Shown here piece by piece: positions 1-64,000 of a stretch of 64,000 nt of DNA; the first letter of the stretch is position 1, and each line of letters starts with the position of its first letter. The notes below the pieces were generated by a model. That model ran no database searches and had not been told where the DNA came from. It saw only the letters and a program-made list of their open reading frames with translations. The DNA comes from an uncultured Cohaesibacter sp. (lineage in GTDB: Bacteria > Pseudomonadota > Alphaproteobacteria > Rhizobiales > Cohaesibacteraceae), in NCBI RefSeq assembly GCF_963676275.1, contig NZ_OY781091.1, forward strand, positions 1,094,775 through 1,158,774, written 5' to 3'. The translations under genes were made by a program, and so were the position numbers.

Positions 1-201
1 TTGTCTGATCTTCTCGCCGCCGGGGACTTCGCCCACGCCGGTCCTTCCGGTTTCATCTTCCAGCAAAACAACATTGCGCGTGAAATAGGGGGCGTGTGCT
101 CCGCTCAAATTCAGCAACATGCTGTCCTGACCGGCAACGGGCACTACGCGCATGGATGTGACCTTCGGGGATCCTGTCCCGAATGCATCTGGCGCTACCA
201 T
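1..201 (-). CDS. gudD: Glucarate dehydratase, N-terminal part (cut by window edge)
   Basis: Reverse-strand ATG at 199-201 opens a frame that stays open to base 1 (67 codons). The visible protein contains [20 protein letters not shown] and then [12 protein letters not shown], which match the start of enterobacterial D-glucarate dehydratase (enolase superfamily) nearly residue for residue. The enzyme dehydrates D-glucarate to 5-keto-4-deoxyglucarate in the cytoplasm. A strong GGAGG lies 9 nt before the ATG. The catalytic barrel domain lies outside the window. It is divergent from the tctCBA-garD operon, with which it shares a control region containing LacI-type operators. Family assignment is firm from the N-terminal motif; the exact substrate (glucarate versus idarate) is inferred. 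Confidence 0.9.
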
Positions 202-284
202 CTTGATTTTCCTCCGAATTGTCGTCTCTTCTGGCTGTTTCCCCGCCAACAGGAGACCTGCTTCCTATTTCGACAAACAATTAG

Positions 285-298
285 TGAAAGCGCAACCA
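285..298. promoter_or_regulatory. Candidate LacI-family operator, gudD side
   Basis: TGAAAGCGCAACCA fits the LacI-family operator pattern TGNNANCGNTNNCA at seven of eight fixed positions. It lies about 85 bp upstream of the gudD start, in the same gap as a perfect match at 440-453. The likely ligand is the LacI-type protein encoded at 5460-6509 (inference). Confidence 0.45.
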
Positions 299-405
299 TT
301 ATTTTCTGATGCAAATGATTTTGTGGAAATAACCTCGAATATTAGACTAAATACCTAGGATTTCGGCCATATATATAGAATGTCTGCATGAGTTGAACGG
401 GGTGC

Positions 406-455
406 TTGACAGCATAATGTCTGTGAACTTACTATAAAATGACAGCGTTTTCATT
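406..455 (+). promoter_or_regulatory. Sigma70-type promoter with overlapping LacI-family operator for tctCBA-garD
   Basis: TTGACA (406-411), an 18-bp spacer and TACTAT (430-435) form a good vegetative promoter reading toward tctC. Immediately downstream, TGACAGCGTTTTCA (440-453) matches TGNNANCGNTNNCA at all eight fixed positions, and the symmetry extends to AAT/ATT on the flanks. An operator over the expected start of transcription is a classic repressor position. The leader to the tctC ATG is about 205 nt. Confidence 0.6.
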
Positions 456-650
456 CGGAGGAAATTTGAAGGCGCTGGTCGGTCTGGTTTGCTGCTTGCC
501 AAAGGCAGGCATCTGGCAGGCTGACAATAAAAGGAGGAAAGGCGGTCGCTGAGCGACGCCGAAATCTGAATGCGTGGGATTTGCCGCCGGATGGCAGCAG
601 GGAAGCTGATCGCGGCAATGATCTCTGGCGTTCCATTAGGGAGAGAAAAG

Positions 651-1694
651 ATGAAGTTTCTGAAAAGCGGGCTTGCGGTTGCTATGGCTGCCTTCATGGG
701 CCTGGCGGCATCGCAAACGATGGCGGCAGATGTCGAGATCGCCAAGAATTTGCGTATCGTGATCGGCTCGAAATCGACCGGTGGTGACACCTATCAGAAC
801 TCCGCCATCGTGGCACAGGCTCTGGCTGAAAAGCTTGGCAATAATGTCAAGGTCGATGCTGTCGGCTCCAGCGCCGCCTTCAAGGCTCTGGCCCGTATTT
901 CCAATGGCAGCACGATCATGATCTTCCATGATCAGTCCTATCTGGGCTATCTGTATGGCGTGAAGGGCTATTTCGATATCTTTGAAGATTTCACCGTAGG
1001 GCCGACCGTCGCGATTAATCCGGGTAACGCCTATCTGGTGCCGAAAAAGTCACCCTATCAGAGCATTGAAGACATCATTCAGGCTTGCGCCAAGGATACC
1101 AAGATCCGCGTGGCCATTCAGCCCGGCGGCGTCTCCGAAATTGGCTATTCTGCTTTGAAAAACGCCATCAAATTGCGCTATCCGGGCAAGGAAGGCAATC
1201 TGGTTGCGGTCAATACCGGTTCCCAGTCCGACAAGAACCAGCTGCTGTTTGATGGACAGGCTGATCTGATTCAGGGCTCTGTACAGGCCAACGAGCAATA
1301 TACCCAGCTGCCAGCCGAAGACCAGAAAGCCATGCGCTTTGTCTGGCTGACCGCCCGCGAAGAAACCATCAAGCAGACCAAGCCCGAAGGCATGGGCAAC
1401 ACCACTCAGGCACATCTGCTTGATTACGTCTCGCCGAAGGTTTCTGTTACGCTTGATGGCAATCAGGATTTCACCTTCGATAAGGAATTCTTCTTCCTCT
1501 ACAACAAGAAGATGGATCCTGCCATCGTCGATATTCTCGACAAGGCTCTGGGCGAAATCTACGCTGAAGGCAAAATCCAGGAAACCCAGAAGAATTCTTT
1601 CTTCATTCCAAACTTCAAGCCATCTGCTGAAGCTGCAGCCTATCTGAAAGACAAGATGGAAAAATATGCAGTGATCATCGAAAGCATCAAATAG
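651..1694 (+). CDS. tctC: TctC-type tripartite transporter substrate-binding protein
   Basis: This 347-residue protein begins with a Sec signal peptide: a short basic start, a hydrophobic run, and ASQTMAAD with cleavage near residue 25. The mature part has the layout of the TctC/Bug periplasmic binding family, including a GSKSTGGDTYQN ligand-loop region and a central IRVAIQPGGVSEIGY segment. It should capture a carboxylate in the periplasm and pass it to TctBA. I chose the ATG at 651, after GGGAGAGAAAAG, over an in-frame ATG 81 nt upstream because only this start gives a clean signal peptide. Lying between gudD and garD, its likely ligand is glucarate or galactarate (inference). Confidence 0.88.
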   Translation: MKFLKSGLAVAMAAFMGLAASQTMAADVEIAKNLRIVIGSKSTGGDTYQNSAIVAQALAEKLGNNVKVDAVGSSAAFKALARISNGSTIMIFHDQSYLGYLYGVKGYFDIFEDFTVGPTVAINPGNAYLVPKKSPYQSIEDIIQACAKDTKIRVAIQPGGVSEIGYSALKNAIKLRYPGKEGNLVAVNTGSQSDKNQLLFDGQADLIQGSVQANEQYTQLPAEDQKAMRFVWLTAREETIKQTKPEGMGNTTQAHLLDYVSPKVSVTLDGNQDFTFDKEFFFLYNKKMDPAIVDILDKALGEIYAEGKIQETQKNSFFIPNFKPSAEAAAYLKDKMEKYAVIIESIK

Positions 1695-1709
1695 ACCCGA
1701 AGCTCATGT

Positions 1710-1747
1710 CAGACCCGGTATATCCGCCCAACGGGAAACCGGGTCTG
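1710..1747 (+). terminator. Intercistronic stem-loop between tctC and tctB
   Basis: CAGACCCGGT (1710-1719) pairs perfectly with ACCGGGTCTG (1738-1747) across an 18-nt loop, followed by TCTTTGCG. It lacks a long U-run, so it is more likely an attenuator or a 3' stabiliser than a full terminator. Such an element would make the binding protein more abundant than the membrane subunits. Confidence 0.5.
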
Positions 1748-1829
1748 TCTTTGCGCCCAATCGGCATTCTGAGGGCAATCTTCCGGTTGCCTGCAGGATG
1801 TCTGCAGCAGGCTCTCTGGAGAAACCGCA

Positions 1830-2318
1830 ATGGCAGATGGTAGTTCTCTGTTCAAGGTGTCGATCGACTTCAGTCAGTCGCACCTGTTCTTTCCCAATAT
1901 CATTCACTGGATCCTTCTGATCCTAGCCCTGTTGATCGCCCTGACCGAAGGCCCGAGATATCTGCGCAAGAGACGTGCACTGGCGCTTGAGGGCAATGGC
2001 AGCGACAAGGCGGCAGCCAGCAAAGTGGCCGGAAAGGTGGCCAGCAAGGTAGCCAGCAAGGTAGATTGGCTGCGCCTCATCGGCATGCTGGTTCTGACGA
2101 TCCTCTATTTCTTCGCAATGGAGCCGGTTGGCGAAATCTTCCCCAATACGGGCCTTGGATTTCTGCTCACCTCCATTCCATTCATGTTCCTGCTCTCCAT
2201 TCTCTTTGTGCATGAGCCGGGACGTCGTGAATTTGTGACCATAGCGCTCAGTTCGATTATTTCGCCGACCATCGCCTGGTATGTGCTGGCGCATATATTC
2301 CAGATCACTCTGCCCTGA
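1830..2318 (+). CDS. tctB: TctB-type small membrane subunit of tripartite transporter
   Basis: The protein has 162 residues and about four hydrophobic segments (near residues 23-40, 86-104, 108-128 and 138-160), the usual size and topology of TctB/DUF1468. GGAGAAACCGCA precedes the ATG. Between the first and second helices is a repetitive linker in which the unit (A/V)SKVAGKVASKV recurs; the DNA there is a short tandem duplication. The protein should form the inner-membrane complex with the large TctA subunit encoded 20 bp downstream. Function follows from family and operon position rather than from a catalytic motif. Confidence 0.85.
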   Translation: MADGSSLFKVSIDFSQSHLFFPNIIHWILLILALLIALTEGPRYLRKRRALALEGNGSDKAAASKVAGKVASKVASKVDWLRLIGMLVLTILYFFAMEPVGEIFPNTGLGFLLTSIPFMFLLSILFVHEPGRREFVTIALSSIISPTIAWYVLAHIFQITLP

Positions 2319-2338
2319 CCCGAACAATAGGCTGACTC

Positions 2339-3844
2339 ATGGAATTTCTAAATTATCTAACGCCCATGTTTTTCGCTCTGGTTGGTTTCGGCGTGATCGT
2401 TGGAATCATCTTTGGCGCCATTCCCGGCATGACCGCGACCATGGCTGTGGCGGTCTGCCTGCCCATGACCTATGCGCTCGATCTGACCAACGGGCTGGCC
2501 CTGTTGCTCGGGCTTTATGTCGGTGGCATCTCAGGCGGGCTCGTGCCTGCCATTCTGCTCAATATCCCAGGGACGCCCTCTTCGATCACCACCACCTTTG
2601 ATGGCTACCCCATGACGCAGAAAGGCGAGGGGGAGCGGGCGCTCAAGACCGGGATCACGGCATCCCTGTTCGGTGGTATTTTCAGCGCGGTGGTGCTGTT
2701 CCTGTTTGCGCCGAGCCTTGCTGATTTTGCGATCAAATTCTCCTATGTCGAGAAATTTCTGATCATTCTGTTCGCGCTGACGGTGATAGCCTCCTTGTCG
2801 CGCAATCTGCTGCTGGGCATCTTCAGTGGCGTGCTTGGCGTCTGGTTCAGTCTGATCGGTTCCTATGATATTTCCTCGGGCGGCAATGGTGAATATCGCC
2901 TGATGACCGATGCCATGGAGCCCTTCCTTGAAAGCGGCTTTTCGCTGCTGCCTGTGCTGATCGGTCTCTTTGGCCTTGGCACCATCATGCAAGAGGCCGA
3001 AAAGGGCATTCGCGAGGAAGTGGGCAAGGGCAAGAAACTCGAGCTGAATGGCGGCAAGCGCTTCAGTCTCTCGGTTTTCAAGGGCCAGATTGTCAATCTG
3101 ATCCGTTCGAGCAGTCTGGGCACATTTGTCGGCTTGCTGCCCGGTGTCGGTGGCAGTGCCGCCTCGGTGCTCTCCTATACCCAGCAGAAGAATTTCTCCA
3201 AGCACCCCGAACAGCTCGGCAAGGGGGCGCCAGAAGGTGTGATCGCCTCGGAAGCGGCCAATAACGGCTTGACCGGTGGTGCGCTCATCCCGCTGCTCTC
3301 TCTCGGTATTCCCGGAGATTCCACCACTGCGGTACTGATCGGGGCCTTCACCCTGCAGGGCATCCAGCTTGGGCCTCTCTTCATCGGCAACAATCTGGAT
3401 ACCTGGAACACCATGATGGTGGCGCTGCTATTTGCCAATCTGGTGATGTTTCTGGTGATGTTCTTTGCCATCCGCTATATCGTCAAGGTCATCACCATTC
3501 CGAAATATCTGCTCTATCCGGGCATCATCATGATGTGCGTGGTGGGGGCCTATGCCATCAATTTCGGCATCATGTTCGATGTCTGGACCCTGCTCTTCTT
3601 CGGCCTGTTCGGCTATCTGGGCCAGAAGGTCGGACTGGAGGTGGCGCCCTTCATCATCGGTTTCATTCTGGGTAAGCAGGCCGAGGTCTATTTCGTCAAG
3701 AGCCTTGAGTCCTTTGGTTCGCTGACAATCTTCTTCACCAAGAGTCCGATTGCCATGGTGCTTTGGGTGTTGATCCTGATCTCGGTTGCCTTCTCGATCT
3801 ATGGCATGATCAAGCAGAAGTATAACAACAACAAACAAGCGTGA
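2339..3844 (+). CDS. tctA: TctA-type large permease subunit of tripartite transporter
   Basis: This 501-residue polytopic protein is typical of TctA. The family signatures are readable: [20 protein letters not shown] near residues 25-44, [41 protein letters not shown] and [19 protein letters not shown]. The two glycine/proline-rich repeats are the transport-path motifs of the family. It forms the cation-coupled channel for the ligand delivered by TctC. The start is preceded by AGGCTGACTC. The gene overlaps nothing and is followed after 7 bp by garD, so uptake and first metabolic step are co-transcribed. Confidence 0.93.
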
Positions 3845-3851
3845 GGCTTCA

Positions 3852-5378
3852 ATGTCCAACTCTGTTCCGAGCCTTAAGGTTCATCCTGATGACAATGTTT
3901 CCATCATTTTGACGGCTGGTGGTCTTGCGGCCGGAGCGGAGCTGGATACGGGAGCCATTTTGCGCGATGACGTGCCTTTCGGCCATAAGGTCGCTCTAGC
4001 CGATATTCCGGCCGGTGGCGCAGTGATCCGCTATGGGGTCAATATCGGCTTTGCCAAAGAGCCGTTGCAAAAGGGCGCATGGGTCAACGAACATATGATT
4101 GAGTTGCCCGAGGCGCCGCATCTTGAAACGCTCAAAGCCCCGGCGCAGATGCCCGATCCCTTGCCGCCTCTGGAAGGTTACACATTCGAGGGCTATCGCA
4201 ACCCCGATGGCAGCGTCGGAACGCGCAACATATTGGCCATCTCCATCAGCGTGCAATGCGTTGCCGGCGTGGTCGAGCATGCCGTCAGGCGCATTCGCGA
4301 GGAACTGCTGCCTCTCTATCCCAATGTGGATGACGTCGTCGCGCTCAGTCATTCCTATGGCTGCGGCGTCGCGATCGATGCGACCGACGCCTATATTCCC
4401 ATTCGCACCATCAGGAATATCGCGCTCAATCCCAATTTTGGCGGCGAGGTCATGGTTGTTGGGCTGGGCTGCGAAAAGCTCCGGCCCGAAATGATCATGG
4501 TGGAAGGAGATGACGCTGCCACCAAAATGTATTTGCAGGATGAATCCCTGACTGGTTTCTCGGCCATGGTGGATGACATCCTGATGCAGGCGCGCCTGCA
4601 TCTTGAGCGGCTGAACAAGCGTCAGCGCGAAAGCTGTCCGGTCTCCGAACTGGTTGTCGGCATGCAGTGCGGGGGCAGTGATGCCTTCTCGGGTATTACA
4701 GCCAACCCGATGCTTGGAGCGGCAACTGATCTCATTGTCAGGGCAGGGGGGAGCGTGATGTTCTCCGAGGTGACCGAGGTTCGGGACTCGGTGCATCTGT
4801 TGCCACCGCGGGCCGCCTCGCCAGATGTGGTGGAAGGGCTGGTGCGCGAAATGGCTTGGTATGATGCCTATCTGGCCAAGGGCGGTGCGGACCGCTCGGC
4901 CAACACCACGCCGGGCAACAAGGCCGGGGGGCTCTCCGGTATTGTCGAGAAGTCACTGGGCTCGGTGGCCAAATCCGGCTCCAGTCCGATTGTCGATGTG
5001 ATCGGGCCGGGAGAAAGGCTGAGGCGCAAGGGGCTGACCTTTGCTGCGACCCCGGCGGGAGATTTTGTGTGTGGAACTCTGCAGTTGGCGGCCGGAATGA
5101 ACCTTCATATATTTACGACGGGACGAGGAACCCCCTATAATCTGCCGACTACGCCGACCATCAAGGTGGCAACCAACAGTGCGCTGGCTTCGCGCTGGTT
5201 TGACCTGATGGATGTGGATGCTGGCCGGATTGCCTCCGGTGAGATATCTGTCGAGGAAGGCGGCTGGGAGCTGTTCAGGCTCATTCTTGATATTGCCAGC
5301 GGGCGCTGCCAGACGGCGGCCGACAAGCTGGGCATTCGCAATGATCTGGTCCTGTTCAACCCGGCGCCAATTACATAA
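3852..5378 (+). CDS. garD: Galactarate dehydratase (UxaA/GarD family)
   Basis: The 508-residue product has the two-part structure of the altronate/galactarate dehydratase family: a SAF-like N-terminal domain (about residues 1-95) and a large C-terminal domain starting at [13 protein letters not shown]. Further family signatures are [33 protein letters not shown] and [11 protein letters not shown]. Length is close to E. coli GarD (about 523). It converts galactarate to 5-keto-4-deoxyglucarate, the same intermediate GudD makes, and is iron-dependent in known homologues. GAGG sits 5 nt before the ATG. UxaA (altronate) is the alternative, but GudD, GarL and GarR in the window favour galactarate. 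Confidence 0.88.
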
Positions 5379-5459
5379 AAGAGCGCGGTTCCTTTCTTCT
5401 ATGGCTTGCCGAGGGCTTCGCCTGAAAAGGGGCTGCTATGAAGGGTAAGGACACGACAC

Positions 5460-6509
5460 GTGGCAGATTCATCTGACGAGCAGCTGTTAACCGGTGAGCC
5501 AAGAAGAGCGCGGCAGGGTAGCCAGCGGGTGACGCTGGAAAGCGTTGCAAAGCTCGCCGGGGTCGCCCCCACCACAGTGTCCCGAGCGCTCAATTATCCG
5601 GACAAAGTGGCCAAGAAAACGCTCGACCGGATCAATGCCGTGATCGAGCAGACCGGCTATGTGCCCAACATGCTGGCTGGTGGCCTTGCCTCCAACAAGA
5701 GCAAGCTGGTTGCCGTCATCGTGCCCAGTCTGGTCAATATCGTTTATGCCGAAACCGTGCAGCATTTCGCCAAGCCAATGAAGGAGGCCGGCTATCAGGT
5801 CTTGCAGGGTGAAGTGGGTTATTCCCTTGAGGAAGAAGAGCAACTGGTAACCGCCATTCTCAGTCGCCGACCGGATGGCATCTTCCTGACCGGCATTCAG
5901 CATTCGCCCAATTGCCGCCGCCAGTTGCTGGCGGCCAATATTCCCATTGTCGAGACATGGGACATAACGCCGACACCGCTCGATATCGTTGTGGGCTTCT
6001 CCCAGCAGAGCGTGGGCAAGCGCACGGCGAATTATTTCTATGACAAGGGCTATCGCAAATTCGCCATTGTCTCGGCGGAAGACCAGCGCGCCCAAATCCG
6101 CAACGCGAGCTTTTTAAAAACTCTCGCAGACAAGGGGATCGAGCAGGTGCCGACCAGCATCGTGCCGGGCATATCCAATCTGCAACTGGGGCGTCAGGGC
6201 GTGGCCAAGCTGCTTGATGAGGGGCTGCATGGGGCGCTGATATTCTGCAGTTCCGACACGCTGGCCCATGGTGTTCTGACGGAAGTTCAGTCGCGCGGGC
6301 TGTCGGTTCCCGATGATATCGCCATCGTCGGCTTCGGTGATCAGAATTTTGCCGCTCACACCTATCCGGCGCTGTCCACCGTGCGGATTGACCGGGCGAC
6401 CATGGGGCGCGAGGCCGCCAGCGCCCTTTTGGCGCGACTGGCTGAGCGGGGCGTTGAGCAGCCTGTTCTGGATGTCGGCTTTGATATTATCGAGCGCGAT
6501 ACGGCCTGA
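5460..6509 (+). CDS. LacI-family transcriptional regulator (GntR-like subgroup)
   Basis: The 349-residue protein has an N-terminal LacI helix-turn-helix (VTLESVAKLAGVAPTTVSRA, about residues 24-43) and a periplasmic-binding-protein-like sensor domain from about residue 80. It starts at GTG 5460; no ATG start is available before the HTH, and GGTAAGGA lies about 8 nt upstream. A roughly 20-residue tail precedes the HTH, as in gluconate regulators. It closes the tctCBA-garD unit, 81 bp after garD. Two LacI-type operators at 285-298 and 440-453 make it the likely repressor of gudD and tctCBA-garD, released by an aldaric acid or a breakdown product (inference). Confidence 0.88.
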   Translation: MADSSDEQLLTGEPRRARQGSQRVTLESVAKLAGVAPTTVSRALNYPDKVAKKTLDRINAVIEQTGYVPNMLAGGLASNKSKLVAVIVPSLVNIVYAETVQHFAKPMKEAGYQVLQGEVGYSLEEEEQLVTAILSRRPDGIFLTGIQHSPNCRRQLLAANIPIVETWDITPTPLDIVVGFSQQSVGKRTANYFYDKGYRKFAIVSAEDQRAQIRNASFLKTLADKGIEQVPTSIVPGISNLQLGRQGVAKLLDEGLHGALIFCSSDTLAHGVLTEVQSRGLSVPDDIAIVGFGDQNFAAHTYPALSTVRIDRATMGREAASALLARLAERGVEQPVLDVGFDIIERDTA

Positions 6510-6721
6510 GGCTTGAGATCTCATCTCCATTAAGTGGCTGAGTTAGTTGAAAGTCTGGCGCTAAACTTACGTCAAACTTGGTGTTTCCATGCAGATAAGC
6601 TGCTGGAGAATATTCCGCTATGCATTTAGGGAATGGCTGCTTTGGCTGTTAAGGCCTTTTCATGACAATATGGGTAAGAGTAGGTTGCGACTAAAGTATA
6701 ACAATAAGTCGGAGCCAAGCC

Positions 6722-6868
6722 ATGTTCAGCGAGCTTATCCAATCCACCCGCCATCTTTTCGCCTGCCTGCCAGCGGCCTCGCGCATTGCCAATGCCATCG
6801 AATATGGTCGGGAGCCGACGCAGGCCGATCTGAAAAAGCTTGATCTGGACGATATATTCAATCTCTAG
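6722..6868 (+). CDS. Small hypothetical protein, 48 residues
   Basis: ATG 6722 is preceded by GGAG with a 7-nt spacer and the frame runs 48 codons to TAG. The protein starts MFSELIQSTRHLF, continues AASRIANAIEYGREPTQADL and ends DDIFNL. This layout, an amphipathic start and then R-x-P-x-x-x-D-L-x-x-L, resembles a group of roughly 50-residue hypothetical proteins common in Hyphomicrobiales, but I cannot name a function. It is convergent with the GntR-type gene, whose stop is 27 bp away, and has its own 212-bp upstream gap. The ribosome-binding site and protein-like composition support a real gene. Confidence 0.55.
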   Translation: MFSELIQSTRHLFACLPAASRIANAIEYGREPTQADLKKLDLDDIFNL

Positions 6869-6894
6869 GCTTAGTGGGCTGACCTATGCCCCTT

Positions 6895-7641
6895 TCAGCG
6901 CAAGGTCGTTTTGGCCTTGATCATGCTGTGATAGCGATCCCTGCTTTGGGAAAGATGCGCGCGCATGGCGTTGCGAGCCTCATCAGGGCATTTGCGCGAT
7001 ATCGCGTCAAGAATGATGCGATGTTCATCCTGTAGCTGGGCCAGATATGCCTTGTGATCGTCGCGCGAGGTTGGCAAGGGGCGCAATTTGTTGCGCGGTA
7101 TCATGGCGTTGCCCAACTGGCTCAAAAAATCGACGAAACGGCGATTATTCGTTGCTTCGGCAATCGCAATGTGAAAGCGGGAATCTTCCGCTTCGCCTGT
7201 GCCGCCTTCCTGCATCGTTTGTTCGATTGCCTCAAAGGCCTCGTAGATGCGCGATTCCTGTGCCATGGAATGGCGCTCGGCGGCAAGACCGGCCGCTTCC
7301 ACTTCCACCGCAAGTCGTAATTCCAGTATCTCCACGATGGAAGAAATCTGCGACAGATCGCCAAAAAACAGTCCGCGATTGTCCATGACGCTGGGTTCGG
7401 CAACAAATATGCCTGCACCCTGTCTTGTGTTGATGATGCCGCTGGTGCGCAGCGAGGCAATCGCCTCACGCACGACAGAGAGACTGACGCCAAGCCGTTG
7501 GCTCAGTTCCTGAACGGTTGGCAGTCGATCTCCGGGCTGAAGGTCGCGCTCCGCTATGGTCTGTTCGATCTGTCTTGCCGTTCGCTCGCTGAGCGATCCG
7601 CTTGCGGGTGCTGCGCTCTTTTCTTCCATCGACATTTTCAT
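6895..7641 (-). CDS. FadR/GntR-family transcriptional regulator (FCD domain)
   Basis: A winged-helix GntR domain occupies about residues 15-80 (PGDRLPTVQELSQRLGVSLS, then TRQGAGIFVAEP) and an all-helical FCD effector domain follows, with the metal-site residues of the family visible around DSRFHIAIAEATNN and HRIILDAI. I start at ATG 7641 because AGGAAAG lies 5-6 nt upstream; an in-frame ATG at 7668 is the alternative. It is divergent from garL-garR-garK. The 17-bp palindrome within its own promoter and the twin in the garL promoter make it the likely autoregulated repressor of the garLRK unit; the effector is probably an aldarate or its keto-deoxy product (inference). Confidence 0.87.
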   Translation of the reverse strand: MKMSMEEKSAAPASGSLSERTARQIEQTIAERDLQPGDRLPTVQELSQRLGVSLSVVREAIASLRTSGIINTRQGAGIFVAEPSVMDNRGLFFGDLSQISSIVEILELRLAVEVEAAGLAAERHSMAQESRIYEAFEAIEQTMQEGGTGEAEDSRFHIAIAEATNNRRFVDFLSQLGNAMIPRNKLRPLPTSRDDHKAYLAQLQDEHRIILDAISRKCPDEARNAMRAHLSQSRDRYHSMIKAKTTLR

Positions 7642-7753
7642 CCCGCTTTCCTGATGACAGGGCGTCATATTTCGTGCCTTGGCTCCATCCTGTCTCTTTA
7701 CACCGGGTTGTCTGATTCTGGGCAAGAGAAAGTTTCCGGCGCTTGGATAGGAT

Positions 7754-7783
7754 ATCGTAAATTAATCAGATTAATTATTTTAA
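7754..7783 (-). promoter_or_regulatory. Promoter of the GntR-type gene with 17-bp operator in its spacer
   Basis: AATTAATCAGATTAATT at 7760-7776 is a palindrome perfect about its central base. On the minus strand it is followed directly by TACGAT (7754-7759), a plausible -10, and preceded by an AT-rich TTAAAAT element that could serve as -35. The site therefore fills the promoter spacer, which suggests autorepression. Confidence 0.5.
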
Positions 7784-7914
7784 TAATATCTATTGTGTTC
7801 AATAGCCCATTTTGATTTTTATCGGATATCCACATTTTACGCGCAGATATCGCCATTTATTGCACTAATTTTGCAGCGCATCATCGATTCATGGGTGCGT
7901 ACTCAAGATATCTC

Positions 7915-7944
7915 TTGAAAATTAAACAGATTAATTAATATGAT
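7915..7944 (+). promoter_or_regulatory. garLRK promoter with 17-bp operator in its spacer
   Basis: TTGAAA (7915-7920), an 18-bp spacer and TATGAT (7939-7944) read toward garL. AATTAAACAGATTAATT at 7920-7936 differs from the 7760-7776 palindrome at one base and sits between the two promoter elements. The centres of the two copies are exactly 160 bp apart. A leader of about 240 nt follows before garL; I see no known riboswitch in it. Confidence 0.55.
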
Positions 7945-8188
7945 GAATATGAAAATTGAAGCAATGCGTTTGTGATCTGGGAGGAGACGGCGCGTCATAT
8001 TTGCGGCCTTTGCCAGCGGCACCAGCCAAAGGGCGACAAGGTAGCGACCACGTGCGTTGCTGCCACTTGTGCCATCAGGCAGGCTATACCCCTCTCTCCT
8101 CCATCCGATGCATGTCTCAAGGTCAAGAGATTACAGGTCTGTTCAGCCGACAGATGCGGTTTGAGCAGCGTAAATAGGAGGTCCTGCA

Positions 8189-8968
8189 ATGAGCAATCTG
8201 ATCAATCCACCAGAAAACCGCTTCATGGAAGCCATCCGGAAAGGCGAGACGCAATTTGGCTTGTGGCTTGCGCTGACCAGCAATATCGCAGCCGAAGCAA
8301 TTGGCGCTGTCGGGTTCGACTGGCTGGTTCTTGATGCCGAGCATGCCCCGAACGATCTGTCTACTCTCCTGCCTCAACTGCAGGCCCTCCGAGGCAGCAT
8401 GAGTGAGCCGGTCGTTCGGGCAACCTGGAATGATCCGGTACTGATCAAGCGCTATATGGATATCGGTTTCCGCACCATCCTTTTCCCCTATGTGCAGGAT
8501 GAAAAGGAAGCCGAAGCGGCAGTTGCTGCCATGCGCTATCCGCCTGAAGGGGTGCGCGGCGTGGCCACCATGCACCGCTCCTGCTCCTATGGCGCGGAAG
8601 CCGGCTACATCCAGTCTGCCAATGCCCGTGCCTGCGCTCTGGTTCAGGTGGAAACCGCAGGGGCTGCCGAACGTATCGAGCAGATTTGCGATGTGAAAAA
8701 TCTTGGCGGTGTCTTCATCGGACCGTCGGATCTGGCCGCCTCGATGAATCATCTCGGTGATCCCGGCCACAAGGAAGTGCAGGACATGATGCAGCATCTC
8801 TGCAAGGTCTGCAAATCCAAGGGCGTTCCGATCGGCACGCTGGCCCCTGTCTCCGCTGACGCCAAGCGCTATCTGGAATGGGGCTACAGCTTTGTTGCCC
8901 TTGGTGCGGAAGTGGCGCTCATGCGCAATGCGGCCATCTCGAAACTGGCAGAATTCAAACAGGCCTGA
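8189..8968 (+). CDS. garL: 2-dehydro-3-deoxyglucarate aldolase (HpcH/HpaI family)
   Basis: The 259-residue protein is a class II HpcH/HpaI aldolase. Visible signatures are GLWLALTSNIAAEAIGAVGF, the DWLVLDAEHAPND segment carrying the base and metal region, and VQVETAGAAERIEQI with the metal-binding Glu, followed by GVFIGPSDLAASM. It cleaves 5-keto-4-deoxyglucarate (and probably the 2-keto-3-deoxy isomer) to pyruvate and tartronate semialdehyde. AGGAGGTCCTGCA before the ATG is a textbook ribosome-binding site. The next gene reduces tartronate semialdehyde, which fixes the pathway. Homologues acting on 4-hydroxy-2-oxoheptanedioate are the main alternative but fit the neighbours less well. Confidence 0.9.
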   Translation: MSNLINPPENRFMEAIRKGETQFGLWLALTSNIAAEAIGAVGFDWLVLDAEHAPNDLSTLLPQLQALRGSMSEPVVRATWNDPVLIKRYMDIGFRTILFPYVQDEKEAEAAVAAMRYPPEGVRGVATMHRSCSYGAEAGYIQSANARACALVQVETAGAAERIEQICDVKNLGGVFIGPSDLAASMNHLGDPGHKEVQDMMQHLCKVCKSKGVPIGTLAPVSADAKRYLEWGYSFVALGAEVALMRNAAISKLAEFKQA

Positions 8969-9041
8969 GGCGCGTGCCTCGCTCAATAACCAACCCAATT
9001 GAACTGGCGCCTTGCGGCGCACCAGACAAGGAGCTTTTCTT

Positions 9042-9923
9042 ATGAGTAAAGTAGGTTTTATCGGTACTGGCATTATGGGCGCCCCGATGGCAGAGCATTT
9101 GCTCGATGGCGGGCATGAACTGGTTGCCTTCGATGTCGTTGGCGTTCCAGAAAGCCTCAAGGCCAAAGGGGCCACGGTTGCAGCAACATCAAAGGAAGTG
9201 GCACAAAAGGCCGATATCATCATCGTCATGGTGCCCGACACGCCCCATGTCGCGGCCGTGTTGTTTGGCGAAAATGGCGTTGCCGAGGGCATTTCCGCTG
9301 GCAAGACCGTGGTTGACATGAGTTCGATCTCTCCGGTTGATACCAAGGAATTCGCCAAGAAGATCAACGATCTGGGCTGCGAATATGTGGATGCTCCGGT
9401 GTCTGGCGGTGAAGTCGGGGCCAAGGCTGCCTCCCTTACCATCATGTGCGGCGGTACCGAGAAGGGCTTTGCCACGGCCAAGCCGCTATTCGATCTGATG
9501 GGCAAGAATATTACCCTCGTCGGCGGCAATGGCGACGGTCAGACCTGCAAGGTGGCCAACCAGATCATCGTGGCGCTGAATATCGAAGCGGTCAGCGAAG
9601 CCCTGTTGTTTGCGTCCAAGGCCGGTGCCGATCCTGCCAAGGTGCGTGAGGCATTGATGGGTGGTTTTGCCTCTTCCAAGATCCTCGAGATCCATGGCGA
9701 GCGCATGATCAAACGCACCTTCGATCCGGGCTTCCGCATCGAACTGCACCAGAAAGACCTCAATCTTGCCCTGTCCAACGCCAGAGCCATGGGCATCAGC
9801 CTGCCGAACACGGCAACCGCGCAGGAACTCTTCAATGCCTGCAAGGCCAACGGCGGCGCTGCATGGGATCACTCGGCCATGGTCAAGGCGCTGGAAATGC
9901 TCGCAAACCACACGGTAGCCTGA
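9042..9923 (+). CDS. garR: Tartronate semialdehyde reductase (2-hydroxy-3-oxopropionate reductase)
   Basis: The 293-residue protein belongs to the beta-hydroxyacid dehydrogenase family. It starts with the NAD(P) dinucleotide motif GFIGTGIMGAPMAEHLL, has the substrate-binding signature VDAPVSGGEVGAKAASLTIM and the catalytic Lys region GDGQTCKVANQIIVALN. It reduces tartronate semialdehyde to D-glycerate. The ATG at 9042 is preceded by AAGGAG; an in-frame ATG 30 nt upstream would add a non-family extension before the dinucleotide fold. Its stop overlaps the start of the glycerate kinase gene (TGATG), so the two are translationally coupled. Confidence 0.93.
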   Translation: MSKVGFIGTGIMGAPMAEHLLDGGHELVAFDVVGVPESLKAKGATVAATSKEVAQKADIIIVMVPDTPHVAAVLFGENGVAEGISAGKTVVDMSSISPVDTKEFAKKINDLGCEYVDAPVSGGEVGAKAASLTIMCGGTEKGFATAKPLFDLMGKNITLVGGNGDGQTCKVANQIIVALNIEAVSEALLFASKAGADPAKVREALMGGFASSKILEIHGERMIKRTFDPGFRIELHQKDLNLALSNARAMGISLPNTATAQELFNACKANGGAAWDHSAMVKALEMLANHTVA

Positions 9924-11185
9924 TGCGTGACGCCAGATCTTTCCTGCGGTCTCTCTTTGATGCCGCCATCCAGTCTGCTCAGCCGGCTCTCTGCGTCGAA
10001 CCGTTCCTCCCGCAGAAACCGCCCCGAGGACGCTTTGTCGTCATCGGGGCGGGCAAGGCGAGCGCTGCGATGGCGCGCGCGGTGGAAGATCATTGGGATG
10101 GACCGCTGGAAGGACTGGTGATCACCCGTTATGGCTATTCCGTGCCATGCGAGCATATCAATATTGTCGAGGCGGCCCATCCGGTGCCTGATGAGAAGGG
10201 CCTTGAGGCCGCCCGACGCATGATGGAATATGTCGCGGATCTGGGCGAGGATGATGAAGTTCTCTGCCTCATTTCCGGTGGCGGCTCGGCCTTGATGCCT
10301 CTGCCTCTGGACGGCATTTCTCTGGCGGAAAAACAGGCGATCAACAAGGCGCTGCTGGCGTCCGGCGCATCGATCACCGAGATGAATTGCGTCCGGCGAC
10401 ATCTTTCTGCCATCAAGGGCGGACGTCTGGCCGCGCAATGCTATCCGGCCAAATTGACCACCCTGATGATTTCCGATGTGCCCGGCGACAATCCCATGGA
10501 TATCGCGTCCGGGCCAACCGTTCCCGACCCGACCACCTGCGCCGACGCGCTGGATATCATCGAACGCTATCGCCTCGCCTTGCCACAGAGCGTCATGACC
10601 GCGCTTGGCAGCGCTGCGAGCGAAAGCCTCAAAGCCGGAGACGAACGCCTCTCCAAAGCCAGCCATCATATTGTCGCCGCCCCGCAAATGGCGCTGGAAG
10701 CTGCCGCTTCTCTGGCGCGGGCCGAGGGGCTGGAAGCCCATATTCTGGGCGACAGTCTGGAAGGCGAGGCGAGGGATGTCGGCACCGTCATGGCGGGCAT
10801 GGTGCGCCAGATCGCATCAAGGGAGCAACCTTTCGCCAAGCCCTGTCTGCTGCTGTCCGGTGGCGAGACAACCGTTACCCTCAAGGGAAAGGGGCGCGGT
10901 GGCCGCAATGTGGAATTTCTGCTGTCCTTGGCCGTCGACCTTGATGGTTTGCGAGGCGTTCATGCATTGGCCGGAGATACAGACGGGGTGGATGGCGTCG
11001 AGGAAATTGCTGGAGCGATTGCAACGCCCTCCACAATCCGGCGGGCATTTGATCGCGGCATGAATCCGCGCAAGGAACTGGCCAATAATAATGGTCATGG
11101 CTTCTTCGAGGCATTGGGAGATTCCGTCATCACAGGCCCGACCATGACCAACGTCAATGATTTTCGCGCCATCCTGATCACCTGA
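9923..11185 (+). CDS. Glycerate 2-kinase (MOFRL family, TtuD/GckA type)
   Basis: The 420-residue protein has the two-domain MOFRL/DUF4147 glycerate kinase layout: PRGRFVVIGAGKASAAMARA early, LCLISGGGSALMPLP and ISDVPGDNPMDIASGPTVPD in the N-terminal domain, and LLSGGETTVTLKGKGRGGRN and ALAGDTDGVDG in the C-terminal MOFRL domain. It phosphorylates D-glycerate, in this family at C2, delivering 2-phosphoglycerate to lower glycolysis. The ATG overlaps the garR stop by one base. It replaces the unrelated GarK of enterobacteria (non-orthologous, same pathway slot). Confidence 0.9.
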   Translation: MRDARSFLRSLFDAAIQSAQPALCVEPFLPQKPPRGRFVVIGAGKASAAMARAVEDHWDGPLEGLVITRYGYSVPCEHINIVEAAHPVPDEKGLEAARRMMEYVADLGEDDEVLCLISGGGSALMPLPLDGISLAEKQAINKALLASGASITEMNCVRRHLSAIKGGRLAAQCYPAKLTTLMISDVPGDNPMDIASGPTVPDPTTCADALDIIERYRLALPQSVMTALGSAASESLKAGDERLSKASHHIVAAPQMALEAAASLARAEGLEAHILGDSLEGEARDVGTVMAGMVRQIASREQPFAKPCLLLSGGETTVTLKGKGRGGRNVEFLLSLAVDLDGLRGVHALAGDTDGVDGVEEIAGAIATPSTIRRAFDRGMNPRKELANNNGHGFFEALGDSVITGPTMTNVNDFRAILIT

Positions 11186-11244
11186 CGGGCGCCCCAAAGG
11201 CTCCGCCAGAATATCTAACCAGAGCCTGTCACCAAAAGCATATT

Positions 11245-11937
11245 CTAGAACAGCGTTGTGGGGCGGGTATCTGCCGGTTCGATCAGCTGCGCTCCGGATG
11301 CCTTGCTGCTGCCTACGGCGCGGTCAACCGGATAGGAAATCAGTTCCCTGTCGCGATGCTCTTCAAGCAGCCCTCTTGCCTCATCGGGCTGAAGTGCGCT
11401 GTCCAGCCAGCCATCAAATGCGGATGGCTTGAGAATGACCGGCATGCGCGGATGGATCGAACGGATTTCATCCACCGCCGGAGCGGTCAGGATCGTGCAG
11501 CTGTAAAGATCCAGCTTGGCATTATAGGCGGCCAGTCCGGCAAAGGCGAAAGGTTCGAAATCTGGCAGATGGATCAGATGCGGGTCCTTCTTGCCGTCAG
11601 CCTTGCTCGTGGTCCATTCATAATAGCCATCTGCCGGTATCAGGCAGCGACCGCTTCTGAAGGCATCGCGAAAAGCTGGCTTGTTGTGGGCCTCCTCGGA
11701 GCGCGCATTGAACATGGGATATTTGCTTTGCAGCTCATGGGCCCAATGAGGGACCAGCCACCAGCGCCCTTCCATCAAACGGCGCTCGCCGTTTTTCTCC
11801 CAGACATAATGTATATCCTGTGTCGGGGCGATATTATAGCGGGCTGGCATATTGCGCTGGCGGTCTTCGGTGCGGATCAGATTGTACATTTCATGTATAT
11901 CGGCCCATGATCCCTTAAGGATAAAACGTCCACACAT
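11245..11937 (-). CDS. SOS response-associated peptidase (SRAP/HMCES/YedK family)
   Basis: The 230-residue product begins MCGRF, which puts the catalytic Cys at position 2. Other family signatures are RYNIAPTQ, NARSEEAHNKPAFRDA, CLIPADGYYEW and IHPRMPVIL (active-site His). SRAP proteins form a thiazolidine crosslink with abasic sites in single-stranded DNA to protect them. I chose the ATG at 11937 because the Cys must follow the initiator Met; GAAAGGGAAATGGCA lies upstream, and longer in-frame starts would bury the Cys. It appears to be a single gene. I found no LexA-type repeat in front of it. Confidence 0.92.
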   Translation of the reverse strand: MCGRFILKGSWADIHEMYNLIRTEDRQRNMPARYNIAPTQDIHYVWEKNGERRLMEGRWWLVPHWAHELQSKYPMFNARSEEAHNKPAFRDAFRSGRCLIPADGYYEWTTSKADGKKDPHLIHLPDFEPFAFAGLAAYNAKLDLYSCTILTAPAVDEIRSIHPRMPVILKPSAFDGWLDSALQPDEARGLLEEHRDRELISYPVDRAVGSSKASGAQLIEPADTRPTTLF

Positions 11938-12379
11938 TGCCATTTCCCTTTCGCCCGGAATTGCCCACGCTTGATAAGCAAACCTTTTACGCTTCATTAC
12001 CCAAGTAATCTTGCGTCAGCTTTCTATTGATCTCGATGCGCGATAGCATCAATATCTTATAAACAATTGCCACATGTGTCCCTATGATCTCAATGGCCTT
12101 GCAAGGTGCCACGTGATCTTTTTGCATGAGGCCGAATTTCCCTCTGTATCTGGAGATTTTTTCCTTGCATCCTGAGACGAATTCTTTCATGGGTGGCCGC
12201 GACGGCCCGTCGTTACAACGCCTGTTTTCCTTTCTGAGCCAAGGGAGCAACGGCTGTGTCAGGGCTTCCCGAGCCCCCTGATTGTCAAATCTGGGCGCTA
12301 GACTTCTCCAAGAGACCAAGTAAGATCCGACTTTTGACTTCCGAGCAAATTTCGCGGACCCCCTTCAAGGATGGTAACA
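11938..12379. other. Intergenic gap with no convincing gene
   Basis: These 442 bp separate the SRAP gene from the MFS gene and must contain both promoters. A minus-strand frame ending at 11987 (46 to 110 codons depending on start) has no good ribosome-binding site and no family I recognise, so I do not call it. Confidence 0.6.
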
Positions 12380-13804
12380 ATGGCCAAGATATTTGCACCG
12401 ATCACCTCATTGCTCATTTCGGTAACCCTGCTGTTGCTGGGCCACGGTTTGCAGAGCACCCTCATTCCGCTTGCCTCCCGCGCTTATCAGTTCAGTGATC
12501 TGCTGATTGGTCTGGCGGCATCGGCCTATTTCTCCGGCTTCGTTCTGGGTGGTATCATCACGCCTCACGTGGTGGTGCGGGCAGGGCATATTCGCGGATT
12601 TGCCGTGATGGTGTCTTCCATGTCGGCCGCCGCGCTCTTGCATCCCATGGTCACCGAAGCCCATGCCTGGATCCTGTTTCGCTTCATCACCGGCTTTTGC
12701 GTGTCCGGTCTCTATCTCATCATAGAAAGCTGGCTCAATGAATTTGCGGACAATACCAACCGCGGTATCGTCATGTCCGCCTATATTATCGTCAACTATG
12801 CGGCCTTTACGACAGGGCAGTTAATGGTGACGCTGGCAAGACCGGAAGGCTTCTATCTGTTCGCAATTGCCTCCATCATCATTTCCGTGGCCGTCATGCC
12901 GGTCGCCATGACCAAGTCGGCCCAACCGGCCCCGATTGCCATCGTCAAGCTGGATTTGCGCCGGGTGTTCAAGACTTCGCAGGCGGCGATCATCTCGGCC
13001 TTTCTGATTGGTGTGGTGCTTGGTTCGCACCTGACCTTTGCCCCCATCTATGCGGTGGAGAAGGGGTATAATCCGCTGACGCAGGCACCTGTCTTTGCCG
13101 CCATGCTCGGTCTGGGCGGCATCATCAGCCAATGGCCACTCGGACGCTTTTCCGACCGGATGGACCGCCGCATCGTTCTGCTGGTCATCAGCATATTGGG
13201 AGGCATCGCCTCGGTTTCCATCACACTGCTGCATGACGCGCCTTTTTACCAGTTTCTTATCCTTGGCGCGGTCATTGGCGCGCTGACCCAGCCCGCCTAT
13301 TCACTGGCGGCCGCCCATGGCTATGACAATGCCAAGGAAAGCGGCTATGTGCGCATGGCTGCTGGGCTTCTGGTATCCTATGGTCTGGGCTCGGCCATCG
13401 GCCCGTCGGCAACCTCGGTCCTGATGCGCTATTTTGGCCCTGATGCCCTGTTCCTGTTCCCGACCGTGCTGCTTGCCACCCTGTCGATCTATCTGGTGAT
13501 CCGCATTCGCCAGAAGGATCCCGTCCGCGACTCCCAGAAAGAGGATTTCGACCTTGCCGCGACCGCCGCAGCGCTTGGTGTGGTCTCTCCTGAAGTCTTC
13601 AGCGAAGAGGACCGCTTTGTTGTCGTGCCGGACGAATGGGAACCATCCGATGATGGCGCATCTGAAAAGGTTGAAACCGGGGAAGAAGCCTTGCCAGCTG
13701 ATGAAGCCAAGCCAGAGGAAACCGCGATTGGCGCAGAAGACAATAATCCGGACGCCAAGGACGAGACCGTCGCTGACACCGCAGAAAAAGACCGGCCGCT
13801 CTGA
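12380..13804 (+). CDS. MFS transporter (YcaD-like) with long acidic C-terminal tail
   Basis: The protein has 474 residues with 12 predicted membrane helices within the first 385. The inter-helix 2-3 segment and PLGRFSDRMDRRIVLL in the second half are MFS loop motifs, and FRFITGFCVSGLYLIIESWL is typical of the YcaD/Fsr-like subgroup. From about residue 385 to the end there is a hydrophilic tail rich in Glu, Asp, Ala and Pro. I start at ATG 12380, nine nt after AAGG; an ATG at 12371 directly abuts that sequence. The substrate is not predictable. The gene stands alone and ends at a strong bidirectional terminator. Confidence 0.82.
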   Translation: MAKIFAPITSLLISVTLLLLGHGLQSTLIPLASRAYQFSDLLIGLAASAYFSGFVLGGIITPHVVVRAGHIRGFAVMVSSMSAAALLHPMVTEAHAWILFRFITGFCVSGLYLIIESWLNEFADNTNRGIVMSAYIIVNYAAFTTGQLMVTLARPEGFYLFAIASIIISVAVMPVAMTKSAQPAPIAIVKLDLRRVFKTSQAAIISAFLIGVVLGSHLTFAPIYAVEKGYNPLTQAPVFAAMLGLGGIISQWPLGRFSDRMDRRIVLLVISILGGIASVSITLLHDAPFYQFLILGAVIGALTQPAYSLAAAHGYDNAKESGYVRMAAGLLVSYGLGSAIGPSATSVLMRYFGPDALFLFPTVLLATLSIYLVIRIRQKDPVRDSQKEDFDLAATAAALGVVSPEVFSEEDRFVVVPDEWEPSDDGASEKVETGEEALPADEAKPEETAIGAEDNNPDAKDETVADTAEKDRPL

Positions 13805-13885
13805 AGGCCAGGCAGGATATATCGGATCGGGCTATCCTCCTTGTCCTTGCTGCCTATGGCCCGGCAAGGACGCAGCGATAAAGAA

Positions 13886-13920
13886 AATGCCCGGACAGGA
13901 TCCTGTCCGGGCATTCTTTT
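13886..13920. terminator. Bidirectional rho-independent terminator
   Basis: A 30-bp perfect inverted repeat (13886-13915, core CCCGGACAGGATCCTGTCCG) is followed by CTTTT on the plus strand and preceded by AAGAAAA, giving U-rich ends on both strands. It lies between convergent genes, the MFS gene at left and a chemoreceptor at right, and can serve both. Confidence 0.9.
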
Positions 13921-13960
13921 AAGCACTTGCCATGCAAGCGAGCTCTTTGCCTTGTGGCTG

Positions 13961-15661
13961 TCAGGCGGCCGAGGAGGCCGACTCCTTGCGAACATCATCA
14001 AGGAAGCTGTTGACGCGCGCTCTCAGATGTTCCGCTTCCTGCTGCAGACGCTGTGAGGAGTTGCTGACAACAGCAGATGTCTCACGTGTCTTTTCAGCCG
14101 TCTGGGTTACATTGCCAATGCTGGAGGAGACCTCGTTGGTAACGCGAGACGCCTGATGCACGTTGGTGGCGATTTCTTCCGTTGCCGCTCTCTGTTCTTC
14201 AACCGCAGAGGAAATCTGGCTGGAAACCGAGCTGAGGCTCTCGATGGTAACCGAGATCTCGGAGATTGCACTGACCGCAAGATCCGTCTCATGCTGGATT
14301 TCGGAAATCTGCTTGTCGATTTCTTCGGTCGCCTTGGAAGTCTGATTTGCCAGTTCCTTGACCTCGGCAGCCACAACCGCAAAGCCCTTGCCTGCTTCGC
14401 CTGCGCGTGCTGCCTCGATGGTGGCGTTGAGCGCCAGCAGGTTGGTCTGTTCGGCAATGGCCTGAATGAGGGTCACGACTTCGGAAATCTGCTTGGCGGC
14501 CTGAGCGAGGCGTTCGACACGCTCATTCGTGCTGGTGGCTTCGGAGGAGGCCTTCACCGCCATGTCGTTGGAGGTTTGTACCTGACGGGCAACCTCGCTC
14601 ACCGATGCGGCCAGTTCCTCGGCCGCCGAGGCGACAGCTTCAACATTGTGGGATGCCTGTGCCGACGCATTGGAAACCTGCTCGCTCTGAGCGGAGGTGC
14701 TCTGGGCATCGGCGCTCATCATCTGCGAGGCTTCCTGCAGGCCCTTGGCTGCGTCGCCAACAGTCGCCAGCATGCGTGCCACTTCTTCATCGAAGGAGCG
14801 GCAAAGCTCCTGAACCTTTTCACCGCGCTTGATTGCTTCGCTCTGGTTCTGTTCATTCTTCGCCATCAGAATCTTGCGGCTATTCTCATTGTCGACGAAG
14901 ATCTGCATGGCCTTGGCCATGTCGCCGATTTCATCAGAGCGGTTCTGGTCTGATACGGTGATGCTTGAATTGCCGTCTGCCAGCGAACGCATATTGGCAA
15001 CCAGACCGGTGATCGGCTTGTTGATCGTGCGGATCACTACGAAGGAGACAATGCCAGCCACGATCAGGGCGATCAGTGTTGCAATACCGACGATCGCACC
15101 CTGACTATAGAATGCGGCATTCAGTTCATCGACATAGACGCCGGTGCCGATCATCCATTCCCATTCCGGAACGGCTTCTGCCCAGCTCAATTTCTCAACG
15201 GCCTGATCGCTGCCCGGCTTTGGCCAGTTATAGGCATATTCACCGCCGCCATTCTTGGCGATATCGATCAGATTGCGAACCAGATATTTGCCGTCTGAAT
15301 CCTTCATGTCCATCAGGTTTTTGCCAACAAGCTTCTTGTTGGGCAACACCAGATTGATGCCGTCATACTGATAGACGAAGAGATAACCTTCGCCATTGTC
15401 ATAGCGCATGCCATCGATCGCGGCCTTGGCTGCTGTCTGGGCTTCTTCGCGTGTCAGCTCACCCTTGGTTTCCAGCGCGTAAAAATCCTTGGCAACGGAT
15501 TGCGCGGCATGGGTGATGTTCTTGAGGCTGTCGATGCGCTCGGCACGCATGGAGCTTTTCAGGTTGGATAGATTGGCTACTGAAAGAGCGAGCATGAAAA
15601 CGAACACAATGAAGGTGGGCGCTGCAATCTTCCAGGCGAGGGGGAGTTTGTTAAGCTTCAT
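13961..15661 (-). CDS. Methyl-accepting chemotaxis protein with periplasmic Cache domain
   Basis: The 566-residue chemoreceptor has a membrane helix at about residues 12-31, a periplasmic single-Cache (Cache_2 type) domain at about 35-185 with [14 protein letters not shown] and [16 protein letters not shown], a second helix at about 190-212, a HAMP domain ([19 protein letters not shown]), and a C-terminal signalling domain with the invariant hairpin tip [20 protein letters not shown]. It should bind a small ligand, often an organic acid for this Cache class, and control CheA. The C terminus lacks an NWETF-type tether. No che genes are in the window, so it acts in trans. Confidence 0.93.
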
Positions 15662-15935
15662 AATTCGGTCCAGACTTTAATAGTGAATTACGGTAATATT
15701 CAGGTAATTCGCCTAACAAAGTGCTAACAAATTAAGAGTTTCATATATGTTTGAGCAATGAAATTAGTTTATTTGAAAAGGAATACTGAAGATGTTACAA
15801 ATTAACTGCTTGGAAATAAGTAAAAACATCAATGTATAGATAAGAAGTATATCAAAAGAAGTAATAACTATCAATACAACCATTTTAGGTAATTCTTGGG
15901 TTGTGGAGTTTATTATTTACTATTTTTGATATTGG

Positions 15936-18800
15936 TCAGTATTTAGTCAAAGGCGCTGGAGCTATTCCTGAATGATCTTTTCTGATCTGACGTGGTCCAC
16001 GCGGCGACAACAGGCCGATATTGCGCTTTTCCCTGATCCAGACGGTCATGTCGTCAAAACTGAGAGGACGGGACACCAGATATCCCTGCACCGAGCAGTT
16101 GGAGATCTGGGAAACGGTGGAAAGCTGCTGATGGGTTTCGATCCCCTCGCAAACGACCCGCAGCTGCATCAGTTTTGACATCGACATGACCACGCCGACG
16201 ATGGCCTTCTGCTTTTTGTTGACCACGATATTGTTGACAAAGGAGCGGTCAATCTTGATGCCGTCAACCGGAAGATTGGAGAGATGGGACAGGGAGGCGT
16301 AACCGGTTCCGAAATCGTCCAGCTCCACATGCACCCCTCGGGCCGAGAGCGTCTGGAACAATTCGCCGATGTTGGAATATTGGTCATCCAGCAACACCCC
16401 TTCGAGCAACTCGACTGCCAGCAGATCCGGATTGATCTCATATTGGTCCATCTTCTGGCAGAAGTCACGGATCAGGGTTTGCCGCTTGAGATGCGCCGGA
16501 GAAAGATTGACCGACAAGCGGCCGAATTCCAGCCCCTGATCGACCCACTGACGGACCGACCACATGGCCTTCTCAAAAATGCTGTTGCCCAGATGAGCCG
16601 CCATGCCGTTGCTTTCCACCACATCCATGAACAGCCCCGGAGGCAACTGGCCCCGCTTTGGATGGTTCCAGCGCACCAGCGCTTCTATGCCCGTTATGCT
16701 CTCATCAAGGGTGCTGATTTGCGGTTGGAAAAATAGCTCGAACTGGTCTTCTTTCAGTGCCGTGCGCACATCTGCTTCGATGGAAGCTTCGCTATCAAGC
16801 CGCTCCTTCATCTCCGATGAGAAGAACTGATAGCCATCACGGCCCATTTCCTTGGTCTTGTAGAGGGCCAGATCCGCATACATCATCAGCGAGGACAGAT
16901 CGGTGGAATCGTCCGGATAGATGGCAACCCCGAGGCTGACGGTCGGCCAGAGAGTGGATTCCTCATAAGGCACCGGAATGGCGATAAGGTCGGTCAGTTC
17001 CTGACACAGGCTTTCCAGCTGCTGACCATTCACATCGGTCACGATGGCAACAAACTCGTCGCCACCCCAGCGATAGGGTCGGAAATTGGGCGCCTTGGAA
17101 GAAAGGAACGCCAGCCGAGAGCCGATTTCCGTGAGCAGATGGTCGCCGGATATATGGCCCAGCGTGTCATTGACTCGCTTGAACTTGTCAAGGTCGATCT
17201 GGATGACCGCGAAACGGGTATCCGGTTGCCGGTTGAGGAACAGGGCCTCAAGGTCTCTCTGGCCGCGCGCCCGGTTTGGCAGGGCCGTCAGGGCATCGAA
17301 ATAGGCGATATGCGTCAGCGCGTCGCGTGCGCGCATAAGCTCGGCTTCGCGCAATCTGTCTTCGGTGACATCAACAAAGTTTGAAATGATGTCTCCATTT
17401 GGCATTTTGGTGCAATAGAGAACGAGATAGCGACCCTCGGTGGTGACGGCGGAGGTTTCGAAATTTTCATCCGAGACGAAGCGCTTGAGGAAACCGTCGA
17501 CCCATTCCTCTGAATTGACATCCTTCCAGTCCCAAAACCGCACTTTCTTGCCAGCATCAAGGAAGTCATTGGCAGAAATGCCCGGACGAATATAATCCCT
17601 CAGATCCCAGTGATATTTACGGAAGGCCTCGTTGGCGATCACCAGTTTTGCATCGGCATCCCACAGGGCAAAACCACCTTTCATGGCGTTGATCGAGTTG
17701 ATGAGGCGCTTGTGGGCCTTCTCCTGCTCCTGCTGAGCGAGCAGCAATTGCTCCGAATGCGCCTCCACTTCCTTATTCTTGAACTTCAGATCCTCAAGCA
17801 TGCGATGACGTTCGGTGACATCATAATGGGCGGCAACAATTCCGCCCCCCTCAAGAGGCCAGCTCTTGATCTCGATGACTCTACCGTTCGGTGTCACCCG
17901 GCTGATTTCAAATGGTTTTCTTTCTTCAATCAGCGCCAGACGCTCGGCGATGAACCGATCCTCGTCAACGTCGCCATAGACGCCATATTGAACATTCTTG
18001 CGCAGGATTTGCGTATAGCTTGTGCCAAGAGGATAGTCTTCCGCTTTGATTTCCAGCAGATCATAGAAGGCGCGGTTCGCCAGAATGAGTTTTCTTTCAG
18101 GGTCGAAGACGCTCATGCCGCCGGGGAAATTGTCGAATGTCGAATTCAACAGGTCGCTGCTGCTCTTCAGCGCAGCTTCATTGGCCTTGATATCGGTGAT
18201 ATCTGTTCGGATCGAGATGATTTCTTCCAGCCGTCCATGCACGTCGATGACCGGCGTGATGGTGGTCGCGATCCAGTAAAGCGAACCATCCTTGGCCTTG
18301 TTGCAAATCTCTCCGTTCCAGTTTTCTCCTTTTTGGATGGCTTGATAGATGCCTTTGAAAAAGCTTTTATCGTGATGGCCAGAATTGAGAATGCGGTGAT
18401 TTTGACCAATCAGTTCCTTGCGGCTATAGCCCGAGACTTCGCAGAATTTGTCATTGGCATAGATGATGTTGCCCTTGGGGTCGGTGATCGAGACGATTGC
18501 ATGCGCATCAATGCCCAGCTTGTGAGAGGAGAGTCTGGAGGCAAGCCTGCGGGATCTGTCGCGCTCTTTCCTCAAATCCTCAGCCTGCTTCTTCCGCCCC
18601 TTGTAGCCGATATATAAAAGGCCGGACAAAGCCAGAGAAAGCAGGAACAGATATTGCGAGAATGCCTTGAAGACCAGTCCTCCGCCGTCGAACTCATCCA
18701 GATCGAAAAAACGGGACAGAACCACTTCATCCAGCAGGGTAATGGCCAATATGCCCAGCAACAAAGAAACAAACTGTCTTTTCTTTACAAGGTCTTTCAT
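15936..18800 (-). CDS. Membrane-bound PAS-GGDEF-EAL cyclic-di-GMP protein
   Basis: Two membrane helices (about residues 10-28 and 47-65 from ATG 18800) are followed by three or more PAS modules (one starting ITDPKGNIIYANDKFCEVSG), a GGDEF domain with intact WGGDEF, and an EAL domain with EALVRW, DDFGTGYASL and IKIDRSFV. Both catalytic signatures look intact, so it could make and degrade cyclic-di-GMP. No RxxD inhibitory motif is visible before GGDEF. The start is uncertain: the frame extends to a TTG at 18968, but that codon lies in the U-run of a terminator and the extra 56 codons are AT-rich. ATG 18800 has AAGG upstream; ATG 18821 is another option. It lies between two chemoreceptor genes on the same strand. 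Confidence 0.85.
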   Translation of the reverse strand: MKDLVKKRQFVSLLLGILAITLLDEVVLSRFFDLDEFDGGGLVFKAFSQYLFLLSLALSGLLYIGYKGRKKQAEDLRKERDRSRRLASRLSSHKLGIDAHAIVSITDPKGNIIYANDKFCEVSGYSRKELIGQNHRILNSGHHDKSFFKGIYQAIQKGENWNGEICNKAKDGSLYWIATTITPVIDVHGRLEEIISIRTDITDIKANEAALKSSSDLLNSTFDNFPGGMSVFDPERKLILANRAFYDLLEIKAEDYPLGTSYTQILRKNVQYGVYGDVDEDRFIAERLALIEERKPFEISRVTPNGRVIEIKSWPLEGGGIVAAHYDVTERHRMLEDLKFKNKEVEAHSEQLLLAQQEQEKAHKRLINSINAMKGGFALWDADAKLVIANEAFRKYHWDLRDYIRPGISANDFLDAGKKVRFWDWKDVNSEEWVDGFLKRFVSDENFETSAVTTEGRYLVLYCTKMPNGDIISNFVDVTEDRLREAELMRARDALTHIAYFDALTALPNRARGQRDLEALFLNRQPDTRFAVIQIDLDKFKRVNDTLGHISGDHLLTEIGSRLAFLSSKAPNFRPYRWGGDEFVAIVTDVNGQQLESLCQELTDLIAIPVPYEESTLWPTVSLGVAIYPDDSTDLSSLMMYADLALYKTKEMGRDGYQFFSSEMKERLDSEASIEADVRTALKEDQFELFFQPQISTLDESITGIEALVRWNHPKRGQLPPGLFMDVVESNGMAAHLGNSIFEKAMWSVRQWVDQGLEFGRLSVNLSPAHLKRQTLIRDFCQKMDQYEINPDLLAVELLEGVLLDDQYSNIGELFQTLSARGVHVELDDFGTGYASLSHLSNLPVDGIKIDRSFVNNIVVNKKQKAIVGVVMSMSKLMQLRVVCEGIETHQQLSTVSQISNCSVQGYLVSRPLSFDDMTVWIREKRNIGLLSPRGPRQIRKDHSGIAPAPLTKY

Positions 18801-18966
18801 CTCGAGCTTGGCCTTATGCATTCGCTTTACGCGCGCGTCGAACCTGCGCCATTCAATGGCATCCGGTATGGAGCACGCAATCGGTAGGGGCTTCTCGAGG
18901 ACTTTGTCAAAAAAAACTGAAATAAGTATAAAGAGGAAAAGAAAAGCTTTTTCTATATCGGTAAAC

Positions 18967-18994
18967 AAAAAACTGCACCCGAAGGTGCAGTTTT
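18967..18994 (-). terminator. Rho-independent terminator after the second chemoreceptor gene
   Basis: AAAACTGCACC (18969-18979), tetraloop CGAA and GGTGCAGTTTT (18984-18994) form an 11-bp stem. On the minus strand it ends in TTTTTT. It separates the chemoreceptor ending at 19045 from the GGDEF-EAL gene and works in both directions. Confidence 0.85.
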
Positions 18995-19044
18995 AAAAAG
19001 AAAGCAAGCAGTTGTTAATTGTAAAGTTGGTGCCAGGTTGTGTT

Positions 19045-20799
19045 TTAGCTTGCGATTGCTTTATTGGTTGTGCTCACTTCGTGATTACTTTGGGCGCGAA
19101 TGTTTTCAAGAAAAACTTCAACTTGAGAAGATAGATTTTCAATCTGTGCGCGCAAATTGTTTGTGTTGCATGACATCGTGTCGGCGCTTTCCGAATTGAC
19201 CTTCACCAGATCACTCATGACGCTGGTATTATTGGCAATGTCTCGGGTGCCTGCGGCTGCCTGTACGATATTCTCGCTGATTTCACCGGCGGCCAGTCCC
19301 TGTTGCTCGACGGCGGCAGCGATCGTGCCGGAGATTGCCGTCATCTGATGGATGATATGCTCGACTTGGCCCACCGCATCGACCGCGTCGCCGATGCTGT
19401 TCTGAATGGCGGAAATCTGCCCCGAGATTTCTTCCGTTGCCCGGCCGGTCTGTGACGCGAGATCCTTGACCTCGGCTGCCACCACGGCAAATCCCTTGCC
19501 AGCTTCGCCGGCGCGCGCCGCTTCAATGGTTGCATTGAGTGCGAGAAGATTGGTCTGGGCGGCAATATCCTGAATGAGACCGACAATCTTGCCAATGGCG
19601 ATGGAGGCGTTCGAGAGGGTGGAGATGACATTGGTGGCGCGCTGCACTTCATCCACCGCCCGTTGGGAAACCTTGCCGCTGTCCGCCACCTGCGAGGATA
19701 TCTCGCAAATGGAGGCGGTCATTTCTTCCGAAGCGCTGGCGACGGTTTCCACATTGTTGCTCGCTTCTTCCATTGAGGACTGAACGGCCTGAAGGCGGTC
19801 ATTATTCTCGGACGAGCGGCCAGCCAACCCTTCGGACTCGATGCCCAGCTGGTTCGCGGCCTGTTGAACTTGAGAAATGATGGAGCCGACCTGCAAATCG
19901 AAGGAATCGGCCATTTCCTGCACCATGCGGCATCGTTCCGCTTCTGCTGCCGCTTCCTGTTCAGCTTGGTGTCTTTCCAGTTCCTGACGTTCCTTCATAT
20001 TGTCGCGAAAGATCAGCATTGCCCGATTCATGTTGCCGATTTCATCCTGCCGATCGCAATGCGCGACCTCGATGTCGAGATTGCCGTTTGACAATTGCTC
20101 CATCGACTTCACAAGCTTGCTGATCGGTTTCGTCAGGGATGCGGCGAGCAGCGCAGAGGTGGCGAGGATAAGCAGGAAAATCACGGCTGAACTGCTCAAC
20201 AGTCTTGTCAGGTTCGACCAGAAGAGTCTGTCCAGATCGTCGATATAGGTGCCTGTGCCGACAATCCAGCCCCATGGCGCATAGGCCTGCACATAGGCCA
20301 TCTTGTGGGAGGGCTCTGAAGCGCCGGGACGCGGCCAGGAATAACGCACGACGCCACCGTCGGGCTGTTTGCCCTTTTTCACGAATTCCTGAAAGTAAAG
20401 AAGACCGTTTGAATCCTTGGCCTCGGTGTAATCCTTGCCGACGGCGTTCGGCGCGGTTCCATGCATCACCATGCGGTGGTTCATGTCATTGATCCAGAAA
20501 TAGTCATCGCCATTATAGCGGATCTGGGCAAGCAAGCTCTTGGCCGCTTCCTTTGCCTGCTCTTCATTCAGAGTCCCCGCCTTCACTTTTTCCTGCAAAC
20601 CCGAGATGGTTGTAAGCGCAGTCTGAACCAGATGGTGCAATTCCTCTGCCTTGGATCGCTCCAGATCCTGTCTGCTATGCAGACTGGCCTGAAATGTAAT
20701 GGCTCCAATACCGATGACGGCAAGAAAGACGATGAAATAGATTTTTGCAGTCAGGCCGCGCGCCCATCGAGGCAAGCGTGCATACAAAGGTGTAAACAT
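19045..20799 (-). CDS. Methyl-accepting chemotaxis protein with periplasmic Cache domain
   Basis: The 584-residue receptor has the same layout as its neighbour at 13961-15661: a first helix at about residues 18-38, a single-Cache domain ([19 protein letters not shown], then [15 protein letters not shown]), a second helix at about 205-225, HAMP ([19 protein letters not shown]), and the signalling hairpin [20 protein letters not shown]. It is clearly a paralogue, but the ligand domains have diverged, so the ligands probably differ. A Gln/Glu/Arg-rich coiled stretch follows HAMP. The gene ends at a strong terminator. Its upstream gap of about 480 bp is very AT-rich and contains a pair of palindromes. 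Confidence 0.93.
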
Positions 20800-21062
20800 G
20801 ATCGGTCTCCAATGATAACTGCCAGTCAGATGAGTGTTTAATGATTTGGCACAATTGAACCTGTGAGAATTGCCAATAGGATCAGTGTGATAAGTTAATA
20901 AAATGCGAAATGTGAATTAAAACCAAGAATAATTTCAATAAATTACTAGTAATTAGTACGTATAATTGTTGATATTTATTTTCATTTTTGAATATATTTA
21001 TTTGAATGAATATTGAAACTTGTAAAAATCATTTGATTTAATGATATATATGAATGAGAAGA

Positions 21063-21100
21063 AGGTAAATTTACCTGATTGGATTGAAGTAAATTTACTT
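21063..21100. repeat. Pair of 14-bp perfect palindromes, 24 bp apart
   Basis: AGGTAAATTTACCT (21063-21076) and AAGTAAATTTACTT (21087-21100) are each perfectly symmetric and share the core GTAAATTTAC. The centres are 24 bp apart. They lie about 265-300 bp upstream of the chemoreceptor start (20799, minus) and about 185 bp from the end of the CobW-type gene. The rest of the 20800-21282 gap is AT-rich with no gene I can support. Confidence 0.6.
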
Positions 21101-21282
21101 ATGATAACAAAGGCGAGAAAATCTGCATGCTATGCGTTTTGCTGGCAAGTTGAGTTGCCGACATGAGCGATCTAATCTTGTTCGCGGCGCTGATGCGGGG
21201 TGACTTTCACAAAAGGAGAGGCTCGGTAGGATGGTGCTATTTCACGGAAGGCCTCTTTCCTATGCCTAATCGTCTGCTCGTC

Positions 21283-22473
21283 TTACAATATGTCTGATTT
21301 CAGGGCCGCAAACACGGTTTTCGCTGGCAGAGCATCGACGATAAAGACCAGTCCCGATTGCGTCAGACCATCAGGCCAGCCATCAAGGGCAACGGGTGGA
21401 TGCATCAGATCCTGAACTCCCTGTATGAGGCTTGGCCCCCTGTCGCCTTCAAACTGAACCAGCCCTTTGTACCGCAGCAGCTTTTCACCATGTTGCTTGC
21501 CCAGTTCCTCAAGCGCCGATAGAAGAAAATGGCGTGCGGGAGGCTTGCGGAAGGAAACAAGGAAGGTCTGAATGGACACCCCGTCCGCATGCTGATCATG
21601 CATATGCTGGTGCGGACCAGTATCATGCGTCTCTTGTTCGTGCTGGCCATGACTGTGCGCGTGATGATGCGCGTGATGATGCTCCTGTCCCTGACCCTGC
21701 GCATGGTGATGATCATGATCGCAGTAGCCAGTTTCAGCCATTTGAGACAGACCGTCATGAGCACTCTGATGGAGTGCCTGCCAGTGTCTATCCTGAGATT
21801 GGGCGGTCAGAAGGGCGTTGTCATCGATCCCGCCAGTGCCCAATATGTCGGAAGGGTCAATCTGACCGGCAAGGGAAATGGTTTGACGCGCCCCGGGATT
21901 GAGCCGGGCCAGTTCGCCTGTGAGTTGGGCGAGTTGCTCCCCGGATGCCAGATCGCTTTTGCTGATCACCAGATGATCTGCCATTGCCAGCTGATGCAGG
22001 CAGGTCTGATGGCCTCGCATGGTCCTTGGACCATTGACGCAGTCCACCACGGTGACCACCCGACCCAGACGATAGCTTTCCAGCAATAGTGGATCGGTCA
22101 TCAGGATTTGCATGATGGGCGCGGGGTCTGCAAGGCCGGTGGTTTCCAGAATGACCTGGTCAAACGGCGGCACTATACCGGCGTCGCGCTGGGCGACCAG
22201 ATCCAGCAGGGTCACAGCCATCTCGCCGCGCAATGTACAGCAGACACATCCGGATTTGAGCAGCACGACATCATCCGTGAGATTTTCGATCAACAGGTGA
22301 TCAATGCCGATCTCGCCAAATTCATTGACCAGCACAAGGCTGTTTTTGAAGTGAGGATGCGCAAGGATATGATTGAGGATGGTGGTTTTGCCCGCACCAA
22401 GGAAGCCGGTGATGATTGAGACGGGAATGGTTGTGTCATCATGATCTTCTGGTGCCTGATCGGTTTCAGTCAT
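21283..22473 (-). CDS. CobW/COG0523-family GTP-binding metallochaperone, His-rich
   Basis: The 396-residue G3E GTPase carries the P-loop GFLGAGKT (residues 23-30), the COG0523 metal motif SGCVCCTLRGE (CxCC) and SKSDLA as the base-specificity motif. A His-rich insertion (about residues 248-292) precedes the CobW C-terminal domain. Such proteins use GTP hydrolysis to hand zinc, cobalt or another metal to client enzymes. It is the last gene of the corrinoid operon and overlaps the DUF1638 gene by 8 bp. The UroD-type methyltransferases upstream need Zn and the corrinoid needs Co, so either delivery is plausible (inference). GGGAGAAAGACA precedes the ATG. Confidence 0.88.
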   Translation of the reverse strand: MTETDQAPEDHDDTTIPVSIITGFLGAGKTTILNHILAHPHFKNSLVLVNEFGEIGIDHLLIENLTDDVVLLKSGCVCCTLRGEMAVTLLDLVAQRDAGIVPPFDQVILETTGLADPAPIMQILMTDPLLLESYRLGRVVTVVDCVNGPRTMRGHQTCLHQLAMADHLVISKSDLASGEQLAQLTGELARLNPGARQTISLAGQIDPSDILGTGGIDDNALLTAQSQDRHWQALHQSAHDGLSQMAETGYCDHDHHHAQGQGQEHHHAHHHAHSHGQHEQETHDTGPHQHMHDQHADGVSIQTFLVSFRKPPARHFLLSALEELGKQHGEKLLRYKGLVQFEGDRGPSLIQGVQDLMHPPVALDGWPDGLTQSGLVFIVDALPAKTVFAALKSDIL

Positions 22474-23146
22474 TGTCTTTCTCCCTTTCCTGCATCATCA
22501 TTTCCAGCGTTATCGGGCAACCGGGAGGGACGACAAGCACATCCCTGTTGGTCTGGCCCTCGACCATCTGTCTGATCAGTTCTGAAGTGCCCGCAATCTC
22601 GACATAATCCAGCTCAAAGCTTGCGGCCATCGCGCGGGCATAGGCCCTGTCGCCTTCCGGATCCGGCGCGGAGGGCATGATGATATGGGCGATGCGGTCA
22701 TAATGGCCGAGCATCTTCTTCATCAGCTTGCGGGCCTTTTCCTCACCCCGTTTGGCTTTCACGCGCAGATATTCATCGAACAGCGAGCCGGTGTCATCGC
22801 CAATCCAGCCTCGGCTGAGGAAATAGGCTCCCGCTTCATTCAGCGCCCGCTGGCGTTGCTCTTGCTTTGATCCCAGAAAGACGCCGATGCAGTCATCGGT
22901 CTTGAAAAGCACCAGATGGGACTGCTTTGCCTCCAGCCCGACGGTGGCTTGCGAACAGAGGCCATAGCCAAGAAAGATCGGGTCATAAAGGCCATCAGCC
23001 CGGCTGACGGCATCCTGCAACGTGTCTCGCAGCTTGTTCGGTCTGGTATGTAGGCTGATGTCGAAGATCTCCACATCGGCATCAGATGGCAGAAAATCTC
23101 TCATCTCTGCTGCCATGACATTGCAAGTAATGGCTTTTGCGACCAT
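22466..23146 (-). CDS. DUF1638 domain protein of the corrinoid methyltransferase operon
   Basis: The 226-residue protein matches my memory of DUF1638: an early ITCNVMAAEMRDFLP, a GYGLCSQATVGLEA motif, FKTDDCIGVFLGSK, and VPPGCPITLEMM near the C terminus. Several Cys and acidic residues are placed as if to bind a metal or cofactor, but no activity is established that I know of. ATG 23146 is preceded by GAGGAGAAAGCC, a strong site; a longer frame adds residues without support. The family recurs beside UroD-type methyltransferases, corrinoid proteins and ASKHA reactivators, which points to a role in corrinoid C1 transfer. Confidence 0.8.
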   Translation of the reverse strand: MVAKAITCNVMAAEMRDFLPSDADVEIFDISLHTRPNKLRDTLQDAVSRADGLYDPIFLGYGLCSQATVGLEAKQSHLVLFKTDDCIGVFLGSKQEQRQRALNEAGAYFLSRGWIGDDTGSLFDEYLRVKAKRGEEKARKLMKKMLGHYDRIAHIIMPSAPDPEGDRAYARAMAASFELDYVEIAGTSELIRQMVEGQTNRDVLVVPPGCPITLEMMMQEREKDND

Positions 23147-23156
23147 GGCTTTCTCC

Positions 23157-24800
23157 TCAAAGTCCGCTGCGTGCGATGAATGCCCGCTGGAAATCGGGAT
23201 CAGAGGCCAGCTCAAGATAGGAAACCGAGCGGGCCAGCGCTTCTGCCTCCTGCCTTGCCTTCATGCAAACGCTGAGCCGCCGCACCCCTGCAGCGGCCGC
23301 ATTGCCAACCTGCGATATCCGGGCTCTGGGCAGATCGGGAAACAGGCCGATCCGCACCGCTTCATCTATGTCGATATAGCGTCCGAACGCTCCGGCAATG
23401 ACCAGTTGCTCAAGGTCGCTTTCATGAAGACCGGCGTGACCGAGCAGACAGTCAAGCCCCGCCCGGATGGCGGCCTTGGCCAGTTGCACATTGCGCAGGT
23501 CATCCTGTGTGAACAGAACCGGCAGCGCCTTGTGGGCAGGATCACGCCAGAGGACCAGCTCGCGCTGTTTGCCCCTGACCTCGATGGGCGCGCATGGCTG
23601 CATGCGTCCGCGTCGATTGACAAGCCCGGCATTGACCAGCGCAGCCACGGCAGAAACCACGCCCGAGCCACAAATGCCAACCGGCTCTTTGTTGCCAATG
23701 ACCTTGAGCGAGACCTTGTTGCCAGAAATCGCGACCGCTTCCACGGCGCCGGGTGCCGCGCGCATGCCACAGCTAAGTCTGCCGCCTTCAAAGGCTGGCC
23801 CAGAAGCGCAGGAAACACTGGTCAAGTGGCCATCCTTGTACAGGCCGATTTCCGTGTTGGTACCGATATCAAGCATCGCCCAGCAATCGGCCTTCACCGA
23901 CAGGCTGGTTTCATAGAGCGAGGTAACATGGTCGCCGCCAACGAAACCGGCAATGCTCGGCGCGACATAGATCCGGGCACCTTGGGCAATGTCGAGGCCG
24001 AAGTCGGCAGCATCCGCCTCGAAGGGGGCGGTGACCGAAGGGGTGTAAGGGGCACTCAGCAGCGTCTTGGTCGGCCATCCCATGGCCAGATGCTGCATGG
24101 CCGTGTTGCCTGCCAGCGAAACGAGCGCAATCATCCGGTTATTGCCCCCCGTCATGCGATGGGCCAGATGGCGGATGGTATCCAGCGCGGCAGCCTTGAG
24201 AGTTGCGGCATTCTCCAAACTGCACTTGGCCGCGCCAAGGCGACTGATCACATCGGCACCATAGGCTGTCTGGGGATTGGTCGCGGCACTGGTCTTGAGC
24301 AGCTTGCCGGTCACCATATCGACAAGGGCCGCAGCAATATTGGTTGTTCCAAGATCAACGGCGAGAGCAAGGGGCGCTCCGTCCAGAGGGCCGACACAGG
24401 CCCCGTCACCAATCCGCCACGTCCGGTCTTCGCCAGTTGGCTGCGCGACCGGTTGCCGGATCTCTGTTTCCGTGTTGCCGCCATCCTGCCCAAGCGCAAC
24501 ATTGGCCGCATAGCTCTTGGCCGGCACATGAATGTCTAGCGGGCCGGTAACGCGGATCTGGCAGGCCCTGCGCCAGCCATTCTCGATCTCGCTTGCCGAA
24601 AAGCGCTCAAGATCGGCATCTGACGGCGCCGGTATGTCTCCCTTATCACTTTCCAGCCTTACAATGCAGGATTTGCAAATGCCCCGGCCCGCACAAGCCG
24701 TCTCCACGCGCACCCCGGCGCGTCTGGCAACATCGAGCAGCAAGGTGCCGTCTTCCGCATCAATGACAGTGCCGGACGGATGAAAAGTAACCGAAACCAT
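23157..24800 (-). CDS. Ferredoxin-ASKHA corrinoid activation protein (RamA/DUF4445 type)
   Basis: The 547-residue protein opens with a 2Fe-2S ferredoxin domain holding Cys36, Cys42, Cys45 and Cys80 (CAGRGICKSC, then RRACQ), followed by a linker and an ASKHA ATPase-like domain (ALAVDLGTTNIAAALVDM, CWAMLDIGTNTEIGLY, GICGSGVVSAVAALVNAGLV, VIAGAFGRYIDIDEA). Proteins of this type use ATP to reduce accidentally oxidised Co(II) corrinoid back to active Co(I). AGGGAAATTCC lies before the ATG. Its position between methyltransferase and DUF1638 genes fits a dedicated reactivator for the corrinoid protein at 27158-27787. Confidence 0.9.
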   Translation of the reverse strand: MVSVTFHPSGTVIDAEDGTLLLDVARRAGVRVETACAGRGICKSCIVRLESDKGDIPAPSDADLERFSASEIENGWRRACQIRVTGPLDIHVPAKSYAANVALGQDGGNTETEIRQPVAQPTGEDRTWRIGDGACVGPLDGAPLALAVDLGTTNIAAALVDMVTGKLLKTSAATNPQTAYGADVISRLGAAKCSLENAATLKAAALDTIRHLAHRMTGGNNRMIALVSLAGNTAMQHLAMGWPTKTLLSAPYTPSVTAPFEADAADFGLDIAQGARIYVAPSIAGFVGGDHVTSLYETSLSVKADCWAMLDIGTNTEIGLYKDGHLTSVSCASGPAFEGGRLSCGMRAAPGAVEAVAISGNKVSLKVIGNKEPVGICGSGVVSAVAALVNAGLVNRRGRMQPCAPIEVRGKQRELVLWRDPAHKALPVLFTQDDLRNVQLAKAAIRAGLDCLLGHAGLHESDLEQLVIAGAFGRYIDIDEAVRIGLFPDLPRARISQVGNAAAAGVRRLSVCMKARQEAEALARSVSYLELASDPDFQRAFIARSGL

Positions 24801-24914
24801 TGGAATTTCCCTAAAATGCAGACCGTGCAACAGCGCTGGCTAATGGATGGCGCGGCATCAAAGCTCCTGCCGCGCCATGCATGGATTGTTGCTTGTTGGA
24901 AAGCATGTCGGATG

Positions 24915-25922
24915 CTAGGCGAGTGCCTTGTTATAGTCCGCAAGAACTCCAAAGAAGGCGTCGATATTGGCAAGAGGTGTGCCCGGAGGGATGTCGCATC
25001 CCGAGGACAGGACAAAGTTGCCAAACGGCTTCATCTCTTCCAGCAGCGCCTGCGTTGCTTCTGCCACCATCTCCGGTGTCCCGATGCGAAACAGGGCCGC
25101 AGGATCGATATTGCCAGAGAAGAGGCGATCTTGAGGAATCTGCTCAGCGATATCCGGCATCTTGACCGTATTGCCCAGATGCAGCATGGCGGCTCCGGTT
25201 TCCAGCATCGCCGGGATCTGCTTGGTCGCATTGCCGCAATTGTGCAGCACCACCGCAAAGCTGTCATCCTGCACCAGATCGACAAGTTCCCTGACATAAT
25301 CCATGGCAAAGCTCTTGGCCGCCTTGGGCGAGATGAGACCGGCCAGAGGTTCGGCGATGACAACGCCGGACACACCGGTTTTCTTGACTTCCTGCAAATA
25401 GGCCTTGAGGAATTCATTGGCCTTGGCCAATGTGGCTTCCACCAGCTCCGGTTTCTTGCGCGTGGCCAGAAGGGTCTTGTTGATGTCAAGCAGGCGACCT
25501 GCCAGCGAGAAGGGGCCAATCACGCCGCCAAAGACCGGGCGGTCTGATATGGCTTTGGCCGTTTCTTCCATGCCCAGAAGATATTCGCCGAGCCGCTTTT
25601 CATCGACCGCAGGCACTCGGAGCGCATTTGCACTTTCGACATCTTCCACCAGCGAACCGATCGCGTTGGGAACCTCATCTTCGGAAAAGACGATTTCGGC
25701 TCCGAAGGCCTCGGCCTCCACCGACAGATCCATCATGGTGACGGCGGCCGCAGTCGGATAGCGCTCGGCAAGGGCTGCAATGACTTCGGCCTGCTTTCTG
25801 CCGCAGGTTACCACTTCCATGATGGTGGTGCCCGTCAGTTCCATGCCCGGATAGGTCATGACCGGGATCGCGGAAACGGTCGGCGCATCCAGAAGGGCGG
25901 TCTTCCATTCAGTAATATTCAT
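24915..25922 (-). CDS. UroD-fold corrinoid methyltransferase, MtaA/MtbA-like
   Basis: The 335-residue protein belongs to the uroporphyrinogen decarboxylase superfamily but has the zinc ligands of methylcobamide methyltransferases: His227 and Cys229 in LHNCGNATK and Cys309 in SSGCDIPPGTP. These bind Zn, which activates a thiol or similar acceptor in MtaA/MtbA. True HemE is longer and lacks this H-x-C...C set. It probably moves the methyl group between the corrinoid protein and a C1 acceptor; in an alphaproteobacterium tetrahydrofolate is more likely than coenzyme M (inference). AGAGAGAATTGGA precedes the ATG. Confidence 0.85.
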   Translation of the reverse strand: MNITEWKTALLDAPTVSAIPVMTYPGMELTGTTIMEVVTCGRKQAEVIAALAERYPTAAAVTMMDLSVEAEAFGAEIVFSEDEVPNAIGSLVEDVESANALRVPAVDEKRLGEYLLGMEETAKAISDRPVFGGVIGPFSLAGRLLDINKTLLATRKKPELVEATLAKANEFLKAYLQEVKKTGVSGVVIAEPLAGLISPKAAKSFAMDYVRELVDLVQDDSFAVVLHNCGNATKQIPAMLETGAAMLHLGNTVKMPDIAEQIPQDRLFSGNIDPAALFRIGTPEMVAEATQALLEEMKPFGNFVLSSGCDIPPGTPLANIDAFFGVLADYNKALA

Positions 25923-26013
25923 TCCAATTCTCTCTTGTCACGATTGAAAGTCGAGGACATCCCGGCAGGGCGTGCTGCTCCCCCGCCGGGACATCGAGAA
26001 GCGCCTCTGGGGA

Positions 26014-27156
26014 TCAGGCGCTACCAAATTCATGGGTCGCCAGAACCAGCGCGTCGACATTGGCTTTGGGCGTGTTATATGGCATGTCGCAGCCGGTATT
26101 CATGACAAGGCCGGTCTTGCCCAGATCCTTGATGAGATCGCGCACATAGGCGCGCACATCATCGGGACTGCCTGCTGCCAGAATAGAGGAGGGCACATCG
26201 CCAAGGACCGGCATGTGATCGCCCAGAATGTCACGCGCCCGTCTCAAGTCCGTGGAGCCGTCGGTCGAGAGCACGCAGGCCCCCTTTGGCAGCTCGAGGA
26301 AGCGCTCTATGTCGCGGTCCCAGTTGGAATCGAAATGCAGAACGGAGCGGACCCCGGCTTCATGCAGCTTCTCGACCAGTTCCACATAATAGGGCCATAC
26401 GAACCGGTTCCAGATTTTCGGAGACACCATGTTGGACGCCGCGCGCCAGCCGCCAACCCAGACGCCCATGACGCCGCAAGCTCTGGAGGCATTGATGGCA
26501 AGGTCGACCCAGAATGGCATGCCCAGCTTGAGCACGTCCTCGACCTTGTCAGGCATCTTGTAGCAATCACGGAAGAATTTGCCCATGGAGCGGCCGCCAC
26601 AGACAGTCTCGAAGGGTATCTCTGTGACAGCCCCAACGAGCGGTTCATAGCCGCGGTCACGGTAGCGCTTGCCAAGGGTCGGCACATTCTTTTCCATCCA
26701 GTCCGCATGGATCTGGAGCAGCTCGGGATTGTGAACCTTGGGGCGAATGACATCGAGATAGGCTTCCCAGCCATTATCCAGAATATAGTCATAATCCTCC
26801 GGCTTCATCACTTCCTTTTCCGCCACCTGCCAAAGGTCATTGTCGGGCAGTTCGAAGCCCGGAATATCGACCTTGGCCCACCATTGCTCGGTCAGAAGGC
26901 ATGGGAAGCAGCCAGCCTGAGTGGTGTTGATGCCATCGATTTCCGCAACAGCGCAGATATCATCCATGGTGTCGATGGAAGCGGCCAGCGCTTCATCCGG
27001 TTTGGCGCAAAAGTCCGCCAGCGTCAGCCCCTGTGCCACAGGGGCATAGCCCGGTCCGGAAAAAAGAAAGGGAACCCGGTCCACCTTTTCGAAGGCAAGG
27101 GATTTTTCAATGCGGTTCTGTCGCTCCTTGAGGAGCTCTTCATTGGTCTTGGTCAT
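26014..27156 (-). CDS. Second UroD-fold methyltransferase, probable substrate:corrinoid step
   Basis: The 380-residue protein is another UroD-superfamily member with a longer N-terminal region (KVDRVPFLFSGPGY) and an inserted segment around residues 85-130. Its metal site is a variant: His274 and Asp276 in LHFDSNWDRD with Cys356 in NTGCDMPYNTP, so Asp replaces the first Cys of MtaA. It starts one base after the stop of the corrinoid gene and is probably translationally coupled to it. The tight pairing suggests that it demethylates the growth substrate onto the corrinoid while the other UroD protein unloads it; the reverse is possible. The substrate is unknown. Confidence 0.8.
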   Translation of the reverse strand: MTKTNEELLKERQNRIEKSLAFEKVDRVPFLFSGPGYAPVAQGLTLADFCAKPDEALAASIDTMDDICAVAEIDGINTTQAGCFPCLLTEQWWAKVDIPGFELPDNDLWQVAEKEVMKPEDYDYILDNGWEAYLDVIRPKVHNPELLQIHADWMEKNVPTLGKRYRDRGYEPLVGAVTEIPFETVCGGRSMGKFFRDCYKMPDKVEDVLKLGMPFWVDLAINASRACGVMGVWVGGWRAASNMVSPKIWNRFVWPYYVELVEKLHEAGVRSVLHFDSNWDRDIERFLELPKGACVLSTDGSTDLRRARDILGDHMPVLGDVPSSILAAGSPDDVRAYVRDLIKDLGKTGLVMNTGCDMPYNTPKANVDALVLATHEFGSA

Positions 27157-27157
27157 C

Positions 27158-27787
27158 TCATGCTACCCAGTCTTGTGCTTGGCGAACGGCTTTCTGAGCG
27201 TCGGGGGAATAGGCATCCGCACCGACGATGCGGCGCACATTCTCATCGACAGGGCCGCCGCCGATCATGATCTTGACATCGTCCCGCATGCCATTTTCGG
27301 CAATCAGGTCAATGGTTTCCTTCATCGAGTCAAAGGCCAGCGTGAGCAGACCGGACATACCCACGATGCGCGCGCCTGTTGCCTTGACGCTGTCAATAAA
27401 GGCCTGCGGGGCCACATCTACGCCCAAATCAATGACGGTAAAATTGGCCGCCTTGAGCATGTTGACGACAATGTCCTTGCCGATATTGTGGACATCGCCC
27501 TTGACGGTGCCCATGACAATTGTGCCCTTGGTCTCGCCACCGCTTGCAGCAAGCAGAGGCGTCAGGATCTCGGCAATGGCCGTGAAGACTTCGCCGGACA
27601 TCATCAGGTCCGAGACGAAATATTCCTCCTCTTCGAACAGCTCGCCCACCCGCTCCATGGCGGATTGACAGACCGAGAGCAGGTCATTCGCCGATGCGCC
27701 TTCTTCAAGGCACTGTTTTACAAGCTCAACCGCCTCATCTTCATCTAACTCGACTATGGCATCTTTGAGCTGGTCAAGTTTGTTCAT
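27158..27787 (-). CDS. Methyltransferase corrinoid protein (MtaC/MtbC/MttC type)
   Basis: The 209-residue protein consists of an N-terminal four-helix cap domain (about residues 1-85) and a B12-binding Rossmann domain with the base-off motif GTVKGDVHNIGKDIV. His100 is the lower cobalt ligand of the DxHxxG signature, and GLLTLAFDSMKETI and IMIGGGPVD complete the cobalamin pocket. It shuttles the methyl group between the two UroD-type enzymes encoded downstream. AAGGAGTAGAAGC is an excellent ribosome-binding site. Length and domain order match stand-alone corrinoid proteins of methylamine and methanol systems. Confidence 0.94.
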   Translation of the reverse strand: MNKLDQLKDAIVELDEDEAVELVKQCLEEGASANDLLSVCQSAMERVGELFEEEEYFVSDLMMSGEVFTAIAEILTPLLAASGGETKGTIVMGTVKGDVHNIGKDIVVNMLKAANFTVIDLGVDVAPQAFIDSVKATGARIVGMSGLLTLAFDSMKETIDLIAENGMRDDVKIMIGGGPVDENVRRIVGADAYSPDAQKAVRQAQDWVA

Positions 27788-27897
27788 GCTTCTACTCCTT
27801 GATTGCAGCCCGCAAGGGGCTGTTCATTGACTGTCGGGGAAAGGGTGGGCGACCGGCATGATGTGGTCGCCCTACGCTCAATTGCGGAAAAAAGGGA

Positions 27898-29160
27898 TCA
27901 GGCGCTTTGCTCCAGCGGCATCTTCAGGGCCGGTTTGCCGACCTTGCGCGGTGCGGTTTCCTTAAGGAAAAGCGTCATGACGAGGCCGACACCAAGGCCA
28001 CAGATTGCGACATAGAAAATATATTGAATGCCCGCGCTGTGAGCGATTGCCCCGGCAAGGATCGGTACAAGCCCCCCGCCGATAAATTCGCCAATGCCGA
28101 CGGTAACGCCTGTGGCGGCTCCCATCAGTGTGCCGGGGACGGACTCGTTGGCAATCGGCCCGGTAGACAGCCCGATGATGCCCTGACTGAAGAAGAAATT
28201 CAGAAACAGGATGCAGAAGAGCAGCGGCGCACTGGCCGGGGCATTGATCAGAACGATGACGGTGCCAAGGCACAACAGGCCACCAAACAGGGCCGTTGTC
28301 TTGCGGCCGATATAGTCCGAGATGGCAGGGACGGCAAAAGCGCCAGCCGCAGCCCCGAAGCCCAGCCCCGAGAGCACAAAGCCCATTTGCACCATTTGAA
28401 GATGCAGATAATCTGTAAGATAATTGGCGATCAGGGCGGCAATGGTGATTTCGCAGGCGAGCCAGCCTAGCACCATGAACAGATTCACCCAGATATTGCG
28501 ATATTTGAAGACCTCGCCCCATTTATGCTCGGAGATGTCCTTGTCTGTCGTATGCTGGGCCTTCGCCTTTGCCGGAATCTCGCGGATCACCTTGTAAAGA
28601 AAGAAGCCGATGATGAGGCCCGGTATCGTGACGATCGCGAAAATCCAGCGCCAGCTGACGCCATTGCTCATCAGCCAGACCACGAAAATCGGCCCCAGCG
28701 CCATGCCGAACAGGGGCATCATGGCTTGCTGAAGCCCGAAATTGCGGCCCTGTCGCTCAGGCTTGGTCGCCGAGATGGTGGCGACGATGGAGGAGGGGGT
28801 GAAGGCCCCTTCGGTAATGCCGATAATGGCGCGGATGATGACAAGGCCGACAAGGCCGGTTGCAACGCCGCTCACACCTGCCGCTATGGAAAAGGCGATC
28901 AGCGACGGGATCAGCACCTTGCGCAGGCCCCACTTGTCGACGAGCCCGCCGGAAAAAAAGGAGGAAGCCCCCCATGCCAGACTGAGGGCACCGGCAATGA
29001 TGCCGATATCTCCATAATTGAGCCCAAGTTCTTTCTGCATGGCGGGAAAAATCGCCATGATCATGAAGCGGTCAACACCCACAAGGCCGAAGCCGAGCGA
29101 AAGCAGAAGCACGGCCTTCCACTCATAGCTGACATCCCATTTCTGATTTGAATCGGTCAC
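27898..29160 (-). CDS. MFS transporter heading the corrinoid methyltransferase operon
   Basis: This 420-residue, 12-helix MFS protein has the loop motif GGLVDKWGLRKV, ITEGAFTPSSIVATISATKP and a second-half DYIGRKTTALFGG. The early Asp-Arg-Phe in GLVGVDRFMI resembles the conserved D-R of anion:cation symporters. It starts at GTG 29160 behind GGGAGTGAGAAA. As first gene of the operon it probably imports the methylated substrate, and the symporter type hints at an organic anion such as a methoxylated acid or a betaine-like zwitterion (inference). The 110-bp gap to the corrinoid gene shows no obvious terminator. Confidence 0.83.
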   Translation of the reverse strand: MTDSNQKWDVSYEWKAVLLLSLGFGLVGVDRFMIMAIFPAMQKELGLNYGDIGIIAGALSLAWGASSFFSGGLVDKWGLRKVLIPSLIAFSIAAGVSGVATGLVGLVIIRAIIGITEGAFTPSSIVATISATKPERQGRNFGLQQAMMPLFGMALGPIFVVWLMSNGVSWRWIFAIVTIPGLIIGFFLYKVIREIPAKAKAQHTTDKDISEHKWGEVFKYRNIWVNLFMVLGWLACEITIAALIANYLTDYLHLQMVQMGFVLSGLGFGAAAGAFAVPAISDYIGRKTTALFGGLLCLGTVIVLINAPASAPLLFCILFLNFFFSQGIIGLSTGPIANESVPGTLMGAATGVTVGIGEFIGGGLVPILAGAIAHSAGIQYIFYVAICGLGVGLVMTLFLKETAPRKVGKPALKMPLEQSA

Positions 29161-29565
29161 TTTCTCACTCCCGGATCGAGCGGATGGCGTTTGGCATCGC
29201 TGCCGGTTCCTCCATGCTATCCGCTTTCATGCCGCGCTATTGTGCCAGTCAGGGGAATGCGGCGCGGCAGGCATCATTCCACTCGCAGTCATACTGAAGT
29301 TGAGTCTCCACCACTCATGATCACTGCTCGAAAATGATTAAAGACCAAAAGTGATGAGCAATCAGATTTGTCAAAATGTCGCAGCGCTGCTTGCGCCGGT
29401 GCTTATGTACGCGGCACTGAAACGCAGGCATGTCAGATGCGCTTTGCGCAAAGATATTGGCGGGAGGAAAAAGCCATAGAAATCATAACGATGCATATGT
29501 ATCGCAATGTGGTTCAATGCATTTGGTCAATCTGATCACCGTCCAAACTTGACGAAATATCAATA
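29161..29565. other. Divergent control region between the MFS gene and the riboswitch
   Basis: About 400 bp without a supportable gene. It holds GACCAAAAGTG at 29343-29353, repeated exactly at 29594-29604 beside the riboswitch, and the reverse complement TTTGGTCA of its TGACCAAA core at about 29523. These are candidate sites for the TetR-type regulator, but I cannot tell which, if any, are bound. Confidence 0.4.
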
Positions 29566-29593
29566 TTGACAAGCTGTGGGAAAAAATTAGTAT
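29566..29593 (+). promoter_or_regulatory. Sigma70-type promoter of the riboswitch transcript
   Basis: TTGACA (29566-29571), a 16-bp spacer and TAGTAT (29588-29593) predict a start near 29600, just before the first paired bases of the cobalamin riboswitch. Confidence 0.65.
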
Positions 29594-29603
29594 GACCAAA
29601 AGT

Positions 29604-29791
29604 GGAGTGCCGATGCTCGATTCAGCATTGGCTAAGAGGGAATCTGGGGTCGATAAAATCAAGTCGATAAACCAGAACTGCCCCCGCAACTGTATGTGTG
29701 AAGTTCATGAATGACGAACCACTGGCATTGTGAAGACGATGTTGGGAAGGCAATTCATGAATGCCGAAGCACCAGTCAGGAAACCTGCTCC
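29604..29791 (+). ncRNA. Cobalamin (B12) riboswitch
   Basis: The aptamer hallmarks appear in order: closing GGAG/CTCC helix, P2 arm GCCGATGCTC/AGCATTGGC, TAAGAGGGAATCTGG, the CCCCGCAACTGT core (B12-box region), CCACTGG, TGGGAAGGC and GCCGAAGC...CCAG...ACCTGC. Downstream, CGAG (29808-29811) can pair with CTCG (29821-29824), placing GGGAGG in the loop directly before ATG 29826, so translation control of the next ORF by masking its ribosome-binding site is likely. It is on the plus strand, divergent from the corrinoid operon, and leads into a 56-codon ORF and a TetR gene rather than a B12 synthesis or uptake gene. Confidence 0.93.
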
Positions 29792-29825
29792 GCGAAGATT
29801 GGCTGATCGAGAGCGGGAGGCTCGG

Positions 29826-29996
29826 ATGATTGGGCATTGCCGCGTTTATCACGCCAAGGGCTGCGTGCTTATTCCGGTGACGTCGTCATTTCGACGGGTT
29901 TGCATCATGTCCTGCGACATGATTTCCGGTCCCCAGCTGATTATCAAGAATGAACCGCGGATGGACTCCGTCATCGCTTGGTTAGGAAGAAGCTGA
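29826..29996 (+). CDS. Small ORF directly under the cobalamin riboswitch, 56 residues
   Basis: ATG 29826 lies 5 nt after GGGAGG, which sits in the loop of a CGAG/CTCG hairpin. The protein starts MIGHCRVYHAKGCVLIP, has four Cys (5, 13, 27 and 30), and ends DSVIAWLGRS. I do not recognise a family; it does not look like CbtB. Its stop is 8 bp before the TetR ATG, so it could be a short protein, a leader ORF coupling TetR translation to the riboswitch, or a gene remnant. Its position at the regulated ribosome-binding site is the main argument that it is translated. Confidence 0.5.
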   Translation: MIGHCRVYHAKGCVLIPVTSSFRRVCIMSCDMISGPQLIIKNEPRMDSVIAWLGRS

Positions 29997-30004
29997 GAGA
30001 AGCC

Positions 30005-30754
30005 ATGAAGAAGAAGAGAACGGCTCTTGCTGAAGTGCCCACAGTCGAGATTGATAGCAAGATGGATTCAGAAGAGCGCGTCGTTGGCGGGCGGGTCAAG
30101 CGTCGTCAGAAAAAGACCCGTATTCGGTTGCTCAAGGCCGGATATGGTCTGATCACCGAAAAAGGCATTGATGAGACGGCGATCATGGAGATCACCGACG
30201 CTGCCGATGTCGGCTTTGGTACCTTCTATAATTATTTCTCCTCCAAAGACGATATCGCGATGCAGATTCTGGATTGCGTGGTGCACGCCCTTGGCGAACG
30301 GTCCGACGCCGTCAACAAGGCTTGCAACATTGATGATCCGGTACTGATCATCGCCAATTCCGTTCGCCTGACTGCCCATGCCATGATGAAAGATCCGATG
30401 TGGAAGTCCTGGCTCAAGCGCACGGACCTGATGGTCCAGCGCATGCGCGACGTGTTCAGGCCCTTCGGTATTCGCGACATGCAGCGGGCCGTGGATGCGG
30501 GCATGTATCATATTCCCAATGACAATCTGGAATCCGCCTGGAGCCTGCATATCTGGCTGCTGACCGGTAAGATCACGGATATCGCCCACGGCTATTGCGC
30601 GCCAGAGTCAGAAATGCAGATGTGTGAATCCATCATGCGCATGATGGGGGTCGAGCAGGAAAAGGCTCATGCTGTCTCGGTCGGGCCCTTGCCATCGGCT
30701 CCACCGCTCAAGATTGATTTCTCCTATATTCACGAAAGCGGCGAAACCGATTGA
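30005..30754 (+). CDS. TetR-family transcriptional regulator
   Basis: The 249-residue protein has a TetR HTH at about residues 35-80: a helix with KTRIRLLKAGYGLITEKG, the recognition part ITDAADVGFGTFYNYFSSKD and IAMQIL. A long basic N-terminal tail precedes it and the helical ligand domain follows. I start at ATG 30005; an in-frame TTG 27 nt earlier lies inside the preceding ORF. It is the second ORF of the riboswitch transcript and divergent from the corrinoid operon, so it probably controls that operon, sensing either the methylated substrate or a product (inference). A B12 riboswitch ahead of a TetR gene is uncommon. Confidence 0.87.
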   Translation: MKKKRTALAEVPTVEIDSKMDSEERVVGGRVKRRQKKTRIRLLKAGYGLITEKGIDETAIMEITDAADVGFGTFYNYFSSKDDIAMQILDCVVHALGERSDAVNKACNIDDPVLIIANSVRLTAHAMMKDPMWKSWLKRTDLMVQRMRDVFRPFGIRDMQRAVDAGMYHIPNDNLESAWSLHIWLLTGKITDIAHGYCAPESEMQMCESIMRMMGVEQEKAHAVSVGPLPSAPPLKIDFSYIHESGETD

Positions 30755-30784
30755 GCCGTGGCGGCAAGAGGATTGCACGGCAAT

Positions 30785-30857
30785 GTTGGCTGGCTCTTCC
30801 GGCCAACTCCGGGCTCAAGGGTGGAGGAGGGGCATTTTGCGCTTTGGCAAAAAGCGC
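30785..30857 (+). terminator. Two stem-loops after the tetR gene
   Basis: GTTGGCTGG/CCGGCCAAC (30785-30807) and GCGCTTT/AAAGCGC (30839-30857) form two hairpins between the TetR gene and the next MFS gene. Neither has a good U-run, so termination is only a possibility. Confidence 0.3.
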
Positions 30858-31039
30858 TGGCTTTGACCGGCTGCCGATGGTATGAGGCTTGAGCGTCGCA
30901 GCAAAGCCAGCTTCTACCGGCTCAATATCTCCAGAATTCGCAATTCCTGCCAGTATGGCTGCTTCCTTCACTGCCATCGCATTTGTATCTTTTCCCGTCC
31001 CCGTATCGATCCGATCTGACGATTTTGAGGAACTCCGCA

Positions 31040-32341
31040 ATGACAGAACAGAACGGTCTGCACTCCGCAGGGGCCGCTGCCAATCAGAACCGAAGTGCCA
31101 GAACGGCCCATTTCGCCGAACCGAACATGCCCTTCGCGGAATTCATCGTCCTGATGGCGCTGCTGATGTCGCTGGCGGCCCTGTGTACCGATTCCATCAT
31201 GCCCGCATTTGGCGTCATTGGTGAGGAATTCGGTCACAATACGCCGCAGGAACTGCAGAAGATCATCACCATCTTCTTTGCCGGGTTGGCCATCGGACAG
31301 CTCATTTACGGGCCGCTTTCCGACCAGATCGGGCGCAAGAGCGGCATGTTTATCGGGCTGGTGATCTTCATCATCGGCAATCTGATAAGCTGGTTTTCGA
31401 CCAGCTTTGAAATGTTGCTGCTGGGGCGCTTTCTTCAGGGCTTCGGCGTGGCTGGTCCGCGCATCGTGATGATCGCGCTCATCCGCGATCTCTATGCGGG
31501 GCGTGAAATGGCGCGCATCATGTCCTTTGTCATGGGGCTTTTCATTTTCGTTCCAGCCTTGGCGCCCATCACCGGCCAGACCATCATGGCCATTTCCGGC
31601 TGGCGGTCGGTCTTCTTTTCTTTCATCCTGTTGTCCAGCATCGGCGGCATCTGGCTCGCGATCCGGCAGAATGAAACCCTGCATGCCTCAAGGCGCATCC
31701 GCGTTACGCCCGCCAATCTGTGGCGGGGGACGAAGATCATTTTCACCACGCCAAGCTGCCTTGGTTATATGGTTGCCGTCGGCTTCGTTCAGGGGCCTTT
31801 CATGCTCTATCTCAGCACGGCGCAGCATCTGTTCCAGTCCACTTACGGGCTGGGTACCCTGTTTCCCTATGCCTTTGCCGGACTTGCCATTTCACTCGGT
31901 TTTGCCTCTTTCATGAACAGCAAGCTGGTGCTGCGCTTTGGCATGCGTTATCTCGTGCGCCGGGCACTTGTTGCCATCATTTTCATTTCGGCACTCACCC
32001 TTGCCTGCACCATGCCGTTTGATTTCATCCCGGATCTGTGGATGCTGTTCCTTTTCTTCAGCCCGCTGTTTTTCTGCACCGGTTTGCTCTTTGGCAACAT
32101 GAACACCCTTGCCATGGAAGAGGTGGGCAATGTGGCCGGGCTGGCATCCGCATGGGTGGGGGCAATCTCGACGCTGATCGCCATGACAATCGCCACCCTG
32201 ATGGGACAGATCTATGACGGTTCCATTCTGGCTTTGCTAGGCAGCTTCCTGTTTGGCGCAGTCATAACCATGTTTCTGACAATTTTCACAGAACGCTGGC
32301 GGGATCGCAGGGACAGCGAACAGAGTGCCACGGCCCAATGA
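31040..32341 (+). CDS. MFS transporter, Bcr/CflA drug-resistance type
   Basis: The 433-residue protein has 12 helices and the DHA1 signatures of Bcr/CflA exporters: an early TDSIMPAFGVIGEEFG, YGPLSDQIGRKSGMFIGL between helices 2 and 3, LGRFLQGFGVAGPRIVMIALIRDLY in the helix 4-5 region (motif C-like), and VSAWVG-like GLASAWVGAIST in the second half. It probably exports small hydrophobic compounds by proton antiport. GAGGAACTCCGCA precedes ATG 31040; an earlier in-frame start at 30983 lacks such a site. It follows the TetR gene on the same strand after 285 bp, so co-regulation is possible but not shown. Confidence 0.87.
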   Translation: MTEQNGLHSAGAAANQNRSARTAHFAEPNMPFAEFIVLMALLMSLAALCTDSIMPAFGVIGEEFGHNTPQELQKIITIFFAGLAIGQLIYGPLSDQIGRKSGMFIGLVIFIIGNLISWFSTSFEMLLLGRFLQGFGVAGPRIVMIALIRDLYAGREMARIMSFVMGLFIFVPALAPITGQTIMAISGWRSVFFSFILLSSIGGIWLAIRQNETLHASRRIRVTPANLWRGTKIIFTTPSCLGYMVAVGFVQGPFMLYLSTAQHLFQSTYGLGTLFPYAFAGLAISLGFASFMNSKLVLRFGMRYLVRRALVAIIFISALTLACTMPFDFIPDLWMLFLFFSPLFFCTGLLFGNMNTLAMEEVGNVAGLASAWVGAISTLIAMTIATLMGQIYDGSILALLGSFLFGAVITMFLTIFTERWRDRRDSEQSATAQ

Positions 32342-32502
32342 TCTGTTGGGCCAGACGGTTTCCTGCCCTGTTATTTTGGACAAGAAGGCAAAAAGTTCGA
32401 AAAGGCGCGGCTTCGGACTGATAAATCTTGAAAATGTCCCAATCGTGAGGCGAAGATGACGGCGTTGATTGTGAATGTCTATGACAAGGGAACCGCGCGG
32501 CC

Positions 32503-33561
32503 ATGGAAAGCAAGCCGGAAGGTCTGACCGGCCTTGAGAGGCTCAGGGATATCAGGCTGGATCGCCATCTGCTCGATGAGTTGATGCGCAGAGGATCCAT
32601 CAGCGCCGAGCTGCGCCGCCAGAGTCTGGATTGGTTACATCCGGGGCATCTGTGGGCTCGCTGGACCATGGTCATGCTGATGGCATTCGGTGCCGGGTTG
32701 TCGCTGGCCGGTATAGTCTTTTTCTTCGCCTTCAACTGGGCCAACATTCCCGATCTAATCAAGCTTGCTCTCATTGAAATGGGCATCATACTGACAGCAG
32801 TTGGCGCTTGGCTCTTGCCTGCCGAAAAGCTGCCCGGCCGTCTGCTGCTCATGGCCGCAGCCATGCTGACCGGTGTTTTTCTGGCAGTCTTCGGACAGAT
32901 TTACCAGACTGGTGCCGACGCTTGGCAATTCTTCGCTCTCTGGGCGTTGCTCATTACGATCTGGACCGTCATCGGGCGCTTTTTGCCCCTATGGGTGCTC
33001 TGGCTCGGGCTCGTCAATCTTTCCTTCTATCTCTGGTGGGCAGATGTTCCATGGTTGCAGAATGACGATCAGAGCCTGCTTTATCTTGTCCATGTGCTGA
33101 TCATTGGCGCTGTGCTGATCGTCCGTGAATGGTTGTTGCCCTGCGATGAGTTTGATGAGCAAACCGATTTTGTCTGGCTTGCTCCCCGCTGGACCCGCTG
33201 GCTGCTGCTTGCTGGCATGCTGGCCTTTCTCTTTCCGCCTTTGATGATCTGGATCGCCAACTGGGAAACGGCAAGTATGCTGGTCACATTCTCGGCTTTG
33301 GCAGCCGCCGTTATCGTGTTCATTCTTTTCGTCGCCTTCCGCTATTGGCGACCCGATATCCCGGCGCTTGCAATGGAATTTCTGATGATCTGCATTCTCG
33401 TCATCATTGGACTCGCAATCCTGTTGTTCGACACCCTGTTTGAGTCTCTGGGGACGACCTTCTTCACCGCCATCTCGGCCATCGTCTGCTTCGCTGCCGC
33501 TGCGGGCTATTTGCGCCGCCTTCTGGCGCTGGGCATAGATCAGGAGGAAGCCGGACTATGA
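32503..33561 (+). CDS. DUF2157 multi-pass membrane protein
   Basis: The 352-residue protein has a cytoplasmic start of about 50 residues that includes the DUF2157-like stretch LLDELMRRGSISAELRRQSL, then about ten hydrophobic segments. The FFAFNWANIPDLIKLALIE motif after the first helix is the part I associate with DUF2157. No enzymatic motif is visible. It overlaps the next gene by 4 bp (ATGA), and together with a DUF4401 and a GDYxxLxY protein forms a conserved three-gene unit of unknown function seen in many Proteobacteria. Confidence 0.8.
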   Translation: MESKPEGLTGLERLRDIRLDRHLLDELMRRGSISAELRRQSLDWLHPGHLWARWTMVMLMAFGAGLSLAGIVFFFAFNWANIPDLIKLALIEMGIILTAVGAWLLPAEKLPGRLLLMAAAMLTGVFLAVFGQIYQTGADAWQFFALWALLITIWTVIGRFLPLWVLWLGLVNLSFYLWWADVPWLQNDDQSLLYLVHVLIIGAVLIVREWLLPCDEFDEQTDFVWLAPRWTRWLLLAGMLAFLFPPLMIWIANWETASMLVTFSALAAAVIVFILFVAFRYWRPDIPALAMEFLMICILVIIGLAILLFDTLFESLGTTFFTAISAIVCFAAAAGYLRRLLALGIDQEEAGL

Positions 33562-34781
33562 GTGACAATCCAACCAGTTTTCGCTTTCTGATGACGGCTC
33601 CCGGCGTGCTGGACTGGCTTGCTTTCCTTCGGGATCGCGGTCTGGCTGAAAAGAGCCAATTGACCGATATCGGCCGGGATATTCTTGTTCTGGAAACGGG
33701 AGAGATTCAGGAAACGCCAATCTATCTGCGCGCCCTGAGCGCAATCGGCGCTGTCATTTCTGGGTTTTTGCTGCTCTATCTGCTATTTCTCTTCGGTCTG
33801 TTCGACCTTGACAAGACCAGCCTGAGCATTAACGGGCTGGTCTTTATCGGCCTCTCGGCCCTTCTGCATGCGCTCGGAATGCGCAAGACCAGTCTGGGAC
33901 GTGATTTCTATATCCAGCTGTCCCTGACGCTGCTTCAGGTTGGCAAATTCGCGTTGGTGGCGGGGCTGGCACAGATTGTCCATGACCAGTTTGGTCTCAG
34001 CTGGTTCTGGACCATTTCGGTCATTCTCGGTCTCATCGTCATATTGAGCTTTTTGGCTTTCCCCTCATCCATCGAGCGCTTTGTCTCAAGCTTCACATTT
34101 CTGGCTTCACTCTGGGTCTGTCTGCTTGTGGAGTGGCCCGATCATCTCAAGCTGGCAGGTTTCAACCTTCTGCTGATTGGTCACATGCTGGCTTTGGCGG
34201 CCATTTTGCGCTGGCCCTTTGTGCGACAACGCCTGACAAGTTTTTATGATGCCCTGTTGCTGTCTCTCTGTCTTGCCATCGGGCTGATCCAGAGTTTTCT
34301 CTCTGCCGGTCATCAGAGCTGGCTTGATCTGCCCGAGCAAATCGAAGCCGTAATGGGCATCGGCTATCGCTGGTCGGTCCAGATCACAATGGCTCTGGCG
34401 CTGTTGGCCCTGATATTGTGGCTGGCCGGGAGAAGGGGAAAGCTGATGCGCGAGCCTGTGCTGGCAACCTTGCTCGGTTTGGCCGCTCTGGCCATATTCT
34501 CCAATGCCGGTATTCTGCTGGCGCTGGGGCTGATGATCCTTGGATTTGCAACCCACCGTCAGGGGCATATCCTGCTGGGCCTGCTCTTTGCCCTGTTCTT
34601 TGGCTTCCTCTATTATTATCTGCTTGATTTGACATTACTACAGAAATCAGCCGTCCTGATTGCTTCCGGCGCGCTGTTGCTGTTCGGTTCGGCCTATATC
34701 TATTGGCGCGGCTGGCATTTGCCACAGCAGGAAAAGCCGTCGGCTCGACGAGGCACCGACGCAGGGGAGGCGCTGTCATGA
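33558..34781 (+). CDS. DUF4401 multi-pass membrane protein
   Basis: The 407-residue protein has a roughly 60-residue soluble start and then ten or more hydrophobic helices with few charged loops. It partners the DUF2157 protein in overlapping frames on both sides: it starts within the previous stop and ends at TGA 34779-34781, inside the next ATG. AGGAGGAAG lies upstream of its start. The family role is unknown; the tight coupling suggests that the three products form one membrane complex. Confidence 0.8.
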   Translation: MSDNPTSFRFLMTAPGVLDWLAFLRDRGLAEKSQLTDIGRDILVLETGEIQETPIYLRALSAIGAVISGFLLLYLLFLFGLFDLDKTSLSINGLVFIGLSALLHALGMRKTSLGRDFYIQLSLTLLQVGKFALVAGLAQIVHDQFGLSWFWTISVILGLIVILSFLAFPSSIERFVSSFTFLASLWVCLLVEWPDHLKLAGFNLLLIGHMLALAAILRWPFVRQRLTSFYDALLLSLCLAIGLIQSFLSAGHQSWLDLPEQIEAVMGIGYRWSVQITMALALLALILWLAGRRGKLMREPVLATLLGLAALAIFSNAGILLALGLMILGFATHRQGHILLGLLFALFFGFLYYYLLDLTLLQKSAVLIASGALLLFGSAYIYWRGWHLPQQEKPSARRGTDAGEALS

Positions 34782-35308
34782 TGAGGCATTTGATCCTTTT
34801 GGCCCTGCTTCCCATTCTGCTGGTGCTCAATTACTCCGTGCTTGAACGGGAGCTGTTGCGCAATAATGGCGAACTGGTGCTGCTGGAACTGGCTCCGGTC
34901 GATCCGCGCTCGCTCATGCAGGGCGATTATATGCGCCTGCAATATAGTCTGGTGCAGCAGGCAAGCACCGCTTGGCGCACAATGCGCAATGAAGCGAGGG
35001 GCGGCAAGGTCGGCGAACCAAAAGGCCGGTTAATGGTAATCGAGCTGGATGAAAGCGCCCGCGCCCGCTTCGCCCGCTTCTACTCCCAAGGGGAAGGCCT
35101 TGCGCAAAATGAACGCCTTATTGCCTTTCAGTTCCATCCAGATGGCGGCTCGCGAAGCATCCGCCTGTTGCCGCAATCCTTCTTCTTTCAGGAGGGGCAG
35201 GCAAGTCATTTTGAAAAGGCCCGTTTTGGCATGATGCATCTAGGCCCCGATGGGGATCATATTCTGGTCGGGCTGGCCGATGAAGCGGGCCGCCAGATCA
35301 AGCCCTGA
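34778..35308 (+). CDS. GDYxxLxY-domain membrane-anchored protein
   Basis: The 176-residue protein has one N-terminal helix (LILLALLPILLVL) and an extracytoplasmic domain. It holds the family-defining GDYMRLQYSLV, preceded by LLELAPVDPRSLMQ, and ends LGLADEAGRQIKP-like (VGLADEAGRQIKP). This domain occurs with DUF2157/DUF4401 proteins. The ATG overlaps the preceding stop, and a second ATG follows directly at 34781, so either may be used. Function is unknown. It is the last gene of the unit. Confidence 0.83.
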   Translation: MMRHLILLALLPILLVLNYSVLERELLRNNGELVLLELAPVDPRSLMQGDYMRLQYSLVQQASTAWRTMRNEARGGKVGEPKGRLMVIELDESARARFARFYSQGEGLAQNERLIAFQFHPDGGSRSIRLLPQSFFFQEGQASHFEKARFGMMHLGPDGDHILVGLADEAGRQIKP

Positions 35309-35460
35309 GGCCAGCATCATGCTGTGATGGCTGCATGCGGAAAATGGGCAATTAACCCAAAGCTAACCATAACAAACTAGACTTGCTAACTGAATCTGTT
35401 CGCAATTTTTGGACTACACACCAAAGCATGCGCCAACGCCCTCAAGACTCAGAGAAGTGA

Positions 35461-37647
35461 ATGCTAGAATTTGCCCGAATGTTCATGTCGATTGCGGGGC
35501 TCGGCTTGCCGATGGGACTGATTATGGTTCTGTCCGGGCGCGTCAGATATCGCAATGAACTGGACACTTTCTTGCGGCTGGTATCAGCCTATTGCATCTC
35601 GATTATCCTCTATTGGGTGATTGGCTACGGCATATATAGCGGCGACACCATACATGGGATGGTTGGCGCAAACGGTGGTATTCTCAACCGGTTGGACCTG
35701 ATGCAGGGGGAACCGGATCTCTATCTCCTCGTCCTGTTTGCCATTCCGCCCATCGCAGCCGCAGCAGCCATGGTCGAGCGCGGCCGCTATCAGGTGGGCA
35801 ATCTTCTCGTTGCAGCGGTTGCGGTGCTCGTCGCTCCTGTCACCGCGCACTGGAGCAAGCATTCCGGGCTTGATGGTGAAGGCTGGCTGTTTGCGCATGG
35901 CTTCAAGGATATTGGTGGGCTGGTCGTCATCTTTCTTTCCGCCGGATTTGTTGCTCTTGCCGTGTCCATCGTGCTCGGGACGCGCCTTGGGCGCTTTCCC
36001 ATGCAGATGGGGCGGCCGCGCGGCCATAGCCCGACATGGTATGGCATGGGTGTCATCCTGATCGTGACCTCGACGATCATCCTCACCGCCATGCAGGCCG
36101 AAAGCATAGAGGCGATGAGTACGGCCTTCTATGTCATGCTGATTGGCGTCAGTTTCTCCGCCGTATCCGGCTCGGTGCTGCCGCTTCTGTTTCGGCGGAG
36201 CGAAACCACGCAGACCGTCTCGACCTCGGTGCTGGCCGGAACCGTCGCCCTGACGGCAGTGGCTTCCTTTGCCGAGCCAGCGGATGCGGCGCTGATCGGA
36301 ATGCTCTCCGGTGCCTTCTCTGTCGGTTTCAATCACATTCTGGAGACGATCGAGGTCGATGATCCGGGCGAACTGATTTCGGCCTTTCTGTCCGGTGGCT
36401 TTGTCGGTGGGCTGATGGCCCCGCTGGCCTGGTCTGGAACAAGCGCATCTCTGGCCAGCGAGTTTGTAACCCAACTGGTGGGCATCTGCGCCATCGCGGG
36501 CTGGTCATTTTGCGTGACGCTGCTGGTGGCCCTCTTGTTGAAGTTCACCATTGGCCTGCGCGTCAGCGAAACGGATGAAAAGCGCGGCCTTTCCATCTCG
36601 CATTTCGGCTTTTCCAGCGAACCGGATTTCATCATCTCCAGAGTGATGCATTTCAACGATCAGCCCCAACATGCCGAGGGCGAGCGGAATTCGGCATTGA
36701 CCGCACTGGCGGCGAATTTCTCATCCTCCATCGTCAAGCTGCATGAGGAAACCAGCAAGGCGAGCGAGCGTATTCTGTCCACCAGTTCCGATCCCAAGAA
36801 AGGGGCGGCGATGGTGGCGCGCATCCGGCTGGCGGAAGACAGCGTTCGCGTCAAAGCCGAAGATATCCTGATGCTGCTCGAAGACATCCTGAAAACCGGA
36901 GAAGGGGGAGATCTGGGAAGCGAGCGCTTTCGGCAATGGGGTCAGGAAGCGGTCGACAAGCTGCTTTCCCCGGTAGAAAATGACATCAAGAAGCTGGCCC
37001 GGCATATTCCATTGCAGGCGGACCTGTCTGAGCTTGAGAATATCATCATAACAGCGGCGGAAATCCTGTCTCAGGGTGTGCATCAGATCGAACTGATGCG
37101 CGATCTGGAAGAAGCGCAGGTCGAAGGCTTTTTCTCTCGCGATCATATTTGTGATTTTGCCCTGCTGTTGCACGAGAAGAGCCGCCGTATCAAGGCCGTC
37201 GCCGAAGTGCGCAATCGGCCGGTTCAGATCGATTGTGCTGTCACCAAGGGATTGACCGTCAATGGCGATGCGAATGCCTTCTCCCGTATTCTCCTGCTGA
37301 CAGTGGAGGGCGCACTCAACCGTCAACTGAGCGATGGGGTCAAGCCGGTCCGCATCGAGTTGAAGGAGCACAGCTCCGGGCAATATGTCATTCTCGATTG
37401 TCTGGACACGGGGACAGCATTGTCCGCGCGCCAAATCCGGGCCATTCGCGATCCTCTCAGTGAAGATCGGGCTCTGGATGAATTGGGGCTGGGGCAGATC
37501 CTGCCGCTCATTCTGGTTTCCCAGCTTGTCAGGGCAATGGGCGGGGAATTTGCCATTTCGAGCGAACATCAGGCCGGAACCCATTTGCGCTGTCGCTTCA
37601 GAAAAAGACAGAAGAAAATCCAGAAGAGCCCGCGCAAGGCCGCCTGA
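35461..37647 (+). CDS. Amt-fold membrane sensor fused to a histidine-kinase-like ATPase domain
   Basis: The 728-residue protein joins an 11-helix Amt/MEP/Rh-like domain (about residues 1-375) to a cytoplasmic region ending in a HATPase-like domain (about 575-705). Amt landmarks are WSKHSGLDGEGWLFAHGFKD with Asp150, LAGTVALTAVASFAEPADAA, and VDDPGELISAFLSGGFVGGL. Both pore-histidine positions are non-His: I157 or F158 for the first, A308 or F309 for the second. The ATPase has an N-box-like EGALN, a weak G1 (DTGTAL) and GLGQILPLILVSQL. I find no clear H-box. It is more likely an ammonium or pH sensor than a transporter. No partner response regulator is adjacent. Confidence 0.8.
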   Translation: MLEFARMFMSIAGLGLPMGLIMVLSGRVRYRNELDTFLRLVSAYCISIILYWVIGYGIYSGDTIHGMVGANGGILNRLDLMQGEPDLYLLVLFAIPPIAAAAAMVERGRYQVGNLLVAAVAVLVAPVTAHWSKHSGLDGEGWLFAHGFKDIGGLVVIFLSAGFVALAVSIVLGTRLGRFPMQMGRPRGHSPTWYGMGVILIVTSTIILTAMQAESIEAMSTAFYVMLIGVSFSAVSGSVLPLLFRRSETTQTVSTSVLAGTVALTAVASFAEPADAALIGMLSGAFSVGFNHILETIEVDDPGELISAFLSGGFVGGLMAPLAWSGTSASLASEFVTQLVGICAIAGWSFCVTLLVALLLKFTIGLRVSETDEKRGLSISHFGFSSEPDFIISRVMHFNDQPQHAEGERNSALTALAANFSSSIVKLHEETSKASERILSTSSDPKKGAAMVARIRLAEDSVRVKAEDILMLLEDILKTGEGGDLGSERFRQWGQEAVDKLLSPVENDIKKLARHIPLQADLSELENIIITAAEILSQGVHQIELMRDLEEAQVEGFFSRDHICDFALLLHEKSRRIKAVAEVRNRPVQIDCAVTKGLTVNGDANAFSRILLLTVEGALNRQLSDGVKPVRIELKEHSSGQYVILDCLDTGTALSARQIRAIRDPLSEDRALDELGLGQILPLILVSQLVRAMGGEFAISSEHQAGTHLRCRFRKRQKKIQKSPRKAA

Positions 37648-37774
37648 TCTTCAACAGGATCAGCAATCCGCTCAATCCTCACCATGCCCGCTATATAGCC
37701 GCAGAAGGCAGCCCCAATACCGGCCGGCAATCACCCACTGGCAAGCTACTGGCAAGCCACCTGCTACTCGGCCG

Positions 37775-39574
37775 CTAATGCAGGGTTTTGCGCTCGGTAG
37801 GAGCCAACGCCGCATTGATATGTCCAAGGGCCAGACTCAGTTGATCGCTGACAGGCTTGGTGGCGTCCAGTTCGATCCAGCGGGGCCAGCGCTTGCGCTC
37901 TTGCGCGCTCTGGGCCTGATCCCCGGCAGACATGGAAAGCCGGTAGCCCTCGTCGCCATCCATATGGCTGGGCAGAAATGCCGAAAGGGCTTCCCGTCGC
38001 CGCATGTCCTCCTGACGGCATTTGATCAGGTTGAAGGCGACGAGAGAAGATGAAAGTCCCATATCTTCGGCCAGATCGGTCAACAGGTGACGATGGAAGG
38101 GCTCGTCAAAATTCCCTTCCAGAATAACCGAATAGCCCGCGCCCAGAGCCCGCCGGGCCTTGTCGGTCATGCGTCGATAAACCAGTTCCCAAACCGAGCC
38201 TCGGGTTGCCGAGAGCGGCAGATCGGCGATGGTCTCGACCTCATAGAGCGCCAGACATTCCTGTTCTGCCGACAGATAAAGCGCACCGGGCATCCGTCCG
38301 GTCATCGGGGCGAGCAGGCGGGCCAGATTGGAACGGTCTGACTGGTTTGCGCCATTGATAACAATCAGGCGGGTCTCATCCTGCAACAGGCTGTCTCTGG
38401 CTGTCTTGACATGCCCCTGCAGGACGCTTTCTTCCGTACCGCCCCTGAGCAGACCAGAAGGCACAGACTGCCCCGTGCTGGCGCGTGCATTCACCGTCGC
38501 CTTGATATTCTTGGCATCAGCCAGCGCTTGCAGGAAAATATAGAGATCCAGCACCTGCAATCCGTCAAGCGCATGACTGTCAAACAGCCGGTTGCAATAA
38601 TGGGAGAAGACCCAGTTGGCCTGACGCGAGAAACCGCGAGACCAGAGTTCTCCGATCAGGGTTGCCAGATCATAGAAGGGATCGCCGATATGATCGCGCA
38701 TCAGGCTTTTGGAGCCATTCACCTTGGGATTGACCATCCGCAGGCCATCATTCAGCTTGACGACATTGCGCAAACGCAGATTGCCATGGATCTGACCGAA
38801 CAGGCCTTTTTCGGCGCGGCGATGAATGGCGTCTTTCATCCGGTCCAACTGATCCTGTGCCCGGTTGAAACAGGCGCGCAGCGTGTTCTTTTTCGACTTC
38901 TGGGCGAGTTTGCGCACCACCGGTTCCAGATCATCAAACATGTCATTCATCAGCATCAGCCAGGAAATCACATGCTGGCTGGCATGGTCGATGAGCTGCC
39001 CCTGAGGCACCAGACGGGCCAATTCGCGGCATTCGGCGAAATTGGGTTGATAGAGCTCGGCAAAATGATCATAGCGCTTGGAGAAATCATAGCGGTGCAA
39101 AACAATGACCCAGTCAACGATGGCGCTCTCGTCGCCATGGCTGATAACGTCCTGCACCAGATCAAGCCTTTCCATGCTCGGCAATTGCATGGTCAGTGTC
39201 TTGCCCCGTTCGCGAATGGGAATGAGATCCAGATATAGCTCCGGAGCATAGCTGCGGCCCAGCGACACTTCCCGGGCTGCCAGACTGTGGCGCTGCGCCA
39301 GCGAAAAGGGCTCGTTGCGGCCAAGGGCATTGCGGCGCAAAAGCTTGTAGCAATAGGGGCCAGCCATGAAAAACAGGAATTGCGGCGTCTCCTGACGCTC
39401 GACAGGTGCATCAAGACCATAGCTTGCCGGATTGCTCAAAAAGGAAATGACCTTCTCCTGCATTTGGGCATAGCGATCCATTGCCGCCGGAGCAGCCTTG
39501 CCAAGGGCACCTTCTGACTCTGGAGAGCCGACAGCGGAAGAGTGCTTTCTTCTTTGGGAGCTTGGAATGCTCAT
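37775..39574 (-). CDS. APH-like plus P-loop kinase-like fusion with degenerate active sites
   Basis: The 599-residue protein has the domain order of COG2187-COG0645 fusions: an aminoglycoside phosphotransferase-like domain (about residues 40-350), then a P-loop kinase-like domain (about 400-590). Key positions are altered in both. The Brenner-type HGDLHLGN is HGNLRLRN (catalytic Asp replaced by Asn265), the metal-binding D-P is N-P (Asn282), and the Walker A GxSGxGKS is GANQSDRS, with Arg in place of Lys. It is probably a pseudokinase or binding protein. I start at ATG 39574 (SIPSSQRR follows); a TTG 36 nt upstream is weaker. Neighbours give no functional hint. Confidence 0.75.
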   Translation of the reverse strand: MSIPSSQRRKHSSAVGSPESEGALGKAAPAAMDRYAQMQEKVISFLSNPASYGLDAPVERQETPQFLFFMAGPYCYKLLRRNALGRNEPFSLAQRHSLAAREVSLGRSYAPELYLDLIPIRERGKTLTMQLPSMERLDLVQDVISHGDESAIVDWVIVLHRYDFSKRYDHFAELYQPNFAECRELARLVPQGQLIDHASQHVISWLMLMNDMFDDLEPVVRKLAQKSKKNTLRACFNRAQDQLDRMKDAIHRRAEKGLFGQIHGNLRLRNVVKLNDGLRMVNPKVNGSKSLMRDHIGDPFYDLATLIGELWSRGFSRQANWVFSHYCNRLFDSHALDGLQVLDLYIFLQALADAKNIKATVNARASTGQSVPSGLLRGGTEESVLQGHVKTARDSLLQDETRLIVINGANQSDRSNLARLLAPMTGRMPGALYLSAEQECLALYEVETIADLPLSATRGSVWELVYRRMTDKARRALGAGYSVILEGNFDEPFHRHLLTDLAEDMGLSSSLVAFNLIKCRQEDMRRREALSAFLPSHMDGDEGYRLSMSAGDQAQSAQERKRWPRWIELDATKPVSDQLSLALGHINAALAPTERKTLH

Positions 39575-39937
39575 TGGATCCGGTCCTGATCGCCTTTTTA
39601 CTTGGAGCAAAATCTCTCAATGCTTGCAACGAAATGTAAATGAATTGCCGAGAGGTCGGGCCGGAGTTTGGCGAGGATGACAAAGAACTGCATTGATGGA
39701 AATCAAGCTAAGTAAAAAGTAGAAATACCTAAGTATAGTCTTGGGGTTTTGTCTAATATTGTAATATGGAGACAAGGACTTATGCCTGTTGGAATATTCT
39801 TGAAACAAGAGAGTGAGGCAGGCTCTGAATATTGCTTGGGCTGAGAGAGTAATTGCCTGTCAGAACCGGCCGGCAGGATCATGATTCACGGTTATGAGGG
39901 CGACAAAAGAAGTTCGGCGCGTTGGGAGGCGCGGCAA
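39575..39937. other. AT-rich divergent intergenic region
   Basis: These 363 bp separate the kinase-like gene from the 123-residue hypothetical gene. The middle (39690-39780) is strongly AT-rich and probably holds both promoters. I see no RNA gene or palindrome worth naming. Confidence 0.5.
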
Positions 39938-40309
39938 ATGACTGACAGCAAGATGAAGAAGATTCGATTGAATCTTGCGCGCAATCCACAATATCCCAAC
40001 GGCAGTGCGCGCCATGGATACGAATTTGTCGCCCCGTTGAATGCTGAAGGCTTCATTGATCCCGAGCATTGGCGCTCCGAACGCGCGCACTGTCTTGTGC
40101 GCCGTTTCTGGGATGGCGAAGAGGATGAACATGGTCATCTTGTCCACCGTCCGGGCGGCAGCTGGGCCTTTACCTATGACGAAGACGATGATGTCGAGGC
40201 GGGTTACCGTTTCGGAAAACATGCCTTCGTGCCCGGAGAATATGTCTCGATCAAGGATGAAGACGGGATATTATTCACCTTCCAGGTGAGCACGGTTGAG
40301 GCGCCCTGA
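39938..40309 (+). CDS. Conserved hypothetical protein, 123 residues
   Basis: The protein reads IRLNLARNPQYPNGSARHGY, then EFVAPL, GHLVHRPGGSWAF, and GKHAFVPGEYVSIKDEDG with FQVSTVEAP at the end. I recognise this as a soluble protein widespread in Alphaproteobacteria without known function; the conserved His, Trp and acidic residues suggest a compact beta fold. GGGAGG lies 8 nt before ATG 39938, which favours it over an in-frame ATG at 39881. It appears to be transcribed alone. Confidence 0.72.
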   Translation: MTDSKMKKIRLNLARNPQYPNGSARHGYEFVAPLNAEGFIDPEHWRSERAHCLVRRFWDGEEDEHGHLVHRPGGSWAFTYDEDDDVEAGYRFGKHAFVPGEYVSIKDEDGILFTFQVSTVEAP

Positions 40310-40382
40310 TCCTTGCTTTCGGGCGCGGCTGTTGTGAATGAGCGGGCGAGGGTGCGCCGTTTGGCGCAGTTGGCGCGTCGGT

Positions 40383-40396
40383 TTGAGTCAGATCAA
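40383..40396. promoter_or_regulatory. Imperfect FNR/FixK-type box
   Basis: TTGAGTCAGATCAA matches TTGAT-N4-ATCAA with one mismatch. It lies 75 bp after the 123-residue gene and not clearly upstream of any gene, so it may be fortuitous. Confidence 0.25.
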
Positions 40397-40501
40397 CGTG
40401 AACAATTGGGCGAATCAAGATGCTGAACGGATCTCAGCTTCAGGAAGCCGCTCACAAGCAGTCCCCCCGCTTGAAGCCGAGATGATTTTGGCGCATCGCC
40501 T

Positions 40502-40578
40502 GTCTTGAACATGAGGGCCCGTCTTGAACATTGGGGCCCGTCTTGAACATGAGGGACAGTCCCTGAATATGAGGGAGA
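40502..40578. repeat. Short tandem repeat, 19-bp unit, about four copies
   Basis: GTCTTGAACATGAGGGCCC (40502-40520) is followed by GTCTTGAACATTGGGGCCC (40521-40539), a third copy ending GGGACA (40540-40558), and a diverged fourth, GTCCCTGAATATGAGGGAG. It lies in the 420-bp gap between the 123-residue gene and the 3' end of the Pat-type gene. No coding frame across it is convincing. Confidence 0.85.
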
Positions 40579-40732
40579 GAGTCCGGGCTTTGTGCTAAAT
40601 GCCAAAGAAGAGCAGAGAAAGGCAAATGCGGTAGCTTTCCTTTGAGCTTTTCTTGATCGGGAGTGCTGCTGCTCTCTGGCGGTTGCACTCCCGTCGCTTT
40701 TCTCATTGCACCTCCTGCGGAGGCAGGTGCCT

Positions 40733-43447
40733 CTAGATGAGGTTGGCGATTTTTTCCGATATATTGGGCACCTTGAAGACCATATGCACCAGATCAGGAT
40801 CATCAGGGTCCATTTTGGTTGCAAATCCAAGGGCCTCGCACATCTGGCGCATGGTCTGGTTGGAGCGCAGGACTTCACCTTCCACCTCCGCAAAGCCATC
40901 CTTTTCGGCATAGGCCAATATCAGCTTCATCAGCAACCAGCCCAGTCCCAATCCCTTGAGATCCGAACGGACCATGACGGCATATTCGCCCTTCTCATGA
41001 TTGGCATCCCCCATCAGGCGCACCGAGCCAATCATTTCGCCGCTCTCCTTGTCCAGTGCGATGAAAGCCATCGAGCGGGCATAGTCGATCTGGGTCAGCC
41101 GTGCGATGAAGGCATGGTTGATGCTGCGCGCCGAGGAGAAGAAACGAAGGCGCATGTCGTCATCGGTGACCCGCTCGAAGAAGGCCGGGAAGAGGGCCTC
41201 ATCTTCCGGGCGCATTGGGCGGATAAAGGCAACGCTGCCATCCTTGAGTTCGCGCTCCTGCTCCCATTCGTTCGGATAGGGCTTGATGGCAAACCGGGTA
41301 TGCGGATGGTCATGCTGCTCTGTCTGGGCCACGCGCACGCGGGCATCGACAATCACATTGCCGCTGACATCAGCCAGCACCGGATTGAAATCAAGCTCCT
41401 GAATTTCCGGAAAGTCGGCGATCATCTGGCTCATGCGCACCAGCATTTCCGCCAGAGCATCCTTGTCGCAAGGGGCGGTATCGCGATAGCCCTCAAGACG
41501 CCGGTTGACCCGGGTTTTCTCGATCATCGCTCGCGCCGAAAGCAGATCCAGCGGCGGCAAGGCCAAAGCCTTGTCGCGAATGACCTCAACTGCGGTGCCG
41601 CCGCGCCCGAAGACCATGACCGGGCCGAACACCTCGTCCACCATCATCCCGAACAGCAATTCGATCGCATGTGGTTTGCGGATCATGGGATGCACGGTAA
41701 CGCCCTTGATACAGGAGGCCGGATAGACATCCTTGGCCCGATTGAGCACCTGCTGAGCTGCGGTTGCCACCGCGCCCGTGTTGGTCAGCCCCAACACGAC
41801 ACCGCCGATATCGGACTTGAAACGGATATCGGGACTGTTGATCTTGACGACTGCCGCCCCGTAACGGGCCAGAATGGGAGCCGCCAGCTGCGCCGCTTCC
41901 ACGGCGGTGGTCGCTGCTGAGGATTCTGCCATCGGCAACCCGTAGGCATTGAGCAAGGTCGAGACGTCAACCGCGTCAAGGCAGTCATTGCCCTGCATCA
42001 GGGCATCATCAATGACGGTTCGCGCCGCTTCATAATCAGGCTGGAATGTACCCAGTGCCGGAGGCATCAGCATCAACTGATCTTGCGCCTTCATATGGCG
42101 CAGGACATAGGACAGACCCTGAATGGCATCGGCCGGTGTTTCGAAATGCGCGATATCGGCATTTTCGTAAAGCTTGGCCACGCTCGGCCCGCCGCCCAGT
42201 CTCACCGCGAAGACCGGTATCCGCCGCTTGCCGGCCTTTTTGCGTTCGGCCAGCAAATCGATGATGCTATGGGCCGCTTCCTCGCTGGACCCGATCGCAG
42301 AGGGGCAGAACATGCCCAGCACCACATGCACCCCCTTGTCATCCATCACCGCATCTAGCGCCGCCTTGTAGCGGGTCGTATCGGCATCGGTGACGATATA
42401 GACCGGATTGTTGCGAGACCAGCCGGCGGGCAATATCTGATCCAGTGTCTCGATCGTCTCCGGGCTGAGCTCGGCCAGTGTCCCTTGCTTCTCGACCAGA
42501 TGATCGACCGCCAAGACGCCGACGCCATTGCTGTTTGTGACGATCGCCAGATCCGTTCCCTTGAGCGAGCGCAGATGGTTCAGCGTTTCAACCGCATCGA
42601 AAATTTCATGCAGGCTATAGACCCGCAGCAATCCGGCCCGTTCGAAGGCCGCATCATACACCTCGTCGGCACCGGCCAGCGCGCTTTTGCGCGAGGCCAC
42701 AGCAGCCAAGCCTTGCGGGTGGCGGCCGGTTTTCATCAGAATGACCGGCTTGGCGCGCGCAGCCGCACGGGCAGAGGTCATGAATTTGCGCGAGTCCCTG
42801 ATATTCTCGATATAGAGCAGGATCGCGCGCGTGCGCGCATCCATGGCGAAATAGTCCAGCATGTCGGCAATATCGACATCAACCTTGTCTCCCAATGCGA
42901 CAAGGCCGGAGAAGCCGACATTATTGTGGCTGGCCCATTCGGCAACCGAGGTGACAATGGCACTTGATTGCGAGATCATGGCCAGATCTCCGGGCAATCC
43001 CGGCACATGGCTGAAGGATGCATTGAGGCCCGCTGCCGGTGACAATACCCCGATTGTGTTCGGGCCGAGCAGGCGCATATTGTAACGCGCTGCGGCTTCC
43101 GCTGCCGCTTCGGCTTGCGATCCGGCACCAGACCCCATGGCGATGGAAAGGATGATGGCACCGCGGCAGCCCTTTTTGCCGAGCTGTTCAATGGTGTTCA
43201 CCACCGACGGCGGGGCGATGGCCACGATGGCCAGATCGACCTGACCATCAATGTCATCTATGGATTTGTGGAGCGGGAAGCCATCCAGTTCGCCGCCGCG
43301 CGGATTCACCAGATAGAGCTTGTCGTGATAGCGGCTTTCCAGAAGGTTTCTCACCAGAGCATTGCCGATGCTGCCTTCTTTGGAAGATGCGCCGATAAGG
43401 GCGACATTGCGAGGATGAAAAAAAACATCGAGATTGAAACTGCTCAT
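40733..43447 (-). CDS. Pat-type protein acetyltransferase (acyl-CoA synthetase-like plus GNAT)
   Basis: The 904-residue protein has the NDP-forming acyl-CoA synthetase layout (CoA-binding domain with PRNVALIGASSKEGSIGNAL, ligase domain, ATP-grasp domain with VKINSPDIRFKSDIGGVVLG and FGRGGTAVEV) and a C-terminal GNAT domain (about residues 730-890, VMVRSDLKGLGLGWLLMKLI). The phospho-His loop SHTGAL of active synthetases reads SRKSAL here, so the synthetase part is probably a regulatory acyl-CoA sensor, as in Pat/PatZ lysine acetyltransferases that inactivate acetyl-CoA synthetase. Length is typical. It is transcribed alone from an AT-rich upstream gap. Confidence 0.88.
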   Translation of the reverse strand: MSSFNLDVFFHPRNVALIGASSKEGSIGNALVRNLLESRYHDKLYLVNPRGGELDGFPLHKSIDDIDGQVDLAIVAIAPPSVVNTIEQLGKKGCRGAIILSIAMGSGAGSQAEAAAEAAARYNMRLLGPNTIGVLSPAAGLNASFSHVPGLPGDLAMISQSSAIVTSVAEWASHNNVGFSGLVALGDKVDVDIADMLDYFAMDARTRAILLYIENIRDSRKFMTSARAAARAKPVILMKTGRHPQGLAAVASRKSALAGADEVYDAAFERAGLLRVYSLHEIFDAVETLNHLRSLKGTDLAIVTNSNGVGVLAVDHLVEKQGTLAELSPETIETLDQILPAGWSRNNPVYIVTDADTTRYKAALDAVMDDKGVHVVLGMFCPSAIGSSEEAAHSIIDLLAERKKAGKRRIPVFAVRLGGGPSVAKLYENADIAHFETPADAIQGLSYVLRHMKAQDQLMLMPPALGTFQPDYEAARTVIDDALMQGNDCLDAVDVSTLLNAYGLPMAESSAATTAVEAAQLAAPILARYGAAVVKINSPDIRFKSDIGGVVLGLTNTGAVATAAQQVLNRAKDVYPASCIKGVTVHPMIRKPHAIELLFGMMVDEVFGPVMVFGRGGTAVEVIRDKALALPPLDLLSARAMIEKTRVNRRLEGYRDTAPCDKDALAEMLVRMSQMIADFPEIQELDFNPVLADVSGNVIVDARVRVAQTEQHDHPHTRFAIKPYPNEWEQERELKDGSVAFIRPMRPEDEALFPAFFERVTDDDMRLRFFSSARSINHAFIARLTQIDYARSMAFIALDKESGEMIGSVRLMGDANHEKGEYAVMVRSDLKGLGLGWLLMKLILAYAEKDGFAEVEGEVLRSNQTMRQMCEALGFATKMDPDDPDLVHMVFKVPNISEKIANLI

Positions 43448-43926
43448 CTGAAATCGAAGCCTCTGCCTGCGTGGACGTCAATTCATCAACGGCATGTGCT
43501 GGAGATAAAATATTGAGGATAGTCTGTTTCAAAGTGCTTTGATTTTCAAAGCTTTTCGCGCCGATTTGTCCAGAAGTATAATGCACCCACTGAACGGGCT
43601 GGAGAACATGTCCGCCAGACGTAATTTGCTTTTGGATGTACAAGAGATTTCTATGATTAGAGTTAATGAATAATAAATTGCGAGAGTGGTGATTATTGAA
43701 GTAATGACTGATAAAGTGGGGTTTTTGCAAATATAAATACTGTTATTTTTAGAATTAACTAGTAAAATTTAAATTTAATTATTTAATGTCACAATGTGTA
43801 TTTTGTGTCTCGGTTTAATAATTTGCACTTCTTTTTGAAGTAAGGTTTTGAAGCAAAGGAACAAAAATTTTAAACCTTGCAGCTAGTCTGGAATGAAGTC
43901 ATGGACTTGCTGCTGGGAGGCCAACA
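43448..43926. other. AT-rich intergenic region
   Basis: About 480 bp, among the most AT-rich in the window (especially 43620-43870). It must hold the divergent promoters of the Pat-type gene and the small coiled-coil gene. A 21-codon frame from ATG 43610 with GGAG upstream is too short to call. Confidence 0.5.
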
Positions 43927-44280
43927 GTGGAACCAGAAGAGTTTACCAACGAGATCCGAAGGATCAGGGCTGATATCAATAGCTTGGGCAATAAGATCCG
44001 GGCAGCCGACTATGGGCATTCGTCCGATACCAAAATGGTTGCCAAACAGATGGGCGATCTGAAAGAGCAGGTCAACATGCTGCTGCATCAGGTCGCACCT
44101 ATTGAAGATATCCATCTCAAGAGCCTGTCTGTTGAGACAAGGCTTGAGCGCGTCGAGCGTCGACTGAAAAAACAGGATGAAATCAAACAGCTTATGTCAG
44201 TTGAGCAATTGCGCCATACCTGGCTGCCAATCTTTGCCCTGATACAGCTGGTCTTGAGCTGGGCGATCTTTTTCAAATGA
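43927..44280 (+). CDS. Small tail-anchored coiled-coil protein, 117 residues
   Basis: The frame begins at GTG 43927 with GGGAGG 7 nt upstream; no ATG fits. Residues 5-90 are charged and heptad-like (IRRIRADINSLGNKIRA, then METRLERVERRLKKQDE-like), consistent with a coiled coil, and the C terminus is one hydrophobic helix (FALIQLVLSWAIFFK) with no tail beyond it. That predicts a cytoplasmic coiled coil tethered to the inner membrane. I do not recognise a family. It is monocistronic and convergent with the universal stress gene. Confidence 0.65.
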   Translation: MEPEEFTNEIRRIRADINSLGNKIRAADYGHSSDTKMVAKQMGDLKEQVNMLLHQVAPIEDIHLKSLSVETRLERVERRLKKQDEIKQLMSVEQLRHTWLPIFALIQLVLSWAIFFK

Positions 44281-44478
44281 TCCCTTGCGACAGATACCCT
44301 GTTTCCTGCTTTGAGGCTGGATGAAAAGACTGAAATGAGCGGGAGTTCGAGCCGCTCCCATCGCTGCCGCCAAGGGCAGTGCCCCCGATGCCTGTGAGGG
44401 CACCGGGTTTGTTGTGTTTTTGAGACTTAGCCTTTTTGAGACTTGGTCTCGGCTGGGACTTGGCTGTCCGATTGCCGA

Positions 44479-45315
44479 TCAATGCGCCATCAGGCAGGGA
44501 ACGGGCATCGATTCAAGCATGCCGCGGGTCGCTCCACCCAGAATGAATTCTCTTACGCGACTATGGCCATAGCCGCCCATGACGACCAGATCATTGCCGT
44601 TTGCCTCAACATGCTTGACCAGAGCATCGGCAACGCCATCTTCGGTGGAGGCAATCTTCTGGACCGAGACATTGACGCCGTGGCGCGAGAGATAGACAGC
44701 CAGATCCGCTCCCGGATCTCCGGGCAAATGCAGTCTTTCCGCATCCACCATCACGACTTCCACTTCATCAGCCTTTTCCAGAATTGACATGGCGGCATAA
44801 ACGGCATGGGCGGCGGTTTTTGATCCGTCCCAGGCAACCATGATCTTCTTGGTCGAGAAGGCTTCTACCCCGACATAGGGCACGATCATGATCGGGCGAC
44901 CGGAATCAAACAGCGCCGCCTCGATGAGATCCACGCGCAAGGGCTCGGGCCGATCGGGATGATCCTGCCCGATCACGATCAGATCACACATCCGGGCATG
45001 GTTGAGCAGGGTGTCCAGCCCGCCGGGCATGATGTCCAGGATCCGCGTCTCGAACGGCAGGCCGTTGACGTTGGCATATTCGGAAAAGCGTTCGATGGCT
45101 GACTGGGCCTTTTCCTTGGCGCGATTGCGTGCGTCAGTGATGAATTGATCAGGGACAGGCTGAACCATCAGGGCCGGAACCACAGGCTCGATCAGCGGTG
45201 CAACGCCGGTCAGATGGGCGTCCATCTGAGAGGCCAGCTCACTTGCAATCTGTACCGTGGCTGTCGTGAGATCCGTTTCAATGTCCAAAATGCAGACTAC
45301 GTCTTTAATGGCCAT
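44479..45315 (-). CDS. Universal stress protein, two-domain UspA family
   Basis: The 278-residue protein has two Usp repeats. The second ends with the nucleotide-binding signature VVMGGYGHSRVREFILGGAT, then RGMLESMPVPCLMAH, a close match to the G-2x-G-9x-G ATP motif of UspA; the first repeat is degenerate. Such proteins support survival during energy or oxygen stress. GGAGGAGCCTAAAC precedes ATG 45315. A near-perfect FNR/FixK box about 150 bp upstream suggests low-oxygen induction. Confidence 0.9.
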   Translation of the reverse strand: MAIKDVVCILDIETDLTTATVQIASELASQMDAHLTGVAPLIEPVVPALMVQPVPDQFITDARNRAKEKAQSAIERFSEYANVNGLPFETRILDIMPGGLDTLLNHARMCDLIVIGQDHPDRPEPLRVDLIEAALFDSGRPIMIVPYVGVEAFSTKKIMVAWDGSKTAAHAVYAAMSILEKADEVEVVMVDAERLHLPGDPGADLAVYLSRHGVNVSVQKIASTEDGVADALVKHVEANGNDLVVMGGYGHSRVREFILGGATRGMLESMPVPCLMAH

Positions 45316-45464
45316 GTTTAGGCTCCTCCAAATGACGGGTCGCGAAGAGAAATCGCCACCCCCATGTTCAATTGCTTGCTAATTTTCCGGCCTTGCTTCC
45401 CGCTTTGAAGGCCGGAGCAATATCCCCTATGCAAAATTATGCCGCCTAGCTTCATTGCCCGGCT

Positions 45465-45478
45465 TTGACAGGGATCAA
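45465..45478. promoter_or_regulatory. FNR/FixK-type box upstream of the universal stress gene
   Basis: TTGACAGGGATCAA matches TTGAT-N4-ATCAA with a single T-to-C change that FixK/FnrL sites tolerate. It is centred about 156 bp before the usp ATG, in the 45316-45590 gap. Confidence 0.5.
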
Positions 45479-45590
45479 TCCTTGATCGGAATTCGGCTGA
45501 TCCGACATAGACTTAGGCAGTATATGAAACCGGTCGCGGCGTCTCTTCTCAAGCTGTCAAAATGCACGCATGTTGAATTAGCGTGCCAAA

Positions 45591-46496
45591 TCAACGCTCC
45601 AGTTGCGCTCTGGCGGCGGCCTTGAGTTCCCGTTCGCTGGCGCGCTTGAGGGCATGCTCTCGCCAGATCGTGAAGGAACCGGCGGCGACGACAATGACGC
45701 AGCCTGCAAGCATGGCCATGGTGATATTTTCACTGAAGATGAAGTAGCCGATGATCAATTCATAGACCAGCTGAAAATAGGTGATGGTCTGGACGGTGAC
45801 GGACTCCGTCAGCGCCAGCGCCTTGATCAGGAAATAATGCCCGCTCACACCCGTTATGCATAATGCGATCAGCCAGGCCCAGTCGGCTGGCGTCACCGGC
45901 GCCCAGAAGAAGGGGCCGACGATGCTGGTGATGATCAGACCAATAACACCGGTGTAGAAAAAGCTGACACTGGCCGCATCATAGCGTCCGGCAATGCGCG
46001 TCCAGATATTGTAAAAACCCAGCGTGATGGTGCAGAGCACGGGCATGAAGAACCACATGTTCAATTCCTGCCCGAACGGGTTGATGATCAGCAGCATCCC
46101 GCTCATGCCCACGATAATGGCCACCCACCGACGCCAGCCGACAGTCTCACCCAACAGGGGAACGGAAAGAATTGCAACCACCAGCGGGCTGGCCGCAAAA
46201 ATGGACTGACTGAGTGCCAGCCCCACATAGGCAAAACTCAGGATCGAGATGATGATCTGCGCCACCAGAAGAAAGCTGCGCACAACCTGTAGCGCCAGAT
46301 GATCGGTATGAATGGCTGCCTTGAAGCCCTTGGGGGATCTGAGAGCCCAGACAATGGCAAACAGGGCGAAGGCCCAATAACGCACCATGGTGATCTGCAC
46401 CGGGTGATAGCTGGTACCGATCACTTTGGTGATGGAATCCTGAGCGGCAAAAATCGTTACTGCAAGCAGGGCGTAAAAGGGACCTGAGAGGCGCAT
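45591..46496 (-). CDS. DMT-superfamily transporter, EamA family
   Basis: The 301-residue, ten-helix protein has the two EamA repeats: FYALLAVTIFAAQDSITKVI and WAFALFAIVWALRSPKG in the first, and FYNIWTRIAGRYDAASVSFF with LIKALALTESVTVQTITYFQ in the second. The C terminus is basic and cytoplasmic. These carriers usually export amino acids or other metabolites; the substrate is not predictable. The gene stands alone, with its upstream region at 46497-46620. Confidence 0.87.
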   Translation of the reverse strand: MRLSGPFYALLAVTIFAAQDSITKVIGTSYHPVQITMVRYWAFALFAIVWALRSPKGFKAAIHTDHLALQVVRSFLLVAQIIISILSFAYVGLALSQSIFAASPLVVAILSVPLLGETVGWRRWVAIIVGMSGMLLIINPFGQELNMWFFMPVLCTITLGFYNIWTRIAGRYDAASVSFFYTGVIGLIITSIVGPFFWAPVTPADWAWLIALCITGVSGHYFLIKALALTESVTVQTITYFQLVYELIIGYFIFSENITMAMLAGCVIVVAAGSFTIWREHALKRASERELKAAARAQLER

Positions 46497-46681
46497 TTTA
46501 TTGCTTTCAAAGCGGGGGAGGACTTGAAGAAAATCGAAAGGCTACCCTTGGGCAGCCAGTCTGAATGCATCTGTTGATTATCCGTTTCAGCCGATCCAAA
46601 TTCAAGTCTTTATTGACGTGAAATCAAACCTGTCCAAATCTGTCTTTAAGCCGGATGGGCTGCTGTGTGAAAGCGCCAGCC

Positions 46682-46743
46682 AGAGTGTCTACCAGAGAGA
46701 CTTTCAGAGTGTCTATCAGAGAGTCTTCCAGAGAGCTTGTCAG
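46682..46743. repeat. Imperfect 24-bp tandem repeat
   Basis: AGAGTGTCTACCAGAGAGAC plus TTTC (46682-46705) is repeated as AGAGTGTCTATCAGAGAGTC plus TTCC (46706-46729), with a partial third copy to 46743. It lies just downstream of rsmD. Confidence 0.75.
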
Positions 46744-46749
46744 CTTTTA

Positions 46750-46767
46750 CAAGGGCTCTAGCCCTTG
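46750..46767 (-). terminator. Stem-loop at the rsmD stop codon
   Basis: CAAGGGCTCTAGCCCTTG is a perfect palindrome that includes the rsmD TAG in its loop. A short TAAAAG follows on the minus strand, so termination may be weak. Confidence 0.4.
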
Positions 46768-47315
46768 AAGGAAAGGAAGGTCAGCTTGGTGTCGCCATAG
46801 CCGCGTTCGTCCAGCAATAAAAAGCCGGTGGGAATGTCCAGCTCTGCCTTGGCATCCTCTTCCCAGACAATCAGCGCATCCGGCACCAGCCAGCCACCAC
46901 GGGCCGCGCTGGCGAGCGCCTGCTCACCCAGACCCCTGTTATAGGGGGGATCCATGAAAACCAGCGTAAAGGGTTCCATCGTGCCGACATCACCCAGTCT
47001 GGTCGCGTCGCGCCGGAAGATCTTGGCCACACCGTTCAGGCCCAGCATTTCCATGTTGGAGCGGATGAGGCCGCGGCCTTCCACGCCATCCTCGACAAAC
47101 AGCGCCGACTTTGCACCTCGCGACAGGGCCTCGCATCCCAGCGCTCCGGTTCCGGCAAAAAGATCGAGCACGCGCGCGCCCTCGACCACATTGTCATGGC
47201 TGTGGGCCAGAATGTTGAACAGGGTTTCCCGCACCCGGTCTGTCGTCGGCCGGATGGCCTGACTTTTCGGGGTTGCCAATTGCTTGCCTTTGTTGCGTCC
47301 GCCTACAATGCGCAT
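46758..47315 (-). CDS. rsmD: 16S rRNA (guanine(966)-N(2))-methyltransferase
   Basis: The 185-residue protein starts MRIVGGRNKGKQLATPK, has TDRVRETLFNIL, the SAM motif VLDLFAGTGALGCEALSRGA and the N-methyltransferase catalytic motif FMDPPY. These are the RsmD signatures and the length is normal. It methylates G966 (E. coli numbering) of 16S rRNA in the assembled 30S subunit. AGGATTTCCGATC precedes ATG 47315; the longer frame upstream adds non-family residues. It lies immediately downstream of the pseudouridine synthase gene on the same strand, a common alphaproteobacterial pair in RNA modification. Confidence 0.94.
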   Translation of the reverse strand: MRIVGGRNKGKQLATPKSQAIRPTTDRVRETLFNILAHSHDNVVEGARVLDLFAGTGALGCEALSRGAKSALFVEDGVEGRGLIRSNMEMLGLNGVAKIFRRDATRLGDVGTMEPFTLVFMDPPYNRGLGEQALASAARGGWLVPDALIVWEEDAKAELDIPTGFLLLDERGYGDTKLTFLSFKG

Positions 47316-47447
47316 GATCGGAAATCCTGAACTGGTCCTGACGTCTGTTTCTGCTTGCCACCTAGCTGTCATGAGAGCCGATGAGGCAGGTGCCGAAAAT
47401 GGAAAAGAGGGCAGTGTTGCCCTCTCTCTCTTTATCTCTGAGGTGGT

Positions 47448-49601
47448 TTAGCGGGAGCCGCGATCCGAGCCGCCGCCGCGTGGCTTGCCGCCCTGAAAGC
47501 CGCCCTTGAATCCGCCGCGACCTGATGGTTTGTCACCGAACTTGCCGCCCGGCCGTCCACCGGGGCGAGAAGACGGGCGTCCCTCGCTGCGACCTTCAAA
47601 GCGGCCTTCTGAGCGTCCCTTGAAGGGGCCGTCGCCGAATTTGCCGCCGCGTTTGTTGCCGGCTCTGCCAGCATCAGCCTTGCCACCGGCTTTCTTGACG
47701 ATCCGGGCATTGGGGTCCATCAGATCGGCCTTCTGAGGCCGTCCACCAACCTTGCGCGCCGTCCGCTCGACCATTTTCTTGCCGTCTGCGCCTTCTTCGC
47801 GATAGACGAAGTTGGTGCGGCGCGGTGCGCTCGGATCAAACGGTTTGCGCTCGGCATAGGGAATAGCGTTGTAGCTGGTTTTCTCGCGCCGTTCATAGCC
47901 GCGATCATCGCCATCGCGACGTTCGAAGCGGTCTCTGCGCTCGCCTCTATCGCCACGCTCGTTCCTGTCGCCCCTAGGACCACGATCCGCGCGATCGCCA
48001 CGGTCTGTGCGCTCTCGCCGCTCGCCGCGGGCGTCGTCGTCAAAGCGCTTGTTGCCACCCTTGGAGCCACCCTTCTGGCCAGCAATGACGCGCGCGCCTT
48101 CCTTGGCCGAGAGATAACCACCCTTGGCTCCACCGGATTTCTTGCGTTCGTCCTTCTTGTCGGCCTTGGGCTCTTCCTTGGGCATTTCCGTCAGAATGGG
48201 CGCATCAAAATCGGCTCCGGATTCCTCGACAAGCCGTTCGCCCAACTGGTCGCGCAACACGCGGCCGCGCACTTCCTGCACCGTACCTTCTTCCAGATCG
48301 AGAAGCTGGAACGGACCATAGGAAACGCGGATCAGCCGGTTGACGTCAAGGCCGAGATGACCCAGAACCTTCTTGACCTCGCGATTCTTGCCTTCGCGCA
48401 GAGCTACCGTGATCCAGACATTGTCGCCAACCTCGCGTTCGAGCTGGGCATCAATGGAACCATAAAGCACGCCTTCCAGCGCGATGCCGTCGGCCAGCGT
48501 ATCCAGCTGCGCCTGCGTTATCCGGCCATAGGCCCGCACGCGATAGCGCCGCAGCCAGCCAGTGGTCGGCAATTCCAAAACCCGTGCCAAACCGCCATCG
48601 TTGGTCAGCAGCAACAGGCCTTCGGTATTGATGTCGAGGCGGCCAACGGTGATCACCCGAGGCAGGCCCTGCGGCAGCTTTTCAAAGACCGTTGGACGAC
48701 CTTCCGGATCGGAGGTGGTGGTCACCAGACCTCTTGGCTTGTGATAAAGCCAAAGCCGCGTGCGCTCCCGCACGGGCAGGGGAGCGCCGTCGACCAGAAC
48801 CTTGTCCTTTGAATGGATATTGACCGCCGGAGTTTCCAGCACTTCGCCATTGACCGAGACCCGGCCTTCCTTGATCCATGTTTCCGCATCGCGGCGCGAG
48901 CAAAGACCGGCGCGTGCCATGATCTTGGCAATGCGTTCGCCTTCTTCAAGCGCACGGGTTGGCGGCGTATAGGCCGGTCCCTTGGGCTTGTCGTCTGCTG
49001 CTTTCTTGAATTTCGGGCCATTCATGCGCGGTGACGAGGCATAGCTCTTGCCCTTGAAGCCTCCGTCGCGATTGCCACCCTTGTCAAACCGGCCGCCTTT
49101 GCCAAAGCCGCCTTCGCGGCGCTCGCCATATCCACCGCCAGCGCGATCGTTCCGTTCTCCAAACGGTTTGCGATCTCCAAATGGCTTGCGATCTCCGAAC
49201 GATTTACGATCCGGACGGCCTGCACGATCTGGGCGTTCTGAACGGTCAAAGCGTTCCGGGCGCTCGCTGCTGCGGCGCAGGCTGCGCTCTTCGGGTGTCT
49301 CCCGGCGCGCATCCATATTGGGTGACCAGCCATCATTGCGGTCGCCACGGTCAGAATCGCGTCTGTTATCGCGCTTCTTGCCGAAATCTTTCTTCCCAGA
49401 GAATTTTCCTGAGAACTTTCCCGAGAATTTGCCTGAAGGCTTTCCGGCGAATTTGTTAGAGCCACTTTTGCGCTTGTCGCCCTTATCTGAGTGAAAAGCG
49501 GAGTTTTTACGATGGGCGCCGTCGCGGCGCGCATTTTCGGATCCCTCTGGCGACGTCGCGTCGGCAGAACGGTGTCCTTTGTGAGCAGATTTGCGTTCCA
49601 T
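47448..49601 (-). CDS. rluB: RluB/RsuA-type 23S rRNA pseudouridine synthase with long basic extensions
   Basis: The catalytic core (about residues 225-460 of 717) has an S4 RNA-binding domain (GERIAKIMARAGLCSRRDAE), the active-site motif GRLDINTEGLLLLTND with catalytic Asp, and GKNREVKKVLGHLGL. It should isomerise U2605 of 23S rRNA. Both flanks are very long, basic and repetitive: an N-terminal part with KFSGK and DRKPFG repeats and a C-terminal RGDR/GGKFGD-rich tail. ATG 49601 follows AAAGG; a GTG 18 nt earlier is possible. The extensions are probably disordered RNA-binding arms, as in other alphaproteobacterial RluB, though long here. Confidence 0.9.
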   Translation of the reverse strand: MERKSAHKGHRSADATSPEGSENARRDGAHRKNSAFHSDKGDKRKSGSNKFAGKPSGKFSGKFSGKFSGKKDFGKKRDNRRDSDRGDRNDGWSPNMDARRETPEERSLRRSSERPERFDRSERPDRAGRPDRKSFGDRKPFGDRKPFGERNDRAGGGYGERREGGFGKGGRFDKGGNRDGGFKGKSYASSPRMNGPKFKKAADDKPKGPAYTPPTRALEEGERIAKIMARAGLCSRRDAETWIKEGRVSVNGEVLETPAVNIHSKDKVLVDGAPLPVRERTRLWLYHKPRGLVTTTSDPEGRPTVFEKLPQGLPRVITVGRLDINTEGLLLLTNDGGLARVLELPTTGWLRRYRVRAYGRITQAQLDTLADGIALEGVLYGSIDAQLEREVGDNVWITVALREGKNREVKKVLGHLGLDVNRLIRVSYGPFQLLDLEEGTVQEVRGRVLRDQLGERLVEESGADFDAPILTEMPKEEPKADKKDERKKSGGAKGGYLSAKEGARVIAGQKGGSKGGNKRFDDDARGERRERTDRGDRADRGPRGDRNERGDRGERRDRFERRDGDDRGYERREKTSYNAIPYAERKPFDPSAPRRTNFVYREEGADGKKMVERTARKVGGRPQKADLMDPNARIVKKAGGKADAGRAGNKRGGKFGDGPFKGRSEGRFEGRSEGRPSSRPGGRPGGKFGDKPSGRGGFKGGFQGGKPRGGGSDRGSR

Positions 49602-49761
49602 GGCGAAAGCCTTTACCACAAGTCTTCAAGAAAAGGCGAGCGAAATCGCTTGCGCTCATTGCATAGCTGTCAGATTTTGTCAGCAAGGCTAACAAAGGCG
49701 CTAGGGCAACCGCTGGGTGGATATATGATGCAGTCCGGCAAAACGGGATAAAGCTGGAGAA

Positions 49762-50241
49762 ATGAAGGGATCTGGCGGAGAAATGAGCAAATCTGGACAG
49801 ACGAGCTTCATGGAGTTGGCGCTTGAGGAAGCCAGAATGGCCGAGGCTTGCGGCGAAGTGCCGATTGGTGCGGTGTTGGTGCATCAGGGAAAGGTGCTGG
49901 CGCGGGCCGGTAACCGGACCATAAAAGACAATGATCCGACGGCCCACGCCGAAATTCTGGTGATCCGTCAGGCCTGCGCCCAACTGGCAAGCCAGCGCCT
50001 GCCTGACTGCGACCTCTATGTCACTCTGGAACCCTGTCCCATGTGCGCTGCCGCCATATCCTTTGCCCGCATAAGGCGCCTCTATTATGGCGCCGCAGAC
50101 ATCAAGGGCGGAGCTGTCGAAAGCGGTCCCCGGCTTTACAACCAACCCATATGTCATCATGCACCGGATGTATATTCCGGCATTCATGAAAGCCAATGCG
50201 CTGATCTTCTGAAACTGTTTTTTCAATCCCGAAGGAGTTGA
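49762..50241 (+). CDS. tadA: tRNA-specific adenosine deaminase
   Basis: The 159-residue protein has the cytidine-deaminase-fold zinc site HAE (in PTAHAEILVIRQAC) and PCPMC (in TLEPCPMCAAAISFARI), with the TadA-typical YGAADIKGGAVESGPRLY. It deaminates A34 of tRNA-Arg(ACG) to inosine. Two starts are possible: ATG 49762 and ATG 49783, each with GGAGAA immediately before; family alignments favour the shorter form (MSKSGQTSF). It is divergent from rluB, and the two genes share a 160-bp promoter region. Confidence 0.93.
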   Translation: MKGSGGEMSKSGQTSFMELALEEARMAEACGEVPIGAVLVHQGKVLARAGNRTIKDNDPTAHAEILVIRQACAQLASQRLPDCDLYVTLEPCPMCAAAISFARIRRLYYGAADIKGGAVESGPRLYNQPICHHAPDVYSGIHESQCADLLKLFFQSRRS

Positions 50242-50312
50242 GCGCCTTTCGGACAGAGAAAACAGCGGGACAACGGCAAGAATGGTCTATAGACGGTCGA
50301 AACAACAGATCA

Positions 50313-50624
50313 TCAGGCCGAATGGGCTCTGTGATGGGCTCGGCTATGCATGAGCCTTTCGACAAGAATGACGATCTTGTCGGCAAAGAACATGCGGGAT
50401 TCCGTGGACAGGATGCCGTCATCATCTTCCTTGCAGAAAAACATGATCGAAGAGACGGGCACGCCGAAAATCTCGGAATATTTCTGGATGATCTCTGGGG
50501 TGGGGCGGACCTTGCCGAGTTCATAATCCAGTGCGGCTTCGGACGAAACACTCAATTTACTGGCGACCTCGTGAATGGTCATTCCCTCGTTTTCACGCAT
50601 CAGAGTGAGAATTTTATTGAGCAT
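50313..50624 (-). CDS. Small XRE-family HTH regulator
   Basis: The 103-residue protein has a Cro/C1-type HTH at about residues 5-60: MRENEGMTIHEVASKLSVSS, then YELGKVRPTPEIIQKYSEIF. A 40-residue helical tail follows and ends in a His/Arg cluster (HSRAHHRAHSA). AAGGAAATTGCC precedes ATG 50624, favouring it over a longer frame. There is no toxin or phage gene alongside. It could control itself or a distant target. Confidence 0.8.
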   Translation of the reverse strand: MLNKILTLMRENEGMTIHEVASKLSVSSEAALDYELGKVRPTPEIIQKYSEIFGVPVSSIMFFCKEDDDGILSTESRMFFADKIVILVERLMHSRAHHRAHSA

Positions 50625-50945
50625 GGCAATTTCCTTGATTGCTCCAATTGAACATTTTTCTCCTCCACCCTTCCAAACTAGTCCTCCCGAACCACATTGC
50701 AAGACACCAAGTAGTATTACATAGAGTGTTTTGACTAGGATTTCGCTGGATTTGCACAGCTCGCAAGACAGTTATGCATGGCAGCAATGTCATATAAGCA
50801 AGATGCTGAAAAATAAGCTGAAAATGGCTCAAAATTTAATCACTTCCAACAGCTTTTCGAAGCCGTTTGAAGCATGGCACCGTCTGTGGCATCCTCCCTT
50901 TCAAAGACCGGGTGGTGATTCTGCCACCTTCTCCCTTTGATCATG
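50625..50945. other. Intergenic region between the XRE gene and mutL
   Basis: About 320 bp containing the divergent promoters. I see no further gene. A 13-bp tandem duplication just before mutL is listed separately. Confidence 0.5.
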
Positions 50946-50971
50946 CGTGACCCCATAACGTGACCCCATAA
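50946..50971 (+). repeat. 13-bp tandem duplication abutting the mutL start
   Basis: CGTGACCCCATAA occurs twice back to back (50946-50958 and 50959-50971), and the last A is the first base of the mutL ATG. Each copy reads GTG ACC CCA TAA, a three-codon mini-ORF; the second ends TAATG, overlapping the mutL start. No purine-rich ribosome-binding site is visible. Confidence 0.7.
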
Positions 50972-53004
50972 TGAGTGATATGACAAGCACCATCAGGCAG
51001 CTGGACGAAGCGACCATCAACAAGATTGCCGCAGGCGAAGTGGTCGAGCGTCCGGCCAGCGTCATCAAGGAACTGGTGGAAAATGCCATTGATGCAGAGG
51101 CAGACCGGATCGAGATCATAACCGCAGGGGGCGGCAAGAATCTCATAAGGGTGTCCGATAACGGCATCGGCATGAGCCGGACAGATCTGCAAATGGCAAT
51201 CCGGCGTCATTGCACATCCAAGCTGGATCCTGATGATCTGATGGATATCAGGCATTTGGGATTTCGCGGCGAGGCACTGCCTTCCATCGGTTCCATCGCC
51301 CGGCTTTCCATCACCTCGCGCCACGCCTCAGAACCTCATGCCTGGGAGTTGTCGGTCGAGGGGGGACGCGAAAGCGAAGCCAGACCGGCTGCGCTCAATA
51401 TCGGCACGCGGATTGACGTCAAAGACCTGTTTTTCTCCACGCCAGCACGGCTGAAATTTCTCAAGTCCGACCGCGCCGAGAATATGGCCATTTCGGAGAT
51501 CATCAAGCGCATCGCCATGGCCAATCCCAAGGTACGCTTCACGCTCACCGGCGAGGATCGCTCGCGCCTTGAATATGCCAATGTCAACGGTCCTGACGCC
51601 CATCTGGTGCGCATGGGGCAGGTGATGGGCAAGGCCTTCCGCGACAATGCGGTGGAAATCGATGCCTTGCGCGACACGGTGCGCCTGACCGGCTTTGCCG
51701 GCTTGCCGACGCTGAACCGGGCCAACAGCCTGCAGCAATTCGTCTTTGTCAATGGCCGCCCGGTGCGCGACAAGATGATGCTGGGGGCCATTCGCGGGGC
51801 CTATGCGGATTATCTGTTCGGCGGGCGTCATCCTTGCGTGGTGCTTTTCATCGATCTTGATCCCCATGAAGTGGATGTCAATGTCCATCCCACCAAAGCC
51901 GATGTGCGCTTTCGCGATTCCGGTCATATCAGGGGCCTTGTGGTCGGGGCCATCAGGCAGGCCATTGCCAATGCGGGCCACAGGGCGACCAACACCGGCG
52001 GCTCGGCGACCCTTGCGGCGCTGCGGCCCGACGGAGTGCGGGCAACAGAGGCGGGCAATGCGCTGCGCTCCGGGGTGCCATCCTTGTCAGGCGCTGCCGG
52101 TTCTGCTTCGGCTTCTTCCGCCGCCGCCGCCTCGGCAGGATACAGGCCCGCCGCATCCTACCAGCCAGCCAAGCCGCTCAATTGGGATTGGCGGCAAAGC
52201 GTTTATGCTCCCGGCTCCGATGATGACGCATCCGTCCAGCCGGACGCAGGAGAGGGCTTGCATGAAATGCAGGAGCGACCGCAGGATGGCTTTGCCAGCC
52301 CGCCTTCTGCCCTTCGCTCTGAAATGGCTCCGATGCCGGAAATGCAGGGCCGCATGGCGGACATATCAGCCCCTTCTGCCGATGCCAGAGCCAATGACAC
52401 CCCGCCTGACGCAGCAGCGCTGGCCCGCCCGCTTGGCGCTGCGCGGGCGCAGATTCATGAGAATTACATTATCGCCCAGACCGAAGACGGACTGGTTATC
52501 GTCGATCAGCATGCCGCCCATGAGCGCCTTGTCTATGAGAAGCTCAAGGCTTCCCTTGCGGCAAAGGGGATCGCCCGGCAGGGGCTGCTCATTCCCCATG
52601 TGGTGGAAATGGAAGAAGATGAAGTCCAGCGCCTGCTTGATGCCGGAGACGAGCTGGAGCGCCTCGGGCTGACGCTGGAGAGCTTCGGGCCGGGGGCTGT
52701 TGCCGTGCGGGAGACCCCCGCCATTCTGGGCAAACCCAATATCGAGCGTCTGGTTCGCGATATCGCCGATGATCTTGCCGAATGGGACAAGAGCACCCGC
52801 GTGGAAGAAAAGATCCTGCATGTGGCCGCGACCATGGCCTGTCACGGCTCCGTCCGCTCAGGCCGTCGCCTGCGCGCCGAGGAAATGGATGCCCTTTTGA
52901 GGGAAATGGAAGCGACGCCCCATTCGGGCCAGTGCAATCATGGTCGCCCCACCTATGTCGAGCTTAAATTGAGCGATATCGAGCGGCTTTTCTCGCGCAG
53001 TTAA
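50971..53004 (+). CDS. mutL: DNA mismatch repair protein MutL (endonuclease type)
   Basis: The 677-residue protein has the GHKL ATPase N terminus (TINKIAAGEVVERPASVIKE, DNGIGM, TSKL, GFRGEALPSI), a Pro/Ala/Ser-rich linker at about residues 335-485, and a C-terminal dimerisation domain with the endonuclease motif DQHAAHE...E plus ACHGSVRSG and QCNHGRP. The DQHA(x)2E(x)4E motif means this MutL nicks DNA itself, as in bacteria without MutH. Start context is weak; ATG 50971 or 50980 are possible. It ends 4 bp into the convergent lipoprotein gene. Confidence 0.96.
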   Translation: MSDMTSTIRQLDEATINKIAAGEVVERPASVIKELVENAIDAEADRIEIITAGGGKNLIRVSDNGIGMSRTDLQMAIRRHCTSKLDPDDLMDIRHLGFRGEALPSIGSIARLSITSRHASEPHAWELSVEGGRESEARPAALNIGTRIDVKDLFFSTPARLKFLKSDRAENMAISEIIKRIAMANPKVRFTLTGEDRSRLEYANVNGPDAHLVRMGQVMGKAFRDNAVEIDALRDTVRLTGFAGLPTLNRANSLQQFVFVNGRPVRDKMMLGAIRGAYADYLFGGRHPCVVLFIDLDPHEVDVNVHPTKADVRFRDSGHIRGLVVGAIRQAIANAGHRATNTGGSATLAALRPDGVRATEAGNALRSGVPSLSGAAGSASASSAAAASAGYRPAASYQPAKPLNWDWRQSVYAPGSDDDASVQPDAGEGLHEMQERPQDGFASPPSALRSEMAPMPEMQGRMADISAPSADARANDTPPDAAALARPLGAARAQIHENYIIAQTEDGLVIVDQHAAHERLVYEKLKASLAAKGIARQGLLIPHVVEMEEDEVQRLLDAGDELERLGLTLESFGPGAVAVRETPAILGKPNIERLVRDIADDLAEWDKSTRVEEKILHVAATMACHGSVRSGRRLRAEEMDALLREMEATPHSGQCNHGRPTYVELKLSDIERLFSRS

Positions 53005-53423
53005 TTGCCCTTGTCTGCTACCGTCACACCATCCTCAACGCCGCGATCATCACCAACGGGGCATTCATAGAGAAAGCGATAGCGGGGCTCGACCACGAGC
53101 TTTCCTGATTTGATCAGGCAGTGGGGACGCCCCGTTGCATCGAGATAGGCACGGGCGGCCTGCTGATGGGCCTCCTTGCCGGGCAGCACATTGGCCATGC
53201 CGAGCGCCAGACCATTGATCAGGCCTCCCTTGATCGAGGCTCCCAGAGACGGGGTGGTGGTGATGGTATGCTTGTCCGCATTCTCCATGATGCGATAGGA
53301 AAGCCCGCCATGCTCCACATGGCGCACATCCCGGATGGAGGTCACATCTTCGCTTACGCCTGCGCAAGCAGCGAGCGTCAGCATCAGGCAGACGCAGATA
53401 AAGAGACGCCTATGAGGGCACAT
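53001..53423 (-). CDS. Small predicted lipoprotein, 140 residues
   Basis: From ATG 53423 the protein begins MCPHRRLFICVCLMLTLAAC, a signal peptide with lipobox L-A-A-C (Cys20). The mature domain contains GLSYRIMENADKHTITTTPS, a Gly-rich hydrophobic stretch SIKGGLINGLALGMAN, and YRFLYECPV near the end. I do not recognise the family. GGGGAATTTTC lies upstream of the ATG. It is convergent with mutL, overlapping its stop by 4 bp. Confidence 0.7.
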   Translation of the reverse strand: MCPHRRLFICVCLMLTLAACAGVSEDVTSIRDVRHVEHGGLSYRIMENADKHTITTTPSLGASIKGGLINGLALGMANVLPGKEAHQQAARAYLDATGRPHCLIKSGKLVVEPRYRFLYECPVGDDRGVEDGVTVADKGN

Positions 53424-53640
53424 GAAAATTCCCCGATTGATATCGAATGGAAGCAATTATTGATTGTGTTTGGTTGTGAACACAACAGAAACTTGGCATC
53501 AAATCGTCGTAAATTGCCATTTGGGGGGCTTTTTCCAGCCTTGGCAGAAGGCGCAAAGGGGCCTCGTCATCTCCCTGTCACACAATCAAGTGAAACAGGG
53601 CGCAAAGCTGATTGAGAGAAACGACGAGAGCAAATCACAG

Positions 53641-53991
53641 ATGAAGCATTTTCGGCATGTCCTGAACGCGTCGCAATATTCCTTTGCCGGTTTTCTGAGG
53701 CTCCTGCATGAAACCGCAGCCCAGGCCGAATTCATATTCTTCGCCGTCCTGCTGCTGATTTATGCTCTGGTGGGGGCAACGGCGGAGCAATTTGCCATTC
53801 TCACCTTCCTGTTCCTGCTCACGATTGCCCTTGAGGCGTTGAACACGGCAGTGGAAGTTCTGGTGGATCATCTGACCAACGAATTCGCCGAATTTGCCCG
53901 ACAAGCCAAGGATCTCGGATCCTTTGCCGTTTTTTGCGGCTTGACCATGCTTTCCCTATACAGTCTTTATGTGCTTTATAGTCATCTGTAA
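53641..53991 (+). CDS. dgkA: Diacylglycerol kinase (prokaryotic DgkA type)
   Basis: The 116-residue, three-helix protein matches DgkA: an N-terminal amphipathic HVLNASQYSFAGFLRLLHET, and the signature LEALNTAVEVLVDHLTNEFA followed by AKDLGSFAV. It phosphorylates diacylglycerol from membrane-derived oligosaccharide or cyclic glucan synthesis back to phosphatidate. I use ATG 53641 because it gives the family length; the frame is open far upstream without family sequence. One deviation is AKDLGSFAV where most members have AKDxGSAAV. It is followed by a small membrane protein gene 27 bp downstream. Confidence 0.88.
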   Translation: MKHFRHVLNASQYSFAGFLRLLHETAAQAEFIFFAVLLLIYALVGATAEQFAILTFLFLLTIALEALNTAVEVLVDHLTNEFAEFARQAKDLGSFAVFCGLTMLSLYSLYVLYSHL

Positions 53992-54018
53992 CCGAAGCGA
54001 CTGAAAGCAAGAAGCAAC

Positions 54019-54561
54019 ATGCGCAAAGACAATCCGTCCGTCACCACGATCCGGAACCATATTCCCGGCTCGACCAGAGCCATCAAGCTTGTCTCTGGTA
54101 TCCTGTTGCTTGTTTTGGCCTTTTACTTGATTTTCGGTTTCTCTTTCGATGGCGAAAATCCCTATCTCTTCACGGCGGTGCTGATTGTCGCCTTTCTTGC
54201 CTTCGGCTTTGGCTGGACCTTTGCCTCGCAAGGAGTGATGGGCTGGTCGCGCCAGCTTGATTTCGATTTTGACAAACGCCAGATGCGGCAGACATCAGCC
54301 TCCATTCTTGGGCGCTCCCGCCCTTTCGTGGTGCCATTCGTGCGCATTTCCGGTTTCAATATCCAGCCCGCAGGCCGCAAGGGCTCAAGCGCCGATAGCG
54401 ATGAAGCCATTATCGAAATGATGGATGTCAATGGCGGTATTCTGCTCTATGCCGGGCTTTTCAAAAGCCATGCTGCCGCAGAAGAGATGGTCGGACGCAT
54501 CAGGGATGCTGTCACCGAAGATGCCGATCCGGATGATCGCCCGAGTGATCATCAGGCCTGA
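54019..54561 (+). CDS. Hypothetical membrane protein with two N-terminal helices
   Basis: The 180-residue protein has two helices (about residues 23-42 and 49-68) followed by a soluble domain (GWSRQLDFDFDKRQMRQTSA, FVVPFVRISGFNIQPAG, and EMMDVNGGILLYAGLF) that ends in an acidic tail. The soluble part resembles the DUF3137/PH-like domains that follow two helices in small membrane proteins, without a sure match. A comparable layout occurs in the hypothetical protein at 57887-58522. It is probably co-transcribed with dgkA. Confidence 0.7.
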   Translation: MRKDNPSVTTIRNHIPGSTRAIKLVSGILLLVLAFYLIFGFSFDGENPYLFTAVLIVAFLAFGFGWTFASQGVMGWSRQLDFDFDKRQMRQTSASILGRSRPFVVPFVRISGFNIQPAGRKGSSADSDEAIIEMMDVNGGILLYAGLFKSHAAAEEMVGRIRDAVTEDADPDDRPSDHQA

Positions 54562-54669
54562 TAGTGCGGCCAGATGGCTGTGAGATAGAAGAAACCGGAC
54601 AGGCACGACAAAAGGAAGAGAGGCGGGATGCCTCTCTCCGTCAATTTTCTGAAATTACTGGAAAAGCGA

Positions 54670-55320
54670 TCAGCTCTTGCCGGAATCGAAGCCGACAAGG
54701 ATCTGCACATCGCGTGATTGCGGCGTCGGGATCGAGATGCTTTCATCCACCTTGGCAAACAGGCCCGAGCGATCCGGTGGCGCCAGCATGACCGGCACCT
54801 GATGCAATTTGGAATAAAGCACATTGTCTTTCTGCTTGATGACAATGCGCAGTGGCAGCACGGCCTTTTCCTTGTCCGCCGATTTCGGCCCGCCCAGCAC
54901 ACGGCCAGCGACGCCGACCTTGATATACATTTCGGCGCCCATATCGGTGCATTCTCGTGCGGTCTGGGTGATGTTGGCCTGATGGATCAGCATGTTGGCA
55001 TTGCCATCGCCACCCTTGGCATAGGTCTGATAGACGTTGGTATCGCCCAGAATGCTGACCGAAGGGCAATAGCCATTGATCTGCTTGGCGTTATTGAGAA
55101 TGAGATTGGTCGTGCTATCCATGATCGGGCCGCCACTGGCGACATCGCGGGCGCTCGAAGTGACGCCCGGCGCATCCGATGCTGCGGCGGGTGAAGCGGT
55201 GTTGCTGCTTCCGAATGTGGGCATTTTCATCCCGCCGGGACCGGTTATGCAGCCCGAAAGACCAAGCCCCAGGGCACCGACAGCAGCCAGTTTGCAGATA
55301 TTGGAAATAGACACCGACAT
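54670..55320 (-). CDS. Predicted outer-membrane lipoprotein, about 216 residues
   Basis: The signal peptide ends in GLGLSGC (lipobox L-S-G-C). The mature protein starts with a Gly/Ser/Ala-rich linker, then DSTTNLILNNAKQINGYCPS, HQANITQTARECTDMGAEMY and IKVGVAGRVLGGPKSAD, and ends with a beta-rich stretch. Two Cys (in NGYCPS and ARECTD) could form a disulfide. I have seen similar proteins annotated only as hypothetical lipoproteins in Rhizobiales. Two adjacent ATGs (55323 and 55320) follow AGAAAGAG. It is divergent from ispH. Confidence 0.75.
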   Translation of the reverse strand: MSVSISNICKLAAVGALGLGLSGCITGPGGMKMPTFGSSNTASPAAASDAPGVTSSARDVASGGPIMDSTTNLILNNAKQINGYCPSVSILGDTNVYQTYAKGGDGNANMLIHQANITQTARECTDMGAEMYIKVGVAGRVLGGPKSADKEKAVLPLRIVIKQKDNVLYSKLHQVPVMLAPPDRSGLFAKVDESISIPTPQSRDVQILVGFDSGKS

Positions 55321-55663
55321 CATCAACTCTTTCTATACGCATCACATCAGCAGGGCAGCCGCGCCGAATATCCGACTCGAGGCTTCTATTGCCCTATTTG
55401 GCCACGACTTATAGCATAAATGAGGCCGATGGCGAATATTAACCGGGAATAAAGCCTTTTGCGATTCATATGAAGCGAGAAAATGACGTAATTGCCTGTT
55501 TCCCCGCATTGTTTCCCAAAAAATATCGCTCAACTTCTGCCGGGAAAGCGCCCCGGATGGCCTTTTCCCTCTCATCACATCTTGACATGGGCAGCTGCAC
55601 ACTCTTCATATCCCTTGAAAGCGATATAGATCGGAATGCAAACACAGCCAGGGTGATGACATC
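55321..55663 (+). promoter_or_regulatory. Intergenic region with predicted ispH promoter
   Basis: TTGACA (55582-55587), a 17-bp spacer and TTCATA (55605-55610) form a plausible promoter 54 bp before ispH. The remainder of the 343-bp gap shows no gene. Confidence 0.45.
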
Positions 55664-56677
55664 ATGAGCCAGACGAAACCCCCACTGGAAATCTTGCTAT
55701 GCGCGCCGCGCGGCTTCTGCGCCGGTGTCGACCGGGCGATCCAGATTGTCGATCTGGCGCTCAAGACCTTTGGCGCGCCGGTCTATGTGCGCCACGAGAT
55801 CGTGCATAACAAATATGTGGTCGAAAGCCTGAAGGCCAAGGGGGCGGTTTTCGTTGAGGAGCTTGACGAAATCCCGGCCACGAAGCAGCCAGTCATCTTC
55901 TCGGCCCATGGCGTGCCAAAGTCGGTACCGGCCGCTGCGAGCGAGAAGAATTTCTTCTATCTCGATGCCACCTGTCCGCTGGTCTCCAAGGTTCACAAGG
56001 AGGCGATCCTGCATGATCGTCGCGGCCATGAAGTGGTTCTGATCGGCCATGCCGGGCACCCGGAGGTGATTGGCACCATGGGCCAGCTTGCCGACAATGT
56101 GGTCAAGCTGATCGAGACGGTCGAGGATGTCGCAAGCTTCGAGCCGAATGATCCGGACAATCTGGCCTGGATCACCCAGACAACCCTCTCGGTGGATGAT
56201 ACCGCCAGCATCGTCGAGGCGCTCAAGGCGCGGTTTCCCAATATTCAGGGGCCGAACAAGGATGATATCTGTTACGCCACCACCAACCGGCAGGAAGCGG
56301 TCAAGACCGTGGCGCCGCGTGCCGATGTGATGATCGTGGTCGGTGCCCCCAACAGTTCCAACTCCAAGCGCCTGCGCGAGGTTGGCGAGCGGGCTGGCTG
56401 TCGTCAGTCGCTGCTGTTGCAGCGGGCCGCCGACATCGATTGGGACAGTCTTGGCGACATTGCCTCTGTGGCGATCACGGCAGGGGCATCCGCGCCGGAA
56501 ATTCTGGTTGAAGAGGTCATCGAGGCCTTCTCACAGCGCTATGATGTCACGGTAGAGGTGATCACCATTGCCAATGAGGATATGGTCTTCAACATCCCGC
56601 GTGAGCTGCGCGAAGCGGCCGTCGCGGCTGGTGTTCTTGAAGATGGCCCAAAGGCGGAGCCGGTCAGAGGCAGATAA
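55664..56677 (+). CDS. ispH: 4-hydroxy-3-methylbut-2-enyl diphosphate reductase
   Basis: The 337-residue protein carries the LytB/IspH signatures: [16 protein letters not shown] (first cluster Cys), [30 protein letters not shown] (second Cys), [13 protein letters not shown] (third Cys) and [11 protein letters not shown]. It makes IPP and DMAPP from HMBPP with a 4Fe-4S cluster, the last step of the MEP pathway. Its final codons (AEPVRGR) are encoded by the first unit of a 25-bp tandem repeat that continues beyond the stop, so the C-terminal tail may have been altered by repeat expansion. The ispH-thrB order is common in Alphaproteobacteria. Confidence 0.96.
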
Positions 56678-56790
56678 GGCGGAGCCGGTTAGAAACAGAT
56701 AAGCCGGAGCCGGTTAGAAGCAGATAAGCCGGAGCTGGTTAGAAACAGATGAGCCGGAGCCGGTGAGAAACAGATAGGCTGGAGCCGACA
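56653..56790 (+). repeat. 25-bp tandem repeat, five full copies plus a partial, overlapping the ispH 3' end
   Basis: Units start at 56653, 56678, 56703, 56728 and 56753, with consensus GCCGGAGCCGGTTAGAAACA followed by GATAA. A degenerate sixth begins at 56778. The first unit encodes the ispH C terminus and stop. Since 25 is not a multiple of three, each added unit shifts frame, but every unit carries an in-register TAA/TGA/TAG-like end. Confidence 0.9.
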
Positions 56791-56880
56791 GGCGAAGGAT
56801 ATGCAGGGCAGGCAAGGCTGCAAGCTCGCCGCCCGCACAAGAGAAGACAAGACAGCAGGACAAGGCGAAAGGGGACCGAG

Positions 56881-57846
56881 ATGGCGGTCTATACGGAAGT
56901 CAGTGATGAAGAATTGAGTGCATTTGTCGACACCTATGATGTCGGTGCGCTCACATCCTACAAGGGCATTGCCGAGGGCGTGGAAAATTCCAACTTCCTC
57001 GTGCGAACCGAAACCGGTCCCTACATCCTGACGCTCTATGAAAAGCGGGTCAATCCGTCCGATCTTCCCTTTTTCCTCGGGCTGATGGAGCATCTTTCCG
57101 CGCGCGGTTTCAACTGCCCCACTCCGCTGAAAAATCGGGCTGGCAAGGCTCTTGGTCATCTGGCCGGACGTCCCGCAGCAATGGTCACCTTTCTGGATGG
57201 CATGTGGGTGCGCCGCCCCACTGTTGAACAATGCGAACAGCTCGGCGTGGCCATGGCCCAGTTGCACAAGGCCGGTGAAGGGTTCGAGATCAAGCGCGCC
57301 AATGCGCTCTCGGTCGCAGGCTGGCGTCCGCTCTTTGCCATGTGCGCCAATCGGGCCGATGAAGTGCAAAAAGGCCTACAGGCAGAAATCGAAAAAGAGC
57401 TGGAATATTTCGAAACCCACTGGCCAAGGGATCTGCCCAAGGGTGTCATTCACGCAGACCTGTTTGTTGACAATGTCTTCTTTCTCAAGGGGGAGCTTTC
57501 GGGCATTATCGACTTCTATTTTGCCTGCAACGACCTGCTTGCCTATGACATAGCCATCTGCCTCAATGCCTGGTGCTTTGAGCCTGACGACATGTTCAAT
57601 GTCACCAAGGCGCGCGCCATGCTCAAGGGCTATCAGTCCGTCCGGCCGCTCTCGCTTGAAGAATATCAGGCGCTGCCGCTGCTGGCTCGGGGCGCCGCAT
57701 TGCGCTTCCATCTGACACGCCTTTATGATTGGCTCAATGTGCCCGAGGGGGCTCAGGTTACCCCGAAGGATCCGATTGAATATCTCAAGAAACTGCGTTT
57801 CCATCGCTCCATTCGGACTCCGATGGATTATGGCATCGAACGCTAG
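56881..57846 (+). CDS. thrB: Homoserine kinase (ThrB, aminoglycoside phosphotransferase fold)
   Basis: The 321-residue protein is the APH-fold homoserine kinase of Alphaproteobacteria: it begins [20 protein letters not shown], has [15 protein letters not shown], the catalytic loop [13 protein letters not shown] with Asp, and the metal-binding [10 protein letters not shown]. It phosphorylates homoserine in threonine synthesis. Length and all landmarks match. It lies about 200 bp after ispH, separated by the tandem repeat, and 40 bp before a membrane protein gene. Confidence 0.94.
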
Positions 57847-57886
57847 CCAAACCCGGTTTTGAAGGCGTTCGGGCAAGTGAGGCAAG

Positions 57887-58522
57887 ATGAGCAGCTGCGG
57901 CATCAATACCGGCACCAAGGCCAAGGATGATCCCTTCCTGTTTCGCAACCATTATCCGCTGCCTGTCCGGGCGATGATCGGTCTGTTCGGCTGTGTGCTC
58001 TGGCTGTTGCCCTATGCTTTGCTGATTGCGCCGCAATGGAACAGCTTCAACTGGCTGCTGATCCCATATTCCGTCCTTGGCCTGTTCGGAGCGGTGGCCG
58101 GAGGCTTCTTTCTGCTCTCTGCCATTCTGGGGGAGGCGAGAGAAACCCGGCTTGATCTGGAAGGTCAGATGCTGATCCAGACGACCCGCGACTGGCTCTA
58201 TCGTCGCCGCGTGGTGCGCACGCCCTTTGATGCCATCTCTATGCTTGAATTCCATCGTCCCGGCTGGGCGACAGATGAAACGGTCATCGAAATTCATCCC
58301 ATTCTGGAAAATGGTGATGGCCTGCCAGCTTTCGGAGCCTTCCCTTCAGAGGAAGAAGCCGAGAAAATCCGCATTCTGATGGGATTCCGCTCCGGGGGGA
58401 TGGTCGAAATATCCGGCCTCAAGGGCCTGTCCAATCGCTGGCGCGGTGCCGCCCGTGTGATAGAAGGGGGCCGTTCCGCAGATAGTGAGAGCGCCTCGGA
58501 CAAGATCCATCGCCTGCACTGA
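57887..58522 (+). CDS. Hypothetical two-helix membrane protein, 211 residues
   Basis: Two hydrophobic helices (about residues 28-48 and 57-80) are followed by a soluble C-terminal domain (TRLDLEGQMLIQTTRDWLYR, VVRTPFDAISMLEFHRPGW, FGAFPSEEEAEKIRILMGF). The topology echoes the protein at 54019-54561: a short N tail, two helices, and a roughly 110-residue cytoplasmic domain containing a segment in which the protein compares residue runs with basic pairs. I do not know its function. It probably shares a transcript with thrB. Confidence 0.68.
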   Translation: MSSCGINTGTKAKDDPFLFRNHYPLPVRAMIGLFGCVLWLLPYALLIAPQWNSFNWLLIPYSVLGLFGAVAGGFFLLSAILGEARETRLDLEGQMLIQTTRDWLYRRRVVRTPFDAISMLEFHRPGWATDETVIEIHPILENGDGLPAFGAFPSEEEAEKIRILMGFRSGGMVEISGLKGLSNRWRGAARVIEGGRSADSESASDKIHRLH

Positions 58523-58623
58523 CGTGATGCCACATATATTTATGCCCGGCCAGATTCATTGGAAATCCGGCCAGGTCGAAATCCGGCTTTTGTCAGAACA
58601 AGAACAGGCAGGAAGGCGAGCGA

Positions 58624-59190
58624 TCAGTTGAGCGCTTCAAAACCCGACTTGAAGCCATTCAGCTCGATGGGAATGCCGATGCCTTCTTCCGGGGTCTGGA
58701 ACACGATGAAGGTTGCGGTCTGGCCATCCTCAAGCAGCTTGAGCAGCTTGTCATCCATGATCACCTCGGCAATGCAGCCCTGCGGCAGGCAGCGCACGAA
58801 ACCGGCATTGCCCACATCGGTGGAATCCACATGCAGCCCCAGCCCATGCGGCAGCAATACGCCCAGCGGCGTCAGGACCCTGAGAATGCGCGCAGACTTG
58901 TCGGCGGTTTTCAGAACAATAACCGTCAGGCCCACATTGTCGCGGTCCGATGCTGTGACATATTGCATGAGAGCGCACTGCTCGGATGGTGCTCCCGGAG
59001 GGGTATCACAGCGAATTTCCCAGTCACCATGCTTGGAGCGAACAGCCCCTTGAGCCGCTGCGTCACTGGTCGAGAAACCGATGCTTGCAAGGGATGTGAC
59101 AAGAAGGGCTAGGGCAAGCAAGGTGCCTTGAGACAGTTTGCTCAAGAAACGATCCGGGAATTGCTTGGAGGGCATTGGAGATGTCTTCAT
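58624..59190 (-). CDS. Invasion-associated locus B (IalB) family protein
   Basis: The 188-residue protein has a Sec signal (hydrophobic run LSQGTLLALALLVTSLASIG, cleavage near SDAAAQG), then the IalB signatures KHGDWEIRCDTPPGAPSEQC and LMQYVTASD, LGLHVDSTDVGNAGFVRCLP, GCIAEVIMDDKL, and IPIELNGFKSGFEAL at the end. Four Cys in two pairs suggest disulfides. The family is periplasmic or outer-membrane associated; IalB affects erythrocyte invasion in Bartonella, but most homologues are in free-living bacteria and the general function is unknown. Confidence 0.9.
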   Translation of the reverse strand: MKTSPMPSKQFPDRFLSKLSQGTLLALALLVTSLASIGFSTSDAAAQGAVRSKHGDWEIRCDTPPGAPSEQCALMQYVTASDRDNVGLTVIVLKTADKSARILRVLTPLGVLLPHGLGLHVDSTDVGNAGFVRCLPQGCIAEVIMDDKLLKLLEDGQTATFIVFQTPEEGIGIPIELNGFKSGFEALN

Positions 59191-59439
59191 GACTATCGCT
59201 CTAAAGGGCCTGATTTGGGTTGAACGGTTTCAGTAATCTATTTGCCTGATTCGTCGCGCCTGTGTCTTGGAAATGCGTTGAGAGACTGCTCTAGGCCCGA
59301 ATTGTGGCAATAAAATATTGGGGATATTTCTGCGGCTCCCAGCTTATGCACGAAAAATCTCATGTGGATATTTCTGAATAATAAAGCTTAATTCGGCAAC
59401 TGGGGCAGGGTGTCGCACTAATTGATTATGCGCAGAGGT

Positions 59440-59456
59440 TGCGACAGACGGTCGCA
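59440..59456. promoter_or_regulatory. RegR/ActR-like palindrome upstream of cox operon
   Basis: TGCGACAGACGGTCGCA has 6-bp inverted arms around AGACG and matches most of the RegR-type pattern GNGRCRTTNNGNCGC as I recall it (the two central T positions differ). It lies 22 bp before the FNR box. Confidence 0.4.
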
Positions 59457-59477
59457 TGTGGCTGTATAGCATCTGAC

Positions 59478-59491
59478 TTGATCTGAATCAA
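59478..59491. promoter_or_regulatory. Perfect FNR/FixK-type box upstream of cox operon
   Basis: TTGATCTGAATCAA matches TTGAT-N4-ATCAA at all ten fixed positions. It lies about 200 bp upstream of the subunit II start and suggests oxygen-dependent control of the terminal oxidase. The rest of the 59191-59692 gap shows no gene. Confidence 0.65.
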
Positions 59492-59692
59492 ATTCTGAAG
59501 TCGCGCAGTTGCATCACACCGGCACTGAAACCGACCTTTGCGGCGTCTTTCCAACAGGCAGCAGGGCGCGGGGTCCCAAACGGGCAGGAACGGGGAGGTC
59601 ACACCGACGACAGAGATGGACAGATCACGCCGCCTGCCTTTGACCGAATGAGAGGCTGGCTGGCAAGGAGGATCGAAATAGGAGGATCAAAC

Positions 59693-62249
<2,557 letters not shown>

Positions 62250-62564
62250 GGGTAACGAGCTAAATGAGGAGGCAGGGCGTCATGGTCTTGCCGGGCAATG
62301 CATGAATTTCGCAAGGCCCGTGACGCCCCCTCAGCCTTTCATGCCCCTGTCGCTTGCCTGCAAAATTTCGATGCGCAAGGAAGCGGACGAGCGAAGGCAA
62401 AAGCACCGGCAAGCAAGGCAAAGCCGACACGATCATCAAAGACAAGACAGCAACAACAAGACTTCAAGCAAAAGACCGCAAGCAGAAGACCATAAGCCGA
62501 AGACCAAGGACCAGAACAAGCAGGCAGGCAGAAACCTGCCCGGGAGAGAGCCAGGAGTATGACC
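62250..62564 (+). other. coxA-ctaB gap with an extended stem-loop and purine-rich stretch
   Basis: GGGCGTCATGGTCTTGC (62275-62291) pairs with GCAAGGCCCGTGACGCCC (62311-62328), an imperfect 16-bp stem with a 19-nt loop and a flanking GAGG/CCTC. Beyond it, 62385-62540 is A/G/C-rich with many CAAG and AAGAC words. Translated frames there are Lys/Arg/Gln-rich without family sequence, so I call no gene. The stem-loop could stabilise coxBA mRNA or reduce read-through. Confidence 0.5.
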
Positions 62565-63554
62565 ATGACCCTGATGGACCAGACAGACCGCAAACAGGCC
62601 ATAGCTGCATCCGTGATTGCACGCGCGGATTTCGCTTCCGACCTTTCCGTCGAATTCGGCGGAGCGGAAGTGCGCGACTATATTGCCCTGATGAAGCCGC
62701 GGGTCATGTCGCTGGTGATTTTCACCGCACTGGTCGGGCTTATGGTTGCTCCGGGCCATCTTCACCCGCTTGAAAGCATCATTGCAATCCTTTGTATCGC
62801 CATTGGCGGGGGCGCGTCCGGTGCGCTGAATATGTGGTATGACGCCGATATCGACGCTGTGATGAAGCGCACGGCAAAGCGCCCGATTCCTGCCGGTCGG
62901 ATCACACCGGGCGAGGCGCTGGCCTTCGGCCTGACCCTTTCCTTTGGCTCGGTCCTGATGCTCGGCCTGCTGGTAAATTGGCTCGCGGGTGGGCTTCTGG
63001 CCTTCACCATCTTCTTTTATGCCGTCATCTATACCATCTGGCTGAAGCGATCCACGCCGCAGAATATCGTCATTGGCGGAGCCGCAGGGGCCTTTCCTCC
63101 GATGATCGGCTGGGCGGCCGTGACGGGCAGCGTCAGCATTGAATCCATCACACTGTTTCTCATAATCTTCATGTGGACGCCGCCCCATTTCTGGGCGCTG
63201 GCGCTCATCAAGAGCGATGATTATCGCGCCGCCAAGATACCCATGCTGCCGGTGGTGGCCGGGGAAGCCGTGACACGCTCCCAGATCCTGATCTATTCGC
63301 TTTTGCTGGCCCCCATCGGGGTGATGCCCGCCATGCTCGGATTCGCGGGCGTCAGCTACGGCGCTCTGTCGGTCGCGCTTGGCGCTCTTTTCATTGGCGC
63401 TGCCCTGCGGGTCTATTTCATTCGCGAGGGAGGAGCGGCCAGAAAGGCCGCCGGGCAAATGTTCGGTTTCTCCATCCTCTATCTGTTTTTGCTTTATGCC
63501 ACGCTGCTGTTCGAGCGCCTTGTCGGCCTCGATCCCTTGCCCGCGCTGATCTGA
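62565..63554 (+). CDS. ctaB: Protoheme IX farnesyltransferase (heme O synthase)
   Basis: The 329-residue protein is a UbiA-family prenyltransferase with nine helices. The first aspartate motif is in [20 protein letters not shown] and the second in [40 protein letters not shown] and [11 protein letters not shown] are CtaB-specific. It farnesylates heme b to heme o for the aa3 oxidase. I prefer ATG 62565 because AGGAG is 7 nt upstream; ATG 62559 is only 1 nt from it. Confidence 0.95.
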
Positions 63555-63606
63555 TCCTGCGCGAAAACAGGGCTGGCATCGCCTATCCATGAAAAGGAAC
63601 AAGCCA

Positions 63607-63768
63607 ATGGCTGAAATCGTTGAAAAAATCACACTGACCGAAACCCAGAAGAAACGCCAGCGCAAACGCTCCATGGCGATTGCCTTCACGCTGGCCGCTC
63701 TGGTTCTCATCTTCTACGCCATCACCATCGTCAAGATGGGGCCGGGCGTGATGAACCGTCCGCTCTGA
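63607..63768 (+). CDS. Small CoxF-like protein of the cytochrome oxidase operon, 53 residues
   Basis: AAAAGGAACAAGCCA precedes ATG 63607, and the frame encodes a basic cytoplasmic start (ETQKKRQRKRS) and one membrane helix (MAIAFTLAALVLIFYAITIV), then KMGPGVMNRPL. Size, topology and position between ctaB and ctaG match the small protein annotated as CoxF or a cytochrome c oxidase small subunit in many Alphaproteobacteria. Its role is not well defined. Confidence 0.8.
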   Translation: MAEIVEKITLTETQKKRQRKRSMAIAFTLAALVLIFYAITIVKMGPGVMNRPL

Positions 63769-63795
63769 GCCTGATCGTGAGGGATAGAACGTCTG

Positions 63796-64000
63796 ATGAG
63801 CGCGCCTGAAACCAAACCTGACAACAAGACAAAGCCAGCAGACAATGCTCGCGCCAATCTGCGACTGGCCTATGGGCTGGTGGCCTTTGTCGGCGTCATG
63901 GTCGGCATGGCCTATGCCGCAGTTCCGCTCTATTCGCTCTTCTGTCAGGTGACCGGCTATGGCGGCACCACAAGGGCAGCAACTGCGGCCCCTGCCACCA
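63796..64000 (+). CDS. ctaG: Cytochrome c oxidase assembly protein CtaG/Cox11, N-terminal part
   Basis: ATG 63796 opens a frame that continues off the window (68 full codons). After a Lys/Asp-rich cytoplasmic start comes one helix ([20 protein letters not shown]) and the Cox11 signature [16 protein letters not shown], which carries a conserved Cys. Cox11 delivers copper to the CuB site of subunit I. GAGGGATAGAACGTCTG lies upstream. The periplasmic CFCF copper motif lies beyond the edge. Confidence 0.93.

Follow-up and report, generated by a model that had tools for sequence, protein, structure and literature searches.

A cobalamin riboswitch on the leader of a RolR-like TetR gene may tie B12 supply to a divergent corrinoid methyltransferase operon in Cohaesibacter

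Why should a cobalamin riboswitch stand in front of a gene for a TetR-family regulator, beside an operon of corrinoid enzymes, and what might such an arrangement achieve? As a rule, B12 represses the genes that its riboswitches control. The targets of these riboswitches have been described as falling into four functional categories, namely genes for B12 synthesis, B12 uptake, cobalt transport and B12-independent isozymes (PMC3766115). The locus considered here lies in a stretch of 64,000 nucleotides from an uncultured Cohaesibacter sp. (contig NZ_OY781091.1), the whole of which we refer to as the window. The riboswitch and the gene that it precedes comprise the following features.

29566..29593, + strand: sigma-70-like promoter of the riboswitch-tetR transcript, TTGACA(29566)-16-TAGTAT(29593)
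29588..29806, + strand: cobalamin riboswitch aptamer, RF00174
29683..29687, + strand: L5 loop CCCGC, complementary to GCGGG (29813-29817) of the downstream hairpin, a putative kissing loop read from the sequence
29808..29824, + strand: P13-like platform hairpin, CGAG (29808-29811) with CTCG (29821-29824), carrying the Shine-Dalgarno (SD) sequence GGGAGG (29815-29820) in its loop, read from the sequence
29826..29996, + strand: leader ORF (uORF) of 56 codons
30005..30754, + strand: tetR, a RolR-like TetR-family regulator and probable repressor

The aptamer claimed in the original prediction was confirmed by cmscan, which matched the full RF00174 model (positions 1-189) with 86.5 bits and an E value of 6.1e-20 against a gathering cut-off of 31.5, the sole Rfam match at gathering threshold within the window. 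A syntenic copy in a second species of the genus (genome G002, locus L036) scored 92.4 bits, and from the score and the conserved second copy together a chance origin of the match is excluded. Between these copies, two sequences only, 40 of the 51 pairs of the model are standard in both, seven of them varying on one side with pairing retained; none of the pairs that are standard in the window is lost in the second species, one is standard only there and ten are non-standard in both. The promoter that had been ascribed to the riboswitch was likewise recovered in a consensus scan (10 of 12 matches), and in the second species its -35 hexamer is identical and its -10 hexamer has one change, a single base over both.

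Could the aptamer nevertheless be a decaying copy of another riboswitch, brought in with its promoter and deprived of its function? It is the weakest of the five RF00174 matches in its own genome (5.03 Mb, one contig), the other four reaching 116-128 bits, its outer helix is poor, with 5 of 12 model pairs non-standard, and it groups, on long branches, with three riboswitches of the genus, two metE-like and one cobW-like. Set against this are scores well above cut-off in both species, the seven pairs that vary on one side yet stay paired, the absence of any loss among the window-standard pairs, and the retention of the promoter, L5, hairpin loop, SD and ATG in the second species, so that we regard decay as very improbable. 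A metE-like origin of the aptamer was not relied on, since the grouping rests on those long branches.

An intrinsic terminator was rejected as the expression platform, as no terminator-like site was found in 29100-30100. What can be read directly before ATG 29826 is the hairpin that had been foreseen, CGAG/CTCG with GGGAGG in its loop, and the covering of the SD by it is a prediction. The segment comprising the SD, the hairpin loop and the ATG, GAGCGGGAGGCTCGGATGATT, is identical in the two species, and both also have an alternative stem, GAGC/GCTC (29811-29814/29820-29823). L5 and the hairpin share five contiguous complementary bases, identified by eye, which are invariant in the two species and thus show no covariation; a kissing loop is needed by several corrinoid riboswitches (PMC10653944). 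Folding of short pieces gave a mixed picture: in the 50-base piece of the window the SD prefers a different pairing, not the hairpin loop, five of the six SD bases of the second species lie in the loop of GAGC/GCTC, and a piece from another riboswitch of the genus (L138) also folds with its SD in a loop. None of the three pieces was clearly more stable than its shuffled counterparts (z from -0.55 to -1.02).

The start codon below this hairpin opens the 56-codon frame, whose stop codon (29994-29996) lies 8 bases before the tetR start. In agreement with the original prediction, its product has no family match in Pfam or NCBIfam; the further claim that this ORF is a gene under the control of the riboswitch did not hold. 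In the second species the SD and start are identical, but a one-base insertion shifts the frame, which then stops after 30 codons, 86 bases before tetR, and another frame with a weak start (GTG, L036 8900-9070) overlaps the tetR start there. Because the start signal is kept and the frame is not, the 56-residue peptide is not a conserved gene, and it was rejected as a conserved protein. An ORF with its SD and start under the platform and upstream of the main gene, as found here with ATG 29826 and GGGAGG in the loop, is what a riboswitch-controlled uORF consists of, and the ORF is best read as a translated regulatory leader whose start would be covered by the riboswitch, its use by ribosomes being predicted. 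That it encodes instead a functional small protein which is the main target of the riboswitch, with tetR merely carried along, would accord with the good and conserved SD and start codon and with the similarity of the first residues in the two species (MI-HC-VYHA). We hold this to be highly improbable, given that a relative with 94% identity in TetR does not keep the frame, that Pfam and NCBIfam give no match, and that short ORFs with unconserved ends occur after other B12 riboswitches of the genus.

These other riboswitches were surveyed through every one of the 102 RF00174 matches that the 18 genus genomes contain (L001-L004, L097-L192, the window and L036; L165 is shortened by a contig end), a leader being defined as an ATG with an exact SD of at least five bases, 25-61 bases after the B12 box, and 200 dinucleotide shuffles serving as the control. 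Leaders follow 26 of the 102 riboswitches, as compared with a mean of 3.1 and a maximum of 9 in the 200 shuffles, and 24 of 100 when the two tetR riboswitches are excluded; with four SD bases the count is 45 (shuffled, 12.3) and with six it is 17 (shuffled, 0.8), all of these being counts over related sequences that are not independent of each other. One of the 26 leaders (L167) is in frame with its main gene. Among twelve riboswitches with related main genes, six have a leader, and these share the start and first residues and differ in length (44, 53, 84, 47, 44 and 77 codons). The same SD-in-loop hairpin directly before the ATG is present at L128, L138 and L144. Taken together, the survey suggests that a riboswitch placed over the start of a leader, and not over that of the main gene, is a recurrent design among the B12 riboswitches of this genus. 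Where genes were called automatically, a distance of 100-700 bases often separates the leader ORF from the main gene.

The regulator itself was confirmed as a TetR-family protein by Pfam matches to TetR_N (38.3 bits, cut-off 24) and TetR_C_40 (38.2 bits, cut-off 27), while its role as the protein regulated by the riboswitch, also part of the original prediction, is still a prediction. Its start is likely ATG 30005, within a longer frame that starts at TTG 29978. The best PDB sequence is that of 3AQS/3AQT (E 2.4e-22), which is RolR, the resorcinol-responsive TetR transcriptional repressor of Corynebacterium glutamicum, where resorcinol is held by a hydrogen-bond network of Asp94, Arg145, Arg148 and Asp149 (PMC3086911). 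In an alignment read by eye with an inferred numbering offset of 16, Asp94, Arg148 and Asp149 are kept in the window TetR and Arg145 is replaced by Phe; the position of Asp149 (D158 in the window TetR) is invariant in 12 of 12 aligned proteins.

Relatives of this TetR were found at 18 loci elsewhere. No RF00174 match was present near the relatives at the 17 of these loci that were scanned (every one except L055, a weak match), near 11 class-level TetR matches with flanks of 1.5 kb, or in L008-L012 and L037, a scan that stopped short of the weak TetR matches L013-L035. Two relatives lie near URO-D genes (L041 and L044), the TetR gene of L044 being followed by a URO-D and an MFS gene, and four lie near P450 genes (L038, L041, L042 and L049), the P450 of L041 being closest to a CYP199 entry. 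CYP199A4 is a 4-methoxybenzoate O-demethylase. The P450 and URO-D neighbours of these regulators thus point to the demethylation of methoxylated aromatics as a theme common to their loci. At L041 (5877-10663) the TetR relative is near the CYP199-like P450, a URO-D methyltransferase and a protein with an MTHFR domain, and genes for oxygen-dependent and corrinoid-type demethylation may share one regulator there.

Divergent from the riboswitch, and running from 29160 down to 21283, is a corrinoid methyltransferase operon, as proposed originally and now substantiated by Pfam and NCBIfam domains. Its genes, in order of transcription, are as follows.

27898..29160, - strand: MFS permease, first gene of the operon (Pfam)
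27158..27787, - strand: corrinoid (B12-binding) protein, MtbC/MtgC-like (B12-binding and B12-binding_2 domains; NCBIfam matches below cut-off)
26014..27156, - strand: URO-D family corrinoid methyltransferase, probable substrate methyltransferase (Pfam; best PDB sequence CdmB, E 1e-16)
24915..25922, - strand: URO-D family methyltransferase, MtaA/CmuA-like (Pfam; NCBIfam matches below cut-off)
23157..24830, - strand: RACo, reductive activase of the corrinoid protein (Pfam)
22466..23215, - strand: DUF1638 protein (Pfam)
21283..22473, - strand: CobW-family GTPase, last gene of the operon (Pfam)

The operon probably serves to demethylate a methoxylated aromatic or a related methyl donor. CdmB is described as a methyltransferase for chloromethane which, though a close relative of O-demethylases, does not use methoxylated aromatics (PMC13222342). 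This counts against taking a methoxylated aromatic as the settled substrate. The mlp gene clusters offer a second point of reference, being defined by at least two Mlps, a corrinoid protein and a Ram protein in the same direction, with no tetrahydrofolate methylase within 20 kb (PMC10418091). The window operon has two URO-D proteins, a corrinoid protein and RACo in one direction, with no assumption that both URO-D enzymes are Mlps, and none of the 40 window ORFs scanned, which are a part of the ORFs within 20 kb, gave a pterin-binding Pfam match.

How closely the operon, riboswitch and tetR belong together can be judged from their distribution. Among the 18 genomes of the genus, its own included, the locus is present in one other, that of the second species, and tetR accordingly in 2 of 18; the proteins are 94% (TetR), 95% (MFS), 93% (URO-D), 92% (corrinoid protein), 89% (second URO-D), 85% (DUF1638), 77% (RACo) and 59% (CobW) identical. 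When 397 genomes of the order were sampled, two had TetR (E up to 1e-20), and the same two, with no others, had the URO-D enzyme (E up to 1e-40). In a sample of 385 genomes of the class, distant TetR relatives (28-39% identical) were found in eight besides the own genome and the URO-D enzyme, at E 1e-40, in none besides it, so that members of this TetR family also occur independently of that enzyme. The flanking genes give the borders of the unit. Directly downstream of tetR and on the same strand is a Bcr-family efflux gene (30983-32341), present in 17 of the 18 genus genomes, the one miss (G005) being only 64% complete. Of eight Bcr loci compared with the window, only that of the second species carries the intervening genes; in the other seven, a homologue of the chemoreceptor (MCP) gene that starts near 20.8 kb in the window is separated from the Bcr-family gene by 0.5-0.9 kb in which blastn found nothing that matches 20.9-30.97 kb of the window. 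The site being empty in all seven relatives, the operon, riboswitch and tetR make up a single accessory block, roughly 10 kb long.

20883..30971, no strand assigned: accessory block of operon, riboswitch and tetR, approximate borders; missing at the corresponding site in all of the other relatives examined (7 of 7)
29489..29504, palindrome, no strand assigned: CGATGCATATGTATCG, in a conserved island upstream of the tetR promoter, candidate regulator site

The Bcr-family gene, found throughout most of the genus and outside the inserted block, was rejected as part of the unit. The single block is in our opinion the strongest argument from sequence that operon, riboswitch and tetR may work together.

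Whether TetR acts on the operon is a question of its operator. The palindrome at 29489-29504 keeps 14 of its 16 bases in the second species and lies in a conserved island of an intergenic stretch that has diverged elsewhere, and its best match in 11 other relatives tested was at most 11 of 16; it may be the operator of TetR or of another regulator. A comparison of palindromes around the TetR relatives found no shared operator. For the motif TTRATCA-N-TGATYAA, which was chosen after the palindromes had been seen, the best score was reached by none of 60 shuffles in L041 and L044, by 2% in L042 and by 5% in the window, as against 52% of the shuffles in the second species and upwards of 25% in each of the seven remaining regions, and no operator could be named from this search. 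The riboswitch might thus regulate tetR while TetR controls only itself, the downstream Bcr-family gene or distant genes. Besides the fact that no operator was identified, the position of the Bcr-family gene directly behind tetR on the same strand and the occurrence of distant TetR relatives without the URO-D enzyme would agree with such other targets. We judge them unlikely, because the Bcr-family gene is present in 17 of 18 genus genomes, as opposed to two for TetR, and lies outside the block, whereas TetR co-occurs with the operon in the order and several of its relatives are near catabolic genes.

The reading that we prefer is that the B12 riboswitch would switch off translation in the leader of an mRNA for a repressor, TetR, which would act on the divergent operon. 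At high B12, base pairing between L5 (29683-29687) and the hairpin loop (29813-29817) would hide the leader SD. The leader would then stay untranslated and tetR would be poorly expressed, either because translational coupling is lost or because Rho terminates transcription within the ribosome-free leader; simple stop-start coupling is weakened in the second species by the leader that ends 86 bases before tetR. TetR would repress the divergent operon until an aromatic effector releases it, much as resorcinol does with RolR. In this way B12, by which less TetR would be made, and substrate, by which TetR would be released, could jointly open the B12-requiring operon, and its enzymes would probably be produced only with both cofactor and substrate present.

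As a whole, this combination of a B12 OFF switch on the TetR leader, repression of the divergent corrinoid operon by TetR and release by an aromatic is the best explanation of the locus, and we put its chances slightly above even. The wider interpretation, that of a portable block in which an OFF-riboswitch is converted to an ON response by a substrate-sensing repressor, with the translated leader covered, and which would constitute an AND gate on a B12-dependent demethylase operon, we would place a little below even. The two-layer circuit put forward in the original prediction stands as a prediction and is strengthened by the fact that, of 397 order genomes, the 2 with TetR are also the 2 with the URO-D enzyme, and by the insertion of the whole block as one; the part of it that made the 56-residue ORF a regulated gene had to be given up. 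So far, only two species are known to have the arrangement.

That TetR would act as a repressor is assumed by analogy with RolR. If TetR were an activator, or needed a co-effector, B12 would lower expression of the operon, as it does with conventional B12-repressed genes. The regulatory sign cannot be read from sequence, and most B12-riboswitch genes do respond in that direction. We nonetheless consider an activator quite unlikely, since RolR, the nearest relative with a solved structure, is named a transcriptional repressor in its title and since repressing a B12-dependent operon amid plentiful B12 would seem to make little metabolic sense.

Each element of the preferred reading has a counterpart among described systems. 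The ppe2 riboswitch of Mycobacterium tuberculosis is a B12 OFF switch in which expression of the main gene depends on translation of a short leader ORF, possibly with a part for reinitiation or Rho; the leader effect is predicted in our case, and PPE2 is a product of uncertain function under a proposed Class IIb variant, unlike the probable repressor beside a B12-dependent operon found here (PMC11260477). At Listeria pocR, too, a B12 riboswitch adjusts a transcription factor, with the outcome that the cell makes B12-dependent enzymes only in the presence of B12, but there it governs an antisense RNA against an activator, whereas the window has a sense leader of a probable repressor (PMC9943018). 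An activating corrinoid riboswitch similarly raises expression with corrinoid, the RNA itself activating by way of an intrinsic terminator, in contrast to the OFF-type platform of the window, where the predicted rise would come about through the repressor (PMC10653944). RolR belongs to the same TetR subfamily by sequence, with three of four resorcinol-binding residues kept by eye, and differs by the one changed effector contact and in that no riboswitch is mentioned in the excerpt of its report (PMC3086911). CdmB and the O-demethylase type systems likewise comprise a related methyltransferase with a corrinoid protein and an activating enzyme, but the similarity is distant, CdmB uses haloalkanes, and the window operon adds MFS, DUF1638 and CobW proteins (PMC13222342), of which DUF1638 and CobW are also absent from the excerpt on mlp clusters (PMC10418091).

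In the open-licence literature, among the matches listed, no title reports a B12 riboswitch before a TetR gene. The parts are all of known kinds, and their combination, a sense leader with a uORF, a probable repressor and a divergent B12-dependent operon in one block, was not found in that literature among the matches listed, so the wiring looks new. If true, placing a riboswitch before a repressor would invert the sign of the response without any new RNA mechanism, and the cell would be spared costly B12 enzymes when B12 is absent. If the leader-ORF design is confirmed, it would extend the mycobacterial mechanism to another bacterial genus (PMC11260477), and it would caution annotators that a short ORF following a B12 riboswitch may serve as a leader in regulation.

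Within the genus the tetR-linked position is rare, since only 2 of the 102 B12 riboswitches precede this tetR. Many of the others precede what we take to be genes for binding proteins, ABC transporters, BtuB, CobW/DUF1636 or MetE, named from the starts of their sequences, with a family search for L147 and L098 only, and there may be a further regulator among these genes. Two riboswitches, in L147 (364-1587) and L146 (genomes G009 and G005), score about 119 bits with RF00174 and lie directly upstream of a GbcA-like gene; that of L147, the only one searched, is closest to GbcA, a glycine betaine monooxygenase subunit (E 3.2e-145, below the curated cut-off). This gene may represent a B12-independent demethylation route that is repressed by B12, parallel to metE. 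In L098 (genome G004) a riboswitch of 86.6 bits is followed at first only by short ORFs, and a gene like that of the 3-keto-5-aminohexanoate cleavage enzyme (below the curated cut-off) comes about 750 bases after the B12 box. Outside the block, the window also encodes a 728-residue protein (35461-37647) that combines an ammonium transporter domain with an ATPase region of histidine-kinase type whose match narrowly misses the Pfam cut-off.
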